From Pedobacter sp. BS3 (GTDB lineage: Bacteria; Bacteroidota; Bacteroidia; Sphingobacteriales; Sphingobacteriaceae), in contig NZ_VTRT01000003.1 of assembly GCF_008274585.1 (NCBI RefSeq), positions 558,001 to 622,000 on the forward strand: 64,000 bases of DNA, in the 5' to 3' direction. The notes under the pieces are model-generated. The model was not told where the DNA came from and made no database searches. It saw only the letters and a program-made list of their open reading frames with translations. Position 1 is the stretch's first letter; every line of letters begins with the position of its first letter. Below, in pieces: positions 1 to 64,000 of the stretch. A program made the translations under genes and the position numbers.

Positions 1-1079
1 ACCTGTATGCCAATTATACCGACACGGCAAAAAATCCACTGAAACTGGCCTGGAAATACCAGCTGAACAGTCGCTTGGCCTCCGAACCGCAGGTGATATC
101 CGGCAATACCGAAACATATATCATCCTGGTACAGGATAATGTTAACAACCTGTATGCCCTTACGGCTGATGGCAAACGACTGTGGGCTATCCAGGTAGAC
201 GGACGTATCCTGGGTAAAATCGCCCAGCTACCCGATGGAACGTTAATGTTCAACACCGCCTCCAAACTGTATGCCTTTACCACCGCAGGAGCGGTAAAAC
301 CGGGTTTTCCCGTTGCACTTAGTCCGAACGCATCGTACGGTTTAACCCTGGTTAATAATCAATTATTTATCCCTTGCGGGGATGTGGTCAAAGGATACGA
401 CCTTTCGGGGAAAAGCCTGGAGAACTGGAGTAAACCGGTTAACGGGAAGCTGTTATTCGACCTCAAAGCTGTTTCATTCGATAATAAGCAATACATTGTA
501 GCCGGAACGGCCAATGGTGAATTTACTATTTTCAATGCCAACGGCTCGGTTTACCAACGCATACAGCATGCCGAACATGGCAGTTATAAAAATCCTATAG
601 CGCTGATGCCGGCAAATAAGCTGGCCGATTTGAATATCGTTACCACCAACACTTCGGGAACATTGATATTGGTATCCGGCAACGGGAAAGTAAACCGGAA
701 AATTATAGGAACCTGGTCTGAAAAACATTTCTTTGATGCCGGGAATATTACAGGCGATGAGACACCTGAGCTTGTCTTTTCCGATAAATCACAACTGGCG
801 GTTTACAATGCCGACGGGACATTATCGTTCAGTTATGATTTTAAATATCCGCTTACCGGCAGGCCGCAATTGTTACGATTGGATGCATCAACCTTCAAAG
901 TTGGCGCAGCTACTTCAGCCGATAACCAGATTTACCTCTTTAACGATGACGGCACGTTGGCAAACGGCTTCCCCGTAAAGGGAATTGCTAATTTTTATAT
1001 CGGTACTTTAGACGATGACGGAAGAAAGTACCTGATTTGCGGAAACATGGACGCCTCTATAAGTGTATATAAACTTTAG
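1..1079 (+). CDS. Beta-propeller (PQQ/WD-like) protein, 5' end outside the window
   Basis: The reading frame is open from the window edge (codons begin at base 3), so the gene starts upstream; the TTG at 75 is internal. The visible 350 or so residues are repeats of the type YALTADGKRLWAIQVDG, YAFTTAGAVKPGFPV and IFNANGSVYQRI. These are recurrent beta-strand units with DG/NG turns, as in PQQ-like or WD-like propellers, and a repeat YNADGTLSFSYDF follows near the C-terminus. No catalytic residues stand out. The stop lies one base before the ATG of the DUF5723 gene, so the two are probably co-transcribed and translationally coupled. I infer a surface or periplasmic binding or scaffold role; the N-terminal domain, which would show the location, is missing. 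Confidence 0.75.
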   Translation, partial: LYANYTDTAKNPLKLAWKYQLNSRLASEPQVISGNTETYIILVQDNVNNLYALTADGKRLWAIQVDGRILGKIAQLPDGTLMFNTASKLYAFTTAGAVKPGFPVALSPNASYGLTLVNNQLFIPCGDVVKGYDLSGKSLENWSKPVNGKLLFDLKAVSFDNKQYIVAGTANGEFTIFNANGSVYQRIQHAEHGSYKNPIALMPANKLADLNIVTTNTSGTLILVSGNGKVNRKIIGTWSEKHFFDAGNITGDETPELVFSDKSQLAVYNADGTLSFSYDFKYPLTGRPQLLRLDASTFKVGAATSADNQIYLFNDDGTLANGFPVKGIANFYIGTLDDDGRKYLICGNMDASISVYKL

Positions 1080-1080
1080 T

Positions 1081-2514
1081 ATGAAGAAGCTAATCATGCT
1101 GAGCATAGCACTTGCTGCCCTCCGGATACAGGCTCAGCAGTTTTCTCTGTATAATACCCGTACCCTGTACGATGCCTTTGAAAATCCCTCACAAAAGGCG
1201 TTCTATGCCGATAGCAGTCGCAAATACGCCTTTAACTTCCTGATACCCAACATCGGGGTAAATGCTGCCTTTTCGGGGCCGGTAGAGAATACTATCCGTA
1301 CGCTTTTCTCAACCGGCAAATATAGCACAACAGGCCTTGTGCTGGGCCAGGAACAGAGCAACCAGCTTATTTCAAGCTCAAACAATTACATTGCCATGTT
1401 CCGTATATTTAAAACCGTTAAATATAACCGCGAACTGGGTTTTGCCTGGCAGGTCAGGGAAGATGTCAATATGCACCGGCTTACTAATGAAACGTTTGCC
1501 TTGCTGGATAAATTATCCCGCTTTAACGGCACACTATATCCTAATACCTTTAACAATGCAGGTTATGCGCAATTATATCACCAGTTCAGCATCAGCTACC
1601 GCGAAAACTACGACCGCAAACTGGCCCTGGGTGTCAAGCTAAGTTATTTAAGCGGCGTGGCCTTTAACCAGATGGATATTCAGCACTCGTCTATCCAGGT
1701 GGATAACACTACCAATTCGCTGCAACTTTACCTGGATGGCAGCATTAAACGTACATTCAATTACGAAAACCCGGAAGATGATATTAATCTTAAACCCGGA
1801 TTCAGGAATCCCGGTATCGCCATAACCACCAGCGCCAGCTATAAATTTAACCGGGGCTGGTTTTTACTGGGAAATCTCAAAGACATTGGTTTTATCCACT
1901 GGAGCAAGCAGGCCCGCTCATACCGCATAAACGATAATATTGATATGAGCCATGTGCCGTCCACAGGTTCGGCTAAATATGTGTTAGGTCACCTGGACAG
2001 TGCGTTCAATACCCATATTGTGGGCAAAGGCTTTAACTCCATGATAAACGGTAAAGCCGAAGTACTCATCAGCAACGATAACATTGACAATTACCAACCC
2101 AGCCTGCTGATTTCTAAAAACCTGTTCTATAAGGGAATGGATATCGCATTAATTAACCGCCTGATGTATAAAAACTGGAATTTCGGTATTTCGGCGGCTT
2201 TTAACCCGGTTACCGATGTACAGCTGGGCGGAATGGTGATGTACAAAACTCCCAATTTTGAGCTGTTTACCGGCACAGATAATATTGTAAAAACCGTTAA
2301 CGCCTCATCATCTGTCATAAAACAGGACGCGGGAACAAGCACCGGTTATATGGCAGGCTCGTTCTACTTTGGCTTCAGCTTTAAATTCGGCCCCGACATG
2401 GAGCACCAGGCCAATGCCAATACTATTCCCGGAATTGGTAAAGATGCCGATAAAGGCGGCTTCTTCCGGCGATTATTCGGCAAGAAAGAGAAGACGACGA
2501 AACCGAAAAGCTGA
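1081..2514 (+). CDS. DUF5723 family outer-membrane-type protein
   Basis: A protein of 477 residues starting at ATG 1081. This is preferred over the in-frame GTG at 1063 because it gives a clean signal peptide (MKKLIMLSIALAAL...QAQQ) and begins right after the upstream stop. The body has many short aromatic, alternating strands (YKFNRGWFLLGNLKDIGFIHW, GYMAGSFYFGFSFKFGPD), typical of Bacteroidota beta-barrel proteins of the DUF5723 type. The C-terminus is a basic tail (KKEKTTKPKS) rather than a sorting domain. The function of the family is unknown to me; the coupling to the propeller gene suggests they act together at the envelope. Confidence 0.7.
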   Translation: MKKLIMLSIALAALRIQAQQFSLYNTRTLYDAFENPSQKAFYADSSRKYAFNFLIPNIGVNAAFSGPVENTIRTLFSTGKYSTTGLVLGQEQSNQLISSSNNYIAMFRIFKTVKYNRELGFAWQVREDVNMHRLTNETFALLDKLSRFNGTLYPNTFNNAGYAQLYHQFSISYRENYDRKLALGVKLSYLSGVAFNQMDIQHSSIQVDNTTNSLQLYLDGSIKRTFNYENPEDDINLKPGFRNPGIAITTSASYKFNRGWFLLGNLKDIGFIHWSKQARSYRINDNIDMSHVPSTGSAKYVLGHLDSAFNTHIVGKGFNSMINGKAEVLISNDNIDNYQPSLLISKNLFYKGMDIALINRLMYKNWNFGISAAFNPVTDVQLGGMVMYKTPNFELFTGTDNIVKTVNASSSVIKQDAGTSTGYMAGSFYFGFSFKFGPDMEHQANANTIPGIGKDADKGGFFRRLFGKKEKTTKPKS

Positions 2515-2517
2515 TTA

Positions 2518-2614
2518 ACAGTTGATATGGACAGTTGACAGTTGATAATGGACAGTTGACAGTTGATAATGGACAGTTGACAGTTGATAATGGACAGTTG
2601 ACAATTGATAATGG
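2518..2614 (+). repeat. Heptad-based tandem repeat (21-bp unit)
   Basis: About four and a half copies of a 21-bp unit built from three heptamers, GACAGTT-GACAGTT-GATAATG, directly after the DUF5723 stop codon. The first and last copies are slightly diverged. It is non-coding. Confidence 0.9.
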
Positions 2615-2657
2615 CTTTTAGTCCGAAAGTTGGAAAAGTCCGGAAGACCGGAAGCTT

Positions 2658-2690
2658 ACTCCCTCCCTTAGGGAGGGCCGGGGTGGGCTT
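2658..2690. repeat. Dispersed palindromic repeat, copy 1
   Basis: A 33-bp sequence with the palindrome CTCCCTCCCTTAGGGAGGG followed by a G-rich tail (GGGGTGGGCTT). A near-identical copy is at 43439-43471. It abuts the tsaB stop codon, so on the minus strand it may also act in transcript end formation. Confidence 0.8.
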
Positions 2691-3362
2691 CTATCTGCTA
2701 ACCGTAGCCAAAAATTCTTTCAGGTAATAGGGCTCAAAGTAGGCGATATCCTCAAATTCCTGATGCTGAAATTTTTCATAGGCTAAAGCGCTGAGGTGTG
2801 CCGCCGAGTTGGTAAAATCATCCAAGAAAGTGGCATGTTCATGATGCAGCACCTGCTGATATTTAGGAGCGCCATCGCCAAAGAAGACTAATTTGTTCGT
2901 TGCAAGCAGGCTATCGAACGAATGTTCGTCCAGTACCTTAGCCTGCACCGGTTCTATTTCCGCTAATTGCGGGGTATAGACCGCGGTATATACCTCCATG
3001 CGCCGGGCATCAATCATGGGACATAACAGGCTGCCGGGATATTGCCCTGCCAGCGAGGCGGCCATAGCTTGTAACGTGGTCACACTAATGAGCGGAATAT
3101 CCAACGCATAGCATAAACCCTTAGCCGTTGAAACGCCTATACGCAAACCGGTGTATGAGCCTGGTCCCTTACTGATGCAGACGGCATCCAGGTCGGTCAT
3201 GGCTTTACCGGCAGACCGCATCACCTCCTCAATAAAAAGCGTGATGGATGCCGCGTGAATATTGGGTTCATTCCGTTCTTTTAACGCGATACATTTGCCG
3301 TTAAGCGCCAGGGCAACCGAGCAGCAGGTGGTTGCGGTTTCTAACTGTAAGATAAGTGCCAT
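2691..3362 (-). CDS. tsaB: tRNA threonylcarbamoyladenosine biosynthesis protein TsaB
   Basis: 223 residues from ATG 3362, which begins MALILQLETATTCCSVAL as expected for TsaB; an upstream in-frame ATG would add 12 unusual residues. Residues 45-75 hold the family signature VCISKGPGSYTGLRIGVSTAKGL, and a later segment (PMIDARRMEVYTAVY) is also typical. TsaB is the ASKHA-fold partner of TsaD; with TsaE it supports the t6A37 modification of ANN-decoding tRNAs. The length is near the usual 220-230. It appears monocistronic, bounded by dispersed repeats on both sides. Confidence 0.93.
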   Translation of the reverse strand: MALILQLETATTCCSVALALNGKCIALKERNEPNIHAASITLFIEEVMRSAGKAMTDLDAVCISKGPGSYTGLRIGVSTAKGLCYALDIPLISVTTLQAMAASLAGQYPGSLLCPMIDARRMEVYTAVYTPQLAEIEPVQAKVLDEHSFDSLLATNKLVFFGDGAPKYQQVLHHEHATFLDDFTNSAAHLSALAYEKFQHQEFEDIAYFEPYYLKEFLATVSR

Positions 3363-3405
3363 CAGGGGCAAAAGTAAGCATTGTACAGCCTGAATCAAAC
3401 CGGAG

Positions 3406-3463
3406 GATAAAAAGCCCGGAGGCTTTTAAGAATTAGCACTAAGCCGGAGCTTAGCGCTATCGG
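3406..3463. repeat. 58-bp double-hairpin element, copy 1
   Basis: Two consecutive stem-loops: AAAAGCC-CGGA-GGCTTTT, then GCACTAAGC-CGGA-GCTTAGCGC with one bulged position. It is identical over 58 bp to 4289-4346. A third, diverged copy is at 39954-40007. It lies upstream of the HigBA pair. Confidence 0.9.
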
Positions 3464-3534
3464 GTCGTAACACAAAGTACGGACAGTATAGGGCACCAGA
3501 ACAATTCCGCATATCAGATATTTTATTTACATTT

Positions 3535-3555
3535 CAAATATTGTATTTATATTTG
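3535..3555 (+). promoter_or_regulatory. Candidate promoter and autoregulatory operator of higBA
   Basis: TATATTTG at 3548-3555 fits the Bacteroidota -7 element TAnnTTTG, but no good -33 TTG is seen. The arms CAAATA (3535-3540) and TATTTG (3550-3555) form an inverted repeat overlapping the -7 box, a plausible site for HigA autorepression. The predicted start of transcription falls within a few bases of the higB ATG, which would make the mRNA nearly leaderless. Confidence 0.4.
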
Positions 3556-3559
3556 TGTC

Positions 3560-3856
3560 ATGCGGATATTCACAGAACAAGCCCTGAAGCTATTTGCAGA
3601 AAAGCACCCCGAGTCTAAAACAGCTTTGCAGGAATGGGTTAAAATTGTTAAAAAAAGTGAATGGACAAACTTCGCGGACGTTAAAAGTACCTTTAACACC
3701 GTTGATAATGTCGGCAACGGAAGGTTTGTTTTCAATATTAAAGGGAACGGCTTCCGTTTAGTGGCAGTAATCAGGTTCACCATTAAGTTTGTTTATATTC
3801 GTTTTGTGGGAACCCATAAAGAATATGATAACATTAACGATATTAAAAACATCTGA
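3560..3856 (+). CDS. higB: HigB-type mRNA interferase toxin
   Basis: 98 residues. The pattern IVKKSEWTNFADVKSTFNTVDNVGNGRFVFNIKGNGFRLVAVIRF...VYIRFVGTHKEYD is that of the HigB_toxin family (RelE-fold ribosome-dependent endoribonuclease). The basic residues and the C-terminal GTHKEYD segment fit the family's catalytic C-terminus. It is immediately followed by a HigA-type regulator (2-bp gap), giving the toxin-first order typical of higBA. The pair sits alone between two identical 58-bp repeats. Confidence 0.9.
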   Translation: MRIFTEQALKLFAEKHPESKTALQEWVKIVKKSEWTNFADVKSTFNTVDNVGNGRFVFNIKGNGFRLVAVIRFTIKFVYIRFVGTHKEYDNINDIKNI

Positions 3857-3858
3857 TA

Positions 3859-4224
3859 ATGACCAGAATAGAAAACGAAAATCAATACAATTGGGCAGTT
3901 GAAAGAGTAGAACAGCTTTTGCCCTTAGTGAATGACAACACTCCCGAAACAGATACTCATTTTATCGAACTGAAATTATTATCTGATCTAGTGGCAGATT
4001 ATTCAGAGGAAAATTTCGCTATCGGCAACCCTAAGCTTTCTGATGTTTTACAGCTAAGGATGTATGAGCTGGGATTAAACCAAAAAAAACTTGCAGATCT
4101 TTTACAGGTAAGCCAGTCGAGAATAAGCGAATACCTTACGGGCAAAAGTGAGCCTACGTTAAAGGTGGCACGGACTATTAGCCAGAAGCTAAATATCAGT
4201 TCTGATATTATTTTAGGCGTTTGA
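3859..4224 (+). CDS. higA: HigA-type antitoxin with helix-turn-helix
   Basis: 121 residues. The N-terminal half (NQYNWAVERVEQLLPLVND...THFIELKLLSDLVADYSEENF) is the toxin-binding part seen in COG5499-type HigA proteins. Residues 65-118 form an Xre helix-turn-helix (LGLNQKKLADLLQVSQSRISEYLTGKSEPTLKVARTI). It should neutralise the upstream HigB and repress the shared promoter. Confidence 0.9.
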   Translation: MTRIENENQYNWAVERVEQLLPLVNDNTPETDTHFIELKLLSDLVADYSEENFAIGNPKLSDVLQLRMYELGLNQKKLADLLQVSQSRISEYLTGKSEPTLKVARTISQKLNISSDIILGV

Positions 4225-4288
4225 GTACATATACACGGTGTGCGGTTCCTCCACTGGCACAAGTCTTATTGCCAATGCCCCAGCCTGA

Positions 4289-4346
4289 GATAAAAAGCCC
4301 GGAGGCTTTTAAGAATTAGCACTAAGCCGGAGCTTAGCGCTATCGG
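4289..4346. repeat. 58-bp double-hairpin element, copy 2
   Basis: Identical over 58 bp, in the same orientation, to 3406-3463. The octamer CAGCCTGA also precedes both copies. Together they bracket the HigBA cassette as direct repeats, and this copy lies 44 bp before the stop of the convergent oxidoreductase gene. Confidence 0.9.
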
Positions 4347-4389
4347 ACTTGGCATAGCCAATAATTCAAAAAGCAGAAAAATGTACGTA

Positions 4390-6288
4390 TTATCCGTAAC
4401 ACCGTATCTCAAAAATACGGGCTAAAGCATCGCCGTTGGTTTTGCTTATCACAACTTTTACTTCATCCGCTTTTACCCCGGTAAACGTATGTATCTTTTT
4501 ACGCAGGTAATTATCCGTGACCTGTTGGGTATAAACCGGTTTCCCTTTGTAGCTGAGTACCAGCTTATAATCGGCTACGGTTTCCGGCTGCGGGCCCCTC
4601 ACCTGCTTTTTCATCACCGATGCTTCGGCGGAAATACGCAGAAAACGGTTCAGACCGGTATCAAACGTAAATTCTACCGTATTGATCTGCTGCGGCTTCG
4701 GCCATTTTAAGGCTATCCATTGTTCGCTTCCGTTTAAGGGCGCCTGCCACTGGTGTGTGCTGCCATCGCCCACATTACGGTTATAGCCATCAATAACAGA
4801 AACGGCTTTTCCTTCGGCCGTTTCTACTGATGTCGAAACCTTAGCCTGCCGTGCCAGGTCGGCCGGGTCTGAATTAACGACACCGAGCAGGGCTTGATCC
4901 TGCCGTAGCAACAGTTGCTGATACGCGTTCAACAATTCTTTATTGGCATATACCTGTGCCGGACTACTATTTTTGCTGATACAAAATGCCGCGGCCGTAC
5001 CTGCTGCCTGGCCTAAGGTAGCGCATGTGGCCATTACCCGCGTAGATGAGAGCGCCACGTGCGACACGCTGATGTTGCGACCGGCCATCAGCAGGTTCTT
5101 AAAGCTTTTGCTGTAGATGGAACGGAACGGAATGGAATAAGGGCCTTTGAGTTTAATGGAGCGGTACGGGTTCATGGAAGTATCGTCCATACCTTTGGGT
5201 AAATGATCGTCCAAAGGCCAGCCGCCGTAAGCTATACGATCTTCAAACAACCGGGGATTTTGTACATCCTGTTGTATCATCACGTAGTCGCCGGTAATGC
5301 GCCGGCTTTCGCGTTTGCCGGGAATCAGGCCAAACCAGGATAAAGCCCAGTTCTCTGATTCAGGATGATTTCCTGAATTTTTAATATAATCCCACACGCC
5401 AAAAAGCACGCTCATCAGATCATGCCGGATCTTTTGCCCGTCGTTCACAATATTTTCTGTTCCACCCAGTTCCAGCCACCAGTAGCCATATTCCCACGAC
5501 TGTATTTTACGATACCTGAAATCGGTGAGCGTATACTTCCTGGCCCACGAGGGCGCTTTAAAAGGCATGGGCTTATCGTGTTTCTGCGCCATAAAAAGCA
5601 GGCTGTTACCCATGGTAATATCATCTGCCTTAGGCAATCCCAACGGTTCGTTCCAGGTTGATTTTGCCTCGCGGCCACGCATAAATTCCGCTCCGGCCAA
5701 CGCAGCCAGCGTACCATCGCCGGTACAATCGATATAAAACTTCGCGTTTACTTCATAAAACTCTTCGGTTTGCGAACAATAGCCTTTGGCCAGTGTAATA
5801 TGGTCGTTGCTGGTTTCAACCGAAAACAGCATGGTGTCCAGCAGCAGGGTAATGTTAGGCTCGTTGGCTATCTTATCGTAAAAAACGTAATCCAGCATTT
5901 CATAACAGGCCTGCGGATTGGTAACCGATTCGGTGAGCATCAGCTCTTCGATGATACCTGTTTCACGCCATATCTGCTTTAGCTGGGTTGCACCGCAGAT
6001 GTGCATGCGTATCTCGCTGCTGGCATTTCCGCCAAGACGCGAACGGTTTTGAAAAAGCACTACCTTGCTGCCATTGCGGGCGGCGGCCAGCGCTGCACAT
6101 ACCCCGGCAAGGCCACCTCCGGCTATCAGCACATCGGCTGTTATAGCTCTTTTTACAAAAACCTCTTTCTCTTGTATGGCGTTGATCTCTTTTTTCTCGG
6201 TTTCGCCTAATACATCGAACGGGTTTAATAACAGGGCGCCTGAACCCAGGCCAACGGCTTTTAAAAAATCTCTTCTTGGTGTTTCCAT
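4390..6288 (-). CDS. Exported FAD-dependent oxidoreductase
   Basis: 632 residues with a Tat-like leader (METPRRDFLKAVGLGSGALLL). Residues 50-85 form the dinucleotide fold, ADVLIAGGGLAGVCAALAAARNGSKVVL, followed by GGNASSEIRMHICGA as in the FAD_oxidored family (PF12831-like). A second FAD contact region is near residue 395 (FKNLLMAGRNISVSHVALSSTRVMATCATLGQAAG). The C-terminal 150 residues look like a jelly-roll, carbohydrate-binding-type domain (EQWIALKWPKPQQINTVEFTFD). Members of this family often sit in polysaccharide-utilisation clusters, with unknown substrates. It lies 2 bp after the flavinylation-motif protein, so they form a two-gene operon. Confidence 0.85.
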   Translation of the reverse strand: METPRRDFLKAVGLGSGALLLNPFDVLGETEKKEINAIQEKEVFVKRAITADVLIAGGGLAGVCAALAAARNGSKVVLFQNRSRLGGNASSEIRMHICGATQLKQIWRETGIIEELMLTESVTNPQACYEMLDYVFYDKIANEPNITLLLDTMLFSVETSNDHITLAKGYCSQTEEFYEVNAKFYIDCTGDGTLAALAGAEFMRGREAKSTWNEPLGLPKADDITMGNSLLFMAQKHDKPMPFKAPSWARKYTLTDFRYRKIQSWEYGYWWLELGGTENIVNDGQKIRHDLMSVLFGVWDYIKNSGNHPESENWALSWFGLIPGKRESRRITGDYVMIQQDVQNPRLFEDRIAYGGWPLDDHLPKGMDDTSMNPYRSIKLKGPYSIPFRSIYSKSFKNLLMAGRNISVSHVALSSTRVMATCATLGQAAGTAAAFCISKNSSPAQVYANKELLNAYQQLLLRQDQALLGVVNSDPADLARQAKVSTSVETAEGKAVSVIDGYNRNVGDGSTHQWQAPLNGSEQWIALKWPKPQQINTVEFTFDTGLNRFLRISAEASVMKKQVRGPQPETVADYKLVLSYKGKPVYTQQVTDNYLRKKIHTFTGVKADEVKVVISKTNGDALARIFEIRCYG

Positions 6289-6290
6289 GG

Positions 6291-7337
6291 TTAGTTCTTA
6301 GTAAGATGTAACAGTTGCTTTTTTTGTTCTGCAACTGCGGCCGGCAACTGGTCGGCTGCTACTGTAAGCTGCTTTTTCAGGCCGCTAATATCATTATTTT
6401 GAAGAATAAACAATACTTTGCTCAGTTGAAATTTATCCATTTGAGGAATATAGCTTACCAGTTGCTTTAATGCAGGCTGACTTAATTTCTGACCGCGGAA
6501 TTTTTCAAGCAGGGCATTCTGCACTGTCCGTTGTGTTCCGGGAAACTTCTGCAGGATCGCCTCCTGCCCGGCCGGATCAGACCATATTGTTGCAGGTAAC
6601 CGGATAAGGGCATAATGGGGCACAAAGGTGTCTTTATCGGTCAGCAGGTTTATCAACGCCTGCCGGTAAAGCGCCTGCTTATCTTTGGGCAGATGTTCAA
6701 GCACATAGATCTGGTAATCCGGCTTGCCCCAAAGGAATTGCCTGATCAGGTTATCATCCAAATGATTTTGTATATAGCTAATGATTCTCCCGGGGATCTC
6801 ATCATGCACAAAATGCCACAGCGTGTACACCGTGTACACAGCTCCCGGCACAATAGATTCTGCAAATGTTTTGCTGGTTGCCCCGGTTACGGCATCAACC
6901 TTGGCTGAAAATACCTTTACACTGGTATCGATCATATCCTCGGGTTTATAATCCCGTAACAATGAATTTCCATCGGCCAGGATCTCATGCAGCCGGGCAT
7001 GGTCATTCCGGGTAAACACGATATGATCAAACTTGGTCAGCGGGTGCCCTTCCGACGGTTTATAATCAGAAAATTTACCCAGCAGATCCCAGTAAATGGT
7101 GATGTCTACCGGGTAACATAAGCCATCAGTACAAACGCCTGTTTGAAGCAACGAAGAGAAATAAGCCGGTCTGCCGGATTTATCACGCCATAACAAAACA
7201 TCTGCGGTAGTTGAATCTTTTACTACAACAGTAAAAACCTTCTCCGGCTGATAGTCCTGGGCAAATACAGCACACATAGGCATTATAAAGATCAACCAAG
7301 CCGGTATAATTATACGTATCAATTTAGCCGATGTCAC
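6291..7337 (-). CDS. Secreted protein with a flavinylation-like DAVTGAT motif
   Basis: 348 residues from GTG 7337, which gives a good signal peptide (VTSAKLIRIIIPAWLIFIMPMCAVFAQ). The longer ATG at 7421 would overlap the divergent higA-like gene and is less likely. Residues 145-155 read VDAVTGATSKTF, resembling the D-x-x-(S/T)-G-A-T site that ApbE flavinylates in FMN-binding-domain proteins. The rest (the FTRNDHARLHEIL segment and a helical C-terminus rich in Leu and Gln) is not recognised. It is directly upstream of the FAD oxidoreductase, so a shared electron-transfer role is an inference. The motif is short, and chance is possible. Confidence 0.6.
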   Translation of the reverse strand: MTSAKLIRIIIPAWLIFIMPMCAVFAQDYQPEKVFTVVVKDSTTADVLLWRDKSGRPAYFSSLLQTGVCTDGLCYPVDITIYWDLLGKFSDYKPSEGHPLTKFDHIVFTRNDHARLHEILADGNSLLRDYKPEDMIDTSVKVFSAKVDAVTGATSKTFAESIVPGAVYTVYTLWHFVHDEIPGRIISYIQNHLDDNLIRQFLWGKPDYQIYVLEHLPKDKQALYRQALINLLTDKDTFVPHYALIRLPATIWSDPAGQEAILQKFPGTQRTVQNALLEKFRGQKLSQPALKQLVSYIPQMDKFQLSKVLFILQNNDISGLKKQLTVAADQLPAAVAEQKKQLLHLTKN

Positions 7338-7403
7338 CAGGCGCAAATTAAAAGAATTTGGCCGGAAAATCACCTGATCTGTTATATATAAATAATTAAA
7401 ACC

Positions 7404-7712
7404 ATGTTTAATCCAGCACATCCCGGTGAACTTATTCGTGAAACTATTGACGGAATTGCCGAAGAAACGGGTAAAAAGTTAACGGTAGAAGAAGTAGCAA
7501 GGGGTTTGGGTACTACACGTAAAACGCTTTCTGCAATTATAAATGGCAAACAAAGCGTTACCCCTGAAATGGCCCTCAAATTGGCCGCAGCATTTAGCAA
7601 TACCACGCCGGAATTTTGGCTGCAGGTTCAGGATAGTTACGACTTGTTCCTTGCGAAAAATAGAGTTGACACTAAAAACAGTCGTGTGTTTTGGAAGGCA
7701 GCAGTGTTATAA
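7404..7712 (+). CDS. HigA/VapI family antitoxin, apparently without a toxin
   Basis: 102 residues beginning MFNPAHPGELIRETIDG, the start motif of the HigA addiction-module antitoxin family. It continues with an Xre helix-turn-helix (EEVARGLGTTRKTLSAIINGKQSVTPEMALKLA) and NTTPEFWLQVQDSYDL. A RelE/HigB toxin normally lies just upstream, but that space is taken by the divergent secreted-protein gene, and I see no toxin remnant on either side. It could be an orphan antitoxin or a repurposed regulator of its divergent neighbours. Confidence 0.88.
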   Translation: MFNPAHPGELIRETIDGIAEETGKKLTVEEVARGLGTTRKTLSAIINGKQSVTPEMALKLAAAFSNTTPEFWLQVQDSYDLFLAKNRVDTKNSRVFWKAAVL

Positions 7713-8045
7713 GCTTTATAAAAATCAGCAGTAAAATAACTACAAAATAATCGTGCAAACTATTTAAAGCTTAAATCCGCTATTAACACAAATCAGATAG
7801 GAAATAGTTCGAGATTTGTAAAGTAGCCACCACTTTTAAGATGCTGCCTAAAGTTTCATTCTCCGCCATCCTGAACTTGTTTCAGGATCTGTTAAGGAGG
7901 TTCCGGATTCCCCCAGGTGCTCGGGGCGGAATGACGGTAGAATTTTTAGACAGCATCTTTTCTTATTTTAAGAGACGAGATATTTGCCTACCCGATTGAA
8001 GCAATCCCATATTTAATAATCAGCTAAATAACAATCGAACTCAGG
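7713..8045. other. Intergenic region, no gene seen
   Basis: A 333-bp gap between the orphan HigA and the convergent alpha/alpha-toroid gene. It is A+T-rich to about 7837, then holds the inverted-repeat-bounded element at 7838-7959. No coding frame or clear promoter is recognised. Confidence 0.6.
7838..7959. repeat. Inverted-repeat-bounded intergenic element (MITE-like), family 1
   Basis: A 122-bp element whose ends are AAGATGCTGCCTAAA and TTTAGACAGCATCTT (14 of 15 complementary). Inside is the hairpin ATCCTGAACTTGTTTCAGGAT and a G/C-rich stretch. It has no coding capacity. A similarly built element with different ends is at 25281-25422. Confidence 0.75.
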
Positions 8046-9746
8046 TTAATAGTATAAAGCCTGTGGCTCGGCCTGGGATGTGTGCAAGGATCTGATATAA
8101 TGATCTAACTGCAGTAAAGCAGAAACAGCTACCGCATTACATCCCGGCCAATCCATTGTTAGTAATGGCCTGCCAAAACGTACATCGAAGCCCCAGGTAG
8201 AATATGCACCTGTTTTTTGCTGGGCTTTCACAATAGCGTTACCTGCATTTATGGCTTTGGTCAGGTAATCTTTATTCCGGGTAGCCCTGTGCAAGGCCAG
8301 TAACGACATGATCCACATGCCGGTATGTACCTCCATAGGCACATAACAGGTATATTGTTCCATTACTGTAGGTGTAGGACAATGGTTAGTAACACAGGTA
8401 TCGGTGGGCTGCCACATCACAAACTGGTCTTCAATATAACGGTTCAGCTTTTCAGCGATCTTTACCGAATCAGGATTTGTTTGCCCGTAATGGATCAGGT
8501 ACCTGATCATCTCGTTTGTATCCCAGTGTTCCAGGTTTTGAAAAGGAGCCCGGACACCTATATCTTCATACATGCCCTGCCATCTGCTATTATTGACCGG
8601 GTTATTCATTACCCATTCAATGGCCTTTTCGCGTGATGCTGTATATTTTGCGTTGGGTTCAATTTCTTCCAGGATACCAAAAAGCCTGGCCGGCGAAACC
8701 GCATTGGAGGTATACGCTTCAACAGTTTTACCATCCCGTGGATTTACCCGGTATGGCCACGAACCATCTTCTTCCTGCAATTCAACAAAAACATTAGCAA
8801 TATGGCGGGCATAATCCAGATATTTTTTATCGTTAAAGTGTCTGTATAAAGCTACCATAGCCTCTCCTACACGTGCCGCCCTGAACAACGTTATGTTTTT
8901 CCCTTCAATATATCCTTCGGTGCGGCCCTGCTCAATGGTAGAGAATGGAAATAATCCACAACGCCAATTAGCAGGGAGCCGGTTAGCCAGCAGCCAGTCG
9001 CCATATTGCTTAGCTTGTTTTAAAGCCGTTGGCGTTTGCCGGCTATCGGGAAATTGCCTGGCATAGTTCAGATAAGCAAATATAAAGCTGGGATGATGCA
9101 GAGCGGGAAAGGCCATTAGCCGGCGCTGTCCGCTGATACTTTCCTCGCAGCAGCTCCAGCATGAGCGTGGCATATCGCCTTCGAATGGTTCTACCTTATC
9201 CCGTGCGGGCGCAAGCAAATAAGCCATTGAACGCTCAATTGACTCTTTCCAGTTCAATGGTTCCTGTGCTTTACCATCAAAACCGGGCGATTTATGAAAC
9301 CGCCTGCGCCAGGCTGAACATAGCGGCTTATCGTCAGCATCAACAGCCCAGGCAATTATGTCGACCGGGCCCGTGTGGATACGTTGCCAGTCATTTTCCA
9401 TGTGATATTCGGGCTTATCTAAACGTATGGTCCGGGCTTTGGTATCTTTTGCGTCTGCAAAAGATACCATATAAGCTGCCGCACCTTTAATAGGTTCCCA
9501 TGTCCAAAGGGGGGCGTACACATAACGGGGACTGTATGTGTTCCAACCGGTCTGAATCAGGTTAACTTCAAAGCGTACTTTTTCCTTTTTCTCGTCAGCT
9601 TGTTTCAGTATGTGGCCTGGATCTCGGCGTTCAGCCCTTGCAAGATCTACCGGAAGCAAGGCAGCTCCTACGGCTAAACCTGCATGTCCTAAAAAGCTTC
9701 GCCTTGAATGGCCGGCTTTTCTAATATTTTGCTTTTTTTCACTCAT
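8046..9746 (-). CDS. Tat-exported protein with Ig-like and alpha/alpha-toroid domains
   Basis: 566 residues. A twin-arginine leader (SRRSFLGHAGLAVGAALL) ends near residue 40. Residues 55-170 look like a small beta-sandwich (YVYAPLWTWEPIKGAAAYMVSFADA). From about residue 180 there are helical pairs with aromatic and acidic residues (FVELQEEDGSWPYRVNPRDGKTVEAY, WDTNEMIRYLIHYG), as in (alpha/alpha)6-barrel glycosidases, lyases and uronyl epimerases. I cannot assign the exact family or catalytic residues. It is the last gene of the AraC-linked catabolic operon, 124 bp after the SSS transporter, so periplasmic processing of the operon's substrate is likely. Confidence 0.65.
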   Translation of the reverse strand: MSEKKQNIRKAGHSRRSFLGHAGLAVGAALLPVDLARAERRDPGHILKQADEKKEKVRFEVNLIQTGWNTYSPRYVYAPLWTWEPIKGAAAYMVSFADAKDTKARTIRLDKPEYHMENDWQRIHTGPVDIIAWAVDADDKPLCSAWRRRFHKSPGFDGKAQEPLNWKESIERSMAYLLAPARDKVEPFEGDMPRSCWSCCEESISGQRRLMAFPALHHPSFIFAYLNYARQFPDSRQTPTALKQAKQYGDWLLANRLPANWRCGLFPFSTIEQGRTEGYIEGKNITLFRAARVGEAMVALYRHFNDKKYLDYARHIANVFVELQEEDGSWPYRVNPRDGKTVEAYTSNAVSPARLFGILEEIEPNAKYTASREKAIEWVMNNPVNNSRWQGMYEDIGVRAPFQNLEHWDTNEMIRYLIHYGQTNPDSVKIAEKLNRYIEDQFVMWQPTDTCVTNHCPTPTVMEQYTCYVPMEVHTGMWIMSLLALHRATRNKDYLTKAINAGNAIVKAQQKTGAYSTWGFDVRFGRPLLTMDWPGCNAVAVSALLQLDHYIRSLHTSQAEPQALYY

Positions 9747-9870
9747 AACGCTGTTGTATTATAGTATGTAATTTCCTGTTATATTCCTGCCAGTCAGGCA
9801 GGTACCTGAACCTGATAAGATGTACCGATATATCCACCCGGGATGCTGTGTATGGCTGATCTTTTGCATA

Positions 9871-11442
9871 TCAGGCATATTTAATGTAAAAGAATAATAG
9901 TATTACCGTAAGAATGGCCCACCAGATAAACGGATCACGAAGGCCCCGCTGCTGGGCTTTTTCTGCCGGTAAAAGCGAAAGACTTGCCCTGTTCCAGATC
10001 AAACCCTTCAATTCAGCCTCAGGCTTTGGCTTAGTTACCAGGCTTAACAAGGTGCATACGGCCATACAGAGCCAGAAAACTATCCCTGTACGGTTAAAAA
10101 AGGGCATCTGTGGAAATAAAAATTCTATAAATAATGATAATGGAATGGTTAACAATCCGGCGGCAAGCGCACCGGCAGCGGTGGTCCGTTTCCAGAGAAT
10201 ACCTAATAAAAACATAGTTGCAATGCCCGGGGTAAATAAACCATAGGCATTTAACAGGTATAAAAACACAGGCTTATCTGAATGAGACACCAAAATGATC
10301 GTACACAAAATGCCCAGTACAACAATGACGATCCCCGATATCCTGCCAAATCTTATAGATTGAACCTCGGTTGCGTTACTACGAAAATATGGCAGGTAGA
10401 TATCCATTGTAATGATAGTGGTGCAAGAGTTGATAGCACCCGAAAGATGCGACATTACTGCCGAAATTAAACCCGCCATAACCAGCCCTACCAAACCTGC
10501 AGGCAGCAGTTTTTCAACCAATGTAGGAAACAACAGATCAGGTTTTTCCAGGTGTGGGAATAGCAGTGGTGCAACCAATGCGGGAATGGTAATGATAAGC
10601 GGGATAAGGAATTTGAGGTAATCGCCAAAAATAACACCCATACGTGCATGCCACTCATTTTTAGCCGCTAAAGTGCGCTGCACAATAAATTGATTAGTTG
10701 CACAATAAAACACACTGATACACAATAAACCTCCCAGATACATCGTCCAGGGAAAATCAGGGTCACTGGCAGGCAGCATAAGTTTCCAGTTTTTTGATGT
10801 TGCTATAACAGCAGATATCCCACCGGCGGCATGAACAGTGGCAACCGATAACGCGATCCCGCCTAACATCAGGATCATCAGCTGAAGCATCTCTGTCCAA
10901 ACTACGGCACGTAAGCCTCCTGCAATAGTATAAATACCTGTTGCTATAGCCAGCAGCAGCGCACTGCTTAACACGGGCAAGGCCAGCAAGGAATGCAAGG
11001 CCAGTGCGCCAAAGTAAAGCACCGCATCAATCTCCACAAAAATATAAGTTAACAGTACCAGGATAGAATAAGTAATACGCGTACCGCTGCCAAAACGCTT
11101 TTGTAAGAATTCGGGCATGGTGTAAAAGCCATTTCTGATATAAAAAGGCAGAAATAGCCAAAGCAATGCGTTAAAGCCTATCAGTATGGCTCCCCATTCC
11201 ATAGCAATAGCTACAAAGCCGCGGCTGTATGCTACACCCATAGCGCCTACCAGGTGGTGGCTACTGATATTGGAAGCTATAATGCTTCCCCCAATAATCC
11301 ACCATGGCAGCTTATCACCGGCAAGAAAGTAATCCCGTTTGGTGCGCTTGCCCATACGCGACGCATACATACCTAAGGCAAGCACACCCAGTATGTACAG
11401 GCCAAAGATCACAGCATCCAGCGTTGTAAGATCTAATTTCAT
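9871..11442 (-). CDS. Sodium/solute symporter (SSS family)
   Basis: 523 residues with about 13-14 hydrophobic segments. The start MKLDLTTLDAVIFGLYILGVL and the motif KRDYFLAGDKLPWWIIGGSIIASNISSHHLVG are characteristic of SGLT-like members of the sodium/solute symporter family, and AYGLFTPGIATMFLLGILWKRTTAAGA is also typical. It probably imports the sugar or sugar acid processed by the adjacent enzymes. It lies 7 bp downstream of the ceramidase-family gene, with which it shares an operon. Confidence 0.9.
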   Translation of the reverse strand: MKLDLTTLDAVIFGLYILGVLALGMYASRMGKRTKRDYFLAGDKLPWWIIGGSIIASNISSHHLVGAMGVAYSRGFVAIAMEWGAILIGFNALLWLFLPFYIRNGFYTMPEFLQKRFGSGTRITYSILVLLTYIFVEIDAVLYFGALALHSLLALPVLSSALLLAIATGIYTIAGGLRAVVWTEMLQLMILMLGGIALSVATVHAAGGISAVIATSKNWKLMLPASDPDFPWTMYLGGLLCISVFYCATNQFIVQRTLAAKNEWHARMGVIFGDYLKFLIPLIITIPALVAPLLFPHLEKPDLLFPTLVEKLLPAGLVGLVMAGLISAVMSHLSGAINSCTTIITMDIYLPYFRSNATEVQSIRFGRISGIVIVVLGILCTIILVSHSDKPVFLYLLNAYGLFTPGIATMFLLGILWKRTTAAGALAAGLLTIPLSLFIEFLFPQMPFFNRTGIVFWLCMAVCTLLSLVTKPKPEAELKGLIWNRASLSLLPAEKAQQRGLRDPFIWWAILTVILLFFYIKYA

Positions 11443-11449
11443 ACCGGTA

Positions 11450-12835
11450 TTATTTTTTATTGGCCATTAACTGTATGGCCTCGGTAGCTGTGCTGATGAG
11501 TGTTTCGAGCGAACCTTTTGCAAAGGGAGTTTGCCATACTGCATACCTATCATCGTTATACAAACCTTGCGGGGGAAGATAACCAATATGCCCGTTCACT
11601 ACGTTCATTACCGCTATGGCATAAGAGGGAAAGCGCTCACGCAAATTTGTCTGAAAAAGAGAATAAGCTTCATTAGGCTGGCCGGTTAAAAATGAATTAC
11701 CGAGTTGCCACACCCATAAAGGAACAGTAGCCATACTGCCGTTGCCTACGGCTTTACGCACGTTAAGCTTACGCCATAATCTTTCCTTTAATACGTGATC
11801 GGTGCAGTTTTCCCATTGCTTTTCAATAACCGACAAGGGCTCTAATTCTTTTAAGGGGAGCTTAACGCTCACAACCCGGGCAGATAGATCACGAAGCACC
11901 TGGCTCTCTTTCTGACGCCATACAGCCAGGGGGGCGCCCGATTCAACAATGCTGTCAAACGCCAGCAAATGGCCTGGTGCAAGCATAGCCTGAAGGGTTG
12001 AAAGTACCGCATAGCCTAACTGTTTGCCGTGACGTTCAGCCAATGTGGTATCACCTGAATATTGTTCGGTCGGGGCCAATTCTCCCGATGCGCCCTGAAG
12101 AAACATGCACGGAGCCTGGGTTCCATCCTGTACCACACTACGCATGGCTCCAACATAATCCGGAGAGATCAGCTGATTATCCCAAGCCAGGGTGGTAGGA
12201 TGACAGGCATAGTTAACAATAGTGCCGGTTATATCGCCTTCGCTATTAGTTATGCGTCCAACCAAAAGGGTATTATCCGGAGCTGCGGCCGGGTTAAAAC
12301 CAACAACCGTTCGCGTTTTCCCTGCTTCTGTCAAATCACGGTTGGCTGCCAGGTTGCAACTCCCGTAATGCCAGGTCAGGTTTGACCATGATGCTCCAGA
12401 TAGCGCTTTGCGTACAGCAGCTATAGCACTGTCGCGTACATGAAGCAAATAAGGTTCAATATATTGACCGCCGGGCTTCGATACATCATCGCGACATAAA
12501 CCGGGGCCTGCATGGGTATGCGACAGACAGATCATCAGGTTAGCATGATCTATTTTCAACGCATCTAATATCGCCTGGCGTACAAATCGTTCATCCTGGA
12601 TGTTTTTCCACCACCCCAGGTCAACAGTGATAATTACCAGGGGCTGCGCTGTTGCAACCGACTGAAAGGTAATGCAGCCCAGTAGTAACGGCTGATGAAC
12701 GCCTGTTGCCACATCCGTTTTTGCCGCACCCCAATTACGTGCATAAATGCCAACGGGGGGCGTAATATCACTTTGCGACAAACCAATAAGACCATAAAAC
12801 CCGGAGTGCCTGAATTCAGGATAGATCGTTTTCAT
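11450..12835 (-). CDS. Neutral/alkaline ceramidase-family hydrolase
   Basis: 461 residues without a signal peptide. The opening GLSQSDITPPVGIYARNWGAAKTD and the metal-site motif LMICLSHTHAGPGL (residues 100-115) are those of the neutral/alkaline ceramidase N-terminal fold (PF04734-like), and a further histidine is in NYACHPTTLAWDN. True ceramidases are secreted and longer, and the C-terminal Ig domain is missing here. In this operon the enzyme more likely hydrolyses an amide of a small N-acylated compound than a ceramide; that is inference. Gaps to both neighbours are 6-7 bp. Confidence 0.8.
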   Translation of the reverse strand: MKTIYPEFRHSGFYGLIGLSQSDITPPVGIYARNWGAAKTDVATGVHQPLLLGCITFQSVATAQPLVIITVDLGWWKNIQDERFVRQAILDALKIDHANLMICLSHTHAGPGLCRDDVSKPGGQYIEPYLLHVRDSAIAAVRKALSGASWSNLTWHYGSCNLAANRDLTEAGKTRTVVGFNPAAAPDNTLLVGRITNSEGDITGTIVNYACHPTTLAWDNQLISPDYVGAMRSVVQDGTQAPCMFLQGASGELAPTEQYSGDTTLAERHGKQLGYAVLSTLQAMLAPGHLLAFDSIVESGAPLAVWRQKESQVLRDLSARVVSVKLPLKELEPLSVIEKQWENCTDHVLKERLWRKLNVRKAVGNGSMATVPLWVWQLGNSFLTGQPNEAYSLFQTNLRERFPSYAIAVMNVVNGHIGYLPPQGLYNDDRYAVWQTPFAKGSLETLISTATEAIQLMANKK

Positions 12836-12841
12836 GATACG

Positions 12842-13609
12842 CTATGATAATAGTGATAAACCACCATCCATTACAATCGTGCTCCCTGTCATTTGGCTGT
12901 TTTCAGGGTGACAAAGATTCACCACCTGCCAGGCCACTTCATCCGGGCTGATCACTTTTTTTACAGGCACTTTTTGCCTGGCCTCTTCGGCCGCATCAGG
13001 CTGTTGTTTCCATACCCGGGCACTAAGCCCCGCAGCCACATAGCCCGGTGCAATCTCGTTTACTAATATTTGATACGGGGCCAGTTCCAGTGCCATGCAC
13101 CGGCACAACATTCTGATACCGGCTTTTGAAACGCAGTATGCCGGAATGCCGGGATGCGGCGCATGTGCGGCCCAGCTACCTATAAATACTACCCGGCCCG
13201 GAATTTTGTGATGAACCATACGCCTGGTTGCCGCCTGCGTTACATAAAACGCCCCGTTTAAATTAACCTGTAATTCTTTTGACCATTGTTGGGCGGTTAT
13301 GCTTTTTACATCTGCAAGCGTAACCATTGCCGCGTTGGCAATAACCATGCTGATTATACCCTGCGTGGTTTCTGTATCTATTATCCATTTGTTTACCGCG
13401 GTATCATCTGTAACATCAACAGTGGTGTAGCTGTATAAGCCTTTATAGGGTTGCAGCTCTTTCAAAAACGTGGCAGCCTCACTTTCCGGCAACAAATCTC
13501 CTATAGCAATATTTGCTCCCTGCTGTGCAAACCGGGTAACTATAGCCCGACCTATATCACCCAGGCCACCACTTATCAATACTGTTTTATCTTTAAATAA
13601 ATTATCCAT
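12842..13609 (-). CDS. SDR family NAD(P)-dependent oxidoreductase
   Basis: 255 residues. The cofactor motif GGLGDIGRAI (residues 15-24), a variant NAAMVTLAD, Ser in FIGSWAAHAPHPG and the catalytic pair YCVSK are the classical short-chain dehydrogenase elements. The C-terminus GSTIVMDGGLSLL is typical of sugar or polyol dehydrogenases. It sits between the enolase-superfamily dehydratase and the ceramidase-family gene in the same operon, so it probably oxidises or reduces a pathway intermediate. Confidence 0.92.
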   Translation of the reverse strand: MDNLFKDKTVLISGGLGDIGRAIVTRFAQQGANIAIGDLLPESEAATFLKELQPYKGLYSYTTVDVTDDTAVNKWIIDTETTQGIISMVIANAAMVTLADVKSITAQQWSKELQVNLNGAFYVTQAATRRMVHHKIPGRVVFIGSWAAHAPHPGIPAYCVSKAGIRMLCRCMALELAPYQILVNEIAPGYVAAGLSARVWKQQPDAAEEARQKVPVKKVISPDEVAWQVVNLCHPENSQMTGSTIVMDGGLSLLS

Positions 13610-13630
13610 ACCTGTTAGCCGTTAATAAGG

Positions 13631-14803
13631 TTACCAGTCGCCAATACTACCATCGCTGTAAAATGACCGCTGTAATACTTCTTGCTGAAAAGGATGCTTT
13701 CTGACTTCTGCTTCATTTATTTCTATACCGAGGCCAGGCAATTTGTTAGGTAACACCAACCGGCCTTTCTTTTTAACCGAATAACCTTCGGTCACTATAT
13801 CTTTACGCCAGTGCACATCATTATGCACGCTCTCACAAATGATGTAAGAAGGTGTAGAAAACCCGAACTCAACAGATGCAGCAGTACTTACCGGCCCCTG
13901 GGGGTTATGAGGTGCTATTGCTACCCTGTATGCTTCGCCTAAGGCAGCAATCCGGCGTACCTCGCTTAAGCCGCCACAATGGGTAATATCTGGCTGAATG
14001 ATGCTGGCTGCATGCTTTTCTAATAAATCTCTGAAGGCATATATACCAATCAGGCGTTCGCCGGTAGCTATGGGAGTTTTTACCGACCTTTGTATAAAGG
14101 CGATGTCGTCTGCTGTTTCGGGCCAGCAGGGTTCTTCTAAAAAATAAAGGCCGTATGGTTCCAGGGCTTTGGCAAACAACATACCCATTCTTGGGCTGGG
14201 CCTGGCGTGGCAATCTACCATTATATCTACTTCATCACCTACAGCCTCTCTCATGGCCCGCACACAATCTTCAGCATATTTTATAGGTTTAAGGCCTTCT
14301 ATGGGCATTGTTTCGGGCACGGCCATTGATTTAAAAGCGGTAAAGCCATTTTCTACCGCCTCTTGTGCCAGCTCACCAAAACGTTTGGCGTTATCGGTTT
14401 GATAAAAGTCCTCCATTCTTCCGCCACCCAGGTGGCAATAAAGACGGATATGATCGCGTACGCGTCCTCCCCATAGTTCATGGCATGGTACACCGTGGAT
14501 CTTTCCTAAAATATCCCACAGGGCTATATCAATGCCACTGATGGCCGTTCCCCTAACCACATTATCTCCATGCCAGAAATGCTGACGGTACATCATTTGC
14601 CATAGATATTCGATCCAACGCGGATCCTCGCCTACCAATAACTGAGCAATATCCTCAATAGCACCCACTACCGACCGGGTGTGCCATTCCAATGTTGCTT
14701 CGCCCCAGCCCCAAAGGCCAGGTTGATCTGTTATTACCTTAACAAATATCCAGTTGCGCATTTTGGCATGGCAAACCAGGGTTTCTATAGCGGTGATCTT
14801 CAT
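13631..14803 (-). CDS. Enolase-superfamily sugar-acid dehydratase (galactonate dehydratase-like)
   Basis: 390 residues. The N-terminal capping domain has [34 protein letters not shown] as in DgoD-like proteins. Metal-ligand candidates are Asp in VDCHARPSP (near 220), Glu in LEEPCWPE (near 245) and Glu in ATGERL (near 270). The catalytic His lies in [18 protein letters not shown]. Family members dehydrate aldonic acids such as D-galactonate or D-mannonate to 2-keto-3-deoxy acids. No KDG kinase or aldolase is nearby, so the pathway must continue elsewhere or the substrate differs. Confidence 0.88.
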
Positions 14804-14823
14804 TTTATCTGGTTAATTGATAC

Positions 14824-16179
14824 TTACACAGATCGGTTACCTGTTTTTTTGTTCCTGAATAAATGGGCAACTACTTCCCTCGTTCTTTCTAATGTTACCT
14901 CGATATCTTTTTTATGATGGGCAAATGATATACTGCCCTGCTTAATGGGTAGCGGAAAATTAAATATGCCGTTTTCTATCAATTTTAACCGATAGGCCTT
15001 GTCCAGCTCAAAATTATGGTGCTGTGCAACATCATGAAAATCACGCGGCATATAATCCATGAAGTATACACAGAAAGCCGAGCCCTGACGGGCTATATAA
15101 AACGGCTGATCGTATTCGGAGAAAATAGTATTCAGTCCGTTCTCCATGATAAGGCCAAGCTCATTTACGTGCTGATATACACCATATTCGGCCGATGAGA
15201 GCTTGCGGAGTGTGGCAATAGCTGCCGCTGTAATAAAAGGGTGCGCATTAAATGTACCGGCTATCAGTACCCGTTTCGATTTTTCAGGATGGATAAAATA
15301 ATCCATGTATTGCTTTTTTCCACCTATTACCCCCATCGGGTAGCCGTTGGCTACTGCCTTTCCGAACGTACTCAGGTCTGGTGTTACCCCGCAAAGGCTT
15401 TGATAACCGCCCAGTGCGTGCCTGAAACCGGTTTTCACCTCGTCAAATATTAAAAGGAAGCCTTTCTCATCGGCCATTGTTCTAAGTCCTTGCAGGTAAC
15501 CGGGCAAAGGTTTTATAATACCAATATTCTGCAGAATCGGCTCAAGAATGATACAGGCCACCGGGTAACGTTTGGTAATATATTCTACCGATTCCAGGTC
15601 ATTATAATTTACCACATGTACCAACGAGCGATGTGCAACGGGTATGCCTGCAGAAAGGCTATCGAAAGGATATTCGCCCGGGCTTACCCTGGGTCCAATA
15701 TCTGCCAGATTGCTGATCACGTTACCTGCTACATCATTATGCCAGCCATTATAGCCGCCTTGCATAATGATCACATGATCGCGGCCGGTTACAGCACGTG
15801 ATATACGGATAGCATGATAGGTAGCCTCTGAGCCTGTAGTGGTAAGCTGCACCGCTTCTGCCCCCGGTACACAATGGCAAAACAATTCGGCAAACTGACC
15901 TTCCAGATCGGTTGGGCCGGCACCCATTAATACCGTGTTATCATCCATAGCTTGCCGTACAGCCGCATTTACATCGGGATCGTTATGCCCCAGGAATGCT
16001 GCTGCAAAACCAGCCTGATAATCAATATATTTATTTCCTTCAATATCCCAAACATAAGCACCTTCGCCACGGGTAAAGCAGATATTAGGATCGCATTTGC
16101 GGTTAAGAGATACTACTCCACCCGGGATCCAGCGCTCATTATTTTTTAATAGCTTAGCTGATCTTGGCCAGTTATGCAT
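14824..16179 (-). CDS. Class III PLP-dependent aminotransferase (glutamate-1-semialdehyde aminomutase-like)
   Basis: 451 residues. The features are GGVVSLNRKCDPNICFTRGEGAYVWDIEGNKYIDYQAGFAAAFLGH, the PLP-phosphate region TTGSEATYHAIRISRAVTGRDHVI, the aspartate in LLIFDEVKTGFRHALGGYQ, and the Schiff-base lysine in STFGKAVANGYPMGVIGG. It resembles HemL but is first in a catabolic operon rather than near heme genes, so it more likely aminates or deaminates a sugar-derived ketone or aldehyde. It is the promoter-proximal gene, divergent from the AraC regulator. Confidence 0.88.
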   Translation of the reverse strand: MHNWPRSAKLLKNNERWIPGGVVSLNRKCDPNICFTRGEGAYVWDIEGNKYIDYQAGFAAAFLGHNDPDVNAAVRQAMDDNTVLMGAGPTDLEGQFAELFCHCVPGAEAVQLTTTGSEATYHAIRISRAVTGRDHVIIMQGGYNGWHNDVAGNVISNLADIGPRVSPGEYPFDSLSAGIPVAHRSLVHVVNYNDLESVEYITKRYPVACIILEPILQNIGIIKPLPGYLQGLRTMADEKGFLLIFDEVKTGFRHALGGYQSLCGVTPDLSTFGKAVANGYPMGVIGGKKQYMDYFIHPEKSKRVLIAGTFNAHPFITAAAIATLRKLSSAEYGVYQHVNELGLIMENGLNTIFSEYDQPFYIARQGSAFCVYFMDYMPRDFHDVAQHHNFELDKAYRLKLIENGIFNFPLPIKQGSISFAHHKKDIEVTLERTREVVAHLFRNKKTGNRSV

Positions 16180-16497
16180 GTTTAAATTTAACAGTGTTGG
16201 TTATTATAATTTTATTTATCGGTGAAATAAAGTTATGCAGCTGTTAAGCGTTACATTCTAAATAATTTGTCCAATGCTTAAACTATTTTATCCAGTTAAA
16301 TAATAGCAGATCGAGCATAATGACAGTTGAGAACTATCTTATTAAGGATTTTATACTTATTTTATCAACCGGGAGGGATTTAAAGCAACCTACTCAATAC
16401 CATAAATTATTTATTTGCATCTTTATGTTTTGTTTATAACGATCTTAAACCGGGGTTGATAGCAAAATAAATTTATAATGATGCAGTTTTTATAAGT
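16180..16497. promoter_or_regulatory. Divergent control region between the catabolic operon and its AraC regulator
   Basis: A 318-bp A+T-rich spacer separating two divergent starts. It must hold both promoters and any AraC sites. A near-match to TAnnTTTG (TATGTTTTG, about 16424-16432) faces the araC-like gene. I see no convincing direct-repeat operator by eye. Confidence 0.45.
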
Positions 16498-17373
16498 ATG
16501 GAGCCTATGCTATTGGATGTGGAATCCTTATTAAAAGATTCCATATACATTAAAGAGATCAAAACAAGTATATTAGATCATGACAGGTTCCATTATCATA
16601 ATGCTTATGAAATAGCTTTGATCTTAAAAAGCAAGGGAACCCGGATTATTGGCGATAGCATTGAAAACTTTACCGAAGGAGACCTGGTTTTGTTAGGGCC
16701 TAATGTGCCGCATATTGCTTATTACAATAATGATGACAGCCCGGTTAAAAACAAAAAAGGATATATTATACATGCCATTGTTATTTACTTCAACCCAAAC
16801 TGGTTAACTCAAACCCAGTTAGACTCTAACAACCTGGCAAAATTAAAACGGCTGTTGGATGATGCTAAACGCGGTATAAAAATAACAGGGAATACCAGGA
16901 AGAAGATCATTAAAAATATCGTTAGCTTACGAAAAGGTATTGGGCTTGAACGTATCATTATTATGCTGCATATATTACAGCTTATATCCAGTTCAAACGA
17001 GTATGAGTGCCTGGCAAGCCAGGGATATTCTAATTCATTTAGCCAGAAAGATATTAACCGGCTGGATAAGGTTTACCAATATATACGTGATAACTTTACC
17101 GAACCGATCAGGCTGGAAGATGCGGCGTATATAGCGAATATGACGCCGACAGCTTTTTGCAAGTTTTTTAAAAATAAAACCCAAAAAACATTCTCAAATT
17201 TTGTTAACGAAATAAGGATAGGGTACGCCTGCAAGCTTTTATGGAACCCCGATTTAACAATTTCTCAAATATGCTATAAATGCGGTTTTAATAACCTGAC
17301 CAATTTCAACAAGAATTTTAAACGTTATACTAATATGACTCCTACAGTATATAAGATCAGTTTAAAGCACTAA
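16498..17373 (+). CDS. AraC family transcriptional regulator
   Basis: 291 residues. The N-terminal cupin-like sensor includes DHDRFHYHNAYEIALILKSKGTRIIGDSIENFTEGDLVLLGPNVPH, the usual sugar-sensing half-barrel of AraC proteins. The C-terminal 100 residues carry two helix-turn-helices (RLEDAAYIANMTPTAFCKFFKNKT and LTISQICYKCGFNNLTNFNKNFKRYTNMTPTVY). Its divergent position next to the aminotransferase-to-toroid operon makes it the likely substrate-responsive activator. A hairpin with 8-bp arms (17374-17399) follows the stop but lacks a T tract. Confidence 0.92.
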   Translation: MEPMLLDVESLLKDSIYIKEIKTSILDHDRFHYHNAYEIALILKSKGTRIIGDSIENFTEGDLVLLGPNVPHIAYYNNDDSPVKNKKGYIIHAIVIYFNPNWLTQTQLDSNNLAKLKRLLDDAKRGIKITGNTRKKIIKNIVSLRKGIGLERIIIMLHILQLISSSNEYECLASQGYSNSFSQKDINRLDKVYQYIRDNFTEPIRLEDAAYIANMTPTAFCKFFKNKTQKTFSNFVNEIRIGYACKLLWNPDLTISQICYKCGFNNLTNFNKNFKRYTNMTPTVYKISLKH

Positions 17374-17480
17374 TCCCGATCTGTAAGAGGCGATCGGGAA
17401 TCCCTAAAGTGTCAACAGACGCACCTCTATATTTGATCATCAGCCCAATAAACGTCAGGGGGCTGACCATACCATCATCA

Positions 17481-18845
17481 CTACGCTCCGGATATAGCAT
17501 TGATAATATCATACTGTGTAATGATCTCAAACCTTCCCTGCTCATCTTCTACCAGCACAGCACTGTTTTCTTTATTGATCATGGCTGATATTTTATCAAT
17601 GGATGTATTCAGATCAACAAACGGAAAAGGTTTGGTTACTACAGCCTCTAACGTTTGTGATTTTACCGAAGGGTTTTCCAGCAAAGCATCCAGGATATCG
17701 CTTTCTGTAATTTTTCCCATCACTTTATCATGCTGTGTAACCGGAATTTGCGAGATATTCAGTGTTTTCATGGTATTGATAGCCTCGGTAACTGTTTTAT
17801 CAATATCAATAGTTACAATCTCCTGCGATTCCCGTTTAGCCAGAATTGAACGTGCCGTAAGTTTTTCATCGGCAAGGAAACCGCGTTCACGCAGCCAGTC
17901 ATCATTAAACATTTTACCCATGTAGCGTGAGCCGTGGTCATGAAAGATCACCACCACCACATCATCCGGTTTAAAATGCTGTTTCAGTTGAAGCAAGCCA
18001 GCAATAGCAGCGCCCGCCGAGTTGCCTACAAAAATGCCTTCTTTACGGGCAATTTCACGGGTCATTAGAGCGGCATCCTTATCAGTCACCTTTTCAAAAT
18101 GGTCAATCACCGAAAAGTCAACGTTCCTGGGCAAAAAATCCTCGCCTATGCCTTCTGTAATGTAAGGATAGATCTCATTCTTGTCGAAGATCCCGGTCTC
18201 CTTGTACTTTTTAAATACCGAACCATAGGTATCTATTCCCCAAACTTTAATATTGGGATTTTTTTCCTTCAGGTAGCGGGCTGTTCCGGAAATAGTGCCG
18301 CCCGTGCCAACTCCAACTACCAAATGGGTAATTTTACCTTCGGTTTGCTCCCATATTTCGGGGCCGGTTTGTTCGTAATGCGCCTGCGTATTTGAGAGAT
18401 TATCGTATTGATTGGGCTTCCACGAGTTAGGGGTTTCGCGTTCAAGCCGCGATGAAACGGAATAATACGACCGTGGATCTTCGGGTTCTACATTGGTGGG
18501 GCATACAATTACTTCGGCTCCAAAAGCCCGAAGCGCATCAACTTTTTCTTTAGATTGCTTATCGGTTGTAGTAAAAATACATTTATAACCTTTTATTACG
18601 GCTGCAATGGCCAATCCCATGCCGGTATTGCCTGATGTTCCTTCTATAATGGTTCCGCCGGGTTTTAGCTTTCCTTCCCGCTCGGCATCTTCTATCATTT
18701 TTACCGCCATACGGTCTTTAATGGAATTTCCGGGATTTGTAGTTTCTATCTTCGCCAGAATAGTTCCAGGCACATCTTTTACAATTTTGTTCAGCTTTAC
18801 AAGCGGCGTATTGCCAATGGTCTCTAAAATATTGTTATACCACAT
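17481..18845 (-). CDS. Cystathionine beta-synthase with C-terminal CBS domains
   Basis: 454 residues. The fold-type II PLP domain has the Schiff-base lysine in NPGNSIKDRMAVKM (near residue 41), the substrate loop EGTSGNTGMGLAI and the phosphate-binding glycines GVGTGGTISG. Residues 340-454 are two CBS repeats (ITIDIDKTVTEAINTMKTLNISQIPV and FVDLNTSIDKISAMI). It condenses serine or O-acetylserine with homocysteine in transsulfuration; a cysteine-synthase role is the main alternative. It is a single gene, convergent with araC. Confidence 0.9.
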   Translation of the reverse strand: MWYNNILETIGNTPLVKLNKIVKDVPGTILAKIETTNPGNSIKDRMAVKMIEDAEREGKLKPGGTIIEGTSGNTGMGLAIAAVIKGYKCIFTTTDKQSKEKVDALRAFGAEVIVCPTNVEPEDPRSYYSVSSRLERETPNSWKPNQYDNLSNTQAHYEQTGPEIWEQTEGKITHLVVGVGTGGTISGTARYLKEKNPNIKVWGIDTYGSVFKKYKETGIFDKNEIYPYITEGIGEDFLPRNVDFSVIDHFEKVTDKDAALMTREIARKEGIFVGNSAGAAIAGLLQLKQHFKPDDVVVVIFHDHGSRYMGKMFNDDWLRERGFLADEKLTARSILAKRESQEIVTIDIDKTVTEAINTMKTLNISQIPVTQHDKVMGKITESDILDALLENPSVKSQTLEAVVTKPFPFVDLNTSIDKISAMINKENSAVLVEDEQGRFEIITQYDIINAISGA

Positions 18846-19001
18846 AAATTAAGTTAAAAGTAAAAGTCACAAATCAAAACCCCGAAAGGCCGTTCAATGG
18901 CTCTAAAAGCCCCAAGACAAAGGTAGCAATTATGTACCTGAGAGAATGCCTGCAAGCAAACAAATAAACGTGAACTATGCCCAGCTATTCTAACCGGCAG
19001 T
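18846..19001. other. Short intergenic region with a recurring CCCCGAA motif
   Basis: A 156-bp spacer upstream of cystathionine beta-synthase. It has an A-rich tract (AAGTTAAAAGTAAAAGTC) followed by CAAAACCCCGAAAGGC. A similar arrangement, AAAAGTCAAAACCCCGAAGG, occurs at 28518-28540, so this is probably another dispersed intergenic sequence. Confidence 0.45.
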
Positions 19002-20351
19002 TTATTGTTGTAAAAACCACGCTATGTATGCAGGCAACTGGGAACCCAGGTAATAGGGTAAATTCATTAACGTATATGGCTGCTTATTGGGAGTTTGCGT
19101 TTGTATAACAGAAAATGAGCCTCCGTATATCCTGACGGCGTGGCGCACTCCTGAAATTTCGATGAACTGATGCAAGGAACGTAATGAGCCCGTAGCTCCT
19201 GATTTAATCTCAACGGGGACAACATTACTTCCGGATGTATAAAGCATGTCTACCTCAGCCTGCGACTGACTTTTCTCTCTTACCCAGAATATTGGAACAA
19301 TATCCCGCTGGTTTTGAAGGGCGCTTACCTCCTGTGCAATAATATGCGGGATAATACTTCCCTTATATGCATTGCTCAGATCGTCCATAGCCAGCATCTC
19401 CGCCTGGATGTTCAGGCTGTAATTAACCAGTCCTGTATCAAGAAATTGTAACCGTGGCGACTTTTTAAGGTCAGGACGCAAGGGTGGCTGCACATCTGTG
19501 GTAGGATAGATCAACCGTATGATCCGGGCATCATGCAATGTCCTGAAAGCCTCACCTACTTCCCTGGATCGATAGTTGGAATTGCCAAAACCCTGAAATT
19601 TAACCCGCTCATCCACATAGAGTGGGGCTGTATCCATGATATGCCTGATGATTTTTCTCTCCGTAGGATTACTGGTATATTTCTCGATATCATTCTTGTA
19701 AGTTGCCCATATCCCCTCATATACCCGTGTTAAATCAGACAGACTTTTTTTCCGGATATCTGTTTTTACCACTTCTGGCATGCCTCCGGTAATAACATAC
19801 CTGTTAAAAATGTCCATCAAAACAGTGTGGGCAGCAGGCTTAACAGGCACGGCAGTAAGCTGTGCCACTAAGTCTTCCCGGCCAATAGCTGTTAAATATT
19901 CGGGGAAGTTTAAGGGATGGAGATATAAAAATTCTACCCGGCCAACCGGAAAACTCTTTACTTTTTGAAGCGCAAACTCCAGTAGCGAGCCGGCACTGAT
20001 CACGTGTAACCGGGGCATATCTTCATAAAAGTACCGCAGCTGCTGAATGGCCGCGGGGCACTCCTGTATCTCGTCTATAAATAATAAAGTATCTGCTGCA
20101 TTGGCAGACGGAATGCCGTGGGCTATGAACAGGGCTTCGGTAAGGGTACCCACATCGGTATATTGTTCAAAATAGCTACGGTCATCCGACCTCTCCAGGT
20201 TTAGCAGTATACTGTGCTTGTACGTACGGCAAAAATCGCGTACAAGCGTTGTTTTGCCCACCTGCCTTGCCCCTCTGATGACCAATGGCTTCCTTGTTTC
20301 GCTTGATTTCCAATACGATAAGCGTTCTTCTGCTATACGTTTAAAAGTCAT
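19002..20351 (-). CDS. AAA-type ATPase with DUF4143 C-terminal domain
   Basis: 449 residues from ATG 20351; an in-frame TTG at 20360 adds only three residues. Walker A is RGARQVGKTTL and Walker B is LLFIDEIQECP. A winged-helix-like middle segment precedes the C-terminal DUF4143 region, whose AEVDMLY...PVEIKSG resembles a PD-(D/E)xK nuclease core. These ATPases are common in Bacteroidota and archaea; their role is unsettled, though defence or genome maintenance has been suggested. The gene is preceded by four 33-bp-spaced repeats that overlap a good promoter. Confidence 0.88.
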   Translation of the reverse strand: MTFKRIAEERLSYWKSSETRKPLVIRGARQVGKTTLVRDFCRTYKHSILLNLERSDDRSYFEQYTDVGTLTEALFIAHGIPSANAADTLLFIDEIQECPAAIQQLRYFYEDMPRLHVISAGSLLEFALQKVKSFPVGRVEFLYLHPLNFPEYLTAIGREDLVAQLTAVPVKPAAHTVLMDIFNRYVITGGMPEVVKTDIRKKSLSDLTRVYEGIWATYKNDIEKYTSNPTERKIIRHIMDTAPLYVDERVKFQGFGNSNYRSREVGEAFRTLHDARIIRLIYPTTDVQPPLRPDLKKSPRLQFLDTGLVNYSLNIQAEMLAMDDLSNAYKGSIIPHIIAQEVSALQNQRDIVPIFWVREKSQSQAEVDMLYTSGSNVVPVEIKSGATGSLRSLHQFIEISGVRHAVRIYGGSFSVIQTQTPNKQPYTLMNLPYYLGSQLPAYIAWFLQQ

Positions 20352-20376
20352 TTTCGACAAACAAAGTGCACTATTT

Positions 20377-20493
20377 GTAACAAAACAAAGGCAAAATTAG
20401 GATAAATTTGTAACAAAACAAGGGCAATTTATCAAAGATATTGTAACAAAGCAAGGGCAATTTAAAGCAAAATGTGTAACAGAACAAGGGCAA
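20377..20493. repeat. Four 18-bp repeats at an exact 33-bp period
   Basis: Copies at 20377-20394, 20410-20427, 20443-20460 and 20476-20493 of consensus GTAACAAARCAAGGGCAA, separated by unrelated 15-bp spacers. Each copy differs from the consensus at no more than one or two positions. On the minus strand they lie just upstream of the ATPase start and within its promoter. A degenerate fifth site may exist near 20355. Confidence 0.9.
20392..20421 (-). promoter_or_regulatory. Promoter of the DUF4143 ATPase gene
   Basis: On the minus strand, TTG (20421-20419), then exactly 19 bp, then TAATTTTG (20399-20392), a full match to TTG-N19-TAnnTTTG. The -33 box lies in repeat 2, and the end of the -7 box overlaps repeat 1, so proteins bound to the repeats would compete with RNA polymerase. 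The ATG is about 40 bp downstream. Confidence 0.65.
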
Positions 20494-20542
20494 ATCACAA
20501 GAGCTATTTGCTTTTTATGGGCTTCAGACCGCCCTGCGATCT

Positions 20543-21406
20543 TTAAAACTTGAGGTGCTTTACTGTTAAGCCATTATTGATGAGCTGCCGCAATGAATCT
20601 ATACCTATGCGTAACTGCGTTTCCACGTATTGCTCGGTAACTTTAGAGTCGCTTTCGGTAGTTTTTACACCTTCGGGAATCATTGGCTGGTCTGATATCA
20701 GCAACAGCGCCCCGGTTGGTATTTTATTAGCGAAACCAGTGCTAAATATGGTTGCCGTTTCCATGTCAATGGCCATGGCCCGCAAGGTTTTCAGGTATTT
20801 TTTGAAATTCTTATCGTGCTCCCATACCCGCCGGTTGGTAGTATAAACCGTTCCGGTCCAGTAATCGCGTTGATAATCCCTGATGGTAGTTGATATGGCT
20901 TTTTGCAGAGCGAATGCCGGAAGAGCCGGAACTTCGGGAGGAAAATAGTCATTGGAAGTTCCTTCGCCCCGTATAGCTGCAATGGGCAAAATCAGATCGC
21001 CAATACTGTTCTTCTTTTTTAAACCGCCGCATTTACCCAGAAAAAGAACAGCCTTTGGCTTAATAGCGCTCAATAGATCCATCATGGTTGCTGCCAGCGG
21101 ACTGCCCATCCCAAAGTTTATAATGGTAATTCCGTTTGCCGATACGCTCTGCATGGGTTTATCCAGTCCCATAATAGGTGCATTATCATGCCATTCTGAA
21201 AACAGCTGCAAATACCTGGAGAAGTTAGTTAGTAAAATAAAATCCGTAAACTCTTTCAGAGGCCTCCCTGTATATCGCGGCAGCCAGTTATTTACAATAT
21301 CTTCTTTCGATTTGAGCCCCTTCTTTACGGGACTTTCTACCTCTTTTACCTGCTTTGCCTGCGCTACAATGGCTTCATCTTTTTTTACTTCTGTATGCTC
21401 GTTCAT
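20543..21406 (-). CDS. AMP nucleosidase
   Basis: 287 residues from ATG 21406 (a TTG at 21424 is less likely). The core is a nucleoside-phosphorylase fold: INFGMGSPLAATMMDLLSAIKPKAVLFLGKCGGLKKKNSIGDLILPIAAIRGEG, and later MAIDMETATIFSTGFANKIPTGALLLISDQPM, with the conserved Glu of MExA. Size and wording match Bacteroidota AMP nucleosidase (AMP to adenine and ribose-5-phosphate). A charged 35-residue N-terminal extension is present. It follows the terminator after clpX, so it probably has its own promoter. Confidence 0.85.
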   Translation of the reverse strand: MNEHTEVKKDEAIVAQAKQVKEVESPVKKGLKSKEDIVNNWLPRYTGRPLKEFTDFILLTNFSRYLQLFSEWHDNAPIMGLDKPMQSVSANGITIINFGMGSPLAATMMDLLSAIKPKAVLFLGKCGGLKKKNSIGDLILPIAAIRGEGTSNDYFPPEVPALPAFALQKAISTTIRDYQRDYWTGTVYTTNRRVWEHDKNFKKYLKTLRAMAIDMETATIFSTGFANKIPTGALLLISDQPMIPEGVKTTESDSKVTEQYVETQLRIGIDSLRQLINNGLTVKHLKF

Positions 21407-21422
21407 ACTCCTGTTATTAAGC

Positions 21423-21447
21423 AAAAATCCCCCGCTTTCGGCGGGGG
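21423..21447 (-). terminator. Intrinsic terminator after clpX
   Basis: On the minus strand, CCCCCGC and GCGGGGG form a 7-bp G/C stem with a 5-nt loop, followed by ATTTTT. It is 5 bp after the clpX stop and 17 bp before the AMP nucleosidase start. Confidence 0.85.
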
Positions 21448-21452
21448 ACTGG

Positions 21453-22694
21453 TTATGCCACTTTTAATTTTTTGATATCTGACTTGGCAAATTTTTCTAT
21501 CGCATAATCGAGTGTGATGTACAGCTCCTTATCATGTTCCTTGTCTGATGGAACTTCAAACATGGCATCGATCATGATTGCTTCGCAGATGGATCTTAAT
21601 CCGCGGGCTCCCAGCTTAAACTCCATCGCCTTATCTACAATAAACTCCAGCACATCTTTATCAAACTCCAGGTCGATATTTTCATATTCAAACAGCTTTT
21701 TATACTGTTTTATCAGGGAGTTTTTAGGCTCGGTTAAGATATTCAGCAACGCATTCCGATCAAGCGGATTTAAATGCGTAACTACAGGCAAGCGACCGAT
21801 CAGCTCAGGTATCAGACCAAAAGCCTTTAAATCCTGGGGTGTGATATATTTATAGAGGTTTTTCAGATCGATCTCCACCTCATCTTTCTTCACCTTATAT
21901 CCTACGGTTTGGGTGCGCAGCCTGTTGGCAATTTTCTTTTCGATACCGTCAAATGCACCGCCGCAAATAAACAGGATATTGCTGGTATTTACAGCTATCA
22001 TTTTTTGATCCGGATGCTTGCGACCTCCTTGCGGCGGAACATTTACTACCGTACCTTCCAGGATTTTTAATAAGGCCTGCTGTACACCCTCGCCCGAAAC
22101 ATCCCGGGTAATGGATGGATTATCGCTTTTACGGGCAATTTTGTCCACTTCGTCGATGTACACAATACCGCGTTCTGCGGCGGTAACATCGTAATCTGCG
22201 GCCTGTAATAACCGGGTTAATATACTTTCAACATCCTCGCCTACGTAACCGGCTTCGGTTAATACGGTTGCATCGCAAATGCAGAAAGGTACGTGCAGAA
22301 TTTTGGCAATGGTTTTAGCCAGTAAGGTTTTGCCGGTTCCTGTCTCGCCAACCATGATGATGTTTGATTTTTCAATCTCGATCTCATCTTTTTCTACCTT
22401 CTGGTTGAGGCGCTTGTAATGGTTGTAAACCGCTACAGCGAGCACTTTCTTGGCATCGTCCTGCCCGATAACATATTGATCAATATGCGCTTTGATTTCG
22501 GCAGGCTTCAGTAAGGTAAAATTGCCTTGCGGCGATTTACTTTTACGGGGCCCCAGCTCTTCGGTAAGTATCTGATTGGCCTGGGCCACACATTTATCGC
22601 ATATATGCGCATCCAGTCCGGCTATTAGCATTAACGTATCCTGCTTACCAGATCCGCAAAAAGAGCACCGGACGTCTTTTATGTTTTTAGCCAT
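21453..22694 (-). CDS. clpX: ATP-dependent Clp protease ATP-binding subunit ClpX
   Basis: 413 residues from ATG 22694 ([14 protein letters not shown]). The N-terminal zinc-binding domain has Cys pairs CSFCG and CDKC; Walker A is [13 protein letters not shown], Walker [10 protein letters not shown], and the arginine finger and sensor regions follow. The [26 protein letters not shown] segment is characteristic. ClpX unfolds substrates for ClpP. Its start overlaps the end of clpP by 8 bp. Confidence 0.97.
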
Positions 22695-23394
22695 TGTTAT
22701 TTTCTTTTGTTGCTCCCAGCACTTCATCAATCATACCAAATTCTTTTGCTTCCTGTGCAATCATCCAGTAATCACGGTCTGATGCATCATGAACTTTCTG
22801 ATATTCCTGACCACTGTGCTTTGCAAGGATCTCGTATAATTCACGCTTTAATTTTAAAATTTCACGGGCTGTGATCTCAATGTCTGAAGCCTGGCCCTGA
22901 ACACCACCCAGGGGCTGGTGGATCATTACCCGGGAATGTGGTAAAGCGGCACGTTTGCCCGCAGTTCCGGCACATAACAGTACGGCAGCCATAGAAGCAG
23001 CCATACCGGTACAAATGGTTGCTACGTCGGGACTGATGTACTGCATGGTATCGTAAATTCCTAAACCGGCATAAACAGAGCCTCCCGGCGAGTTAATGTA
23101 TATCTGGATATCGCGTTTGGCATCTGTTGACTGTAAAAACAGCAGCTGTGCCTGTATGATATTCGCATTGGCATCATAAATGGCATCGCCCATAAATATA
23201 ATGCGATCCATCATTAAGCGTGAAAACACGTCCATCTGCGCCACATTCAGCTGTCTTTCTTCTATAATATAAGGCGTCATACCCATAGGAAGGGCATTTT
23301 TTTCTACCCGTGATATAAAGCCATCAACATGTAAACTATTAATGCGCTGATGCTTTACTGCATATTTTCTAAATTCGTTCTTATCTATTTTCAT
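22687..23394 (-). CDS. clpP: ATP-dependent Clp protease proteolytic subunit ClpP
   Basis: 235 residues. Catalytic Ser lies in [13 protein letters not shown], His in [13 protein letters not shown] and Asp in DASDRDYWM. The N-terminus is about 25 residues longer than E. coli mature ClpP, consistent with a propeptide. It is in an operon with clpX, downstream of tig in the common tig-clpP-clpX order, but a terminator separates it from tig. Confidence 0.97.
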
Positions 23395-23464
23395 GAGCTT
23401 ATATTGTTTTAATAATGAATGTACTCTTAATGATCTATGCGATAATGTGATGAATTAATTATCG

Positions 23465-23482
23465 CTAAAATATATATTTTAG
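23465..23482. promoter_or_regulatory. Perfect 18-bp palindrome upstream of clpP
   Basis: CTAAAATATATATTTTAG is fully self-complementary and lies about 71 bp upstream of the clpP start. It may be an operator for clpPX; no factor is known from the sequence. Confidence 0.3.
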
Positions 23483-23517
23483 TTTAGACTACGGTTATAT
23501 CAGCGTCAATTCTATTT

Positions 23518-23565
23518 GAGATGTGAGATATGAGACGTGAGATGTGAGATGTGAGATGTGAGATG
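23518..23565. repeat. Heptanucleotide tandem repeat GAGATGT
   Basis: Nearly seven units of GAGATGT, two of them with one substitution, between tig and clpP. Confidence 0.9.
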
Positions 23566-23589
23566 CTGGCCTCTAACCAATAAAGTTTA

Positions 23590-23622
23590 CCGGATAAAAG
23601 AAATGCCGGAATAATCCGGCAT
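23590..23622 (-). terminator. Probable terminator after tig
   Basis: ATGCCGGA and TCCGGCAT form a perfect 8-bp stem with loop ATAA (23603-23622); on the minus strand it is followed by TTCTTTTATCC. It lies about 50 bp after the tig stop. Confidence 0.65.
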
Positions 23623-23670
23623 GACCTGCAGGCTTTGTGAGCCTTATATTTTTACTGTACAGCTTTTTGC

Positions 23671-25014
23671 TTACGCTAATTCCAGGAACTTGTTATAAGC
23701 AATCTTCTTTTTATCAAGCGTAACTACCGTTTTAAGATGATCAAATACTTTCTGCGCTTTTACTTCTTCAATAATGCGGTTGGCATTTTCTTTATTCTGT
23801 AAAAATTGTACAGTGTATTGTGATAACTGATCTTCGGGTAATGGTTGTGGACTGTACATCCTGAATTGTGCATCTAAGCGCAGCTTAGCAGCATGAAACA
23901 CCTCTTCGTACTTAATTTCGATGTTATTATCCTTGATGATCTTGTTTTCAATCAGTGTCCATTTCAGGTTGCGGGCAAATTCATCATAACCCTGAGCCAG
24001 CTCTTCTTCGGTAAGCTTCTCGTTGGTTGCTTTTAACCAGCGTTTTAAAAACTCATCGGGTAGCTGAAAATCTATTTTGGATAATACAAAAGCATGAAGA
24101 TCGGTTTGCAGGCGCTGCTCGGCGTTTTGCTCCATCATTGCCTCCAGCTCCTTTTCAATCCGGGCCTTAAATTCTTCCTCGGTTTTAACCTCGTCTTTAC
24201 CAAATAATTTATCAAAGAACTCCTGATTTAAATCGCTTTCTTCCAGACGGTTAATATTTTTTACGGTTAACCGGAAGTTTGATTTTAAATCTTTAGCATC
24301 TTCTTCACTGATATTCAGCAACCTGGCAATTTGCTCTGTATCGTTATCTAAGGCCTTCTGAATGTCAATGTCTACCGTATCGTCTTTTTTCAGGCCAATA
24401 AGCGACTTTTTAATTTTCGCATTTTTAACCTGGTCTAAACGCAATGTAGTGGTGCTGTTTATACCACCTTCAAAAACAGAGCCATCGGCTGCCAGCTGCT
24501 GAAATTCGGCATACAGCATGTCACCATCTGCCGAAACGTCAGGATTAGTGCGTTTACCATAGCTTTTGCGCAGGTTTGATATGCGTGATTCTAAGGTTTC
24601 CGGATCAACGGTAATATCGTACGAAGTGATTTTATCTTTGGATGAAAAATCAATGGTAAATTCGGGAGCCAGCCCTAACTCGTAATCGAACTCAAAATTA
24701 TCGTTAAAATCCCAGTTAAACTGTGTATCAACCGGCTTGGGTAGCGGCTGACCTAAAATTTCGAGCTTATTGTCGTTGATGTAGTTGTTTAAGGTATCGG
24801 CAAGCAGATTATTTACTTCATCTACCAGGATGCTTTTACCATACATTTTTCTGATATGTGCAGGAGGCACCATACCGGGACGAAAGCCTGGTATTTTTGC
24901 TTTCTTAGCATGTTCTTTTATTGCTTTGTCAACACGTGCCTGATAATCTTCGGGATTGATGTTAATTTTTACTACCGAATTCAGGTTATCAATTTTCTCC
25001 TGTGTAATGTTCAT
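23671..25014 (-). CDS. tig: Trigger factor
   Basis: 447 residues. The N-terminal ribosome-binding domain includes AKKAKIPGFRPGMVPPAHIRKMYG, the trigger-factor signature. The middle PPIase-like domain is diverged, as usual in Bacteroidota, and the C-terminal helical region is rich in Lys and Glu (EEFKARIEKELEAMMEQNAEQRLQTDL). It chaperones nascent chains and supports clpP-linked quality control, matching its location upstream of clpPX. It starts 50 bp below the tRNA-Leu terminator. Confidence 0.95.
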   Translation of the reverse strand: MNITQEKIDNLNSVVKININPEDYQARVDKAIKEHAKKAKIPGFRPGMVPPAHIRKMYGKSILVDEVNNLLADTLNNYINDNKLEILGQPLPKPVDTQFNWDFNDNFEFDYELGLAPEFTIDFSSKDKITSYDITVDPETLESRISNLRKSYGKRTNPDVSADGDMLYAEFQQLAADGSVFEGGINSTTTLRLDQVKNAKIKKSLIGLKKDDTVDIDIQKALDNDTEQIARLLNISEEDAKDLKSNFRLTVKNINRLEESDLNQEFFDKLFGKDEVKTEEEFKARIEKELEAMMEQNAEQRLQTDLHAFVLSKIDFQLPDEFLKRWLKATNEKLTEEELAQGYDEFARNLKWTLIENKIIKDNNIEIKYEEVFHAAKLRLDAQFRMYSPQPLPEDQLSQYTVQFLQNKENANRIIEEVKAQKVFDHLKTVVTLDKKKIAYNKFLELA

Positions 25015-25041
25015 TTGTTTTTGCGTTTATTGCCTCAATAC

Positions 25042-25065
25042 AAAAAAACCCGGTTTTGAGCCGGG
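25042..25065 (-). terminator. Intrinsic terminator after tRNA-Leu
   Basis: On the minus strand CCCGG and CCGGG form a stem with a 7-nt loop, followed by seven T residues. It separates the tRNA from tig. Confidence 0.8.
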
Positions 25066-25075
25066 GTTAATTCAG

Positions 25076-25157
25076 TGCGGAAGAAGGGACTCGAACCCCC
25101 ACGCCTCGCGGCGCCAGATCCTAAGTCTGGTGCGGCTACCAATTACGCCACTTCCGC
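25076..25157 (-). tRNA. tRNA-Leu (anticodon UAG)
   Basis: An 82-nt cloverleaf. Acceptor strands GCGGAAG and CTTCCGC pair fully, with discriminator A. The anticodon arm CCAGA-CTTAGGA-TCTGG gives anticodon UAG. A long variable arm (CGCCGCGAGGCG) marks a class II tRNA, and the T arm contains GGTTCGAGTCC. CCA is not encoded. Confidence 0.96.
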
Positions 25158-25235
25158 ATATAGGATTTATGTTAAAACAATCTTTAATCACCGTTATGAT
25201 TAAGAATTATTTTGGTCGGCAAAGATACATTTAAA

Positions 25236-25263
25236 ATTCAAAAGTAAAAAGCAAAAAGTAAAA
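25236..25263. repeat. A-rich heptad tract
   Basis: Four heptamers ATTCAAA, AGTAAAA, AGCAAAA, AGTAAAA upstream of the tRNA. Confidence 0.6.
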
Positions 25264-25280
25264 AAGCAGTAGTTATCCAG

Positions 25281-25422
25281 AGAGGGTATCTCAAAAGTCA
25301 GCAAAACCATCAATTTACAGTCACGCTGACCCCGAAGTCTCGGGGGAAGCGCTTGTAGCCATGATGAACCAATCCTTCGACTAAGCTCAGGATGACCATA
25401 GGAGACTTTTAAGATACCCTCT
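25281..25422. repeat. Inverted-repeat-bounded intergenic element (MITE-like), family 1 variant
   Basis: A 142-bp element. The ends AGAGGGTATCTCAAAAGTC and GACTTTTAAGATACCCTCT are complementary at 18 of 19 positions. The interior has hairpin-forming pieces (AGTCTCGGGGG and TCCTTCGACTAAGCTCAGGA) and no coding frame. It lies between the tRNA-Leu and the hybrid kinase gene, just downstream of the kinase's stop. Confidence 0.75.
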
Positions 25423-25448
25423 TTAAAATCCTGCGAACGAGGTTTAAT

Positions 25449-27062
25449 CTATTTAATACTTACCGGTTCCTGCTTCTTCTTTAACAGGCTTTCTATTTTA
25501 CGGTACAATGTTAAGGGCTCAAAAGGTTTGTTCAATACATCATCTGCCCCGCTTTGCATGGCTGTTGCCTGCTCTTCTTCTAATATGGCTGCCGACAATG
25601 AAATTATCGGTATATCTTTTTTGTCTGCCGGCATATTAGTCCTGATCTGGTGAATAGCTTCATAACCGCTAAGCTTCGGCATGTGGGTATCCATCAGAAC
25701 CAAATTGAAGTCTTTTTCCTTTAGTAGCTGAATAGCCTGCTCACCATCGCCTGCTATATCTACCTCGATATTCCAGCTACCAAGTATTTTAGTCAGCATA
25801 AACTGACTGACCGTATTGTCTTCGGCAAGCAATACCCTGATGTTATTAAATTTAGGTAATTCCACTGAATGTTGATCTATTTTTTTCGCCGCTGCCTTGT
25901 CATCGATCACGCGGTACCAATTGGTAAATTTAAAAGCGCTTCCTTCATTTTCGGTACTGGTTACCGATAATTCCCCGCCTTTTAGCTCGGCCAGCTTTTT
26001 CACAATAGAAAGACCCAATCCTGTGCCGCCATAGCTTTGCGCAATACTATCATCGGCCTGTTCAAATGAATCGAATATTACATTCAGCCGGTTACTGGCT
26101 ATACCTATGCCTGTATCAATTACCGCAAATTCTATCCGGGCAGTATCACCGTCCCTATCAATAACCTTAATTGACAGTGTTACAGAACCATCGGTAGTAA
26201 ATTTGATGCCATTGCTTACCAGGTTCATCAGTATCTGGTTTAAACGCAGGGCATCGGCCATGATCAGTGTGGGAACATCGGGACTAATATCCAATGCCAG
26301 GTGAATATTTTTTTCGTTTGCCCTGAACACAAAAAGCTCAATAATTGATTTGGCAAGCTGTAATAAATTGGTTTCTGAACGTACTATTTTGAATTTTCCT
26401 GATTCTATTTTTGATATATCTAAAACATCGTTAACAACTCCGATCAACGATTGTGACGATACATGCAATAGATCGGCAAGCTGTTTCTGCTCATCGTTTA
26501 ACGACGTACTCATCAGCAGGTGAGTTAGCCCGATAATGCCGTTTACCGGCGTTCTGATCTCGTGGCTCATGTTGGCCAGAAAATTTTCCTTTGTACGCTT
26601 TTCCTGTTCGGCCTGCTCTTTTGCTTCAACCAGCTTTTTCTGGAATGCCTCCAGCTCCAGATTTTTCCGTTTCAGCTCTCTTTCTGTAACAACAAGCTTG
26701 ATAAACGAGTTTACCTTGGCTGTGGTAATGTAGGGATCTAAGGGTTTGTACAGATAATCGATGGCCCCGGCATTCAGGCCTTTTACGGCATATTTACTTT
26801 CTTTAGATATGGCTGTAACAAAAATGATCAGGATATCGCGTGTACGCTGATTGCTTTTCAGTGTTTCGGCAAGCTCAAAGCCATCCATTCCCGGCATCTG
26901 AACATCGATCAGGGCGATACAAATATCCTGCTCCCAGCATATCCGCAAGGCTTCGTTAGGCGATGTTGTAGAAATAATATTGATATCGCCTTGCTTTAAC
27001 AGCGCTTCAAGCGATATAATATTCTCCGGTTTATCGTCTACGATAAGGATGTTGACACTCAT
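25449..27062 (-). CDS. Cytosolic hybrid histidine kinase (REC-HisKA-HATPase-REC)
   Basis: 537 residues with no membrane segment. Residues 1-125 are a receiver (LIVDDKPENII, Asp in IALIDVQMPGMDG). A helix leads to the dimerisation/phospho-acceptor domain with His in FLANMSHEIRTPVNG, then HATPase (NGIKF, DTGIGIA, GGTGLGLSIVKKLAE). Residues 405-525 form a second receiver (LLAEDNTVSQ, VLMDTHMPKLSG, NKPFEPL). It overlaps cheB by 4 bp, so the products are made together. The N-terminal receiver suggests it acts downstream of another kinase, probably the 1160-residue one upstream. Confidence 0.93.
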   Translation of the reverse strand: MSVNILIVDDKPENIISLEALLKQGDINIISTTSPNEALRICWEQDICIALIDVQMPGMDGFELAETLKSNQRTRDILIIFVTAISKESKYAVKGLNAGAIDYLYKPLDPYITTAKVNSFIKLVVTERELKRKNLELEAFQKKLVEAKEQAEQEKRTKENFLANMSHEIRTPVNGIIGLTHLLMSTSLNDEQKQLADLLHVSSQSLIGVVNDVLDISKIESGKFKIVRSETNLLQLAKSIIELFVFRANEKNIHLALDISPDVPTLIMADALRLNQILMNLVSNGIKFTTDGSVTLSIKVIDRDGDTARIEFAVIDTGIGIASNRLNVIFDSFEQADDSIAQSYGGTGLGLSIVKKLAELKGGELSVTSTENEGSAFKFTNWYRVIDDKAAAKKIDQHSVELPKFNNIRVLLAEDNTVSQFMLTKILGSWNIEVDIAGDGEQAIQLLKEKDFNLVLMDTHMPKLSGYEAIHQIRTNMPADKKDIPIISLSAAILEEEQATAMQSGADDVLNKPFEPLTLYRKIESLLKKKQEPVSIK

Positions 27063-27676
27063 AGTTTAATGTTATGCAAAATGGCTATTTTATCTAACAA
27101 TTCAAATAATGCCTCGTTATCTAAGATCAAATCGGGATTGCAGCGATCTAATGCAGCTTGGGGCATGATACGAACTTCGGCCACTTCGGGGTTTTGTATA
27201 ACAGATAACCCGTTTTTACCGGCAATATAACATAAACCACCGGCGCCATCGGCATTAGCTCCCGATAATAATACTGCAATAACATGACTTCCGTACACAT
27301 CGGCAACGCTTTTAAAGGTTACATCAATAGACGGGCGGCAATAATGCTCCGGCTCTGATGCATCAAGCGAGAGCATTTTCTCGGGCTCTGCCAGCACGTG
27401 ATAGTTGGCCGGCGCAAAGTAAACCGTATTTCTCCTGATCTGCTCTTTGTCTTCTGCCAGCTTTACCCTAACCTGCGATTTCTGCTGCAATAATGCTTCT
27501 ACAGATGATCTATAGTTTTTACCACGATGCATCACCACAATTACCGGCAGCGGGAAACCTCCCGGCAGATAGGTTACCATATCAAATACCAGGCTGAACC
27601 CACCGGCAGAACAGCCAATAAGCAAAATTTCTGCATCGGTAATTCTTCGTTCGATATGTTGGCTCAGATCAAGCAA
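27059..27676 (-). CDS. CheB-type methylesterase without receiver domain
   Basis: 205 residues comprising only the CheB catalytic domain: Ser in LIGCSAGGFS, His in VIVMHRGKNYRSS and Asp in LSGANADGAGGL. The usual regulatory receiver is absent. It overlaps both neighbours by a few bases. Without chemoreceptors or flagellar genes nearby, it probably acts in a non-motility signalling complex. Confidence 0.9.
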   Translation of the reverse strand: MLDLSQHIERRITDAEILLIGCSAGGFSLVFDMVTYLPGGFPLPVIVVMHRGKNYRSSVEALLQQKSQVRVKLAEDKEQIRRNTVYFAPANYHVLAEPEKMLSLDASEPEHYCRPSIDVTFKSVADVYGSHVIAVLLSGANADGAGGLCYIAGKNGLSVIQNPEVAEVRIMPQAALDRCNPDLILDNEALFELLDKIAILHNIKL

Positions 27677-28499
27677 TTTTTTGATAAATATTTTCGATAC
27701 GGTCTATGATCCTGAACCGGTTTTTAAGCTCATCGCTGCGCAGGCTTTCTTTAGAGCCCAGGCATAAAAAACCAAGCATACATAAACTGTTATAGAAAAG
27801 ATCAATAATTTTTTGCTGCTGCTCTATATCAAAATAGATAAGCACATTGCGACATACGATCACCTGAAATTCATTAAATACTCCGTCTGACACCAGGTTA
27901 TGCACTGAAAAAAGCGTGTGCTTTTTTAATTTCTGAAGTATACAGGCGGCATCGTATTTTGCAATGTAATATTCTGAAAGCGAGTGTATAGCCCCCGAGG
28001 CCTGGTAATTCTCTGAATACTGTTTCATGCTTCTGAGGTTGTAGATACCTTTTTTGGCTTGTTCTATTACCCGCGTGTTGATATCTGTACCATATAAGAA
28101 TGCCCGCTTATACAATTGCTCTTCGTACAATAATATGGCAAACGAATACAGCTCCTCGCCGCTTGAACAGCCTGCATTCCATATTTTAATTCGCTGAAAC
28201 GACGCCAGGTAAGGCAATACTTTTTCGCGAAATGCTTTATAAAAATCAGGATCGCGGAACATTTCTGTAACGTTGACCGTGATACCGGCTAAAAATTCAT
28301 CAAAAAAATCAGGATCATTGATCAATACAGAGCGTAAATCAAATAGCGGCAAATGCTTAACGTGCATCAGGCGTGTTACCCGGCGTTTTAACGATGCCTT
28401 TGCATAACCAGTCAGATCAAGTCCGTAAATTTTGTACACCAGCTCCGTCAATTCATTCAATTCATTAAATGTTATGGTATATGTTGTGGATCCCTCCAT
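27669..28499 (-). CDS. CheR-type protein-glutamate methyltransferase
   Basis: 276 residues. The all-helical N-terminal domain is followed by the SAM-binding fold: VTEMFRDPDFYKAF, IWNAGCSSGEELYSFAILLYE, FLYGTDIN and VIVCRNVLIYFD. It pairs with the receiver-less CheB just downstream. The methyl-accepting partner is not in the window; the CHASE3 kinase coded next upstream is a candidate, by inference. Confidence 0.92.
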   Translation of the reverse strand: MEGSTTYTITFNELNELTELVYKIYGLDLTGYAKASLKRRVTRLMHVKHLPLFDLRSVLINDPDFFDEFLAGITVNVTEMFRDPDFYKAFREKVLPYLASFQRIKIWNAGCSSGEELYSFAILLYEEQLYKRAFLYGTDINTRVIEQAKKGIYNLRSMKQYSENYQASGAIHSLSEYYIAKYDAACILQKLKKHTLFSVHNLVSDGVFNEFQVIVCRNVLIYFDIEQQQKIIDLFYNSLCMLGFLCLGSKESLRSDELKNRFRIIDRIENIYQKIA

Positions 28500-28573
28500 A
28501 GTTTAGCGCAGGTGTTAAGTAAAAAGTCAAAACCCCGAAGGGCTAACAACAGCTCAATAGGTCATAGCTACAT

Positions 28574-31500
28574 CTAACTTAACCAAACCCGCATCATTGA
28601 AAGCAACATATCGGCATCTATCGGTTTGGTGATATAATCGCTGGCCCCGGCCTCTATACATTTTTCCCGGTCGTTTTTCATCGCCTTTGCGGTAAGTGCA
28701 ATTACAGGCAGCTTTTTAAACCGTTTTTGCTTACGCAGTTCCCTGATGGCCTCATAACCATCCATTTCGGGCATCATAATATCCATCAAAATAATGTCTG
28801 TTTCAGGTTTTTCATCCAGTTTTTTTAGTGCTTCATGTCCGTTTGTGGCAATTTCTATATTCAGATTATACTCCTGTAAAACACTGGTAAGGGCAAAAAT
28901 GTTGCGCATATCATCATCTACAATCAGCACATTTTTATTTTCGAGCGCTTTTTCTAATGTTGATACCTGCTTACCGGATTTGCCTGTATGCGGCTTGCCG
29001 GGGTTTGTACTGATGGTACCGGCCTTAATTTTATGCATAAAGAGGTTTACCTCATCCAGCAAACGCTCGTTTGATTTATTATTTTTCAGCACCATAGCGT
29101 GGGTATGCTGCATTACACGTGCCAGGCTCTCCTCATCCAGCTCCATAGCCGTATTAATTATGATCGGGATCTCGGCCAGCTGCTTATCGGCTTTAATTTT
29201 ATCCAGCAGGTCTAATCCCGACATATCGGGCAGGTTCAGATCAAGTATAATGCAGTCAATGCTACCAGTCCCCTGTAACTTTTGCAATGCTTCTTCACCG
29301 CTAAATGCCTGTATCACTTCGGCTGCATTTTCTGCCAATTGCTGCCGCAGGTTTTCACTTTGCACCTCGTGATCTTCTATCAGCAAAACCTTATTCAGGT
29401 TCAGCCGGCCGCTCTGGCTTAACAGGTTAAACGCATTTTCAAGCGATTCTTTATTGACCGGCTTTTTAAGGAAACCGATAGCTCCCTCCTGCCTGGCCTG
29501 CATGGCCCGCTCATCGCCGGCAGACATCATGTGTACCGGGATATGCCTTGTCTCGGGATTGGCCTTCAATGCTTTCAGCACTTCCCAACCATCCATCACC
29601 GGCAGCATAACATCCATTACAATAGCGTCCGGACGTTGTGCTAAAACCATCTCTACTACAATATCTCCCCGGTGTGCCAGTATGGGTTTAAACCCTCGTT
29701 CAAGGGCATAGCTTTTTAATATATCGGCAAATATTTCATCGTCTTCAACAATAAGCAGAATATGCTCTTCTGACTTATTTGTTGCCGCTTTATGTAATGC
29801 ATCCTGCTTAACGGTATCCTTTTGTGATAAAGAATTTGCGGCGGCCGATTGTTGCAGTGATGTACCGGCCTTTACCGGAAGGTACAGGGTGAACGTGCTG
29901 CCTTCGCCAAGATTGCTCTTTACATGAATTTCGCCGCCCAGCATCAAGGCCAGCTGCCTGCTTATTGATAATCCGAGCCCGGTGCCGCCATACTGCCTGC
30001 TGGTTGAGCCATCGGCCTGCCTGAACGCCTCAAAAATCACCTGCTGCTTATCTTCTGAAATGCCTATGCCGGTATCAGATACGCTAATGGCAACAATTTG
30101 CTTATCGGCTACCTGTATCAGATCGGGATTATAATAGTTTATATCTGCCCCGGCCAGATGAATATCTACCGTAATACGACCGTTTTCGGGAGTAAACTTA
30201 AAGGAGTTGGATAACAGGTTTTTAATGATCTGCTCAATACGCATCCTGTCTGAGATCAACGTATCGGGCACGGCATCATCTACGTGAAACTCATAAGTAA
30301 TATTCTTATTCTTAGCTACTTCGCTAAATAACAGCTCAAGCTCCTGCCTGATCTCTGCCAGGCTGACTTCTTCAACCGTAAGTTCCAGCTTGCCGGATTC
30401 AATTTTAGAAAGGTCGAGAATATCATTGATCAGCATCAGCAGGTCGCTGCCGGCATTATGTATCACACCGGCGTACTTTACCTGCTCATCTGCCAAATTA
30501 TTGCTTTTGTTTTCCTTAAGTATACGGGCCAGGATAAGGATGCTGTTTAATGGCGTACGCAATTCATGGCTCATATTGGCCATAAATTCTGACTTGTACT
30601 TATTGGTTTGCTCCAGCTCCCGGGCTTTGGCGCTGATAGCTTCGCGGGCCCGCTCTACCGTTTTATGCTGTTCTTCAAGCAGTTCTGCTTTTTCTTCCAG
30701 CTCAGCATTGATTTGCCGCAATTCTTCCTGCTGTACGCGAAGCTCCTCTTCAGAGGCCTGCAATAGATGTGTTTTTTGCAACAGCTCCTCATTGGTGGTA
30801 CGAAGCTCTTCCTGCTGGGTCTCTAATTCTTCGGCCTGCTGCTGGGTTTGTTCAAACAGATCACGCATTTTTACACGAGCCTGCGCTGCATTGATTGAAA
30901 TGCCAATGCTATCGGCAATAATGCTTAGTAATTTTAGCGATTGCGTGCCAACTTTTTCTACAAAAGCAAGCTCGATAACCCCTTTCAGGTTACCGTTAAA
31001 TAAAAAGGGTTGTAAAACTATCGAGCCTGGCCTGGTATCGCCCAACCCTGAGCTTACTTTAATGTAATTTTCGGGTACATTTTCTAAAACAATACGTTTT
31101 TTTTCAAGAGCCGCCTGTCCGAGCAAGCCTTCGCCTATTTTGTAGGTTACAGGCATTTTTTTATGCGAATATGCATAGCTGGCAGCAAGCTTTAAGACAT
31201 CGCCGGCCTCATTGGCTAAATACAGCGCAGCCACTTTTGCATTCATATATTCGGCCATCCGGGTAATTACATTGGTTGCTATTTCTCCAACCTCCAGCTC
31301 ACCACGCATCGATTCATCCAGCATCGATGTACCTTTTAATAACCAGTTCTTATTTCTATTTTCTTCAGAAACCTGCCGCAGGTTTTTGTTAGCCATACGC
31401 ATCTGGTTTTCTATTACCTTTTGCTGCCTGAACGTGCGGATAATATACGATAGCAGTAACAATATCAGGCAAAGAATAATGAACGAGCCACTTAAAATAA

Positions 31501-32056
31501 CCAGTAATGTCCGGTCAACGCCGGCCTCGCTCTGACTTCTGCGCTGAATCAGCTTTTTATTTTCAAATGCCTGGATACTTGCGATATACGAGCGCACTTT
31601 ATCCATGTACAGCTTTCCGTGATTCTGTAATATTCTTTTCTGAACTGCCTCAAAACCCGCACTGTTACGTAAGCCGATAGTATATTTCATTTCGGCAATT
31701 TTCCGCGAAACATACAGTTGTAACGAGTCAACATTTACCAGTTGATCATTTGAACCGGCAAGTAATGATTTAAGCTGAAGTATGGCCGGATCAACGTTGT
31801 TAACAGACAGGTTATAAATATCCAGGTATGCTTCTGAACCGGTAATAATATATCCCCGCTGACCTGTTTCTGCATCAACAAGATATTGTTGTATGTTGCC
31901 TGAAAGGGTAACAATTTTCTCAGTACGGTTTGCCCAGTTTATATCCGATTGCAGCTTTTGTATGCTTAAATAAGATACTATAGCCAGAACAAATACAAAA
32001 AACAGGGTAATGCCAAACCCGGTTAAAACCTGCTGCTGAAAAGTAAACTTACGCAT
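28574..32056 (-). CDS. Membrane hybrid histidine kinase (CHASE3-GAF-HisKA-HATPase-3xREC)
   Basis: 1160 residues from ATG 32056 (an in-frame TTG at 32062 is less likely). Two membrane helices (about 10-30 and 190-212) flank a CHASE3 sensor (YLVDAETGQRGYIITGSEAYL). Next come a GAF domain, a long Glu/Gln-rich coiled coil (405-490), phospho-acceptor His in FMANMSHELRTPLNS, HATPase (GGTGLGLSISRQLA) and three receivers with Asp in IVMDVMLPVMDG, IILDLNLPDMSG and ILMDIMMPEMDG. It is upstream of cheR-cheB and the second hybrid kinase, so a multi-step phosphorelay with methylation control is likely. Confidence 0.93.
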   Translation of the reverse strand: MRKFTFQQQVLTGFGITLFFVFVLAIVSYLSIQKLQSDINWANRTEKIVTLSGNIQQYLVDAETGQRGYIITGSEAYLDIYNLSVNNVDPAILQLKSLLAGSNDQLVNVDSLQLYVSRKIAEMKYTIGLRNSAGFEAVQKRILQNHGKLYMDKVRSYIASIQAFENKKLIQRRSQSEAGVDRTLLVILSGSFIILCLILLLLSYIIRTFRQQKVIENQMRMANKNLRQVSEENRNKNWLLKGTSMLDESMRGELEVGEIATNVITRMAEYMNAKVAALYLANEAGDVLKLAASYAYSHKKMPVTYKIGEGLLGQAALEKKRIVLENVPENYIKVSSGLGDTRPGSIVLQPFLFNGNLKGVIELAFVEKVGTQSLKLLSIIADSIGISINAAQARVKMRDLFEQTQQQAEELETQQEELRTTNEELLQKTHLLQASEEELRVQQEELRQINAELEEKAELLEEQHKTVERAREAISAKARELEQTNKYKSEFMANMSHELRTPLNSILILARILKENKSNNLADEQVKYAGVIHNAGSDLLMLINDILDLSKIESGKLELTVEEVSLAEIRQELELLFSEVAKNKNITYEFHVDDAVPDTLISDRMRIEQIIKNLLSNSFKFTPENGRITVDIHLAGADINYYNPDLIQVADKQIVAISVSDTGIGISEDKQQVIFEAFRQADGSTSRQYGGTGLGLSISRQLALMLGGEIHVKSNLGEGSTFTLYLPVKAGTSLQQSAAANSLSQKDTVKQDALHKAATNKSEEHILLIVEDDEIFADILKSYALERGFKPILAHRGDIVVEMVLAQRPDAIVMDVMLPVMDGWEVLKALKANPETRHIPVHMMSAGDERAMQARQEGAIGFLKKPVNKESLENAFNLLSQSGRLNLNKVLLIEDHEVQSENLRQQLAENAAEVIQAFSGEEALQKLQGTGSIDCIILDLNLPDMSGLDLLDKIKADKQLAEIPIIINTAMELDEESLARVMQHTHAMVLKNNKSNERLLDEVNLFMHKIKAGTISTNPGKPHTGKSGKQVSTLEKALENKNVLIVDDDMRNIFALTSVLQEYNLNIEIATNGHEALKKLDEKPETDIILMDIMMPEMDGYEAIRELRKQKRFKKLPVIALTAKAMKNDREKCIEAGASDYITKPIDADMLLSMMRVWLS

Positions 32057-32120
32057 AGCCAATTATACAAAAAAAGCAAAGGATTTTAAGCACACTTAAA
32101 TTTTTTATGTTGTTGCTGTT

Positions 32121-32282
32121 ATGATGTATAGTCTGAAGCTCTGGAAGGAGAAAAGAAAGGCGGAAGAAACAAGGATGATCCCGGATACCAGGGAAGTAAT
32201 TCTTCACCAGTTAAACGCTAATTTTTATAAAGTCAGGCAGTTTAGGGCGCTTGCATTAGCTGATAATTACCATGATACTTAA
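32121..32282 (+). CDS. Possible small protein of 53 residues
   Basis: A short frame starting with two ATGs (MMYSLKLWKEKRKAEE...ALADNYHDT), in the gap between the divergent kinase and the convergent ferredoxin. It has a basic, amphipathic N-terminal half. There is no recognised homology or clear promoter, and it may be chance. Confidence 0.25.
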   Translation: MMYSLKLWKEKRKAEETRMIPDTREVILHQLNANFYKVRQFRALALADNYHDT

Positions 32283-32311
32283 GGTATAAGCGCAATCTGC
32301 GATTCGCTTTC

Positions 32312-32635
32312 TCAGGTTATCCGGACAACGGCGCCATCCAGATCATCGGTAATATACACCTGGCAGGATAGCCGTACATTGGGATTGGCAATTCCGGCTT
32401 TTTCAATAGAAGTCTGCTCATTCCGCTGCCTGGGTGGCAACGGTGCCTTTGAATTAGTAATTTCAACCAGGCAAGTGGCACAACGCCCTGTGCCACCGCA
32501 CTGGCCGAAATCATCTACGTCCATCGTATCATTGATCAATGCACGCAGATCGCGGTATTCCCCCCATCGGGTTTGTATAGAATGTTCACGCCCCGAATAA
32601 ATAATGGTAAATGTAATAGCCGGGATATGCTCCAT
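32312..32635 (-). CDS. 2Fe-2S ferredoxin
   Basis: 107 residues. Cys ligands are in FGQCGGTGRCATCLVEI (spacing Cx5Cx2C) with the fourth in VRLSCQV, the plant/vertebrate-type 2Fe-2S arrangement. Its start overlaps the hemerythrin gene's stop (TAATG), so the two are translationally coupled. It may donate electrons to the neighbouring di-iron and globin proteins; this is inferred. Confidence 0.88.
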   Translation of the reverse strand: MEHIPAITFTIIYSGREHSIQTRWGEYRDLRALINDTMDVDDFGQCGGTGRCATCLVEITNSKAPLPPRQRNEQTSIEKAGIANPNVRLSCQVYITDDLDGAVVRIT

Positions 32636-33108
32636 TATTTATCCAGCCAGAACTCATCCGCATAATTATCTTTTACGTTATCGTGCAAAGCGTTGAGTTG
32701 TTGTCCGACAGCTTCCAGTTGCGAAAGGCTCAGCACCTGCTCCATATACGGAAAAAGGATCCGTTCTTCATACCGCACATGCTCATTAACCTCATCGGCC
32801 AGTTGCAGCAGCAAAGTATCGGTGCAGTTATCGTTCAGCGCTTCAATTTGCCGCCTGATGCGCTGATGGTCGGCTGCCGCCTTTTGTACAGGTTCATCCT
32901 GCACCATACTGAAAAGTATCTCCTCTTCTTTACGGAAGTGCTCGCCCAAATGCTGCTGCCAGAAATAGTTTACATAACGGCATACTCTTTCAAGAGCTAC
33001 TTGTTGCTTAACACCCTGTCTTATTTTCCAGCAAAACAATAAACTGTAATGATGTTCACGCGATAATTCGAGGATATTCTCGTTGCGCCTGATAGGTTTC
33101 TGTGCCAT
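32635..33108 (-). CDS. Hemerythrin domain-containing protein
   Basis: 157 residues forming a four-helix bundle. The iron-ligand pattern is REHHYSLL, LGEHFRKEEEILF, DHQRIRRQ and NEHVRYEERILFPYME. Such stand-alone hemerythrins bind O2 or NO, or relate to di-iron repair. It lies in the oxygen/NO island, coupled to the ferredoxin and 6 bp after DUF488. Confidence 0.88.
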   Translation of the reverse strand: MAQKPIRRNENILELSREHHYSLLFCWKIRQGVKQQVALERVCRYVNYFWQQHLGEHFRKEEEILFSMVQDEPVQKAAADHQRIRRQIEALNDNCTDTLLLQLADEVNEHVRYEERILFPYMEQVLSLSQLEAVGQQLNALHDNVKDNYADEFWLDK

Positions 33109-33114
33109 AGCCGA

Positions 33115-33471
33115 TTATTTAAGCCGTTTGTGTATATATTTTTGCAATACCAGGGCCTGGTTATGCTCTTCGTCGTGAGCGGCATACAGCAAGGTAACGG
33201 TTTTGTGTTCTTTCACCTGCTCAATCAACGCTTCAACCGCTTCATTTTCTTTCAATTCTGCCTCATACCGGCGGCAGAACTCAGCCCATTTCTCAGGGTC
33301 GTGGTTAAACCACTTACGCAGCGCATCCGAAGGAGCGACCGCCTTCGCCCATTCATCCAGGTGCGCATTTTCTTTTTTTATGCCACGCGGCCAGAGCCGG
33401 TCAACCAGCACCCTAAAACCATCGGCTTTAGCAGCCGGCTCATATATCCGTTTAATAGTAATTGCAGACAT
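33115..33471 (-). CDS. DUF488 family protein
   Basis: 118 residues with the family hallmarks IKRIYEPAAKADGFRVLVDRLWPRGI at the start and WFNHDPEKWAEF in the middle, ending TLLYAAHDEEHNQALVL. Its function is not established. Here it is embedded among di-iron and heme genes, which fits its frequent linkage with nitrogen-oxide or oxidative stress genes. Confidence 0.88.
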   Translation of the reverse strand: MSAITIKRIYEPAAKADGFRVLVDRLWPRGIKKENAHLDEWAKAVAPSDALRKWFNHDPEKWAEFCRRYEAELKENEAVEALIEQVKEHKTVTLLYAAHDEEHNQALVLQKYIHKRLK

Positions 33472-33523
33472 GGGAAACGTTTTAGGCTATTAGCTGATAG
33501 CCATCAGCCAATAGCTATATTCT

Positions 33524-34249
33524 CTATGCATTAAACTCCTGTTCCAACAAAATTGATTTCGGAAAAAGGATATTATTTTCAAGGTGGATGTGCACATGCA
33601 GATCTTCCTCAAATGTTTTCAATGCCTCAAAAGCTACTTTATAGGTCGAGCAGGCATCATCCGCAGGGGTATAATTGTTGCTCAATCCGGCAATTTGCCG
33701 AAAACGCTCGCCCTCCTGGTTATGCTCTATCATCATCATTTGTACCGGGTTGCGCACCGTTCCGAACATGGGCAAAACCAATTCCGACTGTTCATTTTTT
33801 GCCTGAACCATTTTACGGATGAATGGAAAAAGCATCACTTCCTCTTTTTTCATGTGCATATTCAGCTCGGCAACCGATTCTGAAAACAGGTGATAGATAT
33901 CCTTAAGCTCCGGATGCCGCTGGCCATGCACCTTGCAGATCTTATCTAAGTAAGCAGTGATCTCGGGCGATCTCTCCCGTATGCCACCGTGATACTTCTT
34001 CTGGATAAAGTCGGCCAGAAAATCTAACGACCAGGTATTGTAGCCGCTATAATTCTCGGGACTTCCTTCTAAAGCCGATGCAATTTCCCGCTCCAGTAAC
34101 CGGGTATCCACATTTTCAGCTTTGCAGGCTTCATCTAACGTACGATCGCCATTACAGCAAAAATCAATATGATATTTTTGAAAAACGGATGCGGTTTTAT
34201 AGTTGTCTGCTACAATTGCGCCAACGGTTTTTTGTGCTAAATTTTCCAT
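33524..34249 (-). CDS. ric: Iron-sulfur cluster repair di-iron protein (RIC/ScdA/YtfE)
   Basis: 241 residues. The N-terminal DUF542/ScdA_N domain has HIDFCCNGDRTLDEAC. The hemerythrin-like domain has HMKKEEVMLFPFI, MMIEHNQEGERF and HVHIHLENNILFPK. These proteins repair Fe-S clusters damaged by nitric oxide or peroxide. It lies upstream of DUF488 in the same direction, with a 52-bp gap, and is preceded by an A-rich heptad tract (34269-34282). Confidence 0.93.
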   Translation of the reverse strand: MENLAQKTVGAIVADNYKTASVFQKYHIDFCCNGDRTLDEACKAENVDTRLLEREIASALEGSPENYSGYNTWSLDFLADFIQKKYHGGIRERSPEITAYLDKICKVHGQRHPELKDIYHLFSESVAELNMHMKKEEVMLFPFIRKMVQAKNEQSELVLPMFGTVRNPVQMMMIEHNQEGERFRQIAGLSNNYTPADDACSTYKVAFEALKTFEEDLHVHIHLENNILFPKSILLEQEFNA

Positions 34250-34374
34250 GATCCTATATTATATATTAAGTCAAAAGTTAAAGTTGAGTTTAGCGAAACT
34301 CCCCCGAGTAATCCGGGGTTCGGGGTTAAAAGCTAAAAGTTATCTGCCTGTTCTCATTGGCATAAGCTAAATGG

Positions 34375-34815
34375 TTAAACAGTTTTAAACAGGCCTATGC
34401 CAAAAATAAACAGCCCTGCCACCTTAATTAATTCTCCAATTACATAATAGATGTGGTAGCTGGCCGATCCGGGTGTTTTACCGGCTATAAACATGGTAGC
34501 ACGGGCGTCAAGGGTAGGCAGCAGCCACAGGGTTTGAACCAGCAAGATCAGTATAACCACAATAATAGCCGGCATATTTGCAGGCAGAAAAAACGGTTTG
34601 GCCCTCAGGAACATGGTCAGGATAATGGCTATGGCAAATACCCATTCTATTTTATTTAAAACGCTGTATACCAGCCTGCCGATACCCAACCCCAGCGGCA
34701 TGGTAATACCCGGCGCACGAAATTTCAGCCAGGCTTCCAGGAAGCTGATAGCGCTTACAAAGCCGATCCATAAAAATACGCAGACAAGCACCAGGGGAAA
34801 TTTTACGGTTACCAT
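34375..34815 (-). CDS. Four-helix integral membrane protein
   Basis: 146 residues with four hydrophobic helices (FPLVLVCVFLWIGFVSA, IEWVFAIAIILTMFL, MPAIIVVILILLVQTLWLLP, IGELIKVAGLFIFGIGL) and short loops. No catalytic motif or Cys pair is visible. It is coupled by a 1-bp overlap (TAATG) to the truncated globin gene, suggesting a membrane partner in O2/NO handling. I do not recognise the family with certainty. Confidence 0.75.
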   Translation of the reverse strand: MVTVKFPLVLVCVFLWIGFVSAISFLEAWLKFRAPGITMPLGLGIGRLVYSVLNKIEWVFAIAIILTMFLRAKPFFLPANMPAIIVVILILLVQTLWLLPTLDARATMFIAGKTPGSASYHIYYVIGELIKVAGLFIFGIGLFKTV

Positions 34816-35216
34816 TATAAGATCTTTTTTAAAGGGTTCTCGCGGTAATAGTTGATTTTATATTCAAACATTTCGGCCATTTTATCGGCCCGCCATTTAG
34901 CTTCTTCGGCCTTTTCGCCGGTAAACAATTCATCAACCGTTTGGTAAAACAGCTTTAGCCATTGTTCAAAATGTGCATGATCTACCGGAAGATTAGCATG
35001 CGGAACAAACGGGCTGCCAAAATACGTGTGGTCTCCCAGCAGCACCGTTTGCCAGAAGGTGTACATTTTTTCCAGGTGCTGTGGCCAGCGATCCTGGATG
35101 CGCTCGTTAAATATCGGCGCAAGCAATTGATCATCCCGCACTTTGGTGTAAAAGGTGTCTACCAGTAATTTTACATCGTCCAGTGTAAGTATGTCTTTCG
35201 GCGTCTTCATCATCAT
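34815..35216 (-). CDS. Group III truncated hemoglobin
   Basis: 133 residues. The pattern LLVDTFYTKVRDDQLLAPIFN, WPQHLEKMYTFWQTVLLGDHTYFGSPFVPHANLPVDHAHFEQWLKLF is typical of group III truncated globins. The proximal His is in the DHAHFEQWL helix. Two or three ATGs in a row make the exact start uncertain by 1-2 residues. Such globins are linked to microaerobic or NO stress, consistent with the downstream cbb3 and upstream ric genes. Confidence 0.92.
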   Translation of the reverse strand: MMMKTPKDILTLDDVKLLVDTFYTKVRDDQLLAPIFNERIQDRWPQHLEKMYTFWQTVLLGDHTYFGSPFVPHANLPVDHAHFEQWLKLFYQTVDELFTGEKAEEAKWRADKMAEMFEYKINYYRENPLKKIL

Positions 35217-35217
35217 A

Positions 35218-35622
35218 TTATTTTATTGAAACATAGGTAACCAGGTAATACAGCGCCCAGCCTACAAAACCTATCATCAAAATCCATACCCATGACGGGA
35301 TACTGTGCGGCGTCTCGCTGCCGGTTATCAGGAATTTTTTCTGATCGCCTTTACCATACGCATTGATCATAATAGGTAGCACACCGTCAACCACGGCATT
35401 CTCCGAAATACCTTCTATAGCTATTGCCGGGCCGTTTCTCACCTCAAACGGAATCAGGCGTATACCTTCTTTTCCTGTAGGATCTTTGCTTACTATTTTA
35501 AGCGTATGCTGTCCGTCAACCAGCTTTCGGGTATCAAGCTCAAAATTTACCGGCGAAACAAACTCTGCGATAGGCTTTTCTTTATCGTCTATAAAAATAA
35601 ATATCCTGCTTTTATCTTCCAT
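35218..35622 (-). CDS. Ig-like, C-terminally anchored protein of the cbb3 operon
   Basis: 134 residues. The body is a beta-rich Ig-like domain (FELDTRKLVDGQHTLKIVSKDPTGKEGIRLIPFEVRNGP) with no heme motif, and the C-terminus has one membrane helix (WVWILMIGFVGWALYYLVTYV). It lies between the CxxC membrane protein and the globin gene. It may take a FixH/CcoH-like assembly role by position, but sequence support is weak. Confidence 0.65.
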   Translation of the reverse strand: MEDKSRIFIFIDDKEKPIAEFVSPVNFELDTRKLVDGQHTLKIVSKDPTGKEGIRLIPFEVRNGPAIAIEGISENAVVDGVLPIMINAYGKGDQKKFLITGSETPHSIPSWVWILMIGFVGWALYYLVTYVSIK

Positions 35623-35623
35623 G

Positions 35624-35896
35624 TTATTCCTGCTCTAAAACAAACCGTTTAATATGATTTTCTGATCTTTCGCCGGGACGGATAAGCCACTTTACCGAAA
35701 AAAACAAGGTAAACAGCACAATACCAACGGCAATATACACAATGACATAATCCCAGTTGCTTTGCGGGCCGGTACCGTGGGTAATGCCTCTTAAAATCCT
35801 GGGCTGCTGTTTCTCACATGCCGGACACGCCCATGCGGCCACGCTAAGCAGCAATGCCGGAAACAATAACATCATGCGCTTCATATATTTTTTCAT
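35624..35896 (-). CDS. Small exported membrane protein with CPAC motif
   Basis: 90 residues with a signal-like N-terminus (MKKYMKRMMLLFPALLLSVAAWACPAC), a Cys pair (CPAC) right after it and one membrane helix (VIVYIAVGIVLFTLFFSVKWLI). It overlaps ccoO by 4 bp (ATGA). The CxxC suggests a redox or metal-binding role in oxidase assembly; this is inferred. Confidence 0.65.
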   Translation of the reverse strand: MKKYMKRMMLLFPALLLSVAAWACPACEKQQPRILRGITHGTGPQSNWDYVIVYIAVGIVLFTLFFSVKWLIRPGERSENHIKRFVLEQE

Positions 35897-36909
35897 TTTT
35901 GAGCCGATTTTACTTTCACCGTTTCTATTAATTTTTTGATCTCATCAACCGTTACTTTGCGGGCATTATTTCCCCAGCTTGTTTTCTCATGGTTCATAAT
36001 AGCCGCAATCTCTTCGGGTTTGAGGTTATTGGTTGTGCCAATGGCCGGCATCGGGCCAAAGCCTTCCTGTATACGTCCGCTGTAACCGTTCATAATGATA
36101 TCTACCATCAGCTCCGGGTTATCGTCTAAAACTATTTTACTTCCTTTTAACGGCGGGAAAGCTCCTTTCAACCCTTCGCCATTAGCCTGGTGACAGCTCT
36201 GGCAATTAGCCGTATACAGTGATGCACCGTCTAATTGCTCTTCCTCTCCCGCTGCCCCGGGCTGCGCTTTGGGCGCCCGCTTATATAAAAATTCCGGAAC
36301 CGGGCTGCCGTCAGGTAATTTGGTTTGTTTGAGCGATTGCAGGTACGCCACCAGTTGCAATGCTTCTTTTTTAGCTACCACTTTACCTGCCGAGCCATCC
36401 AGATATTCTTCTGGTATATTAACCACAACATCGCCTTCGGCAGGATGCTTTTTAACCTCGAACATCCAGGGATAAGCCGGCATAACTGATTCTTTTACCA
36501 CGATACGCGGATTATACAAATGCACCAGGTTCCAGTCTAAACTGGGCTGGCGGTTACCGATATTGGTCAGATCGGGGCCGGTACGTTCTGTACCCATCAA
36601 CGTTGCGGTATTACGCCAGAAATCGGTACGGTGGATGCCTGCATAATCGGCAGCTATGCTGGGCCGCTCGCCCCAGGTTTTGTCCATATCCACATTACGC
36701 ACCTGCTGGGTATGACAGGCCACGCAGCCGTTGGCCACAAATACGGCTTTGCCGGCAATGGCATCTTCGCTCAGAGGCTCGGCATTTGGCAAAGGTTCAT
36801 AGTTACGCTGGTTGTTCAATGCCGGAAATATGGCTACCAGCATAGTCAGCACAACGAAAAACAGGAATGCCGTCCAGAAAAGTTTTTTATGATTATCAAA
36901 AAAATCCAT
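35893..36909 (-). CDS. ccoO: cbb3 cytochrome oxidase subunit II fused to a second c-type cytochrome domain
   Basis: 338 residues. One N-terminal membrane helix (LFWTAFLFFVVLTMLVAIF). The CcoO-type domain has the heme motif CVACH (FVANGCVACHTQQVRNVDMDKTWGERP). Residues 230-320 are another cytochrome c domain with CQSCH and Met in GPMPAIG. No separate ccoP gene is present, so this fusion probably carries both functions. It lies 51 bp after ccoN. Confidence 0.93.
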   Translation of the reverse strand: MDFFDNHKKLFWTAFLFFVVLTMLVAIFPALNNQRNYEPLPNAEPLSEDAIAGKAVFVANGCVACHTQQVRNVDMDKTWGERPSIAADYAGIHRTDFWRNTATLMGTERTGPDLTNIGNRQPSLDWNLVHLYNPRIVVKESVMPAYPWMFEVKKHPAEGDVVVNIPEEYLDGSAGKVVAKKEALQLVAYLQSLKQTKLPDGSPVPEFLYKRAPKAQPGAAGEEEQLDGASLYTANCQSCHQANGEGLKGAFPPLKGSKIVLDDNPELMVDIIMNGYSGRIQEGFGPMPAIGTTNNLKPEEIAAIMNHEKTSWGNNARKVTVDEIKKLIETVKVKSAQK

Positions 36910-36918
36910 ATTAATAAG

Positions 36919-36946
36919 TCAAAAATCAAAATTCAAAATTCAAAAG
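36919..36946. repeat. TCAAAAT heptad tract between ccoN and ccoO
   Basis: Four heptamers TCAAAAA, TCAAAAT, TCAAAAT, TCAAAAG in the 51-bp ccoN-ccoO spacer. Confidence 0.7.
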
Positions 36947-36960
36947 CTGAGTCTCAGCAC

Positions 36961-39141
36961 TTAACCGGCTAATTCCTTTTCTTCGTTTAACGCAATATCC
37001 TGGCTTAACAGTTCAAATGCCTTTGTCTTTACATCGATGGTATTGTTGCGGGCAATCATCCTGTAAAAGTTATAGGCAAAAAACAAATGCGAGAGCCACA
37101 TCAGGCTTCCGCCGATGGCACGCCACAGCCAGAACGGAGCCATAAACACCACACCTTCAATAAATGGCTTCCCTTCCAGCCACATCAGTCCTTTCATGGT
37201 GCTGCCATACATTAACGGGATGGTATAAAACAACAAGCCGATCAATGCCAGCCAGAAGTGGGCTCCCACGGTTATCTGAGGCGGCTCTTTTCCCGTTAAA
37301 CGGGGAATTACGGCGTACATGCCCGCCCACAGGAAGAAGCAGATGATACCATACATGGTGAGGTGCGAGTGCGCCACCGTAAAATCGGTAAAATGCCAGA
37401 TGAGGTTAGTGGAGCGAAATGCTTCGGCCGTACCCTGCATAGAGCCGGTAAAGTAAAACACAATTCCCACCAGGAAAAACGGCAAGGTGTAGCTGCCAGC
37501 TATTTTGTGCCAGGCGCCCTTAAAGGTCATTAAAAAGTTGGTTGTTCCGGCAATTACCGGGATGGCCATTCCGGCGCTTCCCACAATAGCCACCGTTTGT
37601 AATGCCCACGGAATGGAGCTGAACACAAAGTGGTGTGTACCGATCAAGGTGTAAAACAGAATCTGTGTCCAGAAAGCCAGTATACCCAGGCTGTACGAAT
37701 AAATGGGTTTATTAAGCTGCTGTGGCAGGTAATAATACACAATACCAAGCGTGAACAGCATAAACCACATGCCCACGCCCTGGTGCATATAATAGCCCTG
37801 TATAATGGTTTCGCCCAGGCCATCCTGCCAAAGCGGAACGTAAGCCACAACGGCAATAACCAATGCAAACATTACCGCGGCTACAATGTACCAGTTTGAT
37901 ATGTATATTTCTTTGGTGGTACGGCGGGCAATGGTTTTCAGGTAATTGATCAGCGTAAGCACCAACCCGATGCCGAAAAGCAGCATAATGGGCCATATAT
38001 ATTCGCGATATTCGCCGCCGCCATTATTCAGGCCGGCCATTAAGCTGATCGAGCCTATTATTACCGCGGCATTAATTAAATAAAGTGCGTACCAGGCGGC
38101 TTTTAAGCTGTACAGGGGCGTATTGCTTACCCGCGGAACGACATAATAGCCTAAGCCTAACATCCCTAACGATGCCCATCCCCAGAATACCGAGTTGGTA
38201 TGTACCGGCCGTAAGCGGCCAAAGCTCAGCCAGCTGAAATGGTCGGCATCAGGAGCTACAAACTTAATACCCAGGTATTCGCCTAAGGTTGTTCCGAATA
38301 ACAGCCAGAAGGTAGCACAGCCGATGTACCACAATACCAACTTTGATAGCTGCGGGTCGATATTCGGGCGCTTCTGCGCTTTCTTTTTAACAGCTACAAT
38401 AGGCAAAACGGCTTTATGATCTATATTGTTCAGCAAGCCAATTTCATCCTCGGCCGGAAGATTCCCTGATAATTCGGTGTGGCTCAACTGGAAATCCAGC
38501 GCAGCCTTGCGTTTTTGCAATTCCGGCGTAATGGCTTCTGCCGGTAAGGTTTTAAGGTAGGCCGCCAGCCGTTCGGCTTCGGCCAGATTTTGCTTATTCT
38601 GGTATTGCTTCAGGCTATTTATAATTTTAACAACCAGCAGCAGTATACCAACCACAATGGGTGTAAGAATTAAAACAACAGTAATGATAATCCCCCCTTC
38701 GCTGCTTAAAGAAGCCGATGCCGCATTGCTGGGCTGTGCCAACAAAGCGGTGCTGTTGCCGCATAAAAACAAGCCGGTTAGCAGGCTTAGCAGCTTCGCT
38801 TTGGTGTGCCTGCCTTTTCCCGGAGCAGCTTTCTGCCTGCTTACATTTATCAGCGTTTCAATCTGGCCGCTATCCAGGTTGGTGAGATAAGCGTCGAGCA
38901 TGGTTTGTTTTGAGGCTTCCTTAATGTCGTTTTCGCGGGATGCAATGGCTTTGGTTTTTACCAGCAACCAGCTGACTGCTACAGCAATTACTACCAGGAG
39001 CAAAATGCCTATACTGATCAAGAAAGCATCACCATAGGCAAAATTACCTGCTCCCGCAGAAGCTGCCTGAGCTTTTGCCGGAGCCATCATCCCTCCTAAA
39101 AGGAGCATGCAGATTGCGAATTGTGAAAGTTTAATATACAT
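36961..39141 (-). CDS. ccoN: cbb3 cytochrome oxidase catalytic subunit I with long N-terminal extension
   Basis: 726 residues, about 250 longer than classical CcoN. The catalytic core starts near residue 265 (LVLWYIGCATFWLLFGTTLGEYLG). Likely heme or copper ligands are in RLRPVHTNSVFWGWA, MHQGVGMWFMLF, GTHHFVFSSIP and VAHSHLTMYGIICF. The extension holds two hydrophobic modules, each of a signal-like segment plus a helix (AYGDAFLISIGILLLVVIAVAVS and GGIIITVVLILTPIVVGILLLVV) and soluble linkers. A half-site of the Rrf2 palindrome lies just upstream of its start. Confidence 0.93.
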   Translation of the reverse strand: MYIKLSQFAICMLLLGGMMAPAKAQAASAGAGNFAYGDAFLISIGILLLVVIAVAVSWLLVKTKAIASRENDIKEASKQTMLDAYLTNLDSGQIETLINVSRQKAAPGKGRHTKAKLLSLLTGLFLCGNSTALLAQPSNAASASLSSEGGIIITVVLILTPIVVGILLLVVKIINSLKQYQNKQNLAEAERLAAYLKTLPAEAITPELQKRKAALDFQLSHTELSGNLPAEDEIGLLNNIDHKAVLPIVAVKKKAQKRPNIDPQLSKLVLWYIGCATFWLLFGTTLGEYLGIKFVAPDADHFSWLSFGRLRPVHTNSVFWGWASLGMLGLGYYVVPRVSNTPLYSLKAAWYALYLINAAVIIGSISLMAGLNNGGGEYREYIWPIMLLFGIGLVLTLINYLKTIARRTTKEIYISNWYIVAAVMFALVIAVVAYVPLWQDGLGETIIQGYYMHQGVGMWFMLFTLGIVYYYLPQQLNKPIYSYSLGILAFWTQILFYTLIGTHHFVFSSIPWALQTVAIVGSAGMAIPVIAGTTNFLMTFKGAWHKIAGSYTLPFFLVGIVFYFTGSMQGTAEAFRSTNLIWHFTDFTVAHSHLTMYGIICFFLWAGMYAVIPRLTGKEPPQITVGAHFWLALIGLLFYTIPLMYGSTMKGLMWLEGKPFIEGVVFMAPFWLWRAIGGSLMWLSHLFFAYNFYRMIARNNTIDVKTKAFELLSQDIALNEEKELAG

Positions 39142-39164
39142 ATTATAATATAATAAGACCTTTT

Positions 39165-39175
39165 TATCTTTTATT
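39165..39175. promoter_or_regulatory. Half-site of the Rrf2-type palindrome before ccoN
   Basis: TATCTTTTATT here is identical to one arm of the perfect palindrome at 39662-39687. The other arm is only partly conserved. It lies 24 bp upstream of the ccoN ATG. Confidence 0.45.
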
Positions 39176-39189
39176 AAGTTAAAAAAATG

Positions 39190-39624
39190 CTAATTTCTTC
39201 TCAGGTAGCTGATTCCGGCATTAAGCTCATCATTAAAGTTTTCTACAGTTACCGAGCCCAGCATAATTTGCAGCTGCTCCCTGATGGTTTTGAACTTGCT
39301 GTGCAACGGGCAGGGTTTGATCTCAGAGCATTGCTTTAACCCCAGGGCGCACCCGGTAAATATGCCATCGCCGTCAATGGCTTCTACCACGTCTGCCAGC
39401 GTATGTTTTTTAGATACCTCATCCAGGTAAAAACCCCCGTTCGGCCCTTTCAGTGATTGCACCAATCCTCTCTTGCCTAAATCCTGGAGTATTTTCGCAA
39501 TAAAATGCTCGGGCGAGTCAATACCTTTGGCAATTTCCTTTATCCCCACCCTGCTTCCATCTGCTGATTTATGAGCAATGAATATTACCGCCCGGATTGC
39601 GTATTTACACGTTTTTGAGAACAT
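39190..39624 (-). CDS. Rrf2 family regulator (NsrR-like)
   Basis: 144 residues. The winged helix includes MFSKTCKYAIRAVIFIA, GIKEIAKGIDSPEHFIAKILQDLGKRGLVQSLKGPNGGFYL. The cluster-binding cysteines are in GCALGLKQCSEIKPCPLHS (C-x6-C-x5-C), close to the NsrR/IscR pattern and suited to an NO- or redox-sensitive Fe-S cluster. It lies directly upstream of ccoN in the same direction. Its own promoter contains a perfect palindrome whose arm recurs before ccoN, suggesting auto- and operon control. Confidence 0.92.
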   Translation of the reverse strand: MFSKTCKYAIRAVIFIAHKSADGSRVGIKEIAKGIDSPEHFIAKILQDLGKRGLVQSLKGPNGGFYLDEVSKKHTLADVVEAIDGDGIFTGCALGLKQCSEIKPCPLHSKFKTIREQLQIMLGSVTVENFNDELNAGISYLRRN

Positions 39625-39641
39625 CGTATCGCTTTACGCGG

Positions 39642-39649
39642 CAAATATA
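39642..39649 (-). promoter_or_regulatory. -7 element of the Rrf2 gene promoter
   Basis: The minus strand reads TATATTTG here, matching TAnnTTTG, about 18 bp upstream of the ATG. The place expected for a -33 element is occupied by the palindrome at 39662-39687. Confidence 0.5.
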
Positions 39650-39661
39650 CAGGTTATTTTT

Positions 39662-39687
39662 AATAAAAGATATTTTTATCTTTTATT
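39662..39687. promoter_or_regulatory. Perfect palindromic operator candidate for the Rrf2 regulator
   Basis: Arms AATAAAAGATA and TATCTTTTATT are fully complementary, with a 4-nt T spacer. It covers the -33 region of the Rrf2 gene promoter, 38 bp upstream of its start. Confidence 0.6.
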
Positions 39688-39881
39688 TTTAAATTACATT
39701 AAAAGCACGCTATAAACGTTACATTTAATAGATCACTAACAAGCTGAACAATTCTGTTTTTTGAAAAGCACTTGCAATAGCATTTGGGTACTGATAGTCC
39801 CGCCATCCGCTATAGCCCTCATTGCATTCGGGGCTGCCGCTCCTGTCCGGGTTTAGCTTGGTCAGGACAGTGCTACTCTGA

Positions 39882-39949
39882 AACTTTGATACCTTTTAGA
39901 AGGCTGTCAAAGTTACCGCAGACAGCGTTTGGAACGCTGTCTGCGGTAA
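39882..39949. repeat. Composite repeat: 33-bp inverted repeat plus 17-bp perfect hairpin
   Basis: 39882-39914 starts AACTTTGA and ends TCAAAGTT, as an inverted repeat. 39913-39929 (TTACCGCAGACAGCGTT) and 39933-39949 pair perfectly with a 3-nt loop. A degraded second copy of the composite is at 40010-40070, reaching the M61 stop codon. Confidence 0.8.
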
Positions 39950-39953
39950 AATC

Positions 39954-40007
39954 GTAAAAGCCTGGAGGCTTTTGAGTAACAGCACTAAGCAGAGCTTAGC
40001 GCTATCG
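39954..40007. repeat. 58-bp double-hairpin element, copy 3 (diverged)
   Basis: Same two-hairpin order as copies 1 and 2 (AAAAGCC...GGCTTTT, then AGCACTAAGC...GCTTAGCGCTATCG) with a few substitutions and a shorter second loop. It lies between the two composite repeats. Confidence 0.8.
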
Positions 40008-40066
40008 AGAACTTTGATACCTTTTAGAAAGTTGTCAAAGTTAGTGCAGACAGCCATTTACGTTGT

Positions 40067-41857
40067 CTACTCTCCTATCCATTTCTTCCTTACAGCAGCC
40101 TGCTGCGATGTAATTTGTTCCATAGGAACAATGCGGTATTGTACCGTTGGGTTCTCCTTCAATTCGGCAACAATGGTTTGTACCCGGTTGTCGCGGGAAA
40201 TTAATATAGATATGGTATCGTCAACTTTTTTAGCAGAGATCATTTTATCAAGATCTTTGTCAGTGTTTACACGTTCACCGTCTATGGCAATAAGCTCATC
40301 GTTAACGTTAATACCGTTAGCCCAGGCGCCTGAATTTCGCACTATACCGGTAACCATAAGTTTACCATCTTTTACCGATGTGGATACACCCAGGTACGGC
40401 GTGCCGGAATCGGCATTGTTAACGAGCTTGTATCCGGCATAAGCCAGGTATTGGTTATATTTGATGGCTTCGGTTCCGTTGATATAGGCGGCATAAAATG
40501 CATCGAGATTTTTACCGGCAGCAATTTCCAGCAGATTTTTAAAGGCAGCATCGGTAAACCCTTTATTTTTCTTCTTGTAAAACTCGTTATAAGCAGCCTT
40601 CATCACATCGTCAAGGCTTCTTTTACCGTTACTGGCGTGAATAATTTCCAGGTCTAACAACATCCCGATAAGGGCTCCTTTAGTATAATACGAAATGCTG
40701 TTGTTACGCGAATTTTCGTTCGGGCGGTATTGCTTTATCCAGGCGTCAAAGCTCGATTCACTCACCGACTGGTATTTGTTCCCCGGTTGGTTCTCATACG
40801 TATTAATGTCCTTGACCAAAGCATTCAGGTAATTGCCGGGAGATTGCATGCCGCTTCTGGCTACAAACAATTTATCGTAATAAGCCGTAAAACCTTCGGA
40901 AATCCACAGGTTGGTAGTATAGTTCTCATGGTCATAATCAAACGGGCCCAAAGCCTCCGGGCGCAGGCGCTTTACGTTCCATAAATGAAAATATTCGTGC
41001 GCCACCAGCCGGAGAAAATTGATATAGCCGGATGGGTTGGCATACTCGTTACGCGAAGCGCCTAAAACCGTAGAATTCAGGTGCTCCAGTCCGCCGCCAC
41101 CATCTGCATAATTATGCACAATAAATACATAACGCTTATTGGGATTCTCGCCAAAAACACGGGTTTCTTCTTCCACTATTTTCGCCATATCCACCTTAAG
41201 ACGCTCTTTATCATAGTTTCCGCCGCCGTACATGGCAACTTCGTGCTTCACCCCTGCTGCATTAAATTCAAATATATCCTGGTTACCAACCTCAATCGGC
41301 GAGTCGTACAATATATCAAAATCGGGTGTGTAGTAGGTATTTGACGAACCTTTTACAGCTTCCAGGCCGGTGGAAATTTTTGTCCAGTTCCGGGCCGGAG
41401 AAACAGTTATGATTGCAGGCTGGTTTATCTGACCGTCTACGTACATAAATATCCCGGTAGGTGATATAAAAGCATGACTATTGTCAACAAAACTGGTACG
41501 AACCGATATTTCAAAACAATAGACACGGTAATTCAGCCATACCTCCTGCCCGGCAGTATGTACACGCCAGGTATTTTTATTGATTTTATTGTAGGATACC
41601 GGCCGGTTATTTTTATCATACGCCTTTACCTGCTCTACATTTTTGGCAAATTCGCGAACCAGGTAGGAACCCGGCGCCCATACCGGCATTTTTATATCCA
41701 GGTAATCGGCAGCAATGCCCGAAATGTGCATTTTAACATCCGTATAATGGGCTTGTGGTTCTGAAAAGGAAACTTCAAAAGCAATTTTGGTTTGTGCAGC
41801 AGAAAATTGTATCATAAACAAAAGAAATAACAGGAGCTTACAGTGTTTTTTCGACAT
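40067..41857 (-). CDS. M61 family peptidase with PDZ domain
   Basis: 596 residues with signal peptide (MSKKHCKLLLFLLFMIQFSAAQ). The N-terminal beta domain is of peptidase M61 type, the zinc site HEYFH is in LVAHEYFHLWNVKRLRP with the downstream Glu in WISEGFTAYYDKL, and residues 480-580 form a PDZ domain (GTPYLGVSTS...VNDELIAIDGERV). These are secreted glycyl-aminopeptidase-like metalloproteases. It is monocistronic. Confidence 0.92.
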   Translation of the reverse strand: MSKKHCKLLLFLLFMIQFSAAQTKIAFEVSFSEPQAHYTDVKMHISGIAADYLDIKMPVWAPGSYLVREFAKNVEQVKAYDKNNRPVSYNKINKNTWRVHTAGQEVWLNYRVYCFEISVRTSFVDNSHAFISPTGIFMYVDGQINQPAIITVSPARNWTKISTGLEAVKGSSNTYYTPDFDILYDSPIEVGNQDIFEFNAAGVKHEVAMYGGGNYDKERLKVDMAKIVEEETRVFGENPNKRYVFIVHNYADGGGGLEHLNSTVLGASRNEYANPSGYINFLRLVAHEYFHLWNVKRLRPEALGPFDYDHENYTTNLWISEGFTAYYDKLFVARSGMQSPGNYLNALVKDINTYENQPGNKYQSVSESSFDAWIKQYRPNENSRNNSISYYTKGALIGMLLDLEIIHASNGKRSLDDVMKAAYNEFYKKKNKGFTDAAFKNLLEIAAGKNLDAFYAAYINGTEAIKYNQYLAYAGYKLVNNADSGTPYLGVSTSVKDGKLMVTGIVRNSGAWANGINVNDELIAIDGERVNTDKDLDKMISAKKVDDTISILISRDNRVQTIVAELKENPTVQYRIVPMEQITSQQAAVRKKWIGE

Positions 41858-42262
41858 AATCCGGTTGTTTGTTGGTGTATTTCAAATCGTCGCCGGCTGG
41901 TGTCTCAACAGCCGTGGCAGTTTGCCGTGAGCGGTGTACCCTACCGTCCGCAAAAGTAATATAATGCAACCATTTGAAATGCACCCGTTGTTTGTGCCGG
42001 CTAAAATTAACGTATTTTTATACAGCTTTTTAACCCGATTATAAAATTTATTGAATACCGGTTTGCTACAATTTAGCCCATAAATGATGCTGTAAAATAG
42101 TTGATACAACGTTTTATTAGAAAAAATTAACCAATAGATTTGACATCAGGATACCATTAGCGAGTATCGTTATATTAAACTAAACTGCATTTCAGAAACT
42201 TTTAGCCTGTAGTAACCGGCCTTAAAATGCCTGAAACCATCAATCAGAAGAGTGAACCTTAT
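41858..42262. other. Divergent intergenic region before the efflux operon
   Basis: 405 bp between the M61 gene and the efflux adaptor. The first part is the inverted-repeat element at 41879-41980. The rest is A+T-rich and presumably contains the efflux promoter. I see no clear TTG-N19-TAnnTTTG match. Confidence 0.5.
41879..41980. repeat. Inverted-repeat-bounded intergenic element, family 2, copy A
   Basis: Ends ATTTCAAAT and ATTTGAAAT are complementary. The interior contains GCCGGCTGG and CCGTCCGCAAAAGTAATAT. It is similar end to end to 52814-52908. Confidence 0.75.
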
Positions 42263-43339
42263 ATGAAGACCAGATATATTATTTATTCCATGCTTGTTAT
42301 CGGCCTGGTAGCTTTAATCGGCTATCGCATACATAAAAATAAAGAAGAAGGCGCAGGCGGTGGTAAAGGTAAAGGTGGCGGAAAACAGGGAAACGCTCCC
42401 GTACGCGTTTATGGTACGGTTGTAAAAACCGGCACATTCGCGAATACCCTGTCATTATCAGGAACGCTGGAAGCCAACGAGGAAATAAAGGTTACCGCTG
42501 AAGTATCGGGCATAGTACGCTCCATTAATTTCCAGGAGGGCAGCACGGTAAGTAAAGGCCAGGTTTTACTGCGTATCGACGATTCTGAACTACGGGCCCA
42601 GCTATCACAAGCTACTACAAAACAAGCACTTGCAGCACAAACCGAACATCGGGCCAAATTGTTACTGCAAAAAGAAGCTATTAGTCAGGAAGAATACGAT
42701 ACAGCGCTTGCCGACCTGAAATCGCAGCAGGCGCAAACTCAGCTAATTCAGGCCCAGATCGCAAAAACCATTATACGGGCTCCGTTCAGCGGCCGTATCG
42801 GGTTACGTACCATTTCTGTTGGCGATTATGTTACACCAGCTACTGTGATAGCTAATCTGGTAAGTATCAACCCACTTAAAGTGCAGTTGGCCGTACCGGA
42901 AAAGTATGCCGACCGGCTAAAAGTAGGCTCAGCCTTATCATTCACTGTAAATGGCTCGACCGAGAAACATACGGCAACCATTTACGCCCTTGAACCGGCT
43001 ATTGATGCCAACACCCGTACGTTAAAACTAAGGGCTAAAGTACCTAATCCTGATGGGAAATTGTTGCCAGGCTCATTTGCCAAGATATCGTTACCGCTGG
43101 CAATAGTTAAAAACGCCATACTTATCCCCAGCGAAGCGGTTATTCCCGTGCTGAATGGTAAGCAGGTATATGTTTCTAAAAACGGAAAAGCCGAACAGGT
43201 GCTGATTGAAACTTCGGAACGTACCGATAAGGACGTTTTGGTAACATCAGGGTTGCATGTTGGTGATACGGTATTAACCAGCGGCATTATGGCACTAAAA
43301 GTTGATATGCCGGTTAAGGTGGAGCTGAAAGGAAGGTAG
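42263..43339 (+). CDS. RND efflux periplasmic adaptor subunit
   Basis: 358 residues from ATG 42263 (MKTRYIIYSMLVIGLVALIGYRI, a membrane anchor); an upstream ATG at 42227 would add a hydrophilic stretch. A Gly/Lys-rich linker (GGGKGKGGGKQ) precedes the lipoyl-like fold (VSGIVRSINFQEGSTVSKGQVLLRIDDSEL), the helical hairpin and the beta barrel (TIIRAPFSGRIGLRTISVGDYVTP). It is the first gene of an adaptor-pump-channel operon. Its stop codon lies at the start of a GAAGGTN repeat. Confidence 0.92.
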   Translation: MKTRYIIYSMLVIGLVALIGYRIHKNKEEGAGGGKGKGGGKQGNAPVRVYGTVVKTGTFANTLSLSGTLEANEEIKVTAEVSGIVRSINFQEGSTVSKGQVLLRIDDSELRAQLSQATTKQALAAQTEHRAKLLLQKEAISQEEYDTALADLKSQQAQTQLIQAQIAKTIIRAPFSGRIGLRTISVGDYVTPATVIANLVSINPLKVQLAVPEKYADRLKVGSALSFTVNGSTEKHTATIYALEPAIDANTRTLKLRAKVPNPDGKLLPGSFAKISLPLAIVKNAILIPSEAVIPVLNGKQVYVSKNGKAEQVLIETSERTDKDVLVTSGLHVGDTVLTSGIMALKVDMPVKVELKGR

Positions 43340-43410
43340 GAAGGTGGAAGGCTGAAGGTGGAAGGCTGAAGGTAGAAGGTAGAAGGTAGAAGGTGGAAGG
43401 TGGAAGGTGA
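43331..43410. repeat. Heptanucleotide tandem repeat GAAGGTN
   Basis: About eleven units of GAAGGTG, GAAGGTA or GAAGGCT. It begins within the last codons of the adaptor gene and runs into the spacer before the RND pump. Confidence 0.88.
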
Positions 43411-43438
43411 GAATAAAAACAAGGCACAGCATAGTCTA

Positions 43439-43471
43439 ACTCCCTCCCTGAGGGAGGGTCGGGGTGGGCTT
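43439..43471. repeat. Dispersed palindromic repeat, copy 2
   Basis: CTCCCTCCCTGAGGGAGGG followed by GGGGTGGGCTT; compare 2658-2690. It is followed by two further hairpins, CTCGTT/AACGAG (about 43483-43499) and CGGCGTT/AACGCCG (43511-43527). Confidence 0.8.
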
Positions 43472-43629
43472 TCTGCCTGCGCTCGTTTACAGAACGAGTG
43501 CATAAATATCCGGCGTTTATAACGCCGAAATAGCAGAACAGCTTTAAACCGGGATTAGGATATTGAACATGTTTTAGAATAGTGCACAGGGATTTTTACT
43601 TTTAATTTTTTGAATTTTTACTTATAAAA

Positions 43630-46600
43630 ATGAGCTTATCAACCATAAGTATAAAGAGACCGGTTCTTACCATTGTAATGAACCTGATACTGATTTTGTT
43701 CGGTGTGATAGGTTATACCTTTCTCGGCATACGGGAGTTTCCATCTATCGATCCTCCTACCATATCTGTCCGTACCAGTTATTCGGGTGCAAACCCCGAT
43801 ATTATTGAATCGCAGATCACTGAACCGCTGGAAAAGTCCATCAACTCAATTGACGGTATACGCAATATCTCATCATCGAGCAGTTTGGGAACCAGTAACA
43901 TTACGGTTGAATTTAACCTGGATAAAAACCTGGAAGAGGCGGCCAACGATATCCGCGATAAAGTTTCGCAGGCTGCACGCTCTTTACCTCAGGATATTGA
44001 TGCTCCCCCGGTTGTAACCAAAGCCGATGCCGACTCGCAGCCCATTATGATATTAACGGCGCAAAGCAGCACCCGTAATATTATGGATTTGAGCGATTAT
44101 GCCGAAAACGTTATCGCCCAGCAATTACAAACCATTGCCGGCGTAAGCAGTGTGTATATCTACGGACAAAAGCGCTATGCCATGCGCTTATGGATCGATC
44201 CTATGAAGCTGGCTTCGATGGGCTTAACCGTACAGGATGTTCGTAATGCGCTGGATCAGCAAAATGTAGAGCTGCCATCGGGTAAGCTTACCGGCCAGAA
44301 CACCGAGCTTACCATTAAAACGCTGGGTAACATGTCTACTCCCGATCAGTTTGATAACCTGATCATTAAGACCGATGGAAGTAATATTATCCGCTTTAGC
44401 GATGTTGGCCGTGCCGAATATGGCCCTGAAAACCTGGAAACCAGCCTCAGCGAATCCGGTATCCCGATGGTAGGTCTGGCCATTATTCCGCAACCCGGCT
44501 CTAATTACCTGGATATATCCGAAGCTGTAAACAAGCGGTTTGAGTTACTGAAAAACGAGCTTCCGAAAGATATCCAGCTAAAAATGGCTATCGATTACAC
44601 GCTGTTTATCAAAAAATCGGTAACCGAGGTGGCCGAAACCATCCTGGTGGCATTGGTATTGGTAATCCTGATCATTTACCTGTTTTTCAGGGATTGGGGC
44701 ATTGCCTTCCGGCCATTAATAGATATTCCGGTATCGCTGATAGCGACGTTCTTTATCATGTACCTGTTCGGGTTCTCGGTAAACGTGCTCACCCTGCTGG
44801 CTATCGTGCTGGCAACAGGCTTAGTGGTCGATGACGGTATCGTGGTAACCGAAAACATCTTTAAAAAGGTGGAAGAAGGCATGTCGCCCGTAGAAGCAGC
44901 CATCAAAGGAGCCAATGAAATTTTTATAGCGGTTATTTCCATTTCGATAACGCTTGCCGCTGTGTTCCTGCCCGTAATATTTTTAGAGGGATTTGTAGGC
45001 CGGTTATTCCGTGAATTTGGTGTGGTAATAGCCGCAGCCGTTTTGATCTCTGCTTTTGTATCGCTTACGCTTACACCGATGCTGAATGCCTACCTGATGA
45101 AAGGCGGAACACACAAAAAATCAAAATTCTACAACCTCACCGAGCCTTATTTTGAGAAAATGACTTCGGGCTATGCTGAAGCGCTGACTTCGTTCATGAA
45201 ACGCAAGTGGATCAGCTGGCCGGTCGTTATTGTTTGCTTAGGACTCATTGGCTTATTCTGGAAAATCCTGCAAAAGGAAACGGCTCCTTACGATGACCGT
45301 AACCAGCTCAAAGCCAGCATTACTACACCGGAAGGCTCGTCATTTGAGTACACCGAAAAATTTATGAACAAACTGGCTAAGCTGGTTAATGATTCTGTTC
45401 CTGAAAAGAACGTAAACTTGGTTATTACAGCCTCAAGCCAGGGTTCTGCCAGCTCAACCAACTCCGGCCGTTTGAGCATCAAGCTGGTTGATTCTGAAAA
45501 ACGGCATCGCTCACAGCATGAAATTGTAACCAAGCTCAATAAGCTGGCCAAACAGTTTTCTGAAGGAAAAGTATTCTTTACCGAGCAGGCGACCATCGCG
45601 GTAAGCCGTAAAGGAGGATTACCGGTACAATATATTATACAGGCCCCGAACTTTGAAAAGCTTCGCGAAAAGCTGCCCGAATTTGTAAACCAGGTTAGTA
45701 GTGATCCTACGTTCTCGCAGTTTGATGTAGACCTGAAATTCAATAAGCCTGAGATTAACGTTACCATAAACCGTGATAAAGCGCAAAGCTTAGGAGTTTC
45801 TGTACTTGATGTGGCTCAAACGCTGCAACTGGCATTAAGCGGACAGCGCTTCGCTTATTTCTTAATGAACGGGCGGCAGTACCAGGTAGTCGGGCAGTTT
45901 GATAAGCACGACCGCGAAGAGCCTTTAGACCTCTCGTCTATTTTTGTGCGAAGCAATACCGGGCAGCTTATCCAGTTAGATAACCTGATCGAGATGAAAG
46001 AGCAAAGCAGTCCGCCACAGCTCTATCACAACAACCGGTTTATGTCGGCAACCATATCTGCTGGCCTGGCTCCTCACAAAACATTAGGTGACGGCATTGA
46101 TGCGATGGATCGTATAGCCGCTAAAGTGCTCGACAAAAGTTTTTCTACCGATCTTGGCGGCGAATCGCGGGATTTCAGGGAAAGCGGCTCAAACACCATG
46201 TTTGCATTCGGACTGGCCTTGCTGCTGGTGTATCTCATCCTGGCTGCACAGTTTGAAAGTTTCATTGATCCGCTTATCATTATTATTACGGTTCCTTTAG
46301 CTGTGGCCGGTGCGATGGCTTCGCTGTGGCTATTCGGGCAAACCTGGAATATATTCAGCCAGATAGGTACGGTTATGCTTATCGGGCTGGTTACCAAAAA
46401 CGGTATCCTGATTGTTGAATTTGCCAACCAGCTCAAAGAACAGGGTAAACCCAAAGCCGAAGCCATTATCCTGGCCGCGGAAGCCCGTCTTCGCCCGATA
46501 TTGATGACCAGTATGGCTATTGTGCTGGGGGCCTTACCTATTGCCCTGGCTTTAGGTGCAGCAGCCAAAAGCCGTATGGGCATGGGTATTGTTATCGTAG

Positions 46601-46743
46601 GCGGAACTACCTTTTCGCTGATACTTACCCTGTTTGTTATTCCGGGCATCTATGCCATGTGGTCAAGAGAATTAAAACATCCAGCCGTTGAAGAAAAAGT
46701 TAAAGAAAAAGAAAACGCCGATCCGGTAGCCGTAGAGTTATGA
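43630..46743 (+). CDS. RND family efflux pump inner-membrane permease
   Basis: 1037 residues, the usual length. Twelve membrane helices are arranged in two halves. The proton-relay Asp pair is in VLATGLVVDDGIVVTEN, and typical segments include RPVLTIVMNLILILFGVIGYTFLGIREFPSIDPPTI, TPMLNAYLMKGG and the C-terminal GLVTKNGILIVEFANQLKEQGK. It belongs to the HAE1/AcrB-like group. The downstream TolC-like gene overlaps by 4 bp. Confidence 0.95.
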   Translation: MSLSTISIKRPVLTIVMNLILILFGVIGYTFLGIREFPSIDPPTISVRTSYSGANPDIIESQITEPLEKSINSIDGIRNISSSSSLGTSNITVEFNLDKNLEEAANDIRDKVSQAARSLPQDIDAPPVVTKADADSQPIMILTAQSSTRNIMDLSDYAENVIAQQLQTIAGVSSVYIYGQKRYAMRLWIDPMKLASMGLTVQDVRNALDQQNVELPSGKLTGQNTELTIKTLGNMSTPDQFDNLIIKTDGSNIIRFSDVGRAEYGPENLETSLSESGIPMVGLAIIPQPGSNYLDISEAVNKRFELLKNELPKDIQLKMAIDYTLFIKKSVTEVAETILVALVLVILIIYLFFRDWGIAFRPLIDIPVSLIATFFIMYLFGFSVNVLTLLAIVLATGLVVDDGIVVTENIFKKVEEGMSPVEAAIKGANEIFIAVISISITLAAVFLPVIFLEGFVGRLFREFGVVIAAAVLISAFVSLTLTPMLNAYLMKGGTHKKSKFYNLTEPYFEKMTSGYAEALTSFMKRKWISWPVVIVCLGLIGLFWKILQKETAPYDDRNQLKASITTPEGSSFEYTEKFMNKLAKLVNDSVPEKNVNLVITASSQGSASSTNSGRLSIKLVDSEKRHRSQHEIVTKLNKLAKQFSEGKVFFTEQATIAVSRKGGLPVQYIIQAPNFEKLREKLPEFVNQVSSDPTFSQFDVDLKFNKPEINVTINRDKAQSLGVSVLDVAQTLQLALSGQRFAYFLMNGRQYQVVGQFDKHDREEPLDLSSIFVRSNTGQLIQLDNLIEMKEQSSPPQLYHNNRFMSATISAGLAPHKTLGDGIDAMDRIAAKVLDKSFSTDLGGESRDFRESGSNTMFAFGLALLLVYLILAAQFESFIDPLIIIITVPLAVAGAMASLWLFGQTWNIFSQIGTVMLIGLVTKNGILIVEFANQLKEQGKPKAEAIILAAEARLRPILMTSMAIVLGALPIALALGAAAKSRMGMGIVIVGGTTFSLILTLFVIPGIYAMWSRELKHPAVEEKVKEKENADPVAVEL

Positions 46744-48056
46744 GATATATCCTTGCTTTAGTTTACGCTTTTATAGCGCCACTATTTATCAATCAACAAC
46801 TGGCTGCACAGGAGAAATTAACTGTAGAACAGGCCGTACAAATAGCATTACAGAACAACTACGATATTAAGCTGGTATCAAATTCATTGGATATCAGTAA
46901 AAATAATGTAAGCCTGGCAAATGCCGGCATTTTGCCAATGGTAAGCGGCGACTTCAATTCCAATGCAACCATCCAGAATACCGATCAAACCCAATCAACC
47001 GGCCAGGTGGTTCACCGTGAAGGTGCAAAAAACTCCAGCATGACTTATGGCGTGAATCTGAACTGGAAAATTTTTGATGGTTTTGAGATGTTTGCCAATT
47101 ATGACCGTTTAAAAGAGCTGCAAAAGCTGGGCGAGGTGAATTTACGTTCAACTATCCTGGGAACAGTAACCAACGTAATAAATGCTTATTACAGCCTGGT
47201 AAGCCAGCAACAAGCATTAAATTCGGCCGAAACCACGCTTGAAATTTCACAATTGCGGTTACGCAATGCAACTAACCGGTACAGTATTGGTAAAGCCGCC
47301 AAACTGGAGGTGCTTAACGCTAAAGTTGACCTGAATACTGATACAACAAACCTGCTGCGCATGCAGGATGCGTTTAAAACATCCAAAATTCAGCTTAATG
47401 AGTTGCTGGCCAGGGATATTAATACCGATTTCACTATAACCGATACCATTATTATTGATAATCAGCTGGCGCTGAATACGCTTCAAAATCAAATGGCCAG
47501 CCTAAATCCCGATCTGCAGGCGGCTATTGTAAACCAACGCATTGCCGAGCTGAACCTTAAGCAGGTAAAAGCCAGCCGTTATCCTGATATTAGTTTCAAT
47601 ACCGGGTATAATTTCAGTAAAACTACCTCCGAACTGGGTTTTGCCCGGCAGTCGCAAGGAAAAGGTTTTAACTATGGCCTTACTGCCTCCATCAACATAT
47701 TCAATGGTTTTTTGCAAAAAAAGAATGAAAAAAATGCTGCAATAGAAATAGAAAATGCCCGGCTTGAATACGATAAGCTACATCAGAATATTCAATCGCA
47801 GCTGCTGTCGGCCTACCAAACGTACCAAACCAATTTAAAGTTAGTAACGCTTGAACAGAAAAACCAGGCTGTGGCTAAGCAGAATCTGGACATCACGTTA
47901 GAAAAATTCAAATTAGGCACAGTTGCACCCATAGATTTCAGGGAGGCCCAGCTCAATTACGTAGAAGCCAGCGTACGGTATACCAATGCCCAGTATGCTG
48001 CAAAAATATCAGAAATTGCACTAAAACAGCTATCGGGAACGTTAGAATTACAATAA
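46740..48056 (+). CDS. TolC family outer-membrane efflux protein
   Basis: 438 residues with signal peptide (MRYILALVYAFIAPLFINQQLAAQ). It shows the two-repeat coiled-coil architecture: LTVEQAVQIALQNNYDIKLV...NAYYSLVSQQQALNSAETTLEISQLRLRNATNRYSIGKAAKLEVLNAKVDLNTDTTNLL, and near 290-430 the second repeat ending FKLGTVAPIDFREAQLNYVEASVRYTNAQY. It completes the tripartite pump; the ATG overlaps the pump stop. Confidence 0.94.
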   Translation: MRYILALVYAFIAPLFINQQLAAQEKLTVEQAVQIALQNNYDIKLVSNSLDISKNNVSLANAGILPMVSGDFNSNATIQNTDQTQSTGQVVHREGAKNSSMTYGVNLNWKIFDGFEMFANYDRLKELQKLGEVNLRSTILGTVTNVINAYYSLVSQQQALNSAETTLEISQLRLRNATNRYSIGKAAKLEVLNAKVDLNTDTTNLLRMQDAFKTSKIQLNELLARDINTDFTITDTIIIDNQLALNTLQNQMASLNPDLQAAIVNQRIAELNLKQVKASRYPDISFNTGYNFSKTTSELGFARQSQGKGFNYGLTASINIFNGFLQKKNEKNAAIEIENARLEYDKLHQNIQSQLLSAYQTYQTNLKLVTLEQKNQAVAKQNLDITLEKFKLGTVAPIDFREAQLNYVEASVRYTNAQYAAKISEIALKQLSGTLELQ

Positions 48057-48170
48057 ATCAGGAATTATATCCGTCTGGAAAATTATTTTAAAATAAACTT
48101 TAAACAATTTTCCGTTCATTATATTTTTACTTAATATTAATGGCAAAGTAAAAATACTAATTTCGTGTTT

Positions 48171-48584
48171 ATGGAAATCCACCGATACAAAACCGTATTG
48201 CTGGTTGACGATAATTACATTGACAACCTGATAAGCCGCAAGTTATTGGAAAACAATGATTTTTCAGAAAACATCATTATTTATGAATCTCCGCAGGAAG
48301 CGCTGGATTTTATACAGCAGGCTTTAACAGAAAACCAAAATATACCCGAAATTATCTTCCTGGATATCAGGATGCCTGAAATAAGCGGTTTTGATTTTTT
48401 AAAACGACTTAATGCAATGGATAATATCCTGCAACACAACATTAAAATATATATGTTATCTTCGTCGCTTGATCCAACCGACCTTAAAAAGGTGGAAGAA
48501 AGTAAACTGGTAACAAACTTTATTGGTAAACCCTTAACCTCACAAAGCCTTACAGCAATTAAAAATGATATTAGTAGCAGATAG
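48171..48584 (+). CDS. Single-domain response regulator
   Basis: 137 residues from ATG 48171. Acidic pocket VLLVDDN, phospho-acceptor Asp in IIFLDIRMPEISG, and Lys in FIGKPLTSQ. No output domain or adjacent kinase. It overlaps the following kinase-like gene by 20 bp. Confidence 0.88.
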   Translation: MEIHRYKTVLLVDDNYIDNLISRKLLENNDFSENIIIYESPQEALDFIQQALTENQNIPEIIFLDIRMPEISGFDFLKRLNAMDNILQHNIKIYMLSSSLDPTDLKKVEESKLVTNFIGKPLTSQSLTAIKNDISSR

Positions 48585-49419
48585 CGGATCGTCCAAAACA
48601 GACTGGATGCTGAAGTTACCCGATTCCAAAGCGCTTGAATTTCATACTCCCGGACTTAACCCCTACTTTCTCAACGAAAACGAAATAACCAAGATAATTG
48701 CCAATACCTCAGCCATTCAGCCCTATGCAGCTCAGGTAACAGAAATATACTTTTTCGGGGCCGGCTGCTCCACTCCCGATAAGCATGAAACAGTTTCTAA
48801 CGGGTTATCGGCGTTCTTCAAAAATGCCTTTATCAGCGTTGACAGCGATAGTATTGGCTCCGCCTACGCAACCTGTGGAACAGGAAAAGGCTTCAGCTGC
48901 GTATTAGGAACTGGCTCCAACATTGCTTTCTTCGATGGAAAAAACGTTATAAACGGCGTACACGGTTTGGGCTATATCCTCGGCGATGAAGGCTCCGGCA
49001 CGTACTACGGCAAGAAGCTTATCACCGATTACATGTACGGCAATATGCCTGATGAAGTGGCGCAGGCATTCAGCAGCAATTATACCGTTGACCACGAAAC
49101 CATTACCAAAAAGCTGTACCAGCAACCGGGCGGCAACCTGTACCTGGCCTCGTTTGCAAGGTTTTTAAGCGAGGTACGAACACACGAGTACACCCAAAAC
49201 CTGCTTAAAAACGGCTTTAACGAATTTATTGATACCCATATACTTACCTATCCCGATTACCATCAGCATACGTTTCATTTCGTAGGCTCCATTGCCTGGC
49301 ATTTTAAGGATATATTACTGACAGCCTGTAAACAAAAATCAGTAAAAGTGGGTAAGGTACTCCAAAAGCCCATTCACGAGCTGTTCGAATTTATTGTTAA
49401 ACGCGAAGCAGCAAGCTAA
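48565..49419 (+). CDS. BadF/BadG-type ATPase, probably N-acetylglucosamine kinase
   Basis: 284 residues of the ASKHA superfamily: phosphate-1 motif MILVADSGSSKTDWML, phosphate-2 VLGTGSNIAFFDG, and the segment GYILGDEGSGTYYGKKL. This is the pattern of bacterial and eukaryotic N-acetylglucosamine kinase-like proteins. Its start ATG lies within the response-regulator gene. A sugar-kinase role fits the hexosamine genes further along, though they are separate transcripts. Confidence 0.85.
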   Translation: MILVADSGSSKTDWMLKLPDSKALEFHTPGLNPYFLNENEITKIIANTSAIQPYAAQVTEIYFFGAGCSTPDKHETVSNGLSAFFKNAFISVDSDSIGSAYATCGTGKGFSCVLGTGSNIAFFDGKNVINGVHGLGYILGDEGSGTYYGKKLITDYMYGNMPDEVAQAFSSNYTVDHETITKKLYQQPGGNLYLASFARFLSEVRTHEYTQNLLKNGFNEFIDTHILTYPDYHQHTFHFVGSIAWHFKDILLTACKQKSVKVGKVLQKPIHELFEFIVKREAAS

Positions 49420-49454
49420 TAACAGCTCTTTCTTCTTTTTTAGAAAAGCAAAAC

Positions 49455-49562
49455 CATTGCCCGTGGGTTCCGGCAGCCCGGCTTTACGTTCATACGCCTG
49501 CGGCCTGCCCCGGTACCTCGCGGAGCATTCCGCACAGGGCCGGTATCCACTTCAATCCGGTT
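49455..49562. other. G+C-rich island between convergent genes
   Basis: About 108 bp conspicuously richer in G+C than its neighbours (for example GGTTCCGGCAGCCCGGC and GCGGCCTGCCCCGGTACC). No start or protein family is recognised. It could be a dispersed repeat or remnant DNA. Confidence 0.45.
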
Positions 49563-49604
49563 TAGTTAATATTTGCCTGTACTACTATCAAAACTTATCC
49601 AGTG

Positions 49605-50087
49605 TTATTCATTGTTTACACGAAGCTTTATAATATGCTCCAGTGCTTGTACATCAAGCTGGTCTTTGGGTCTGTTTACAGCCTTTTTGTTGGCAATAAG
49701 TTGATTGATATGCAAAAATGGCACATGGATACCATCTATATTAGCTACAGAAGCTAATGACAGACATGCATCAAAAGAATATTCTTCTAATCCTTTCATT
49801 TCTGTTAAAATATCCAATCGTAAACCATTATTGAGATGAAAGTCTGTCCAACCGGCAATAAAAGTTATGGTTTCCAATTGGGGGATATCTCCAAATCCAT
49901 ACGCATTGAATGCATTGCGAAGCCGTTTTCTATTTTCAGGAGAATCCTGTATCCAAATATCCAGGTCTCCGGTAAATCGTTGAAATCCATGTAAGTTTGT
50001 TGCATATCCTCCTACTATAATGTATGCTACATTACAGGTTTCCAGGCTTCTCCAAAAATTCAGAATATCCTCATCAAAAACATCCAT
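49605..50087 (-). CDS. Nucleotidyltransferase-fold protein
   Basis: 160 residues. The motif IIVGGYATNLHGFQRFTGDLDIWIQ contains the GG...DxD core of the Pol-beta-like nucleotidyltransferase superfamily, and a third acidic residue may be in LRLDILTEM. It is compact, like MNT/AbiEii-type toxins. It lies 6 bp downstream of a 61-residue gene that could be its partner. Confidence 0.83.
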   Translation of the reverse strand: MDVFDEDILNFWRSLETCNVAYIIVGGYATNLHGFQRFTGDLDIWIQDSPENRKRLRNAFNAYGFGDIPQLETITFIAGWTDFHLNNGLRLDILTEMKGLEEYSFDACLSLASVANIDGIHVPFLHINQLIANKKAVNRPKDQLDVQALEHIIKLRVNNE

Positions 50088-50093
50088 ATTAAT

Positions 50094-50279
50094 TTATTTG
50101 CTAATGGATGGTTTATGAATTATAACTGCTTTCTGCAAGGTCTGTTGTACCTTATAAAGCCGGGTTGCCATTTCAAAGCGTTCTTTGTACGAGCGATTAA
50201 GACCCTCCTTAAGCAATGCTATTTCGGCCTCGGTAATACTGGTAATACTATTGTTGTCTTTCTTCCCAGATATGCTCAT
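50094..50279 (-). CDS. Small helical protein paired with the nucleotidyltransferase
   Basis: 61 residues, mostly helical and charged (ITEAEIALLKEGLNRSYKERFEMATRLYKVQQTLQKAVI). It is 6 bp upstream of the nucleotidyltransferase gene. It may be an antitoxin or regulatory subunit; there is no family I can name. Confidence 0.6.
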   Translation of the reverse strand: MSISGKKDNNSITSITEAEIALLKEGLNRSYKERFEMATRLYKVQQTLQKAVIIHKPSISK

Positions 50280-50506
50280 ACAAGTTAATCTTATACCGAT
50301 TATAAAAATACAAATTTACGACTTAGCAGTCAGGCGCAAAATTACAAAACACCCATATTATCTATATAGTATGCATCTTCTATTAGCCTGCCTCTCAAAC
50401 AAACCAGTTATAGCATCCATTTAAAATATCATTACCACAAACGAATAAAATATTTTAGTATTTTTGAGTATTATGCAAACCACCTATCGTTTAACAGGAA
50501 ATAAGT

Positions 50507-50704
50507 ATGGCTTTTCTAAAGACTCTTAAAACTATGTTTGCAGGACAAGAAGTCGAAATTACGGTGAAATCGGTAAAGCCACAAGAAAAAACACAAACCG
50601 GCCTGCTCGAAATGATTCAGCAAAACCGGCAACAAGCACCCAAAATATCCCAGGAAACAGATATTCGTCGCCTTATTGATGACTCTCAATATCCTACCGA
50701 ATAA
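50507..50704 (+). CDS. Antitoxin-like protein with apparently frameshifted N-terminus
   Basis: 65 residues from ATG 50507 (MAFLKTLKTMFAGQEVEITV). In another frame, an ATG at 50473 codes for MQTTYRLTGNKYG before running to a stop. Known small Bacteroidota antitoxins begin with an MxTTYRL-type motif and continue with FLxxLKxxF...EIEITV, so a single indel near 50505 appears to have split the original frame. The remaining C-terminal part (LLEMIQQNRQQAPKIS...RRLIDDSQYPTE) is intact. It is followed directly by a PIN toxin gene. Confidence 0.65.
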   Translation: MAFLKTLKTMFAGQEVEITVKSVKPQEKTQTGLLEMIQQNRQQAPKISQETDIRRLIDDSQYPTE

Positions 50705-51114
50705 TTAACACGACGTATATTGATACAGATGTACTGATTCATTCCCTGGTTAATCAGAATACAGATCTGCATTTAAAAGCCAATAATATAATAGAGGCAT
50801 TGGCCCTGGAAAATCGCTTTTCCATTTCATGGCTAAGTATACAGGAAGTTGGTTTTGTACCGGCGAAGCTCAGGCAGTCAGAATCTTTTATAATCTCAAA
50901 AGTGCATCCATTAATGTCTGCTATGCCGATACAATATGGGCTAATAGAATTTACCAGGGCAATAGAGCTGGCAAAGATTATCGGCTTTAAAGATTTTAAC
51001 GATTGCCTGCATACCGCAATCGCGGAGCAATATTGCTCTGACATATATACCTGTAATTACAAAGATTTTATGCGTATTCAGCCTCATACTTCTTTATCAA
51101 TTCATTTCCTGTAA
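50701..51114 (+). CDS. PIN-domain toxin (VapC-like) with lost ATG
   Basis: The frame encodes NTTYIDTDVLIHSLVNQN, then WLSIQEVGF, GFKDFNDCLHTAIAEQYC and IYTCNYKDFM, which contain the acidic residues of a PIN ribonuclease. The natural start would be an ATG at 50701, but the sequence is ATA; the overlapping antitoxin stop would then have changed from TGA to TAA. The first canonical ATG or TTG lies inside the domain at or after 50794 and would remove the first active-site Asp. It is therefore probably silent or poorly translated. Confidence 0.72.
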   Translation: MINTTYIDTDVLIHSLVNQNTDLHLKANNIIEALALENRFSISWLSIQEVGFVPAKLRQSESFIISKVHPLMSAMPIQYGLIEFTRAIELAKIIGFKDFNDCLHTAIAEQYCSDIYTCNYKDFMRIQPHTSLSIHFL

Positions 51115-51152
51115 GCAGATAAACAGCGTCAAATATTTTTGTATAAGAAATG

Positions 51153-51231
51153 CGGATTACAAATCCGGGATTATCAGCAACGGGATTGCAAATCCCGTCG
51201 AGCTATGGTTACAAATCCCGTCGAGCTATGG
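51153..51231. repeat. Cluster of short palindromes and a 23-bp direct repeat
   Basis: CGGATT-ACA-AATCCG (51153-51167), CGGGATT-GCA-AATCCCG (51181-51197), and a 20-bp sequence CAAATCCCGTCGAGCTATGG repeated at 51189 and 51212 with a 23-bp period. The remaining sequence up to 51334 is without a recognised feature. Confidence 0.75.
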
Positions 51232-51334
51232 GATTGTATCGCTTTAACCAGATATGAATCTGGCACAAGCTAAGCCTCTGCACAAAGCAACCGCTTAAGC
51301 TTGCGCCAGATAAGATGAGCTCAGAAACAGCGGA

Positions 51335-52681
51335 TTAATATCCACTATCATCTAATGCAAATGTATTCTTGCGTGTTTTCCATTTGCCACGGGTAAAGTC
51401 AGGAACTTCCTGTGGCTTATTGCCTTCTTTAATAGATTTCTCTGATAACGGACTGATTACGCTCATTGTTACCGAATCATACACATCAATCGGTGTTTGT
51501 TTCTTTTCTTTCACGGCTTTAACAAAAGCGTTAAACACAAACCAGTCTATACCGCCATGTCCTGCACCTTTAGCATTTGATCCGTACTTCTTCCACAGCG
51601 GATGATCGTATTTTTCAAACCACTCCTTGGTTGAATCCCATTGATCATCTTTCTTCGACTGATGTTCAATATAGATTGATTTGGCTACATCCATCCAGAT
51701 ACCTTTGGTTCCCTGTACCCTGAAACCAATAGAGTATGGCCTTGGCAGGTGTGTATCGTGCGTCAGCAAAACGGTTTCGCCATTGGCGCAATTCAACATC
51801 GTGGTAACCACATCGCCCTCTTTATAGTTAATTTTAGCGTTCGGATGTCCGGGCGACAGTTCTTCCACATAAGCGGCAAGTCCGCGGGCCTTAGAGCTAA
51901 AAGACACCAGGTTGGTAAAGCGGTTACCCCGGTTAATGTCAATATATTGCATTACCGGGCCTGCACCATGCGTCGGGTACAAATCGCCGTCCCGGTCAAT
52001 GTTGAACTGGGTTCGCCATTGGGCTTCGCTATATCCCTCTTTACCAAATTTCACTCCGCCTCCGTAAGCCTGTTTTCCATCGTTAAACAGCACATTACGT
52101 AAATCGTGCTGATATCCGCCTTCAAGATGCACCAGCTCGCCGAACAAGCCCTGGCGCACCATATTTAATACGGCCAGCACATCCCGGCGATAACATACGT
52201 TTTCAAGCGTCATATAGGGTACACCCGTTTTCTCGGATGTATTCACAATATCCCAATGGTCTTGTACGGTTAAACCGGCAATTACCTCGCAACCCACGTA
52301 TTTCCCAGCCTTCATGGCATCAACAGCCTGATCGCGGTGAAACTGCCAGGGTGTAGAAATAATTACAGCATCAATATCTTTTCTGTCCAGAAGTTTTTTA
52401 TAAGCATCCAGGCCGCCGGTATATTCCTGTGCTGCCGGCTTACCGGCTTTGGCAATCTGCTCACGGCAATGTTTCAGCGAATCTTCCTGCGTATCGCATA
52501 TCGCTACAATTTCAACATCGTCACGCAGTAACGCCGAGCCAATATGAACACGGCCACGCATACCTACTCCGATGTAGCCTAACCGTACTTTTCCTGTATC
52601 GGCAAACAGGCTGCCCGATGGTAAAATGGCAAAGCCCGCTGCCGCAATAGCCGAATTTTTAATAAAATCTCTTCTTTCCAT
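51335..52681 (-). CDS. GH109 glycosidase (alpha-N-acetylgalactosaminidase-type)
   Basis: 448 residues from ATG 52681, with a Tat-like leader (MERRDFIKNSAIAAAGFAILPSGS). Gfo/Idh/MocA fold: KVRLGYIGVGMRGRVHIGSALLRDDVEIVAICD. The stretch MTLENVCYRRDVLAVLNMVRQGLFGELVHLEGGYQHDLR, followed by YPTHGAGPVMQYIDINRGNRF, corresponds to GH109 enzymes, which use tightly bound NAD to hydrolyse terminal alpha-GalNAc. A LacI-type operator lies 88-101 bp upstream. General Gfo/Idh oxidoreductase activity is the alternative. Confidence 0.85.
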   Translation of the reverse strand: MERRDFIKNSAIAAAGFAILPSGSLFADTGKVRLGYIGVGMRGRVHIGSALLRDDVEIVAICDTQEDSLKHCREQIAKAGKPAAQEYTGGLDAYKKLLDRKDIDAVIISTPWQFHRDQAVDAMKAGKYVGCEVIAGLTVQDHWDIVNTSEKTGVPYMTLENVCYRRDVLAVLNMVRQGLFGELVHLEGGYQHDLRNVLFNDGKQAYGGGVKFGKEGYSEAQWRTQFNIDRDGDLYPTHGAGPVMQYIDINRGNRFTNLVSFSSKARGLAAYVEELSPGHPNAKINYKEGDVVTTMLNCANGETVLLTHDTHLPRPYSIGFRVQGTKGIWMDVAKSIYIEHQSKKDDQWDSTKEWFEKYDHPLWKKYGSNAKGAGHGGIDWFVFNAFVKAVKEKKQTPIDVYDSVTMSVISPLSEKSIKEGNKPQEVPDFTRGKWKTRKNTFALDDSGY

Positions 52682-52768
52682 GTTTAATTTTAATTGTTGT
52701 GTATAGATTACTGCCATGAAGTTAGGATTAACTATGACCTTAACCGAATTTTAACCCGATTATTACAA

Positions 52769-52782
52769 CGCAAACGTTTGAT
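52769..52782. promoter_or_regulatory. LacI-type operator, site 1
   Basis: CGCAAACGTTTGAT, containing the palindrome CAAACGTTTG with the central CG typical of LacI/PurR-family operators. The 14 bp are the exact reverse complement of site 2 at 54009-54022. Confidence 0.75.
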
Positions 52783-52813
52783 ATTTTACAATGAGGACAT
52801 TCCGGAATGCCTT

Positions 52814-52908
52814 ATTTCAAATAGTTGTCGGCTGGTGAAGACACCAGCCCCGGCAAGCCGTCGTCGCCACCGCCTGCAAAAATAAATATGATGCAACCAT
52901 TTGAAAAT
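52814..52908. repeat. Inverted-repeat-bounded intergenic element, family 2, copy B
   Basis: Ends ATTTCAAATAGTTG and CAACCATTTGAAAAT are largely complementary. Inside is a perfect stem GGCTGGTG/CACCAGCC with loop AAGA, followed by TGCAAAAATAAATATGATG, as in copy A. Confidence 0.75.
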
Positions 52909-52980
52909 GCATCCGCATTTCTCATATTTTACATTACAGTGCAAAATTCCTACTTTTAGGCTGCTTCTTTACCCGTGCGC

Positions 52981-53994
52981 ATGTCAGACAAACCCGCTAC
53001 CATAAAAGAAATTGCCAGGCTCTTGAACATTTCGGTATCAACCGTTTCACGGGCATTGCATGATCATCCGAGCATCGGCCTTACTACCCGTATCAAAGTT
53101 AAAAAGTTAGCGCAGGAACTACGGTATGAGCCTAATCAAACCGCTATATTCTTCCAGAAAGGCAAAACATACACTATCGGTGTTATCCTGCCCGAACTTT
53201 CTGAAGATTTCTTTTCATCCGCTATCAGCGCCATTGAAGATACGGCATATAAACGGAATTATACGGTTTTGCTGGCCCAATCGCACGATGATGAACAAAA
53301 GGAAAAACAGTTGGTAGAAAAGATGAAAAATCACCGGGTGGATGGCCTGCTGGTATCGGTAGCTAAAACCACTGCCAGCTTTGAGCATTTTGATATGCTT
53401 AAGCGATATCATATTCCTACGGTATTTTTTGACCGCATCCCTCCTATCCCGGATATTCATTATGTAGCCTGCAATATTGAAACCGGTACAATAGAAGCAG
53501 TGAGCTACCTGCTGAAACGCGGACATCGGACTATCGGCATGATAAACGGCCCCGCCACGCTATACGCCAGCAGCGAACGTCGCGAAGGGTATATTAAGGC
53601 CATGCTGAAAAACCGGCTAAAGTTTGACCCCAGCCTGGTTGTAAGCTGCGACCTTACCGAAGAAAGCACTCAGGCCGCCGTAGATGTGTTAATGGCCAAT
53701 AAACGAAAACCATCGGCTATTGTAACATTTAACGATTATGTATCGCTTTTTACCATTAAATATGCCCGAAGCCTGAACCTGATAAAAGATATTGAGATTG
53801 TAAGCTATGCCAATCTTCCGGTAATTAATTACCTGGATCATACGCCGGTAGCTTCGGTAGAGCAGTTTCCCTATCAGCAGGGCCAGAAAGCCACCGAAAT
53901 TTTACTGGATCTGCTCAATACCAAAAATGAACAGCAGGCATTTTATCAAACCATTATTGAATCGCAACTGGTAGAAAACAACGCTGTACATTGA
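52981..53994 (+). CDS. LacI family transcriptional regulator
   Basis: 337 residues from ATG 52981 (GTG at 52975 is less likely). The N-terminal HTH and hinge read TIKEIARLLNISVSTVSRALHDHPSIGLTTRIKVKKLAQELRYEPN, and the periplasmic-binding-type effector domain follows (IGVILPELSEDFFSSAISAIEDTA). It lies between the GH109 and hexosamine-kinase-like genes, and both are preceded by the same CAAACGTTTG operator, so it probably represses both in the absence of an amino-sugar inducer. Confidence 0.93.
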   Translation: MSDKPATIKEIARLLNISVSTVSRALHDHPSIGLTTRIKVKKLAQELRYEPNQTAIFFQKGKTYTIGVILPELSEDFFSSAISAIEDTAYKRNYTVLLAQSHDDEQKEKQLVEKMKNHRVDGLLVSVAKTTASFEHFDMLKRYHIPTVFFDRIPPIPDIHYVACNIETGTIEAVSYLLKRGHRTIGMINGPATLYASSERREGYIKAMLKNRLKFDPSLVVSCDLTEESTQAAVDVLMANKRKPSAIVTFNDYVSLFTIKYARSLNLIKDIEIVSYANLPVINYLDHTPVASVEQFPYQQGQKATEILLDLLNTKNEQQAFYQTIIESQLVENNAVH

Positions 53995-54008
53995 TACAGG
54001 CAAAATAA

Positions 54009-54022
54009 ATCAAACGTTTGCG
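54009..54022. promoter_or_regulatory. LacI-type operator, site 2
   Basis: ATCAAACGTTTGCG, reverse complement of site 1. It lies about 25 bp upstream of a -7-like box (TAGGTTTG, 54047-54054) for the kinase-like gene. Confidence 0.75.
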
Positions 54023-54072
54023 CAGAGAGTTAAGCCAATAATTCGTTAGGTTTGAGGGTAAATTTAATACGC

Positions 54073-55143
54073 ATGCTTGGTGATATTCTTAAGGCTTTTG
54101 ACCTGCAACCAGACAAATTTATTATTGAAGAATTTGGCAGCGGACTGATAAACCATACCTGGAAAGTCCGTAGAAATACTAACTCTTATATTCTTCAGCG
54201 GGTTAATACAAACGTTTTCAAGCATCCCGATCAGATTTCTGAAAATATTGAAAAAATAGACAATTACCTGGCACAACGTTATCCCAGGTATTTGTTTGTT
54301 TCGCCGGTTCGTACCCGGGATGGTAAATTCATGGTAAAAAACGGTAACGATTATTACCGGCTGGCGCCGTTTGTTGAAGGCTCTCATACCATAGATACGG
54401 TTTACACCGTGAAGCAGGCTTACCAGGCAGCAAGCCAGTTTGGTAAATTTACCTGTTTGCTTTCTGATTTTGACGCTAACAGCCTGCACTATACGCTTCC
54501 GGATTTTCACAACCTGTCGTTACGCATTGATCAGTTCAAAAGTGCTTATCACAACGCTCGTCCTGAACGAATCAAGGCTGCTCAGGCAGCTATTGACGAG
54601 GCTAATAAGCATCAGCATATTGCCGATCTATACGAGCATATTGTCAGCAATAATCACATTCCGAAACGGGTTATTCATCACGATACCAAAATCAGCAATG
54701 TACTGTTTGATGATGAGGATAACGGGCTTTGCGTTATTGACCTGGACACGGTAATGCCGGGTTACTTTATCAGCGACTTAGGTGATATGATGCGCACTTA
54801 CCTGTCGCCGGCCAATGAGGAAGAAAAGGATTTCAGCAAAATCAGCGTGCGGGTTGAGTTCTTTAAAGCCATTATTGAGGGATATTATACCCAGTTAGCC
54901 CATTCGCTTACCGCCGAAGAAAAAGACCTGTTTGTTTATGCCGGCAAATTCATCATTTATATGCAGGCTATCCGTTTCCTTACCGATTACCTCAATAATG
55001 ATATTTATTACGGAGAAGCCTATCCCGGCCATAACCTGGTAAGGGCGCAAAACCAGTTTGTATTGCTCAACAAATACATCGAAGCAGAACTGCAGTTTCA
55101 GGAAATTGTTCTGGGTTTCAGGGATGATGTTAAAATAGGATGA
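54073..55143 (+). CDS. N-acetylhexosamine 1-kinase-like phosphotransferase
   Basis: 356 residues from ATG 54073; the TTG at 54052 lies inside the predicted promoter. Aminoglycoside-phosphotransferase (APH) fold: FGSGLINHTWKV, RVIHHDTKISNVLFDDE (catalytic loop), LCVIDLDTVMPGYFISDLGDMMRTY (DxD metal site). This pattern resembles NahK-type anomeric kinases that make GlcNAc/GalNAc-1-phosphate. Combined with GH109 it forms a plausible GalNAc salvage route under LacI control. Confidence 0.83.
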   Translation: MLGDILKAFDLQPDKFIIEEFGSGLINHTWKVRRNTNSYILQRVNTNVFKHPDQISENIEKIDNYLAQRYPRYLFVSPVRTRDGKFMVKNGNDYYRLAPFVEGSHTIDTVYTVKQAYQAASQFGKFTCLLSDFDANSLHYTLPDFHNLSLRIDQFKSAYHNARPERIKAAQAAIDEANKHQHIADLYEHIVSNNHIPKRVIHHDTKISNVLFDDEDNGLCVIDLDTVMPGYFISDLGDMMRTYLSPANEEEKDFSKISVRVEFFKAIIEGYYTQLAHSLTAEEKDLFVYAGKFIIYMQAIRFLTDYLNNDIYYGEAYPGHNLVRAQNQFVLLNKYIEAELQFQEIVLGFRDDVKIG

Positions 55144-55238
55144 TTAAAGCGAGAGTTGAGCAAAGTAAAATCCTAACCATTCACATTGGTGTCGGGTTAA
55201 TATTGGTATAAGTCAGTGATACTAACGCCGACCAAGTT

Positions 55239-55437
55239 GTTTATTATTGCTTTCGCCCTTTGAAATTCTGATATTTAGAGCAACATTGGATGAGCACGGA
55301 ATGAATAGATGGGGGGTTGTGAATTGCTTTCGCCCTTTGAAATTCTGATATTTAGAGCAACTCTTTTTTGTACGACCATGCAAATTGACCTGTTGTGAAT
55401 TGCTTTCGCCCTTTGAAATTCTGATATTTAGAGCAAC
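55239..55437. CRISPR. Orphan CRISPR array, left part (3 repeats, 2 spacers)
   Basis: Repeats at 55239-55284, 55316-55361 and 55392-55437, each 46 bp. They start GTTGTGAATTGCTTTCGCCC and end TTTAGAGCAAC. The first has three changes near its 5' end, typical of a terminal repeat; the other two are identical. Spacers are 31 and 30 nt and differ. The length and start resemble type II-C repeats of Bacteroidota. No cas gene or tracrRNA is in the window. A fourth identical repeat follows the cassette at 57439. Confidence 0.87.
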
Positions 55438-55452
55438 TAAGGCGACTTTGCT

Positions 55453-55461
55453 TATTGACTG
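55453..55461. repeat. 9-bp direct repeat, left border of cassette
   Basis: TATTGACTG, repeated at 57418-57426, 15 bp after the third CRISPR repeat; a possible target-site duplication. Confidence 0.4.
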
Positions 55462-55503
55462 ATATATTGAAAAAATCAAATTATTAATTAAAATATAAAT
55501 TTT

Positions 55504-55944
55504 ATGAAAAATTTAATTTACACTTCCATTCTATTACTATTATTAAGCTCTTGTACAGTTAAGCAAATGGCAAGTTCTATAATAACTGTTGATTATCGCC
55601 CTTATTCTCAATCTGGATTCTTTATAACAGAATCAAATAGTGTGAACTTTGAATATACGCCATTGTCTAATGTCCAGAGCTATATATCAACTGGCTATGA
55701 GAAAGAAAAGGGTGACGAAATACCTAAAAAAGAAATTGATAATGTTTATGGGAATAGATATGAAGGCAAAATAAAGGTTATTTCAGCAACAGCACAAAAG
55801 GCAGTTGATTTATTAGTTGATAATGCTAAATCACAGGGTGCTAATGCAATCATAAATTTAAAAATAACCCCTATTTATAGCACTTCAAGTGGATTTAGTT
55901 TTATCCAAGGCTATTCAGCCTCTGGCATGGCGATAAAAAGGTGA
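55504..55944 (+). CDS. Lipoprotein of the cassette
   Basis: 146 residues with signal peptide and lipobox (LLLLLSSCTV; Cys near 17). The C-terminal part (KAVDLLVDNAKSQGANAIINLKITPIY) resembles the YbjQ-like fold of small lipoproteins. It has no catalytic motif. Together with the following three genes it is A+T-rich, and it lies wholly within the DNA that separates CRISPR repeats 3 and 4. Confidence 0.75.
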   Translation: MKNLIYTSILLLLLSSCTVKQMASSIITVDYRPYSQSGFFITESNSVNFEYTPLSNVQSYISTGYEKEKGDEIPKKEIDNVYGNRYEGKIKVISATAQKAVDLLVDNAKSQGANAIINLKITPIYSTSSGFSFIQGYSASGMAIKR

Positions 55945-55954
55945 AATAAAAGAT

Positions 55955-56920
55955 ATGGCAGCTAAAAAGAAACCAAACGAGCAAATAATACTCCAGCAGG
56001 AGATTGCTTTTAGTGTAGCCGGAAAAGATGAGAAAGACCATACCCTTAGCTGGGAGATATTAAAGAAGATAGGCGACAATACGCAACGCCTTATTGATGT
56101 TTTAATGAAGTACGCCAATACTAAGGATAAAATATCACCAGACCTAACGAAATTAGTTTTTACAGGCTTTTATCCCGGGTCTGCGCAACCGGCCTGGCGC
56201 ATTAAAGAACTTCCCAACTTATTATTTCCCTTGGATGATGAGATGAAAGAATTAAACCATGATTTCAACTTTGTTATTCAAAATATAAATAAGGGTAATT
56301 TTAAGGCCATTGCGGATAAATATGATATTCCTGAAATAAGAAATGAGGTCATTGATGCGGTTTATAGTTTCAGCAATTCGGCAGGCACAAAGCCATTTAC
56401 TATTATTAAAAGACTGCCTGATGGCAAACAGCAATATAAAAGTATCGCTAAGGTAAGACGAATGGATATAACTCATAAAAATGAGCTATACGCCAAAACG
56501 CCAAAAGAAAACCTGAAAAACAATGAACGCATAGAGGTATTCGCATCACTTAAAGTCAGTTCATTAGAAAGCAAAAAGCCTAAATTTTACAAAAAAGACT
56601 TGCATCTTTACACTGAAAAAGAAACAACATTGGCGGTCAGGCTGGAGTATATCGAGACAGAGCATAGAATCTATCATTTAAGGAGTGAGATTCCATTTAC
56701 CTTAAATAAGGTAGATAAATCTGCATATACAATAGATAGTCCATTACTGGATATTTATGCTTACGGTAATAGCATCAAAGAGGCCGAAGAGGATTTTTAC
56801 AGTCAGTTTGATTACACCTATCAAAGAATAGCAGGGCTTCCTGATAAACAGTTAAGTGAGCATTTGCAGCGTGCTAAGCAGTTTATATTGTTATTAGTTG
56901 ATAATGTAAAAAACAAATAA
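55955..56920 (+). CDS. Cassette protein of unknown function, 321 residues
   Basis: Mixed alpha/beta, Lys- and Glu-rich. Residues 30-60 are helical (SWEILKKIGDNTQRLIDVLMKYA). The C-terminal half has strand-rich DLHLYTEKETTLAVRLEYIETEHRIYHL and DSPLLDIYAYGNSIKEAEEDFYSQFDYTYQRI. I do not recognise a family. It is coupled by TAATG to the HicA-like gene, so the two probably act as a pair. Confidence 0.7.
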   Translation: MAAKKKPNEQIILQQEIAFSVAGKDEKDHTLSWEILKKIGDNTQRLIDVLMKYANTKDKISPDLTKLVFTGFYPGSAQPAWRIKELPNLLFPLDDEMKELNHDFNFVIQNINKGNFKAIADKYDIPEIRNEVIDAVYSFSNSAGTKPFTIIKRLPDGKQQYKSIAKVRRMDITHKNELYAKTPKENLKNNERIEVFASLKVSSLESKKPKFYKKDLHLYTEKETTLAVRLEYIETEHRIYHLRSEIPFTLNKVDKSAYTIDSPLLDIYAYGNSIKEAEEDFYSQFDYTYQRIAGLPDKQLSEHLQRAKQFILLLVDNVKNK

Positions 56921-57207
56921 TGGCTGTTCTAAAAGACAAAAAGACCCGGCAAAACCTGCTTAAAAAAGGGTTTGTAAATTCTGATTCCCATCATCATTTT
57001 TATGAATTTTGGCATAATGGCACATTAATAGCCAAAACCAGGACAAGCCATAACGGGCAGGATATAGATGATTACCTTATTAAATCTATGAGCCAGCAAT
57101 GCAAAGTAGATAAGGACTTTTTCAAAGCTTTTGCAAAATGCACCAAATCTCAAAATGATTATATCAATGAGCTTATTAAGAATAATATAATCACAAGCTC
57201 TAAATAA
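56920..57207 (+). CDS. HicA-like small protein of the cassette
   Basis: 95 residues. LLKKGFVNSDSHHHFYEFWHNGTLIAKTRTSHNGQDIDDYLI resembles the HicA/dsRBD-like fold, with His residues in place of the usual GSHH turn, and then FAKCTKSQNDYINELIKNNII. Candidates are a toxin-like RNA-binding protein or its regulatory partner. Start overlaps the previous stop. Confidence 0.6.
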   Translation: MAVLKDKKTRQNLLKKGFVNSDSHHHFYEFWHNGTLIAKTRTSHNGQDIDDYLIKSMSQQCKVDKDFFKAFAKCTKSQNDYINELIKNNIITSSK

Positions 57208-57216
57208 TTATTTACC

Positions 57217-57423
57217 ATGCCCAAAATAACCTACGAGGTAGATAAAGAGATTGCCGCCCGGCTAAAATACTTTAGAAAAACATATTGCGGCACGCTTGAA
57301 GAAGTTAGCGCTAAGACAGACATCACCGTTAAAGTGCTTAATTATTCGGAACGGGGATTAAGGGAAATTCCTTTACGCTTAGTTGCGGGGTATGCCGTTC
57401 ATTACAATCTAAATGTATATTGA
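57217..57423 (+). CDS. Xre-like helix-turn-helix protein, possibly truncated at the cassette border
   Basis: 68 residues: EIAARLKYFRKTYCGTLEEVSAKTDITVKVLNYSERGLREIPLRLVAGYAVHYNLNVY. This is an HTH_3-type domain that stops where such domains usually end or continue. Its stop codon lies inside the 9-bp direct repeat TATTGACTG at the right border, so the C-terminus may have been cut by an integration event. Confidence 0.65.
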   Translation: MPKITYEVDKEIAARLKYFRKTYCGTLEEVSAKTDITVKVLNYSERGLREIPLRLVAGYAVHYNLNVY

Positions 57424-57426
57424 CTG
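57418..57426. repeat. 9-bp direct repeat, right border of cassette
   Basis: TATTGACTG, identical to 55453-55461, 12 bp before the fourth CRISPR repeat. Confidence 0.4.
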
Positions 57427-57438
57427 TTATTCAACACT

Positions 57439-57522
57439 GTTGTGAATTGCTTTCGCCCTTTGAAATTCTGATATTTAGAGCAACCCGTGTTGCTTTTCTA
57501 ATTCAACACCATACGTTGTGAA
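57439..57522. CRISPR. Orphan CRISPR array, right part (1 full repeat, 1 spacer, broken terminal repeat)
   Basis: 57439-57484 is identical to the 46-bp repeats 2 and 3. It is followed by 30 nt of unique sequence (57485-57514) of exact spacer length, and then GTTGTGAA, the start of a repeat that diverges after 8 bp. A degraded terminal repeat is the simplest reading. A hairpin AAGGCG/CGCCTT (57530-57549) with a T-rich tail follows and might terminate transcription. Confidence 0.75.
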
Positions 57523-57948
57523 AACATTCAAGGCGGGGCAACTCGCCTTTCTTATTTACATCAACTCCCTTTTATTCCCTAAACTTCTTTATACTAACCT
57601 AACGAAGCAATATTTCCCCCCCCTGAGAGCGTCGGCAGCAAATGGTTAGCAAAAGCAAGTTACACATTTAACCTTAATGCACAAAAAAACGTATAGAAAC
57701 ATATTATTATCAGACCACATATCGAATCAGGATGTGTACTAAGTCCTCAAAGCGCACATCATCAGTTAACCTTGAGTTAATCAGTGTAATTATTTAAACG
57801 GTATTTATAGGTATATTATTCGTATCTTGTTCGTCTATCATTCGACTAATTACGAATAAAATAGCTATTAATTATAAGTTATATATTATTATTGGTATCT
57901 TTAATTTCACAAAATTCACTCACACCTTTATGCAGGAGAATGTTACTT
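57523..57948. other. A+T-rich intergenic region, no gene seen
   Basis: About 426 bp between the CRISPR remnant and the DUF6266 gene. It holds the terminator-like hairpin at 57530-57549 and, later, A+T-rich sequence presumably with the DUF6266 promoter. No RNA gene or repeat is recognised in the rest. Confidence 0.55.
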
Positions 57949-58581
57949 ATGGGACGATTAAAATATGGCATTAACGGACCGGTAAGCGGCAAGGTTGGCA
58001 ATGTAGTAGGCGCTACCTGGAGAGACATCGCATATATCAGGGCCTTACCGGCAAAGCCTGCCAAACGAACAAGCGGACAACTGGCCAACCAGAGCCGTTT
58101 TGCGACTGTAAACAAATGGCTGGCCCCTTTTAAACCGTTTACCAGCATCGGGTTAATGTATTATTCCGGGCGAATGACCGCTTATAACGCCGCTTATAAT
58201 CTGAACCACCGGCTGTTACCTTTACAGGACGAAAGCGATGAAACTGTAGATTACGCCTCATTGGTATTAAGTGACGGCGATCTGCTGGGTGCAGATGAAC
58301 CGGCGGTACAGGTAACCAACACCGGCATTGCAGAAATAAGCTGGAAGTCCCGCTATAATCACAGAGCCAAAGTCTCCGACGAGCTGATGGTGTTACTATA
58401 CCTGCCCGAACAACACGACAGTATTTTTACAATAGCCCAGGCTACACGTGGGGACCTTCACTATACACTGGCCTATGATGTTAAACTACAAGGTTACCGT
58501 TCCGAGCTTTTTATCGGGTTTGCCTCTGCCGACCGAAAACGGGTTTCACGTAGTCAGTACCTGGGCAGTGTTATCTTGTAA
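57949..58581 (+). CDS. DUF6266 family protein
   Basis: 210 residues from ATG 57949 (MGRLKYGINGPVSGKVGNVVGATWRDIAYIRALP), the standard start of DUF6266 proteins; the upstream ATG-like start at 57892 adds 19 unrelated residues. The C-terminal half is a beta-sandwich type (VQVTNTGIAEISWKSRYNHRAKVSDELMVLLYLPE). No signal peptide is seen. The function of the family is unknown. Confidence 0.82.
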   Translation: MGRLKYGINGPVSGKVGNVVGATWRDIAYIRALPAKPAKRTSGQLANQSRFATVNKWLAPFKPFTSIGLMYYSGRMTAYNAAYNLNHRLLPLQDESDETVDYASLVLSDGDLLGADEPAVQVTNTGIAEISWKSRYNHRAKVSDELMVLLYLPEQHDSIFTIAQATRGDLHYTLAYDVKLQGYRSELFIGFASADRKRVSRSQYLGSVIL

Positions 58582-58664
58582 TACCTGGGTAACCGTTAAA
58601 ATATTTTTACACTCGATAATAGCACAGCCGGGCACTTTTACACTTCCATCCTTTAACATACAAC

Positions 58665-59672
58665 CTATTTCCCCTGCTGTTCTATAACCACCGTGCTGAT
58701 CTTCCCGGTAAAAGGAAAAGGTCCGCTATACGATTTAGAAACCGGTGAATTCATGCTTTTACCTACCGATATGCCTACGCTATAGGCAGTATTACCCAGC
58801 AAACCTTTAGCTGCATTGGTCGGCATGACCGCCAGTTCCTGTTCATCGGCAAGCAGGCGTACCTTATCTGTTAAGAATTCCACACGGATAGTATGTTTAC
58901 CTGTCGCCAAAGGCGCTGATGCCTGCAAGGATACTTCTTTCTGCGCCTTATTCATTACGAAATGCACCAGGCCGTTTTTAATATAGAGTACATTGCCACC
59001 GAATAAATCGCCATGAGCAAAAATAATCCCTTCGTTATTTGTGTTGGTTATTTCAATATTCGCCGTGATCTTCACCGGTAATTTGCCGATCGGTACCGGG
59101 AAACGGGAGGAACTTTGCCCGTATAATACCGTTTGGGGTTTCACCCGGTCTTTTGGCGTTCCCTCATGAAAGTCCTTAAGCGGATACACATGATTTTTGA
59201 TGGCTTCCTGCCCGAAGAGCGCCTTCAGCTCTTTCAGCTTTTCAGGATACTTTGCAGCCAGGTTTGTGGTCTCCGTCCAGTCGTTATTCAGGTTATATAA
59301 TTCCCATTGATCCTCATTATAATCCAGCGGTGCACGAAAATTAATATCCCGGGTATCCGGGCCGGATTCGGGCCTGAGCTTATAGGTTTTAGGGTGATAG
59401 GCTTCGGCCTTCCAGCCATCCTTATACATGGCCCGTCCGCCATGCAGCTCATAATACTGTACCGTATGTTTTGAGGGTGCATCAGGTTGGTTTATGGAAT
59501 AGGCGAAACTGATACCCTGTATGGGCATTTGCGGATACCCGTTAATGGTATCGGGAATGGTTGTACCGGTTAGCTCTACCGTGGTCGGCAATACATCGAT
59601 CACGTGGTTATACTGCATCCGTACGCCCCCCTTATCGTGAATACCTTTAGGATAGAATACGATCAGCGGCAA
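58665..59672 (-). CDS. Arylsulfatase, C-terminal fragment (frameshifted from the next gene)
   Basis: 335 residues beginning PLIVFYPKGIHDKGGVRMQYNHVIDVLPTTVELTG, the continuation of the sulfatase core, followed by WELYNLNNDWTETTNLAAKYPEKLKELKALF and a C-terminal jelly-roll domain. Read with the upstream fragment through a single missing base near 59673 it gives a 770-residue AtsA-like sulfatase. By itself it has no natural start (TTG 59672). Confidence 0.85.
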   Translation of the reverse strand: MPLIVFYPKGIHDKGGVRMQYNHVIDVLPTTVELTGTTIPDTINGYPQMPIQGISFAYSINQPDAPSKHTVQYYELHGGRAMYKDGWKAEAYHPKTYKLRPESGPDTRDINFRAPLDYNEDQWELYNLNNDWTETTNLAAKYPEKLKELKALFGQEAIKNHVYPLKDFHEGTPKDRVKPQTVLYGQSSSRFPVPIGKLPVKITANIEITNTNNEGIIFAHGDLFGGNVLYIKNGLVHFVMNKAQKEVSLQASAPLATGKHTIRVEFLTDKVRLLADEQELAVMPTNAAKGLLGNTAYSVGISVGKSMNSPVSKSYSGPFPFTGKISTVVIEQQGK

Positions 59673-60988
59673 TGACTGCCGCCCTCGCCATTGGCATCGC
59701 TCTTCCAGTATTTAAAGGGGGTATTGGTAGCCTGGGCCCAGCCCAGCGGGATAGTTGTATAGGTAGTTTCAGAGCCCAATTCATCGTACTTGCTCAACAA
59801 ATAGTCCATGCCCTCGCCATGTTCCACATCGCCTGCATTAAAGCCATTGCGTGTACCGGCACGGCCATAATAGCTGCCCTCTTTGGTGGCGCCGTTGTCG
59901 CCGATCATGACAAAAATAAGGGTATTGTCCAGTTGACCGATATCCCGCAGGTAATCAATAAGCCGGCCAATCTCATGATCGGTATAAGACAAATATCCCG
60001 CGTATACTTCCATAAAATGTGCAAGTACTTTCTGTTCATCACCCGACAGGGAATTCCAGGCTTTTAATCCCGGTTGGCGAGGCGGCAGCTTCGTTCCTTT
60101 GGGAAACAAGCCCATAGCCTGCTGACGTTTAAATACGTCTTCACGATAACTATCCCAGCCTTTATCAAACTTACCCTTATACTCCGCGATCCATTCGGGC
60201 GCTACCTGTGCCGGGGCGTGTGTTGCACCAGGGGCGTAATACATAAAAAACGGTTTACCGGGCGCTGCCGATTTTTGATCGGCAATGTATTGAATGGCTT
60301 TGTCGGTTATCAGCTGATTGAGATGCTTCTTATTCGGTTCGATATTGATCTGACTGGTTTCTTCCACCATTTCAGGATGCCATTGATCGGTAGCACCGGC
60401 CATAAATCCGTAAAAGTGCTCAAATCCACGTCCCGTTGGCCACCGGTTAAAGGGGCCTGCGGGCGATATCTGATCTGGCCGGGTAGAATGCCATTTTCCC
60501 AGGGCAAACGTATTATAGCCATTTTCACGCATGATTTCAGCAATAGTGCCTGCCTCAAACGGAATATCGCCATTATATCCGGGGAAACCTGCCGCCCAGT
60601 CGGGATGATGACCCATACCCACCATGTGATGATTACGACCTGTTAACAGGGCCGCCCGGGTAGGCCCGCAAATGGCGGTATTATGGGCATTGGTATAGCG
60701 CAAGCCGTTATTGGCCAGGTAATCAAACGTGGGTGTTTCTATCAGGCCGCCAAAGGCACTGGCAGCGCCAAAACCCGTGTCGTCCAGCAATATCCAGATC
60801 ACATTTGGAGCATCTGTAGGCGCTTTTACTTTGGGCGCCCACCATTGCCGTGAATCGGCCAGTGTCCGACCAACTTTGCCCTGAAACGGTTGTATAGGAT
60901 CATGCTGCGCCCATCCGCGAGAAGCGATCAGCGACAGCATCAGGATGATCGCGAAAGCATTAACCCGCATTAATCTGTTTTTGTTCAT
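59663..60988 (-). CDS. Arylsulfatase, N-terminal fragment (formylglycine type)
   Basis: 441 residues with signal peptide (MNKNRLMRVNAFAIILMLSLIASRGWAQ). Metal site NVIWILLDDTGFGAAS, sulfatase motif ICGPTRAALLTGRN (C-x-P-x-R, Cys converted to formylglycine), YNTFALGKWH and MIGDNGATKEG. The frame ends in GEGGSHCR and stop, instead of GGSH-x-PLIV, because of the frameshift. It is 14 bp after the next upstream sulfatase gene, so they are co-transcribed. Confidence 0.9.
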   Translation of the reverse strand: MNKNRLMRVNAFAIILMLSLIASRGWAQHDPIQPFQGKVGRTLADSRQWWAPKVKAPTDAPNVIWILLDDTGFGAASAFGGLIETPTFDYLANNGLRYTNAHNTAICGPTRAALLTGRNHHMVGMGHHPDWAAGFPGYNGDIPFEAGTIAEIMRENGYNTFALGKWHSTRPDQISPAGPFNRWPTGRGFEHFYGFMAGATDQWHPEMVEETSQINIEPNKKHLNQLITDKAIQYIADQKSAAPGKPFFMYYAPGATHAPAQVAPEWIAEYKGKFDKGWDSYREDVFKRQQAMGLFPKGTKLPPRQPGLKAWNSLSGDEQKVLAHFMEVYAGYLSYTDHEIGRLIDYLRDIGQLDNTLIFVMIGDNGATKEGSYYGRAGTRNGFNAGDVEHGEGMDYLLSKYDELGSETTYTTIPLGWAQATNTPFKYWKSDANGEGGSHCR

Positions 60989-61002
60989 GGTATATCTGCC
61001 TG

Positions 61003-62484
61003 TTAATTATCCTCGGTTGGCTCGCCGAAATTCCACTCGGGAATAACCGCCAACCTGCGGGTTTGAAAACAGGCTTCGGCTTTACGTACCAGATCCGGGT
61101 GCTGCTTAGCCACATTATTTTTTTCCGACATATCCTGTTTCAGGTTATACAGTTCTATCTTAACCTGGTTGTTCCCGGTTATTTTCAGCGCTTTCCAATC
61201 GCCGAAACGTACGGCCTGCTCATGCATACTTTTACCATTTTTGCCATGGCGCTCCCAATATAAAAATTCATGCTGCTGCTGTGCTCCCTGTTGTTTTAGC
61301 GTGGGCAAAAATGAGACGCCATCTATTCCTTTTACATGTTTTACACCGGCAGCATCCAGAAAGGTAGGCATCAGATCCCAAATGGCGCTTAAATGGCCGG
61401 ATGTGGTTCCCGGTTTTATAACGCCGGGCCAGCAGGCAATAAAAGGCTCTTTGATACCGCCCTCGTAAATGGTTCCCTTACGGCCCCGCAAAGTTCCGCT
61501 GCACCCGAAATAATCCGGATCACAGCCGCCTACCTTGGCCGCACCGTTATCGCCGGTAAATACAATCAGCGTATTTTTATCCAATCCGTGTTTTTTAAGC
61601 AAGGCTACTACCTCTCCTACATAACTATCCAGCAAGGAGATCATGGCCGCATAGGTGGCCCGGGGATACTGGTTGGGAATATATCCTTTTTCTGCCAGGT
61701 AAGGTTTATCATCAAATTTACCTTTGTATTGTGCCAGCGCCCTGTCAGGAACCTGCAAGGCCATGTGCGGAAGCGTATAGGCCATTTCTAAAAAGAATGG
61801 TTTATCCTTGTGTGCTTCAATGAATTTCAGGGTCTCCCGGTGAATGGTATCGGCCGAATAGACCTTGCCTTTATAGACGGCATACGAACCCGGATCGTTA
61901 GGATCATTGATCTTTATATTTTTAGGATGTACGCTTACATAGGTATTCGGCAACGGCTCCCGTACTTCATTACGCCATAAATGTGTAGGATAATAATTTT
62001 GTGCCTGCTTCTGATCCAGGTATCCGTAAAAGAAGTCGATACCCTGCAGGTTAGGCACCCCGGTAGAATTCGGGCCACCTACGCCCCACTTGCCGGTTAC
62101 TGCAGTTACATAACCGGCTTTCTGAAGCTCAGTGCCCATGGTTTGCATATTAGCCTGTAAAGGCATCTGCCCGTATTCCAGCGAATCGGCATAACCGCCC
62201 AGCTCATGGTTCCCGCGTATCAATCCATGCCCCTGGTGCATACCGGTTAGTAAACTTCCACGGCTTGGCGAGCACATCTGGTTGGAATAAAAGTTGGTGA
62301 ACGTCATGCCATTGGCTGCCAGCTTATCCAGGTTAGGCGTTTTGATCAGTTTTTGTCCAAAAGCGCCCAGGCTGTAATATCCCAGGTCATCGGCCAGGAT
62401 AAAAATAATATTTGGCTTTTGCTGGGCTATAACTGCTTCTGCAGCCAGGCCATAGCACAGTAGCACTAATATAAATTTCCTCAT
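61003..62484 (-). CDS. Secreted sulfatase (S1 family, formylglycine type)
   Basis: 493 residues with signal peptide (MRKFILVLLCYGLAAEAVIAQ). NIIFILADDLGYYSLGAFG, active-site MCSPSRGSLLTGMHQGH (C-x-P-x-R), AVTGKWGVGG and FTGDNGAAKVGG give the metal site and the substrate pocket. The end of the catalytic domain is EQAVRFGDWKALKI. It lies between two other sulfatase genes and must act with them on sulfated glycans in the periplasm. Confidence 0.93.
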   Translation of the reverse strand: MRKFILVLLCYGLAAEAVIAQQKPNIIFILADDLGYYSLGAFGQKLIKTPNLDKLAANGMTFTNFYSNQMCSPSRGSLLTGMHQGHGLIRGNHELGGYADSLEYGQMPLQANMQTMGTELQKAGYVTAVTGKWGVGGPNSTGVPNLQGIDFFYGYLDQKQAQNYYPTHLWRNEVREPLPNTYVSVHPKNIKINDPNDPGSYAVYKGKVYSADTIHRETLKFIEAHKDKPFFLEMAYTLPHMALQVPDRALAQYKGKFDDKPYLAEKGYIPNQYPRATYAAMISLLDSYVGEVVALLKKHGLDKNTLIVFTGDNGAAKVGGCDPDYFGCSGTLRGRKGTIYEGGIKEPFIACWPGVIKPGTTSGHLSAIWDLMPTFLDAAGVKHVKGIDGVSFLPTLKQQGAQQQHEFLYWERHGKNGKSMHEQAVRFGDWKALKITGNNQVKIELYNLKQDMSEKNNVAKQHPDLVRKAEACFQTRRLAVIPEWNFGEPTEDN

Positions 62485-62561
62485 TGGTATGGTTTATTTA
62501 TAGGTTTTTATCCTGATTTATTACCCGGCACTGAATATTGGCTTGTCTAATCCTGTCCGCA

Positions 62562-64000
62562 TTACAATTTATCCGGCCAGGGAACCTGCTGCCCGCCTGC
62601 CTTATACGAGGGCATTAAAGCGCCCCAGCTTCTGAACTGCTCTCCCAGTAAAGCGGCCAGTTTTTTCACCTTATCGGGATATTGCGCCGCCAGGTCATGT
62701 TGTTCGCCAATATCGGTCTTCAGGTTATACAATTCCAGCTTTTTAGTGAGCATGCGGTAAACCAGCTTCCAATCGCCCTGGCGTATGGCGCTCAGGTAAT
62801 CAATATCGTGCAGGTCTTTTTTCTTCCATTTATTGGGATAATGCCAGGTAAATATCCTGTCGGGATATACGTTACTATTCCCTTTCAGGATAGGCACAAA
62901 GGTTTTACCGTCAACCGGCTGTACCACTTTAGGATTTTTGACACCGGCCATCTCCAGCAGGCTGGGAAAATAATCTTCGATAATTACCGGCTGATCGGTC
63001 ACCGAACCGGGTTTTACCACGCCTGGCCACTTTACGATCATAGGTTCGCGGATACCGCCTTCGTACACCGAACCCTTGCCTTCACGCAACGGCAAATTAC
63101 CGGTATGTAGCTTATCTCCCTTGGCCGGCGATATGCTATTTCCGCCGTTATCAGACATGAACAGGATAATGGTGTTCTGATCTATATTCTTCTGCTTCAG
63201 GAAATCCATGATATCGCCCAGGCTTTTGTCCATGCCTTCGATCATGCTGGCATACTTTGCCTGTGCCGAGTCCAGGCCGGCTTTCAGGTATTTATCAAAG
63301 AAACGGTCATCGGCATTTACCGGAAGATGTACGGCATAATGCGCCATATATAAAAAGAACGGCTGGTGGGTACGGATGGGATGATCCAGGGTTTTAAGCG
63401 CCTCGCGTGTGAGCGCTTCGGTAAGGAAGGTATGCGTACCGTAATATTCCGTCATGTTCTGAACGGCATAATACGTGGTCTTACCGGGTATGTTGCCATA
63501 GTTATCCTCGCTCAGGTAACTCTGCGGCATACCAGCCACATTACCGGCTACATTGACCAGGAAACCCATATTATACGGGCTGGCTCCCGGTGTGCCTGCC
63601 GCCGCCCAATGCGCTTTACCAACATGAATGGTGAAATAACCGGCTTCCTTGAGCAGCTCTGCCAGCGGCGTGGCATATACCGTCTGCGAAATACCTTTGA
63701 CCGGGCTCATGCCATTAATATTCCAGTCAGGAGTTTTCAGGGGATTTTTCTCATGATCAAAATCAGATGGTTCATCTTTCAGCACCGATGTCCAGTTGGT
63801 TACCCGGTGGTGGGCTGCATTCATTCCCGACATAAAGCTTACCCGCGATGGTGTACATACCGGCGCTGCGTAGGCATGGGTAAACTTCATGCCTTCGGTA
63901 GCCAAACGCTCCATATTGGGCGTGTGAAAACGTTTATTTAAGGGCATTACCTTATCGCCAAAAGGCAGCGAGGTATCCATCCAGCCCATATCATCTACCA
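62562..64000 (-). CDS. Sulfatase (S1 family), 5' end outside the window
   Basis: The reading frame extends past the window edge: VDDMGWMDTSLPFG is the metal-binding segment. Active-site VCTPSRVSFMSGMNAAHHR (C-x-P-x-R). Other sulfatase segments are FTIHVGKAHWAAAG, ILFMSDNGGN, YEGGIREPMIVKWPGV and YLSAIRQGDWKLVYR. The signal peptide lies outside. The gene is followed by the 493-residue sulfatase in the same orientation, 77 bp away. Confidence 0.92.
   Translation of the reverse strand, partial: VDDMGWMDTSLPFGDKVMPLNKRFHTPNMERLATEGMKFTHAYAAPVCTPSRVSFMSGMNAAHHRVTNWTSVLKDEPSDFDHEKNPLKTPDWNINGMSPVKGISQTVYATPLAELLKEAGYFTIHVGKAHWAAAGTPGASPYNMGFLVNVAGNVAGMPQSYLSEDNYGNIPGKTTYYAVQNMTEYYGTHTFLTEALTREALKTLDHPIRTHQPFFLYMAHYAVHLPVNADDRFFDKYLKAGLDSAQAKYASMIEGMDKSLGDIMDFLKQKNIDQNTIILFMSDNGGNSISPAKGDKLHTGNLPLREGKGSVYEGGIREPMIVKWPGVVKPGSVTDQPVIIEDYFPSLLEMAGVKNPKVVQPVDGKTFVPILKGNSNVYPDRIFTWHYPNKWKKKDLHDIDYLSAIRQGDWKLVYRMLTKKLELYNLKTDIGEQHDLAAQYPDKVKKLAALLGEQFRSWGALMPSYKAGGQQVPWPDKL

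Follow-up and report, generated by a model that had tools for sequence, protein, structure and literature searches.

A palindrome ahead of an Rrf2-family regulator gene as a probable operator of nitric oxide-handling genes in Bacteroidota

A palindrome lying upstream of an Rrf2-family regulator gene (rrf2) in the window, which is the whole 64,000-nucleotide stretch of DNA analyzed here, is very probably a switch for nitric oxide (NO)-handling genes in many Bacteroidota. Judged from sequence, it is probably the operator at which an NsrR-like repressor of the Rrf2 family, found in a Bacteroidota clade, would control the rrf2 operon and other operator-bearing genes in response to NO. The shared sites strongly suggest both autoregulation and control of NO genes by Rrf2. 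An autoregulated, NO-type Rrf2 repressor is ordinary in principle; what is new is the detail, namely the operator, the regulon, a leader box in Bacteroidota and an oxidase subfamily. No description of this motif or of a Bacteroidota NsrR regulon was found in the openly accessible literature searched, and the Bacteroidetes collection of RegPrecise 3.0 covers Bacteroidaceae only, according to the part of its description consulted (PMC3840689).

The palindrome upstream of rrf2

The candidate operator, AATAAAAGATA-TTTT-TATCTTTTATT, occupies positions 39662–39687 and is, as originally predicted, a perfect 11+4+11 palindrome on the −33 region of the Rrf2 gene. It ends 12 nt ahead of the presumptive −7 box of that gene, TATATTTG (39642–39649, minus strand), which has the form TAnnTTTG, and therefore covers the expected −33 region of rrf2; the −33/−7 consensus, TTTG/TANNTTTG, was taken from the portion of PMC6847099 consulted.

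By itself, the palindrome is only mildly unusual compared with chance. Perfect inverted repeats with 11-bp arms and a spacer of 0–10 occurred at three distinct places in the window, while twenty Markov-1 windows contained eight in total (0.4 per window), one of the eight with a spacer of 4. When one mismatch was allowed, the arm matched the window eight times against a shuffle mean of 3.8, and eight or more matches were reached in 5 of 100 shuffles, which is near chance. The site is AT-rich, and the rate of such repeats in random windows would allow for an accident of base composition. However, the palindrome is kept at a fixed place in Sphingobacteriaceae, Chitinophagaceae, Cytophagales and Flavobacteriia, and it is this conservation that refutes a chance AT-rich inverted repeat, now exceedingly improbable, and that leads us to count the palindrome as non-random.

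The relatives used were 80 named Bacteroidota loci with Rrf2 proteins 56–69% identical, the best 80 of 572 confirmed matches, more distant loci having been left out. A site matching at 17 or more of 22 positions was present within 200 nt upstream of rrf2 in 70 of these best 80 loci and absent upstream of rrf2 in the other 10; mononucleotide shuffles of the rrf2 upstream regions yielded such a site in 16 of 1600 cases. The generalized operator consensus built from the relatives is AATAAAAGA-N8-TCTTTTATT. It retains the palindrome, whose loss from a consensus of relatives had been named beforehand as grounds for abandoning the prediction. In 82 sources, comprising the window, the same 80 of 572 loci and locus L003 (described below), 130 sites matched at 15 or more of 18 positions, compared with 8 for the reversed pattern, and 3 of 295 upstream regions of unrelated ORFs carried a site of this quality. 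The operator was followed by TAnnTTTG within 34 nt in 68 of 77 cases, 53 of these 68 at a distance of 13–16 nt, against a shuffled rate of 3%.

Searches of whole genomes agreed to different degrees. The consensus at up to one mismatch was found at 28 places in 18 genomes among 20 of the 80 named genomes (control, 2). Its 16-position core, at the same stringency, occurred at 42 places in 60 relatives versus 26 in the control, a count too weak to stand alone. The original prediction had proposed a genome search for the palindrome; the 26-mer at up to three mismatches returned only the window copy (no mismatch) and C23:169503 (one mismatch) from the 4.81-Mb genome to which the window belongs, with none in the control. 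The consensus at up to three mismatches showed no excess in this genome (17 places, reversed control 17), where a handful of top sites are set apart from the background by score alone. Within the window, a matrix built from the sites of 77 relatives ranked the palindrome first, at 33.4, and a site ahead of the oxidase gene ccoN second, at 16.3, the best score across 20 Markov-1 windows being 10.6. The operator was absent from Rrf2 genes located directly behind RIC (L038, L039, L053 and L055) and mostly absent where Rrf2 was less than about 50% identical.

The regulator and its candidate targets

Domain matches, alignment and fold identify the 144-aa product of rrf2 (39190–39624, minus strand) as an Rrf2-family regulator, passing the superfamily cut-offs of PF02082 (94.6; cut-off 30) and TIGR00738 (95.3; cut-off 73.3). 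The protein had been expected to keep three cysteines, but it has four (Cys6, Cys92, Cys99 and Cys105), all of which, like His108, are invariant in 55 aligned sequences, consisting of the window protein and 54 of the 80 loci (best 80 of 572 matches). Cys92, Cys99 and Cys105 correspond to the three cysteine ligands of NsrR. The fourth NsrR ligand, Asp8 from the other monomer, is absent: residue 7, which aligns with residue 8 of both NsrR and IscR (register, profile 4–128 to 5n07 5–128), is Lys in the window and Glu in at least 90% of relatives. The invariant His108 lies three residues past Cys105, as does the His ligand of IscR, and this pair aligns with IscR Cys104 and His107. Neither equivalog model was satisfied, with 37.5 of the 182 bits called for by PRK11014 (NsrR) and 60.6 of 207.55 by TIGR02010 (IscR).

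An AlphaFold2 model of the protein (pLDDT 91.9) matched CymR, IscR, NsrR and RsrR structures at Z 13–16, including the NsrR–DNA complex 7b0c at Z 14.6 and 3.1 Å over 132 residues; since all four are structurally close, the fold does not decide the sub-family. The description of the protein as NsrR-like thus stands as a likeness, but does not extend to membership, given the PRK11014 score and the residue at the Asp8 position. On present evidence, this Rrf2 probably acts like NsrR, yet is not an NsrR member by the tests made.

The genes that carry the operator resemble an NsrR regulon for NO detoxification (hmp, ric and globin), with operators or boxes before hmp, trHb and RIC in relatives. The consensus lies ahead of flavohaemoglobin, truncated globin and hemerythrin genes and, more weakly, nosZ genes. 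Operators were found before hmp (L066 and L073, and in a shared divergent region in L063, L078, L113 and L118), truncated globin (L072, L073 and L106), hemerythrin-PAS (L122, L124, L127 and L131) and DUF2249 genes (L076 and L095, and also Chitinophaga rupis). Family checks covered one member each of hmp and hemerythrin-PAS, and the other target families were assigned by homology or by eye; curated cut-offs were passed by hmp (PRK13289, 508.6; cut-off 432) and RIC (231.9; cut-off 204.7). By the grouping given in the consulted part of PMC1274295, most operator targets are NO and denitrification genes. Sites inside ORFs or beside unrelated genes (L071, L094, L112, L117, L133, L137 and L179) may be due to chance.

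In the genome of the window, the matrix scores were 34.1 for a U32-peptidase gene, 33.4 for rrf2, 26.4 for the gene of a 404-aa membrane protein, 21.5 for nosZ and 16.3 for the ccoN site, and the highest among 11 other scored places was 14.3. The nosZ site is operator-like and lies 9 nt ahead of a Sec-type nosZ (N2O reductase) that passes TIGR04246 (949.7; cut-off 625). To our knowledge, neither the U32 gene nor the 404-aa protein has a role in NO metabolism or denitrification. At the U32 locus (L003:5504–5529, corresponding to C23:169503), a zero-mismatch operator sits just upstream of the gene, behind an RND efflux operon, and the link to NO is not obvious. The 404-aa protein (L173:1724–2938), 37 nt from its operator, contains the sequence HGHSHFAFSGW and has no Pfam or NCBIfam match; L074, L083, L086 and L098 contain homologues close to genes for RIC or a globin.

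At L174 (C12:398000–412000 of the same genome), the nos operon diverges from a DUF2249-RIC gene, DUF1858, an NnrS-like protein, DUF59 and a second Rrf2 paralogue. This second Rrf2 of the clade (C12:409144; 42% identical), beside the nos/NnrS-like cluster, could bind some of the candidate sites. The DUF2249-RIC site (C12:405465) was dropped as an operator, with a matrix score of 2.1.

The leader box and the oxidase operon

A single palindrome had been predicted to link the regulator to both its own gene and ccoN. The part concerning rrf2 is borne out by conservation, but what lies before ccoN is an element of another kind, with a fixed direction. The arm TATCTTTTATT does recur, at 39165–39175, 23 nt ahead of the ATG (39141, minus strand); the full site, however, is a non-palindromic 26-nt leader box at 39150–39175 (minus strand), not simply a second palindrome. 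The window copy, AATAAAAGATAAAAAGGTCTTATTAT, lies in the 48-nt spacer between rrf2 and ccoN, ends 8 nt before the ATG and matches the general form of the box, AATAAAAGAYAAAAAGGTMTTAATAT, at 23 of 24 positions.

The box was present at 18 or more of 24 positions in 55 of 81 rrf2-downstream spacers (loci from the best 80 of 572 matches), usually 12–15 nt past the rrf2 stop, and it is kept regardless of whether the next gene is ccoN, hmp, trHb, the gene of a 146-aa membrane protein or RIC. Because it is a different, directional element in a presumably transcribed spacer, conserved whichever gene follows, the box is perhaps something other than an ordinary operator for Rrf2. It also occurs ahead of hmp, trHb, RIC and hemerythrin genes. 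In separately promoted genes, the order was operator, TAnnTTTG, box and ATG in L073, L078, L108, L113, L118, L127 and L140; among the 25 places listed, several (L063, L066, L131 and L135) lacked an exact TAnnTTTG. For 63 boxes matching at 21 or more of 24 positions, a same-strand ORF start fell within −30 to +60 nt in 51 and none was found by that rule in 12, while an ORF start on the opposite strand only was near none of the 63. At up to three mismatches, the box occurred 18 times in 16 of 21 whole genomes, with no occurrence of the reversed control. In 60 relatives, it was found in nine genomes (control, 0), all nine being among the 26 of 60 with an Rrf2 match at E ≤ 1e-30 (P 2e-4, which ignores relatedness and is thus not a clean probability).

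The left half of the box equals an operator half-site, whereas the right half, GGTMTTAATAT, differs from the palindrome in a consistent manner and with a constant orientation. In 33 of 54 pairs, the tetramer at box positions 8–11 was identical to one of the half-sites in the operator of that locus, compared with a shuffle mean of 24.2, and 33 or more were reached in 10 of 10,000 shuffles, a count that ignores relatedness.

These features bear differently on what the box might be. That it is an ordinary degenerate Rrf2 operator, acting as a roadblock or by looping with the upstream operator 512 bp away, has a little under an even chance of being right. The left half, its tendency to covary with the local operator and the confinement of the box to genomes with this Rrf2 clade suggest that the same protein may touch the box; the covariation count and the P value take no account of relatedness, and a simple operator requires neither a fixed right half nor a single direction, so that something beyond an operator is called for. 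The box could instead be an RNA element, that is, a translation-initiation or leader signal of the regulon that shares the half-site by descent from the operator, a possibility about which we are rather doubtful. In the seven separately promoted loci listed above, it falls after the −7 box and before the ATG, which fits this reading, as does its being directional and little structured, in a phylum that works without Shine–Dalgarno pairing and favors an upstream A (PMC6847099, part consulted). On the other hand, the distance from box to ATG ranges from about 0 to over 40 nt, and a core lacking the greater part of the left half was found at 40 places in 21 genomes, versus 41 in the control. Being no commoner than its control, this core is no translation signal of Bacteroidota at large. 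A promoter function for the box itself was ruled out at copies with TAnnTTTG just upstream, a ruling that covers those copies and not the rrf2-downstream ones. An RNA hairpin in the box is weak, the folds differing among six sequences.

Most likely, the box serves Rrf2 as a weak downstream operator while also being under constraint as an mRNA leader. More tentatively, and with the odds somewhat against it, we propose that it combines an operator half with a half that is an RNA or early-transcription signal, and that it marks the interval from −7 box to start codon in NO-defense genes across Bacteroidota. On this view, it would add to the Rrf2 regulon a second level of control after initiation, by a roadblock or at translation, and the genes so controlled would include an NO-induced, cbb3-like oxidase subfamily without Glu323 that is perhaps NO-tolerant or NO-consuming.

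Downstream of the box, all on the minus strand, are ccoN (36961–39141), encoding a divergent cbb3-type CcoN with a COX1 domain after an N-terminal extension of ~265 aa; a CcoO/FixO-like subunit fused to a second cytochrome c domain (35893–36909); a 90-aa protein (p90; 35624–35896) with CPAC and a hydrophobic stretch; a 134-aa protein (p134; 35218–35622); a truncated (bacterial-like) globin (34815–35216); a 146-aa membrane protein (34375–34815) whose homologue in Chryseobacterium loci is DUF4149-like; and a RIC/ScdA/YtfE iron–sulfur cluster repair di-iron protein (33524–34249; TIGR03652, 227.4; cut-off 204.7). The 90-aa and 134-aa proteins have no Pfam match, are conserved in the operon and are possible assembly or accessory subunits. 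A CcoN 59–72% identical was encoded near rrf2 in 28 of the 80 loci (best 80 of 572 matches), usually with CcoO, p90, p134 and the globin.

In these 28 proteins and that of the window, numbered as in Pseudomonas stutzeri CcoN (3mk7), His 60, 207, 257, 258 and 345 and Tyr251 are kept in 29 of 29 and His347 in 28 of 29, one having Asn. We take the conserved His residues to be the haem and CuB ligands and Tyr251 the active-site Tyr expected of a cbb3 CcoN. Unlike the P. stutzeri protein, the window type has Gln at Glu323 in 29 of 29 and the long N-terminal extension. With active-site Tyr and His ligands retained, a NOR-type NO reductase is disfavored. The window CcoN scored 245.1 against the ccoN equivalog TIGR00780, below its cut-off of 583.15, and a second CcoN in the same genome (30% identical) passed (638 vs 583), so that the window CcoN is a specialized paralogue. 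NO tolerance or NO turnover by this CcoN is speculation.

Proposed mechanism, signal and related systems

Without NO, an Fe–S-loaded Rrf2 dimer would occupy the palindrome at the −33 region, blocking the rrf2 promoter, and the block would extend to a predicted rrf2-ccoN-ccoO-p90-p134-trHb-TM-RIC operon. NO would damage the cluster, the dimer would leave and the operon would be induced, together with the operator-bearing nos, 404-aa membrane protein and U32-peptidase genes of the same genome, and with hmp, trHb and hemerythrin genes in relatives. The 26-nt box before ccoN would be another conserved element, one whose action comes past the promoter.

We infer NO as the signal from the genes; an O2, iron or Fe–S signal would fit the Rrf2 protein equally well. 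With operator and regulon unchanged, Rrf2 might respond to O2/redox or Fe–S status like IscR, NO being one of several agents that destroy the cluster. The IscR model outscores the NsrR model (60.6 vs 37.5 bits), His108 aligns with IscR His107, residue 7 is Lys instead of the NsrR acid, an oxidase and a globin are among the operon's products, and the best structural matches are CymR and IscR, though within about 1 Z of NsrR. This reading is nevertheless unlikely: in relatives, the genes preceded by an operator or a box make up the classical NO set (hmp, trHb, RIC, hemerythrin and nos), and the sole Fe–S assembly gene among the targets read was DUF59 (FeS_assembly_P), inside the NnrS-like cluster.

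The preferred, NO-responsive system shares with NsrR of Streptomyces coelicolor and Escherichia coli the Rrf2 fold, three Cys in the C-terminal loop, autoregulation (here predicted) and hmp and ric-type targets (PMC1274295 and PMC5411485, in the parts consulted). It differs from NsrR in the extra invariant Cys6 and the substitution at the Asp8 position, in a cbb3-like oxidase operon as target, and in its 26-bp operator, compared with the 23-bp NsrR site described in the consulted part of PMC9338935. IscR also has the Rrf2 fold, but the neighbors here are NO genes. HcpR, a CRP/FNR-family nitrosative regulator of the same phylum (Bacteroides and Porphyromonas), controls hcp and, in B. fragilis, dnrN (ric), but belongs to an unrelated protein family and recognizes the motif GTAACnnnnGTTAC (PMC1274295, part consulted).

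The palindrome offers an operator through which NO control can be tested in Sphingobacteriia, Chitinophagia, Cytophagia and Flavobacteriia, groups in which the literature searched described no NsrR-type regulon. The leader box is a defined sequence with which to ask how Bacteroidota, lacking Shine–Dalgarno pairing, add control past promoter escape, and the conserved operon links a divergent cbb3-like oxidase to NO defense.

Other repeats were seen in the window. The intergenic region at 39880–40060, terminator-like or a small repeat, has a ~45-nt unit in two similar copies (ACTTTGATACCTTTTAGAA...GTCAAAGTTA) together with a GC-rich hairpin with 17-bp arms at 39913–39949. A perfect inverted repeat, TGGTATCTTTTG...CAAAAGATACCA, with arms of 13 bp at its widest, lies at 9440–9469 in an arrangement unrelated to that of the operator.
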